Source of the DNA: Desulfurobacterium sp.
GTDB taxonomy: Bacteria > Aquificota > Aquificia > Desulfurobacteriales > Desulfurobacteriaceae
Direction of reading: 5' to 3'
Length of the DNA: 11,909 bases
NCBI GenBank assembly: GCA_003978805.1
Contig: QNYI01000039.1
Location: 1-11,909, forward strand
In this document: piece after piece, positions 1 to 11,909 of the stretch
Numbering within the stretch: position 1 is the stretch's first letter
Layout of the letters: each line of letters opens with the position of its first letter
Translations under genes and position numbers: made by a program
The notes under the pieces: generated by a model
The model's input: only the letters and a program-made list of their open reading frames with translations
What the model was told of the DNA's origin: nothing
The model's database searches: none

Positions 1-66
1 CTCGTTGTAAAAAACGTAACCAAGTTTAAGGATTCAAAGGCTCAACCCATTATAGAGAGATTTTAA
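1..66 (+). CDS. possible 3' end of an upstream gene (partial)
   Basis: Frame 1 is open from the first base and ends at TAA (64-66). It reads LVVKNVTKFKDSKAQPIIER followed by F, which looks like an ordinary hydrophilic C-terminus and uses the same codons as the genes downstream. The other two forward frames close within the first 30 bases. Only 21 residues are visible, too few to name a product. It could be chance, since an open run of 22 codons is not rare. If real, it lies 76 bases upstream of mazG on the same strand. Confidence 0.4.
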   Translation, partial: LVVKNVTKFKDSKAQPIIERF

Positions 67-142
67 GTTTAATTTCCTGCTTCTCTTTAAATTCCTCTGT
101 TCCCTAAATTTAAAATACCTTTCTTAAACCGGAGGTTCTGAG
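67..142 (+). other. A+T-rich leader before mazG
   Basis: This is a pyrimidine-rich and A+T-rich intergenic stretch. I see no G+C-rich hairpin that would act as a terminator. A TAAAAT at 111-116 could serve as a -10, but no convincing -35 lies 16-18 bases upstream. The only firm signal is GGAGG at 131-135, seven bases before the GTG start of mazG. Confidence 0.4.
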
Positions 143-922
143 GTGAAGAGGTACTCTTTTGAGGATTTGGTAAAGATAATGGAAAAACTGAGGTCTCCCC
201 AAGGGTGTCCTTGGGATAGGAAGCAGACCCACGAGAGCCTCGTTCCCTACCTGATAGAGGAGACCTATGAAACCGTTGACGCCATAAGGAAGGGAAACCC
301 TGATAACCTGAAGGAAGAGCTCGGCGATTTACTCCTTCAGGTAGTCTTTCACTCCCAGATAGCAAAAGAGAGTGGCCACTTTGACATTTACGATGTTGTT
401 GATGCCATAGCCAAGAAGCTCGTCTTTCGCCATCCCCACGTCTTTGGGGATAGAAAGGACATAAAGACGTCGGAGGACGTCTTAAAGGAGTGGGACAAGT
501 TTAAGGAGAGGGAAGGGAAGAAGAAGGATTCCCTCCTTGACGGTATCCCCCAGTCCCTACCGGCTTGGGAGAGGGCTTATAAGCTCCAGAAGAGGGCAGT
601 AAAGGTAGGCTTTGACTGGGAAAACTTTGAAGGTATAAAGGAGAAGATGGAGGAGGAGATAGAGGAACTCTCAGAGGCTTTAAAGAAGGGGGATAGAGAG
701 AAGCTTGAGGAGGAAGCGGGAGACCTACTCTTTATGGCGATTAACTTGGTGAGGTTCTTAGGAGTAAACCCGGAGCTTGCCCTTTCTAAGGCCAACGAGA
801 AGTTTGAGAAGAGGTTCAGGTATATGGAGAGAAGGGCTAAGGAGATGGGAAAGAGGCTGGAGGATATGTCTATTGACGAGATGGAGCTCCTTTGGCAGGA
901 AGCAAAGGAAAAAATGCTATGA
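143..922 (+). CDS. mazG: nucleoside triphosphate pyrophosphohydrolase MazG
   Basis: This 259-residue protein has the length and two-domain layout of bacterial MazG, which hydrolyses (d)NTPs to NMP and pyrophosphate in the cytoplasm and is linked to nucleotide-pool cleaning and the stringent response. The first all-alpha domain has the metal-binding EExxE motif (E39, E40, E43) and the partner ExxxD (E58, D62). The linker carries the family signature VFRHPHVFGD (residues 94-103). The second domain repeats the motifs as EEIEE (171-175) and EEEAGD (189-194), so both sites look intact. The start is GTG at 143, chosen because GGAGG (131-135) lies seven bases upstream and residues MKRYSFEDLVKIMEKLRSP match the usual N-terminus. 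It is first in a run of same-strand genes, 33 bases before the stress protein gene. Confidence 0.95.
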   Translation: MKRYSFEDLVKIMEKLRSPQGCPWDRKQTHESLVPYLIEETYETVDAIRKGNPDNLKEELGDLLLQVVFHSQIAKESGHFDIYDVVDAIAKKLVFRHPHVFGDRKDIKTSEDVLKEWDKFKEREGKKKDSLLDGIPQSLPAWERAYKLQKRAVKVGFDWENFEGIKEKMEEEIEELSEALKKGDREKLEEEAGDLLFMAINLVRFLGVNPELALSKANEKFEKRFRYMERRAKEMGKRLEDMSIDEMELLWQEAKEKML

Positions 923-955
923 TTTCGCTGAGAAAGTTAAGGTAAGAGGTGCTTA

Positions 956-1429
956 ATGCCACTTTTTAAGAAAGTTCTCTACCCTACCGACTTCTCTGAG
1001 CTTGCAGAAACCGCAAAGAACTACGTTCTAAAGCTGAAAGAGGCCGGAGCCGAGGAAGTTATCGTACTTCACGTGATATCGCCTTTGGAGTTTAGCCTCC
1101 CTCAGTTTGACGACCCTTTTGCCCTTGACGTTGCTTCCCTTTACGCTCACCTGCCCGAGATTGAAAAGGAGGTTCTGAAACGTCACCAAGAGATGCTCGG
1201 GATACTCTCTGAGGAGTTTGAGGAGGCAGGCTTTAAAGTTAAGGAGCTCCTAACCGTCGGCACTCCTTCCGACGAGATAGTTAGGGTGGCCAAGGAGGAA
1301 GGCGTTAACGTTATAGTCATCGGTTACCACGGCAAAGGTCTCATAGAGAGAATACTTGAAATGGGAAGCACTGCAAAGGCCGTTATAAGGAAGGCCGAGT
1401 GTCCCGTTCTCGTCGTTAAAAGGGGGTAG
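956..1429 (+). CDS. universal stress protein, UspA family
   Basis: This 157-residue single-domain Usp protein has the alternating beta/alpha pattern of the Rossmann-like Usp fold. It opens with the family motif KVLYPTDFSELA (6-17), where D12 would contact adenine. It ends with the nucleotide loop GYHGKGLIERILEMGS (123-138) and the closing strand CPVLVVKRG. The usual ATP-binding loop is G-x2-G-x9-G-(S/T); here the second spacer is 10 residues, a variant that still may bind nucleotide. Usp proteins are cytoplasmic dimers that act in stress or energy limitation, often as nucleotide sensors, so the exact role cannot be read from sequence. The ATG at 956 follows AAGAGGTG (944-951). The stop lies three bases before mtnA, so the two are probably co-transcribed. 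Confidence 0.92.
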   Translation: MPLFKKVLYPTDFSELAETAKNYVLKLKEAGAEEVIVLHVISPLEFSLPQFDDPFALDVASLYAHLPEIEKEVLKRHQEMLGILSEEFEEAGFKVKELLTVGTPSDEIVRVAKEEGVNVIVIGYHGKGLIERILEMGSTAKAVIRKAECPVLVVKRG

Positions 1430-1432
1430 TGA

Positions 1433-2491
1433 ATGGGGAAGCTTAGGGACATACGCCCTTTAAAGTGGACTGGGGATTCACTGTTACTTCTTGACCAGAG
1501 GAAACTCCCTTTAAGGGAAGAGTGGATTGAGTGTAAGGACTATGAGTGTGTTGCAAAAGCGATAGAGGATATGGTGGTCAGGGGAGCTCCCGCAATAGGC
1601 GTCGTTGCCGCTTACGGGGTGGTTCTCGGGGCAAAGGGAGTAGCGAGGGAGACGAGGAACTTTTTGGACTTTAAGGCTAAGCTTGAGCTGATAATCAACA
1701 GGCTCGCTGCAACCCGTCCGACGGCGGTTAACCTCTTCTGGGCTTTAAAGAAGATGAAGAGGATAGTTGAGGCTGGAAGGAGCACCGATGACATAGTTGC
1801 GGCGCTTGAAACCGAGGCCGTTAACATTGAACAGCAGGACGTTGAAACGAACAAGAAAATAGGGCAGTACGGCGCGGAGCTCCTTTCCTCCCGGGAGGTC
1901 ATCCTTACCCACTGTAACACGGGGGCTCTTGCAACTGCCGGCTACGGGACAGCCCTCGGCGTAATCAGGGCTGCCTTTGAGGCGGGGAAGGAGATAACCG
2001 TTTACGTTGATGAGACCAGACCCTACCTTCAGGGAGCAAGGCTTACCGCTTGGGAGCTCCAGCAGGAGGGAATTCCTTACCACCTCATAACCGACAACAT
2101 GGCCGGCTGGCTTATGGCTTCCGGAGAGATTACCTGTGTGATAGTCGGGGCAGACAGGATAGCCTTAAACGGCGATACAGCCAACAAGATAGGGACTTAC
2201 ACCCTTTCGGTTCTTGCTAAGGAGCACGGTATTCCCTTCTACGTGGCAGCTCCCACATCTACCTTTGACCTCTCCATAGGAAGCGGTAAGGAGATTCCCA
2301 TAGAGGAGAGAGCTCCCGAAGAGGTTCTCTTCTGCCACTGCCGTGACTGCCGAATAGCTCCTTACGGCGCTAAGGTGAAAAACCCCGCCTTTGACGTTAC
2401 TCCCCACGAGAACATAACGGCAATAATTACCGAAAAGGGCGTTATAAACTCTCCCAATGAGGAAAAGATTCTTGAGTTCTTCAGGGAGTAG
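1433..2491 (+). CDS. mtnA: S-methyl-5-thioribose-1-phosphate isomerase MtnA
   Basis: This 352-residue protein catalyses aldose-to-ketose isomerisation of methylthioribose-1-phosphate to methylthioribulose-1-phosphate in the methionine salvage pathway. It belongs to the eIF2B-alpha-like isomerase family. The substrate loop [13 protein letters not shown] is at 50-62. The catalytic Cys is in [18 protein letters not shown] (C161) and the catalytic Asp in [19 protein letters not shown] (D241). The C-terminal [20 protein letters not shown] is also typical. One oddity is a Cys cluster CHCRDC at 301-306, where many homologues have a short Gly-containing turn before RIAP. The ATG at 1433 is preceded by a purine-rich AAAAGGGGG run. 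The 3' end overlaps the start of gspK by 35 bases. No other methionine-salvage gene is in the window. Confidence 0.96.
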
Positions 2492-3341
2492 AGGGGGATT
2501 TGTCCTCTTCCTCGTCCTCGTTATGGTTTCCGTTACCGCCTCTTTCCTCTTCTCCCTCTACTACCTCACAACTCGTAACTTTAAAAGGACAGAGGATTTC
2601 AGGGACTACACCGTTGCCTACCACGCTGCCGTTTCTGCCGTAAAGATTGCCCTTTACTTTTTAAGGAACGACAACAACGGCTTTGACGGCGTCGGGGATG
2701 AGTGGGCTTCTCCCTTCTACTACAACTACCGAGGAATCTCCGTTTCTGTTAGGGTTGAGGACGAGTGTGGGAAGCTAAACGTTAACAAGCTTGTGAATAA
2801 CCGCTGGCACGCCATAGCCGAGAGGCTCTTTGAGAATCTCGGCCTTAACCCCGACCTTGCCGATTCTATTAGGGACTGGGTTGATAGGGATGATGAGGTT
2901 TTTGAAAACGGTGCGGAGAGCTTCTACTACGGTGGGCTCGGTTATAGACCTTCCAACGCTCCTATGAAGAGTGTTTACGAGCTCCTTTACGTGAAAGGAA
3001 TAGGTGAAAAGGTTTTTAAGAAGCTCAAGAGATACCTTACCGTCTACGGCGACAAAGTTAACGTAAACTCCGCTCCCAAGGAGGTTCTCTTAGCCCTTTC
3101 CCCGAACATGAACGAGGATGCCGTTGATAGTATAATTGAGAACCGTCCCATAAAGAACTTGGGGAAACTTAAAGAACTTCCCGGCTTTGACGAGGAGCTC
3201 TACTTTGAGATAAGGCCTCTGATAACGGAAAAGTGCAACTACTTCCGCATAGAAGCTACAGCCTCTTACGGGGATACCACTGCTACCGTTGAGGCCTTCA
3301 CCGACAGACATAGAGTCCTTGAGTGGAAGGTGGTTCAATGA
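2457..3341 (+). CDS. gspK: type II secretion system minor pseudopilin GspK
   Basis: This 294-residue protein is the large minor pseudopilin at the tip of the T2SS pseudopilus. A short basic leader ends in SRGG (11-14), the prepilin peptidase site, followed by the hydrophobic helix [20 protein letters not shown]. The fifth mature residue is Leu rather than the Glu of other pseudopilins, as is characteristic of GspK. The body has family landmarks: [11 protein letters not shown] (99-109), a Ca-site-like acidic stretch [30 protein letters not shown], and a C-terminal [14 protein letters not shown] strand region. The ATG at 2457 overlaps mtnA by 35 bases and lacks a clear ribosome binding site. 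TTG at 2472 has GAGG eight bases upstream and is an alternative start five codons later. The stop overlaps the gspL start as ATGA. Confidence 0.9.
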
Positions 3342-4579
3342 TAGGCGTTGATGTAGGCTCTGAGCTGACTAAGTGGTTTGACGGCAGGCGGTTCGGAACG
3401 GGCTTCCCTGAAGGAAGAGGAATTGTAGCGGGGGTCTCCTCAAGGACAGTTTTCGTTAAAAAGTCCTTTTACCCTTTGTGCAGGGGAAACCAGCTTAGGA
3501 AATTAATCGTTAACGACGTCTCCTCCGATATTGGAATCCTGCCGGAGGAGATATCGGTTGCTTTCTGTCCCGTTAAAAAGGAGAAGGAAGGGTGTGAGTT
3601 CCTCCTCTTTGTAGAGAAGAAGGAAGCCTTGAAACCTCTGGAGGAATCCTTTAAAGACCTTTCGGTCATTACGGCAGACCTTGTAGGGGTGGCTATAGCT
3701 ACAAAGCTGGTTTTCGGGGAGGAGGATTTAACCGTTATTGACGCCGGAGCTTCAAAGACGGCCATTTTGGAGCTCTCTGCCGGTAAGTTGACCTCCGTTG
3801 AAATTGTTAGGGCTGGCTTTGGAGCCCTCAAGAGTTCACCCTCCCTCCTCAAAGAGAGGGTAACCTCCGCCGTAGAGTCTAAAAGGGTTGTTCTCGTTGG
3901 CGGCGGAGCCCTTGACGAAGAGTTTGTAGAGCTCCTAAGGGAGCATATAACCTTAGAGGTTCCGCAGGAAAAGCCTTTCGGTAGAGAGACTCCCCTCTAC
4001 TTTGGAGCTTTTGGGCTCTTCCACTTTAGGAAATCTCCCTGCAGGGCGTCTTTTAAAGAGCTCTCCCTCTTCAGTTCCGAGTTCTTCACGAAAAATAAGG
4101 GTAAACTGGTTGCCTCCGCCATTATGCTCTTTGGAGGTCTCGCGTTTCTTACCGTTTCTGAGTACCTTTCCTACCTTCAGGCAAAGAGGGACTACTTAGA
4201 GTTTAAGAGGGAGTATAAGAAGGCTATAGAGAAAGTACTCGGCGAAAGGGTCGTTGCTCCGGAGGAACAGCTTTCACAGGCTCTATCCCGGCTTAAGAGG
4301 TTAAGGGAGTTCCTTTTGCTGGATAGACCTTCTGTCCTTTACTACCTTGCAGGTATCTCTAAGGCTATAGGTAGTGGTGTTAAGGTTTTAAAGCTTGAAG
4401 GTAGTTCTACTGCAGGTAGCTTTAAGATTACGGGAGTAGCGGAAAACTCTAAGGCCTTAAAGGAGTTTACGGATAACCTTAAGAGAAACTTTAGTAAGGT
4501 TAACACAGACGTTAGCAAAGAAACAGAGAGGGGCGTTAAGTTTACGATTACGGTATTCGGAGTAAGGAGCGGTGGTTGA
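3338..4579 (+). CDS. gspL: type II secretion system protein GspL (PilM-like actin fold plus membrane segment)
   Basis: This 413-residue bitopic inner-membrane protein has three parts. An actin/PilM-like cytoplasmic domain begins [14 protein letters not shown], with further nucleotide-fold motifs DAGASKTAI (135-143) and VGGGA (187-191). One transmembrane helix is at about 257-277 (LVASAIMLFGGLAFLTVSEYL). A coiled region and a small periplasmic alpha/beta domain end FTITVFGVRSGG. In the T2SS, GspL recruits the ATPase GspE and pairs with GspM. I chose ATG 3338, which overlaps the gspK stop as ATGA and follows AAGGTGG, over the GTG five codons upstream that lacks a ribosome binding site. The end overlaps gspM by 8 bases. 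The retained DxG motifs are closer to PilM than to classical GspL, so a PilM-type name is possible, but the GspK and GspM neighbours favour GspL. Confidence 0.85.
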   Translation: MIGVDVGSELTKWFDGRRFGTGFPEGRGIVAGVSSRTVFVKKSFYPLCRGNQLRKLIVNDVSSDIGILPEEISVAFCPVKKEKEGCEFLLFVEKKEALKPLEESFKDLSVITADLVGVAIATKLVFGEEDLTVIDAGASKTAILELSAGKLTSVEIVRAGFGALKSSPSLLKERVTSAVESKRVVLVGGGALDEEFVELLREHITLEVPQEKPFGRETPLYFGAFGLFHFRKSPCRASFKELSLFSSEFFTKNKGKLVASAIMLFGGLAFLTVSEYLSYLQAKRDYLEFKREYKKAIEKVLGERVVAPEEQLSQALSRLKRLREFLLLDRPSVLYYLAGISKAIGSGVKVLKLEGSSTAGSFKITGVAENSKALKEFTDNLKRNFSKVNTDVSKETERGVKFTITVFGVRSGG

Positions 4580-5129
4580 GAGAGTGAAAGAGGCCTTCTT
4601 GGACTACCTTGCAGGACTCAGCGAGAGGGACAGGTTAGTAATCCTACTTGGGATTCCCGTTGCCCTCCTCCTTGCCTTCGTGACTTTTGTCCTCTCTCCC
4701 GTTGCCTCCCTTGAAAAGGAGTACCTGAAAAAGTCCCAAAAGCTAAGGGAGAGGGTAGAGGGAATCCGTCCGAAGGTGACAGAGCTCCTCTCCCTTAAAC
4801 GGGAAGTTGAGCCTACCTTACGGCGGGTGAGAAGGGGGAAAGGTCTTGACGTGGCAGACTACGTAAAGAGGAGGGCCCAGAGTTACTCCCTTGAGCTTAA
4901 GAACGTTAAGGTATCGGTGGGAAGGCTTGAGGAGGGGATGGAGGTTAAGACCGTAACCGTCAGTTTCTCAGAGGTTTCCCTAAATAACCTTTCCCGGTTT
5001 ATAAAGAGCTTAGAGGGTTCTCCCTACTACTTTAAGTCAACTTCCCTTGAAATCTCCGATATGGACGAAAATGGCCTCGTTTCGGGGAAGGTTACGTTCA
5101 ACTTCTTTGCAGGGAGCGAGGAAGGGTGA
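4572..5129 (+). CDS. gspM: type II secretion system protein GspM
   Basis: This 185-residue protein has the GspM layout: a short cytoplasmic N-terminus ending in the characteristic LSERDRLVILLG, one transmembrane helix at about 22-43, a charged coiled-coil stretch (about 48-85), and a small periplasmic ferredoxin-like domain. It would form the inner-membrane platform of the T2SS with GspL. Sequence conservation in this family is low, so the call rests on topology, size and position between gspL and gspN. The start is uncertain: GTG 4572 lies only two bases after AAGGAG (4564-4569), while GTG 4584, four codons later, lies 14 bases after it. The stop overlaps the next start as TGATG. Confidence 0.82.
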   Translation: MVERVKEAFLDYLAGLSERDRLVILLGIPVALLLAFVTFVLSPVASLEKEYLKKSQKLRERVEGIRPKVTELLSLKREVEPTLRRVRRGKGLDVADYVKRRAQSYSLELKNVKVSVGRLEEGMEVKTVTVSFSEVSLNNLSRFIKSLEGSPYYFKSTSLEISDMDENGLVSGKVTFNFFAGSEEG

Positions 5130-5890
5130 TGAAGAACTTCCGCTATTTTCTAATATTCCTCCTTTCATTTCCCCTCTTCCTTTACCTCTCGTTTCCCTTG
5201 GAAAGGGTGGTTGAGAGGGAGCTCTGCAAGAGGGAAATCGGCTACACAGAGGTAGAAGTTGAAAAGTTCCCTCCCAAGTTAAGAGTCAAGGGCTTGGAGC
5301 TCCCCCAACTGCCTTTTTCTATTGAAGAGGCGGTGGTTTTGCCAGATTTGGAGAGTATCCTCTCAGGTGACAGGCGCTTAAACGTTTCCTTAAAGGTTTG
5401 CGGAGGGGAGGGGGAGGTAAAACTTAATTACCCCTTGTCGGAGTTAACCTTTCACCTTAAATCCCTCCGCTTGTCAAGGTGCGTGAAAGAACTTCCCTTT
5501 AAAGTTAGGGGGCTTTTCTCTGCTGCTGGAGAGGTTAGCCTGAGAGTTCAAAAGGCGCTTCTTGAGAAGGGAAGGGGAAGCTTTTCTGTTGAGAGGTTAG
5601 AGCTTGGGGAGCTCTCCTTTGGTCTCTTCTCACTGCCGGGGTTAAACCTCGGAAAACTAAAGGGAACTTTCGTTGTAAAGAGGGAAAACGTTGTAAGCCT
5701 TGAAGCAGAAGGAAAGGGTAAAGATGCGGATGTAAAAGTAAGGGGCTATATTAACGTTAACCTTAGGTATCCCGGGAAGTCTTACGTAAATTTAAGGGTG
5801 AAGGTTAAACCGAAGGTAGCCCTTTTAAAGGGTAGAACGTTTACCTTCAGGGTTAAAGGTTTTGCCGAGAACGTGACTGTAGTCAGGTAA
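5129..5890 (+). CDS. gspN: GspN-like type II secretion accessory protein
   Basis: This 253-residue protein has an N-terminal membrane anchor (about 5-21, FRYFLIFLLSFPLFLYL). A long beta-rich periplasmic region follows, with repeated short strands and patterns such as GEVKLNYPLSEL, GLFSAAGEVSLRV and LPGLNLGKLKGTF. This matches the GspN form found in T2SS clusters of deltaproteobacterial type, related to AsmA-like lipid/envelope domains. Its exact role is unclear; it is dispensable in several T2SS. ATG 5129 overlaps the gspM stop (TGATG) and has AGGAAGG just upstream; a GTG one codon earlier is an alternative. Naming rests on gene order and fold pattern more than strong motifs. One base separates it from ruvA. 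Confidence 0.7.
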   Translation: MKNFRYFLIFLLSFPLFLYLSFPLERVVERELCKREIGYTEVEVEKFPPKLRVKGLELPQLPFSIEEAVVLPDLESILSGDRRLNVSLKVCGGEGEVKLNYPLSELTFHLKSLRLSRCVKELPFKVRGLFSAAGEVSLRVQKALLEKGRGSFSVERLELGELSFGLFSLPGLNLGKLKGTFVVKRENVVSLEAEGKGKDADVKVRGYINVNLRYPGKSYVNLRVKVKPKVALLKGRTFTFRVKGFAENVTVVR

Positions 5891-5891
5891 G

Positions 5892-6452
5892 ATGGTAGAC
5901 CTCTTAAGGGGAAGGGTTATCTACAAGTACCCCGACGGCATTTCCCTCCTCTGTGGCTGTGTAGCCTTTAAGGTTTTTGTTCCTGTGAGGCTTCTTACAG
6001 AGGTGAAAGAGGGGGATACGTTAGAACTCTTTACGAAGCTGATACTTCCGCCGGAAGGAACGCCGACCCTCTACGGCTTTAGAAGCCGTGAGGAGCGCTC
6101 CCTCTTTGAGACCCTTTTAAAGATTCCCAAAGTAGGCGCAAGGGTCGCTATGAGTATCATTTCCCACTTTTCAAGGGAAGAGCTTGAGGCGATAGTTTCG
6201 GCTGGGGACGTAAAGACCCTTTCTTCCGTCCCCGGCCTCGGGAAGAAGCTCTCCGAGAGAGTAGTGCTTGAACTTAGAGGAAAGCTGGAAGGTAAGGCTT
6301 CCCTGCCGGATGAACTTGTGGAAGTTCTCGTATCCTTAGGTTACACGAAAAAGGAGATAACGTCTAAGCTTAGAGAACTTGACGTTAAAGGCCTTTCCCT
6401 TGAGGAGGCCGTAAAGCAGGCAGTTCAGAAGCTTTCGGGGAGAGGGACTTGA
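5892..6452 (+). CDS. ruvA: Holliday junction branch migration protein RuvA
   Basis: This 186-residue protein is the junction-binding subunit of the RuvAB motor, which drives branch migration in recombinational repair. Domain I is an OB fold (1-63) that starts MVDLLRGRVIYK and ends with the typical LYGF (60-63). Domain II has two helix-hairpin-helix motifs, KIPKVGARVAMSI (77-89) and SVPGLGKKLSERV (112-124), for backbone contacts. Domain III (about 139-186, EVLVSLGYTKKEI onwards) would contact RuvB. The length is slightly short of the usual 190-205, mainly through a compact linker. ATG 5892 lies one base after the gspN stop, so it probably depends on coupled translation. The stop overlaps ruvB as TTGA. 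ruvC is not in the window. Confidence 0.96.
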   Translation: MVDLLRGRVIYKYPDGISLLCGCVAFKVFVPVRLLTEVKEGDTLELFTKLILPPEGTPTLYGFRSREERSLFETLLKIPKVGARVAMSIISHFSREELEAIVSAGDVKTLSSVPGLGKKLSERVVLELRGKLEGKASLPDELVEVLVSLGYTKKEITSKLRELDVKGLSLEEAVKQAVQKLSGRGT

Positions 6453-7399
6453 TAGGAAGGCCGGAAAGCCTTGACCAGTTCATAGGTCAGGAGAAGGTAA
6501 AGAAGCTCCTAAAGGTAGCGGTTGAGTCGGCGAAGAAGAGGGGAGAACCCCTTGACCACATCCTCTTTTACGGACCTCCCGGAACGGGAAAGACGACCCT
6601 CTCTATGATAGTGGCGAAGGAGCTCGGTAAGGATATAAAAATCGTTTCTGCCCCGACCATTGAAAGGAAGGGAGACCTCGTAGCCCTCATTACGTCTTTA
6701 AAGGAGGGGGATGTCCTCTTCATAGATGAAATTCACAGGCTCAGTAAGAGCGTGGAGGAAAGTATCTACTCAGCAATGGAGGACTTTAGGATAGACGTTG
6801 TCACAGGTTCGGGGAAGAAGAGAGCTCTCTCTATAGAGCTCCCGCCGTTTACCCTAATAGGCGCAACTACGAGGTTGAACCTTTTAGCTCCTCCCTTTCG
6901 TTCCCGGTTTGGAATCATCTGCAGGCTGGAGCTCTACACGGTTCCTGAGCTAAAAGAGATAGCTAAGAGGAACGCCGAAAAGCTCGGAATCGTTCTGGAG
7001 GACGGAGCTCTCACCCTTTTAGCCCGGTGCAGTAGGGGAACGCCGAGGGTACTCAACCAGCTCTTAAAGCGCTTTAGGGACTTTGCCACTGTTCACTCTT
7101 GGGAGAAAATTGACGAGAAAAGAGCAAAGAAGGTTCTTGAAGAGCTCGGTATTGACTCCTACGGTCTTGACCGGATGGACAGGAAAATATTAAAGACTAT
7201 AGCTGAAGTATTTAAGGGAGGTCCCGTAGGCCTTAATACGTTGGCGATGGTTTTAAAGGAGGACGTTGAAACCATAGAGAACGTTCACGAGCCCTACCTC
7301 ATTGAGATGGGCTTTATAGTAAAGACGCCGAGGGGAAGGAAAATAACCCCTGAGGGACTTAAGGTAATCGGTTACACCTTTTTGCCGACTTTGCTTTAA
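6449..7399 (+). CDS. ruvB: Holliday junction branch migration ATPase RuvB
   Basis: This 316-residue AAA+ hexameric motor pulls DNA through the RuvA-bound junction. The order is: N-terminal SLDQFIGQEKVKKLL, Walker A GPPGTGKTT (42-50), Walker B and Asp-Glu box VLFIDEIHRL (89-98), sensor 1 LIGATTR (136-142), the arginine-finger segment PPFRSRFG (148-155), sensor 2 GTPRVLNQLLKRF, and a C-terminal winged helix ending in RGRKITPEGLKVIGY. It starts at TTG 6449. This is the only possible start, because the frame closes at TGA 6401-6403 and has no other ATG, GTG or TTG between. It therefore lacks the first 15-20 residues common in other RuvB proteins. It overlaps ruvA by 4 bases (TTGA), and a GGGGAGAGGG run upstream can serve as the ribosome binding site. 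Confidence 0.97.
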   Translation: MIGRPESLDQFIGQEKVKKLLKVAVESAKKRGEPLDHILFYGPPGTGKTTLSMIVAKELGKDIKIVSAPTIERKGDLVALITSLKEGDVLFIDEIHRLSKSVEESIYSAMEDFRIDVVTGSGKKRALSIELPPFTLIGATTRLNLLAPPFRSRFGIICRLELYTVPELKEIAKRNAEKLGIVLEDGALTLLARCSRGTPRVLNQLLKRFRDFATVHSWEKIDEKRAKKVLEELGIDSYGLDRMDRKILKTIAEVFKGGPVGLNTLAMVLKEDVETIENVHEPYLIEMGFIVKTPRGRKITPEGLKVIGYTFLPTLL

Positions 7400-7413
7400 T
7401 AAAAGATTATTAA
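7396..7413 (+). repeat. A+T-only inverted repeat at the ruvB stop
   Basis: TTAATAA and TTATTAA form a perfect 7-bp inverted repeat around AAGA, overlapping the ruvB stop codon. A stem made only of A-T pairs with no following T tract is unlikely to be an efficient terminator. It could be a protein-binding site or chance. Confidence 0.3.
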
Positions 7414-7415
7414 TG

Positions 7416-7444
7416 TTGAACGATTATGGATGTTCTGTTAAAAT
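7416..7444 (+). promoter_or_regulatory. sigma-70-type promoter for the cytochrome gene
   Basis: The -35 is TTGAAC (7416-7421) and the -10 is TAAAAT (7439-7444), separated by exactly 17 bases. TG at 7436-7437 plus one base makes an extended -10. Transcription would start near 7451, giving a leader of about 40 bases before the ATG at 7492. This is the only strong promoter I see in the window. It marks the break between the ruvAB unit and the cytochrome unit. Confidence 0.65.
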
Positions 7445-7481
7445 TTAGGAGACCGAAAATGTAAAAAAATTGTAAACATTT

Positions 7482-7486
7482 GGAGG
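7482..7486 (+). promoter_or_regulatory. ribosome binding site that fixes the cytochrome start
   Basis: GGAGG lies five bases before ATG 7492. An in-frame TTG at 7480 sits on the upstream side of this site and has no binding site of its own, so the TTG is rejected. The frame closes upstream at TAA 7462-7464. Confidence 0.85.
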
Positions 7487-7491
7487 ACGAC

Positions 7492-10400
7492 ATGAGGGCA
7501 CGGTGGCGGAAGAGCAAGCTGACGCTCACAACTTCCTTCATACTCAGTGCTGTTCTCGCCTCACAGGGTTATGCTGACCACGAGGCCATAAAACTCCTTG
7601 ACACCGAAGGTAACAGCGTTCTCAGCGGACTTTCCTCCTCAGAGACCGTAGAGGTCAAGGACAAGGACGGTAACGTTCAACGCCTCAAGAAGGGTAATCC
7701 GGTTAGCTGGGAAAAGACCTGTGGGCAGTGTCACGAGGAGATAGTAGAAGACGTCCGCATGTCCCACCACGGAGCTGTTGGAATACACGATATGGGATGG
7801 ATGGATAACGAGGAGACCCACGGCGACGATACCGGAACGAAGGACTTTGTGACCAACCAAGTTCTAAAGATGCGTTACTTCCGCACAAAGTCCCACTACG
7901 GAGGTTGGTGACCACCTTCCTACCGCCAGTTGGCGGCAAAAAGTCCTCTTACCGACCCTGCAGTTCCCGATGGAACTGTAGACGGTGTTAACCCTGCAGA
8001 TGCCAATGCTTACAAGGGTTTCAACTTTGATATGGGAACTATGAACCACAATATAACCTGTAACTCCTGTCACGCAGGAGGAGGAGCTGCAGAGTTTGGA
8101 AGGGAGAGCGAGCCTTTAGACCAAGTCCTTAAGGAAAAACTCGGCGATGAGGATTTTGATGCCTTAGCAGAGAATAAAGAGTGGTTCATCCATGACGATT
8201 CCCTCATTTCAAAGGTAGGAATTGACGGGGATTTCCTCGGTTACTCAGATTACGAGGTTGGAGCCGGTTACCTCGGAAAGCCGGGACTCTTTAACTACAA
8301 GCGTTCCGGTGTTAACGATACAGACTGCTTTATGTGCCACGCAGACGCTTCTCAAAGGGATAAGACGGTTCACACCCAGCTCGGCGTTGCAGACGTCTAC
8401 CCGATAATGCCTGCTAATCCCCGCGTAATGGTATTTAAAGGAGAGACTGCCGACGGAGAGACGATTGTAATTTCCCTCGGCGTTCCTCCCAAAGTGGGTG
8501 AAGTAATCAACGGGAAAACGGTTGCTAAGGTTGATTCTGCCTACTACAACTCCGTTCCCATAGACGTTCTTAAGAGCGTTTATATGGTTGATGACTCGTT
8601 TATAGATGAGCTTAAAAACGGCACGGATGCCAAACCCTTCATCCTCTACCCTAACAACGCAAACGGTGCTACAAGGGAAGTCGCAAGGGTCGTCTACTTT
8701 GAACACCCGGAAACCACAAAAGACAAGGACGGCGGAGAAGTTTACGTAAACGGTGGCGCAGCCACTTTTAAGGACGATAACGGCAACGTTGTTTATAGAA
8801 CCTTCGCAGGTTTCTTCTTTAAGTACATATCCACCGCTTCCCTTATGGGAGTTGATACCGACCAAGACGGAATTCCCCTTGCCTACGTAAGGTTCGTTAA
8901 GGACGGAGACATCTGGAAGCCCGAAGTCTACTACGATGCCGATGAGTTTAACTCCAACGGAGAAGTTAACCTTCCAATTCTCATGAATAGGGAAGGCGAG
9001 AACTACACCTACTCGGTTCTTAAAGAGCCGGGAACCACTCCTAAGATGACTTCAGGGACAAAGAATAGGGAGTGGGGATACGTTTGTTCCTACTGTCATA
9101 TGGCCATCGTTTACCCGAGCTCTCAGGTTGACCTTGATGGCGACGATACCAAGGAAACTACCTTCTACACTTGGGTTACGAGGAAGGGAACTCTCGGCCT
9201 TGCTGCTGAGATAGTTAAGAGGGGAGACGTCTTCTCCTACGATATCCATCGTGGCGGTGAGGATAAAGGTAACCTCAGCGCCGATGCCCTAAAAGACTAC
9301 GACCTGACGGATGATGCTCAGAAGCAGGAAGCTTTCGTCAGGATGCAGAAGGCTAAGTCCGTCATTTCCTTTGACGATGTTCCTATCGGCTACGACGTTC
9401 ACTTTGACAGCGAAAAAGGAAATATGACCTGTCTCTCCTGTCACGGAGAGGGGTCTTTAACGGAAGAAGAGAAGGAGCTCCACCCTGTCCACCACGACTT
9501 CCTCAAAGGTAACGACTGGGGAGGCCACTGGGATCAGTCCCTTGACTACAACCCATCCTTAAAGACCTGTATAGACTGTCACTTTGACGGATCTAAGGAG
9601 CTCGCCGCAGAAGTTCACCAAGGTATTGCTTTTGGAACAGGTGGCAATGCCCTTAACCACATCCAGAAGGTTGCCTGTGAAGTTTGCCACATTCCCTACA
9701 GAACCCACTGGACCTTCAGAGCCTTCTACGACGTTCTCGGCTACTCCTACAACTTTGACAACAGGATGCTCTCTTACGGTCCCGGGAATAACGAGGTGCA
9801 AAAACTGCCGGTTGGAATGTTCTCCCCCGGATTTGGTCCCTTCATGCCGATTGCAGGGTACGGAGCTCCACAACCCTTCCCAATTGCTAAGACGGTTAAC
9901 GGCAAAGATGTTGTAGTTCCCATCTACAAGGTGGATTTTGACCCAAGACAGGCAGCTTTAAGGCTTGACAGGGATGAGTTCGGTATCTGGAAAGTTCCCA
10001 GCGATACGTTCCCTTGGGGATGGGCTACTGTTATCATTAACAACGGCTTTAGGCCGGATAAACCCGGAGACCAGAACTTTATGTACAGGATTGCAGATCC
10101 CCTTACCCTCGTTACGTGGTACGACAAGACCACCGGAAAGGTTCTCTACGTGAGGGAGATTAACGCTGCCCTTACAGGAGAGGTGAAGTCAGATGCCGCT
10201 TCAAGTGGTATCCTCCCTGCAGGTCAGACCGAAAAGAAAGTTCCTTCCTACTACTACGTGGACGGGAAGGTCTGCGTTAAGACGATACTGGGAGACCTGA
10301 TCTGCGACGACAACGGCGACCTTATGCCTGAGATTGATACAGACACCGAGTACGATGCTATGAAGAGGGCTATTACAGAAGTCCTTAAGGCCGAAGGAGT

Positions 10401-11622
10401 TAAGAATCCTGATCCCGTCTTCTACATCTGGACTGCACCCTTTAGCATTGACCACGGCGTTCTTCCGAAAGAATACGCCCTCGGAGCCGGTGCGACGATT
10501 AACGGAGAAAAGCTTGACTGTAACGCCTGCCACGACGCTAAGAACGGAAGGCTCCCGCAGGCCAACATGGCCGATATAAACGCAAGTGAAGAGCTCTCAG
10601 CCCTCATTAAGAAGAATCCCGATGGAACCGTTAAGTACTTTGGTCTCGGTAGAGAGATCGTCACCGTTCCGGTTAAGATTCCTCCTAAGGCTTACAAGGA
10701 GGCCGTTAAGGTCTTCTTCAACTCTCCCGAGAATGAGGACGGGTCTCCTGAGTACGGAACTATGAGCTGGGGTGGAAATACCTACGAGGTTATGGTCAGG
10801 ACTGCAGGGGATATTCTTGTTAACGCCTTAGGAAACGGGGTTGATATTGATAGACACCTTGTCCCGATACCGGTTGAGAGCACCGGTATTGAGGGAATCG
10901 CCTTTGCCGTTCCGGCTACAGCTCCAGAGGAATGGAAGAACAAGAAGTGGAAGATGAAGTTTGAAGGAGTTCCCGTAGAGGTTGAGACAGAGGTTCTTCC
11001 AGAAGGAGAGATGCCGAGGAGGGCAATCGTTGTAAGGCTTAAGAATGAACTACCGGAGCTCCTCGGACTTGAGCACCTTGCCGACGAGATAATTGATGCA
11101 GGTGAAAGGGAAGGCGTTGAACCGGTATTTACGCCGGTAATTCTCTCCCACTACATAGAAAAGCTTGAGTTTAAGCTCTCTGACCTCGGCGTAACGAGCG
11201 TTGACGACCTCTACCTCAACTACGCCGAGATAGTGAAGGAGAGACACTCAGAGAAGGAAGAAAACGGAGAGTACAAAGTCGGCTATGAAGTTAAAGAAGG
11301 AACCTTTAACCCTGAGTCTATAACGATGAGAGAAGCCATTAATAGAGGATGGGCATCCTACGATGCCTACTCTAAGACCTTAACACTGAACGTTGCTGCG
11401 ATAAGGACAGACTCAAGGGCTTCTGAAGGGGGAGAGCTTGCCCTCGCTATCCTCAAGAACGTAAGGCCTGCTTCTGAAGAGGTCGCGGAAGCTCCTACCG
11501 GCGGTGGAGGCGGAGGCTGTTCAGTAACTCCCGCTTCTCCGGCTTCTGGAGCTCTCAACCTCGGCGTTCTCCTATCCGGTCTCCTCGGACTGTTCGGCTT
11601 CAGAAGAAAGAAGAAGCAGTAA
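7492..11622 (+). CDS. octaheme c-type cytochrome, predicted selenoprotein (ExtKL-like), read through UGA at 7909-7911
   Basis: A 1376-residue exported cytochrome if UGA at codon 140 is read as selenocysteine. The signal peptide spans 1-28 (basic start, hydrophobic core, GYA cleavage site before DHE). Eight CxxCH heme motifs start at C77, C190, C279, C532, C647, C693, C729 and C1010. The first lies before the UGA and the other seven after it in the same frame. The second motif is followed by GGGAAEFGRE and the third preceded by SGVNDTD, patterns I associate with large metal-reducing-type multiheme cytochromes. Long heme-free stretches lie at 284-531, 734-1009 and after 1014. Acidic Ca-site-like loops occur (DTDQDG, 455-460). 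The tail is six Gly plus C1343, a hydrophobic helix and RRKKK, like a C-terminal sorting signal. The part after the UGA has no ribosome binding site or signal peptide, so it could not make a cytochrome alone. The name is from memory of the ExtKL family; an internal stop or sequencing error is the alternative. Confidence 0.85.
7909..7911 (+). other. in-frame UGA, predicted selenocysteine codon (Sec140)
   Basis: The codon lies in SHYGGW-UGA-PPSYRQLA, with protein-like sequence on both sides in one frame. Other genes here (mazG, gspK, gspL, gspM, ruvA) end in TGA, so UGA is a normal stop in this genome and local recoding is needed. A SECIS-like hairpin follows directly. Confidence 0.78.
7912..7936 (+). 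promoter_or_regulatory. candidate bacterial SECIS element
   Basis: CCGCC (7923-7927) pairs perfectly with GGCGG (7932-7936) around the loop AGUU (7928-7931). Sixteen bases separate the UGA from the loop, and a G occupies the second loop position. Known bacterial SECIS elements, such as that of E. coli fdhF, are stem-loops inside the coding region just after the UGA, with G in the first two loop bases and a similar distance; SelB binds them to deliver Sec-tRNA. The lower stem is poorly paired here. The element also encodes YRQLA, so protein constraint could contribute to the sequence. Confidence 0.7.
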
Positions 11623-11645
11623 AATGTTTCTTAACGTTTCCTTGA

Positions 11646-11671
11646 CCCTCGGCTCCACAAGGAGCCGAGGG
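11646..11671 (+). terminator. strong hairpin after the cytochrome gene, probable terminator or attenuator
   Basis: CCCTCGGCTCC (11646-11656) and GGAGCCGAGGG (11661-11671) form a perfect 11-bp stem around ACAA, 23 bases after the cytochrome stop. The T run (TTTTT, 11679-11683) begins seven bases after the stem rather than directly, so termination may be partial. The next gene starts at 11696 with no room for a promoter between, so some read-through is expected unless a promoter lies inside the cytochrome gene. Confidence 0.7.
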
Positions 11672-11695
11672 ATTTCACTTTTTAAGGAGGGTAGA

Positions 11696-11909
11696 ATGAA
11701 ACGTTTTTTACCGATGTTCCTTCTTACAGTGCTTATTTCTGCTTCCTGCGGTGGTAACGTTCAGAATTCGGAAGTTAAAAAGGAAAAAGTTTGCACAGAG
11801 GAGACTCTCCTTGCCTCCGGTAAGGGAATAAAGGTTACCGTGGGAGATTACAGGTATGTTGAGAGGTTGCTGAAACCCGATGCAAAGAAGTTCTTCTCGG
11901 AACACCCGG
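11696..11909 (+). CDS. probable lipoprotein, possibly a parvulin-type peptidyl-prolyl isomerase (partial, 3' end cut by window)
   Basis: The first 71 residues are visible. MKRFLPMFLLTVLISASCGG is a lipoprotein-type signal peptide with the modified Cys at C18. The lipobox is imperfect (Ser-Ala-Ser before Cys, not Leu at -3). A Lys/Glu-rich linker follows, then GIKVTVGDYRYVERLLKPDA and KKFFSEHP. This pattern resembles the start of the SurA/PrsA-like chaperone helix domain that precedes a parvulin domain, where a 'VTVGD' strand leads into helices. The diagnostic parvulin domain would lie past the window, so the function is a guess. AAGGAGGG (11684-11691) is a strong ribosome binding site just before the ATG. 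Its place after a multiheme cytochrome would suit a role in folding or export of envelope proteins. Confidence 0.75.
   Translation, partial: MKRFLPMFLLTVLISASCGGNVQNSEVKKEKVCTEETLLASGKGIKVTVGDYRYVERLLKPDAKKFFSEHP

Follow-up and report, generated by a model that had tools for sequence, protein, structure and literature searches.

Selenocysteine (Sec) has been proposed for a multiheme cytochrome of Geobacter, ExtKL, which is listed as two genes (gsu2937-2936; available portions of PMC5877670 and PMC13188914) and is described as having five hemes, a mass of 49.5 kDa and a place in the extHIJKLMNOPQS cluster (available portion of PMC5877670). A second point of reference is the family of octaheme tetrathionate reductase (OTR; TIGR04315; structure 1sp3), under which a GenBank-annotated Sec protein, WP_331457571.1, is listed in the accessible part of PMC13188914. 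In its accessible main text, this 2026 review does not contain the stem 'aquific'. The genome paper on T. ammonificans shows a Sec tRNA, and Theam_1684 does not occur in the part of its text that is available. Open-licence PMC papers contained no occurrence of 'selenocytochrome' or similar phrases, nothing on selenoproteins together with Desulfurobacteri, and no paper combining selenoproteome, Aquificae and cytochrome c.

The gene considered here lies in a window of 11,909 nt (the whole stretch of DNA that was analysed) from a bacterium of deep-sea vents and appears to encode an octaheme cytochrome whose codon 140 is UGA. From the sequence comparisons described below, we put the probability that this codon is decoded as selenocysteine at roughly 94%. 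The window protein differs from ExtKL in its eight hemes, its sorting tail and its neighbours. The earlier note had pointed to ExtKL-type cytochromes, but the ExtKL model NF040886 matched neither the window protein at E up to 1 (cut-off 250 bits) nor anything in the same genome, and scored above its cut-off in 0 of 136 genomes.

Reading frame and family

7482..7486, + strand: GGAGG Shine-Dalgarno sequence, with the ATG 5 nt downstream
7492..11622, + strand: predicted selenocytochrome gene, 1376 codons, single in-frame TGA, eight CxxCH
7492..7575, + strand: putative signal peptide, residues 1-28, judged by eye
7720..7734, + strand: heme 1, CGQCH, residues 77-81, the sole CxxCH before the UGA
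7909..7911, + strand: in-frame TGA, codon 140, predicted selenocysteine
7912..7920, + strand: codons 141-143, Pro-Pro-Ser, several codons each, amino acids constant in 24/24 group I and II genes
8059..8073, + strand: heme 2, CNSCH, residues 190-194
8326..8340, + strand: heme 3, CFMCH, residues 279-283
9085..9099, + strand: heme 4, CSYCH, residues 532-536
9430..9444, + strand: heme 5, CLSCH, residues 647-651
9568..9582, + strand: heme 6, CIDCH, residues 693-697
9676..9690, + strand: heme 7, CEVCH, residues 729-733
10519..10533, + strand: heme 8, CNACH, residues 1010-1014, preceded by HGVLPKEYAL
11696..11909, + strand: beginning of the following gene, which encodes a lipoprotein whose homologues have a PPIC rotamase domain

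One frame runs through the gene, comprising 139 codons (7492-7908), the TGA (7909-7911), 1236 codons (7912-11619) and a stop (11620-11622), and the arrangement of one CxxCH before the UGA and seven after it, as the earlier note had described, was confirmed at 7492-11622. There is an assembly fork at the end of the window.

The TGA occupies the same codon in all nine relatives that were taken from contigs of named genomes. A scan of 136 Aquificota genomes for TGA-N9-TACCGCCAGTTGGCG, a pattern that joins the UGA to the core of a downstream hairpin, gave 36 sites in 17 of them (0 for the backwards control). Matched by position, these sites belong to genes of group I (14), group II (13) and group III (9). 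The three groups are paralogous sets of eight-heme cytochromes; group II is 35-38% identical to the window protein, and group III, which has the shortest proteins, is more distant. No sense codon was found at the UGA position among the genes seen of groups I-III, whereas group IV has Ser in that column. The earlier note had asked whether homologues have Cys or UGA here; the UGA is kept in relatives, and Cys was seen in no family member (UGA or Ser only). Cys in some homologues is customary support for a selenoprotein, though it does not define one. The comparison supports a family of large octaheme cytochromes of the Desulfurobacteriaceae, with predicted Sec in three groups and Ser in one.

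As the genome is an incomplete metagenome bin (62% complete) and its assembly forks where the window ends, the UGA might be suspected of being a recent nonsense mutation or an error of sequencing. This explanation is refuted by the nine relatives with the same UGA and by its recurrence at 36 places in 17 genomes, and we assign it a negligible probability.

The start codon, the Shine-Dalgarno sequence and the signal peptide are found only 5' of the TGA. The N-terminus, MRARWRKSKLTLTTSFILSAVLASQGYA and then D, looks by eye like a signal peptide, relatives likewise begin with a charged and then a hydrophobic stretch, and a GGAG- or GAGG-type site precedes the ATG in every relative whose upstream region was displayed. 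The promoter was the weak point of the original observation: a candidate does exist at 7416-7444, but it is a single 9-of-12 match where shuffled sequences are expected to give 0.5.

One alternative is that two proteins are made from the locus: the first, a short peptide with one heme, would stop at the UGA, and the second would restart at TTG 7930, the listed start of the part beyond the UGA. Database entries agree with such a restart in that the 28 homologues found all cover at most 89% of the query, none of them covers the N-terminal part, and the three that were inspected begin 3' of the UGA, at the TTG codon. The part beyond the UGA, however, has neither a GGAGG-like site immediately upstream of TTG 7930 nor a signal peptide, so that its seven c-type heme sites would remain in the cytoplasm. 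The frame is preserved across the UGA in the family loci listed. Moreover, codons 141-143 differ only silently in all 24 group I and II genes, so translation continues beyond the UGA before the TTG is reached. We consider two separate proteins very unlikely. With a single gene, the databases would carry the protein in shortened form because the internal UGA was taken as a stop, which is the misannotation that the earlier note had foreseen.

The downstream hairpin and the selenocysteine machinery

7923..7936, + strand: candidate bSECIS-type hairpin, CCGCC-AGTT-GGCGG, loop at 7928-7931, 16 nt past the UGA

According to the accessible part of PMC13188914, a bSECIS has a loop of 3-9 nt with G among the first two nucleotides, a stem of 4-16 bp, a distance of 16-37 nt from the UGA and an energy of -7.5 kcal/mol or lower. 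The hairpin of the window gene (RNA CCGCC-AGUU-GGCGG) satisfies these rules, with a 4-nt loop that has G second and U third, a 5-bp stem and an energy of -9.4 kcal/mol. Its fold z-score is modest at -2.04 (9 of 200 shuffles fold equally well), a longer piece gives -1.54 (15 of 200), and an Rfam search of the window returned no SECIS match.

Codon spelling gives a further view of the same stretch. Across the 24 group I and II genes, a degenerate amino acid is invariant at 219 columns, and in only seven of these columns is a single codon used; hairpin codons 144-148 account for five of the seven, a concentration to which a plain hypergeometric calculation, taking no account of relatedness, gives a probability of 5e-9. 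Codons 144-148 are also among the 8 frozen columns of the 139 of this kind in group III. Since these five codons keep one spelling, the RNA itself is constrained. The group III hairpin has 4 bp; when folded in a 39-nt window, three of nine sequences do not reach -7.5 kcal/mol, and two members, L062 and L064, adopt another fold.

The sel genes for which the earlier note had proposed a search are largely in place. The bin contains selB (436 bits), tRNA-Sec (84 bits, anticodon TCA, read UCA) and selD (372 bits), together with a C-terminal fragment of selA at a contig end; selA is present in 22/22 family genomes (21 above cut-off) and tRNA-Sec likewise in 22/22 (20 above cut-off). The selD gene has its own in-frame TGA, within SG*GAK, and although it encodes a different protein it serves as an internal SECIS example, as its UGA is likewise followed by a hairpin, with a GGUC loop 17 nt downstream. 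Machinery, hairpin and conservation of the UGA thus all favour the Sec reading that the earlier note had put forward.

Translation beyond the UGA by itself leaves the inserted residue unspecified, and it is conceivable that the codon is read as a different amino acid, either as Trp or by plain readthrough. The presence of just one in-frame TGA in each group I and II frame, the Sec system and a SECIS-type hairpin with frozen codons all speak against this, and we regard it as highly improbable. It is also possible that the UGA and hairpin act mainly as a selenium-dependent switch, with a short terminated product when selenium is lacking and a minor part for the residue itself. Group IV, with Ser at the column in place of Sec, would fit such a switch, but in three paralogous groups the genes seen all retain the UGA, and a switch as the main role seems unlikely, if somewhat less so than a different amino acid.

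Probable distant kinship with OTR

9217..9219, + strand: Lys576 in VKRGD, aligned to the lysine that is conserved in the OTR family

The window protein resembles OTR (TIGR04315, 1sp3) in having eight CxxCH in the same order, an HGV-P block before heme 8 and, after heme 4 and before heme 5, a lysine of the VK(R/H) type. It differs in its length of 1376 residues, against 443 for the 1sp3 chain, and in its large inserts and sorting tail. In a joint alignment with OTR, heme columns 1-7 are CxxCH in 41/41 rows and heme 8 in 38/41, the three rows that lack heme 8 being incomplete sequences. With hhalign, hemes 5-7 align to OTR at 98.2% probability and the heme 8 block, when cut out, at 96.7%, whereas an excised N-terminal piece reaches only 72.9%; over the whole length, heme 1 is not kept on heme 1 and the register is lost. 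The TIGR04315 model itself, whose cut-off is 375 bits, reaches only 31.1 bits, over hemes 5-7. The lysine (K235 in L059; K153 in 1sp3, by our own count) is shared by groups I, II and OTR, and is K in 36/36 rows of a further alignment. We take this column to be the catalytic-heme position in OTR. The heme order and the common lysine, along with the shared segments, suggest that the family is distant kin of OTR.

The position of the Sec relative to OTR is less clear-cut. The 39 aligned OTR-type proteins share an invariant NxxC cysteine between hemes 1 and 2, and the Sec of the window protein, when written as Cys, falls on it in one joint alignment. When the Sec is masked as X or S, however, it falls on that cysteine in 0 of 6 alignments, and neither hhalign nor the alignment A5 places Sec140 on it (Cys64). 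Two structure models were both poor around the Sec, and a PDB search with the group III structure model found no relative.

Predicted role and significance

11500..11619, + strand: C-terminal tail with GGGGGGC, a hydrophobic stretch and RRKKKQ, resembling a sorting signal

Of the 24 rows of groups I and II, 23 end in a similar tail, and the remaining sequence is incomplete. Like MYXO-CTERM, it combines a Cys-bearing signature, a transmembrane helix and basic residues, although it scores 17 bits against the MYXO-CTERM model (TIGR03901), below the cut-off of 20. MYXO-CTERM proteins reach the surface via type II secretion (PMC11980579, available portion). Since the window contains type II secretion genes as well as this sorting-like tail, we suggest that the protein may be exported to, and anchored at, the cell surface.

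The gene would thus encode an exported octaheme c-type cytochrome, with the UGA at codon 140 decoded by SelB and Sec-tRNA under the direction of the hairpin just downstream in the coding region. At the cell surface, the hemes may pass electrons to a lysine-ligated catalytic heme. The earlier note had suggested that Sec140 may act near heme 1 as a redox residue or ligand; in the sequence, it lies between hemes 1 and 2, and it could sit in the pocket of the catalytic heme, where it would attack or bind the substrate. That substrate might be a sulfur compound (S0, polysulfide, thiosulfate or tetrathionate), although we hold this to be rather less probable than some other substrate. We likewise hold less likely than not the full proposal, in which the Desulfurobacteriaceae would have cell-surface octaheme selenocytochromes, with up to three paralogues per genome, whose Sec replaces the OTR catalytic cysteine beside the lysine-ligated heme in the respiratory reduction of extracellular sulfur compounds.

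The family is new among selenoproteins and its kind is already known; it extends the few Sec cytochromes listed to the phylum Aquificota. The database records need correction, as the signal peptide, heme 1 and the Sec are missing from them. The frozen SECIS codons of groups I-III provide a clean case of RNA constraint within a coding region, and the natural variants, with Sec in three paralogous groups and Ser in the fourth, would allow the role of Sec beside a heme to be probed.

A UGA codon within a single octaheme reading frame

The earlier note had read a single selenocytochrome c gene across an in-frame UGA, and its description of the interval, with its codon and CxxCH counts, was correct when frame, TGA and motifs were counted again.

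7492-11622, + strand: selenocytochrome gene, one frame of 1376 codons, sole in-frame TGA at codon 140 (predicted Sec140)
7923-7936, + strand: hairpin CCGCC-AGUU-GGCGG, loop 16 nt 3' of the UGA

A GGAGG, an ATG, a signal peptide (recognized by eye) and one CxxCH precede the TGA, and 1236 codons with seven CxxCH follow it; of the start-side elements that had been proposed, the promoter is a weak match. Database proteins lack the N-terminal part: of 28 matches, among them the window's own protein, none extends over more than 89% of the query, and the three that were inspected start with MAAK.

The UGA is kept in homologues. It lies at the same codon in all nine relatives from named genome contigs, within SHYGGW*PPSYRQL (asterisk, TGA), and a search of 136 genomes of the phylum found an orthologue (group I) in 14 and a paralogue (group II) in 13, with one TGA per N-terminal match. 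Two further paralogous groups are as follows.

L062, L064, L065, L069, L070, L100-L102, L105: group III loci, octaheme, UGA and hairpin core in common with the window gene
L095-L099, L103: group IV loci, non-Sec, Ser at the Sec column

The nine group III loci (800-925 residues where complete), uncovered among weak matches to octaheme tetrathionate reductase (OTR), all have the TGA, within GKL*(A/P)PAYRQLAP. The six group IV loci are without it and encode Ser there, four with TCA and one each with TCT and AGT; one copy, L098 of genome G117, is broken by an in-frame stop other than TGA. The pattern UGA-N9-TACCGCCAGTTGGCG occurs 36 times in 17 of the 136 genomes, always in this cytochrome family, and, matched by location, these occurrences correspond to genes of group I (14), group II (13) and group III (9). 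The groups branch as ((I,II),(III,IV)), with support of 100/100 and 99/98, in a tree that takes in three group IV rows only and for which the tool warned of long branches. Since the Sec groups share the signal, the simplest history would be that Sec was gained once and lost once, in group IV.

The probable recoding signal and the Sec machinery

The hairpin agrees with the rules for a bacterial SECIS element set out in PMC13188914 (legend to Figure 2), having a 4-nt loop with G second and U third, a 5-bp stem, a spacing of 16 and an energy of -9.4 kcal/mol. Taken by itself, that energy stands out only moderately (z -2.04; 9 of 200 shuffles were equally good), and it is codon use, more than folding energy, that provides strong comparative evidence for the RNA signal. 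Among the genes of groups I and II (24 in all), a single degenerate amino acid fills 219 columns and only 7 of these use a single codon, five of which are the hairpin codons TAC CGC CAG TTG GCG; the same five are among the 8 frozen columns of 139 in group III. The group III hairpin has lost its outer pair, leaving 4 bp, and three of nine sequences fail the energy rule (39-nt window) and two fold otherwise. The codons indicate that translation continues beyond the UGA in groups I and II, because Pro-Pro-Ser is kept between UGA and hairpin while its three codons vary freely, which points to selection on the protein there. A second hairpin, with the UGA in its loop, is predicted at 7900-7920 of the window.

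The search for selA, selB, selC and selD that the earlier note had proposed found most of the machinery in the genome itself (GCA_003978805.1), a bin that is 62% complete and comprises 958,870 bases. It has selB (436 bits; cut-off 242), tRNA-Sec with anticodon TCA (84 bits; gathering 47) and selD (372 bits), the last with an in-frame TGA of its own within SG*GAK and a hairpin after it. SelA is represented by a fragment at a contig end (profile positions 350-453; 81 bits, below cut-off). Among the 22 genomes of its family, taken to be Desulfurobacteriaceae, selA and tRNA-Sec are found in all 22 (above cut-off in 21 and 20, respectively); in 14 control genomes, above cut-off, selB is found in 2, selA in 1, selD in 2 and tRNA-Sec in 5.

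Relation to octaheme tetrathionate reductase

Two general heme-protein models of Pfam, Cytochrome_C7 (33.1 bits; cut-off 24.8) and Mtrc-MtrF_II-IV (31.1; 30), match the window protein, both at hemes 5-7, and no NCBIfam model matched it above its cut-off. The OTR model TIGR04315 is matched weakly by all 24 group I and II members. A closer OTR relative is a Desulfurobacterium atlanticum protein (P0031, identical to L059; 198 bits, cut-off 375), which aligns with 1sp3; another OTR-like gene (L060, genome G125) has an in-frame TAA and is possibly broken.

Comparison of the family's profile with that of 39 OTR-type proteins gave 98.2% for hemes 5-7. When pieces were cut out and compared separately, the heme 8 block, which includes HGV-P, reached 96.7%, and the N-terminal part reached 72.9%, its first three hemes matching the first three of OTR; in whole-length runs heme 1 did not stay aligned with heme 1. 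A joint MAFFT alignment placed the eight hemes in order, with CxxCH in every one of the 41 rows at hemes 1-7 and in 38 at heme 8, the other three being cut-off sequences. In each of the six masked runs Lys576 (VKRGD) aligned with the lysine of OTR, groups III and IV being gapped there except for one Ser, and an alignment of all four groups with OTR has lysine in this column in 36 of 36 rows. Counted along the 1sp3 chain, this lysine is Lys153 and the conserved OTR cysteine is Cys64, in OTR the catalytic heme ligand and an active-site residue, respectively. Sec140 fell on that cysteine in a joint alignment in which Sec was written as Cys, but not in the six masked runs, the profile comparison or the four-group alignment.

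Gene neighbourhood and possible function

2457-5890: GspK, an unassigned gene where GspL usually lies, GspM and GspN (type II secretion), immediately 5' of ruvAB and the selenocytochrome

GspK (176 bits; cut-off 130), GspM (31.5; 27.8) and GspN (68.5; 50) are followed by ruvA, ruvB and the selenocytochrome, whose C-terminal tail (GGGGGGC-hydrophobic-RRKKKQ) resembles MYXO-CTERM at 17 bits, below the cut-off of 20. PMC11980579 describes MYXO-CTERM as a signal by which proteins exported through type II secretion are anchored at the surface. Similar tails close 23 of the 24 rows of groups I and II, the remaining row being cut short, and also the complete sequences of groups III and IV. A 1025-residue protein with 28 CxxCH (L094, 4972-8046) lies near the group II gene of genome G123, in a multiheme gene cluster.

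A gene for a lipoprotein, with a PPIC rotamase domain in its homologues, starts 3' of the selenocytochrome, and in Phorcysia a selD frame follows this putative foldase gene. The final 121 bases of the window (11789-11909) recur exactly in another contig of the same bin (C21; L016 304-424), which has the complete foldase gene and then selD with its UGA; bases further upstream differ, a pattern suggesting that the assembly forks between two strains or copies. Given this apparent fork, the order selenocytochrome-foldase-selD, shown for Phorcysia, is likely for the window.

Sec in multiheme cytochromes is known from ExtKL (PMC5877670, PMC13188914), and a table in the 2026 review has one Sec entry under TIGR04315 (PMC13188914). 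The window family falls below the cut-offs of TIGR04315 and of the ExtKL model. As far as searches of open-licence PMC papers tell, these cytochromes are a new selenoprotein family, within a class for which Sec was known before.

Sequence comparison establishes the UGA, the hairpin, the Sec machinery and translation past the UGA. The protein would then be exported, loaded with heme and anchored at the cell surface, and electrons may run along the hemes to the lysine-ligated heme, where Sec might attack a sulfur compound as a nucleophile or bind it as a ligand. The Desulfurobacteriaceae have a sulfur-reducing habit. It is this habit, together with the OTR relation, that leads us to guess at a sulfur compound as the substrate, and nitrite, hydroxylamine or another acceptor may also be possible.
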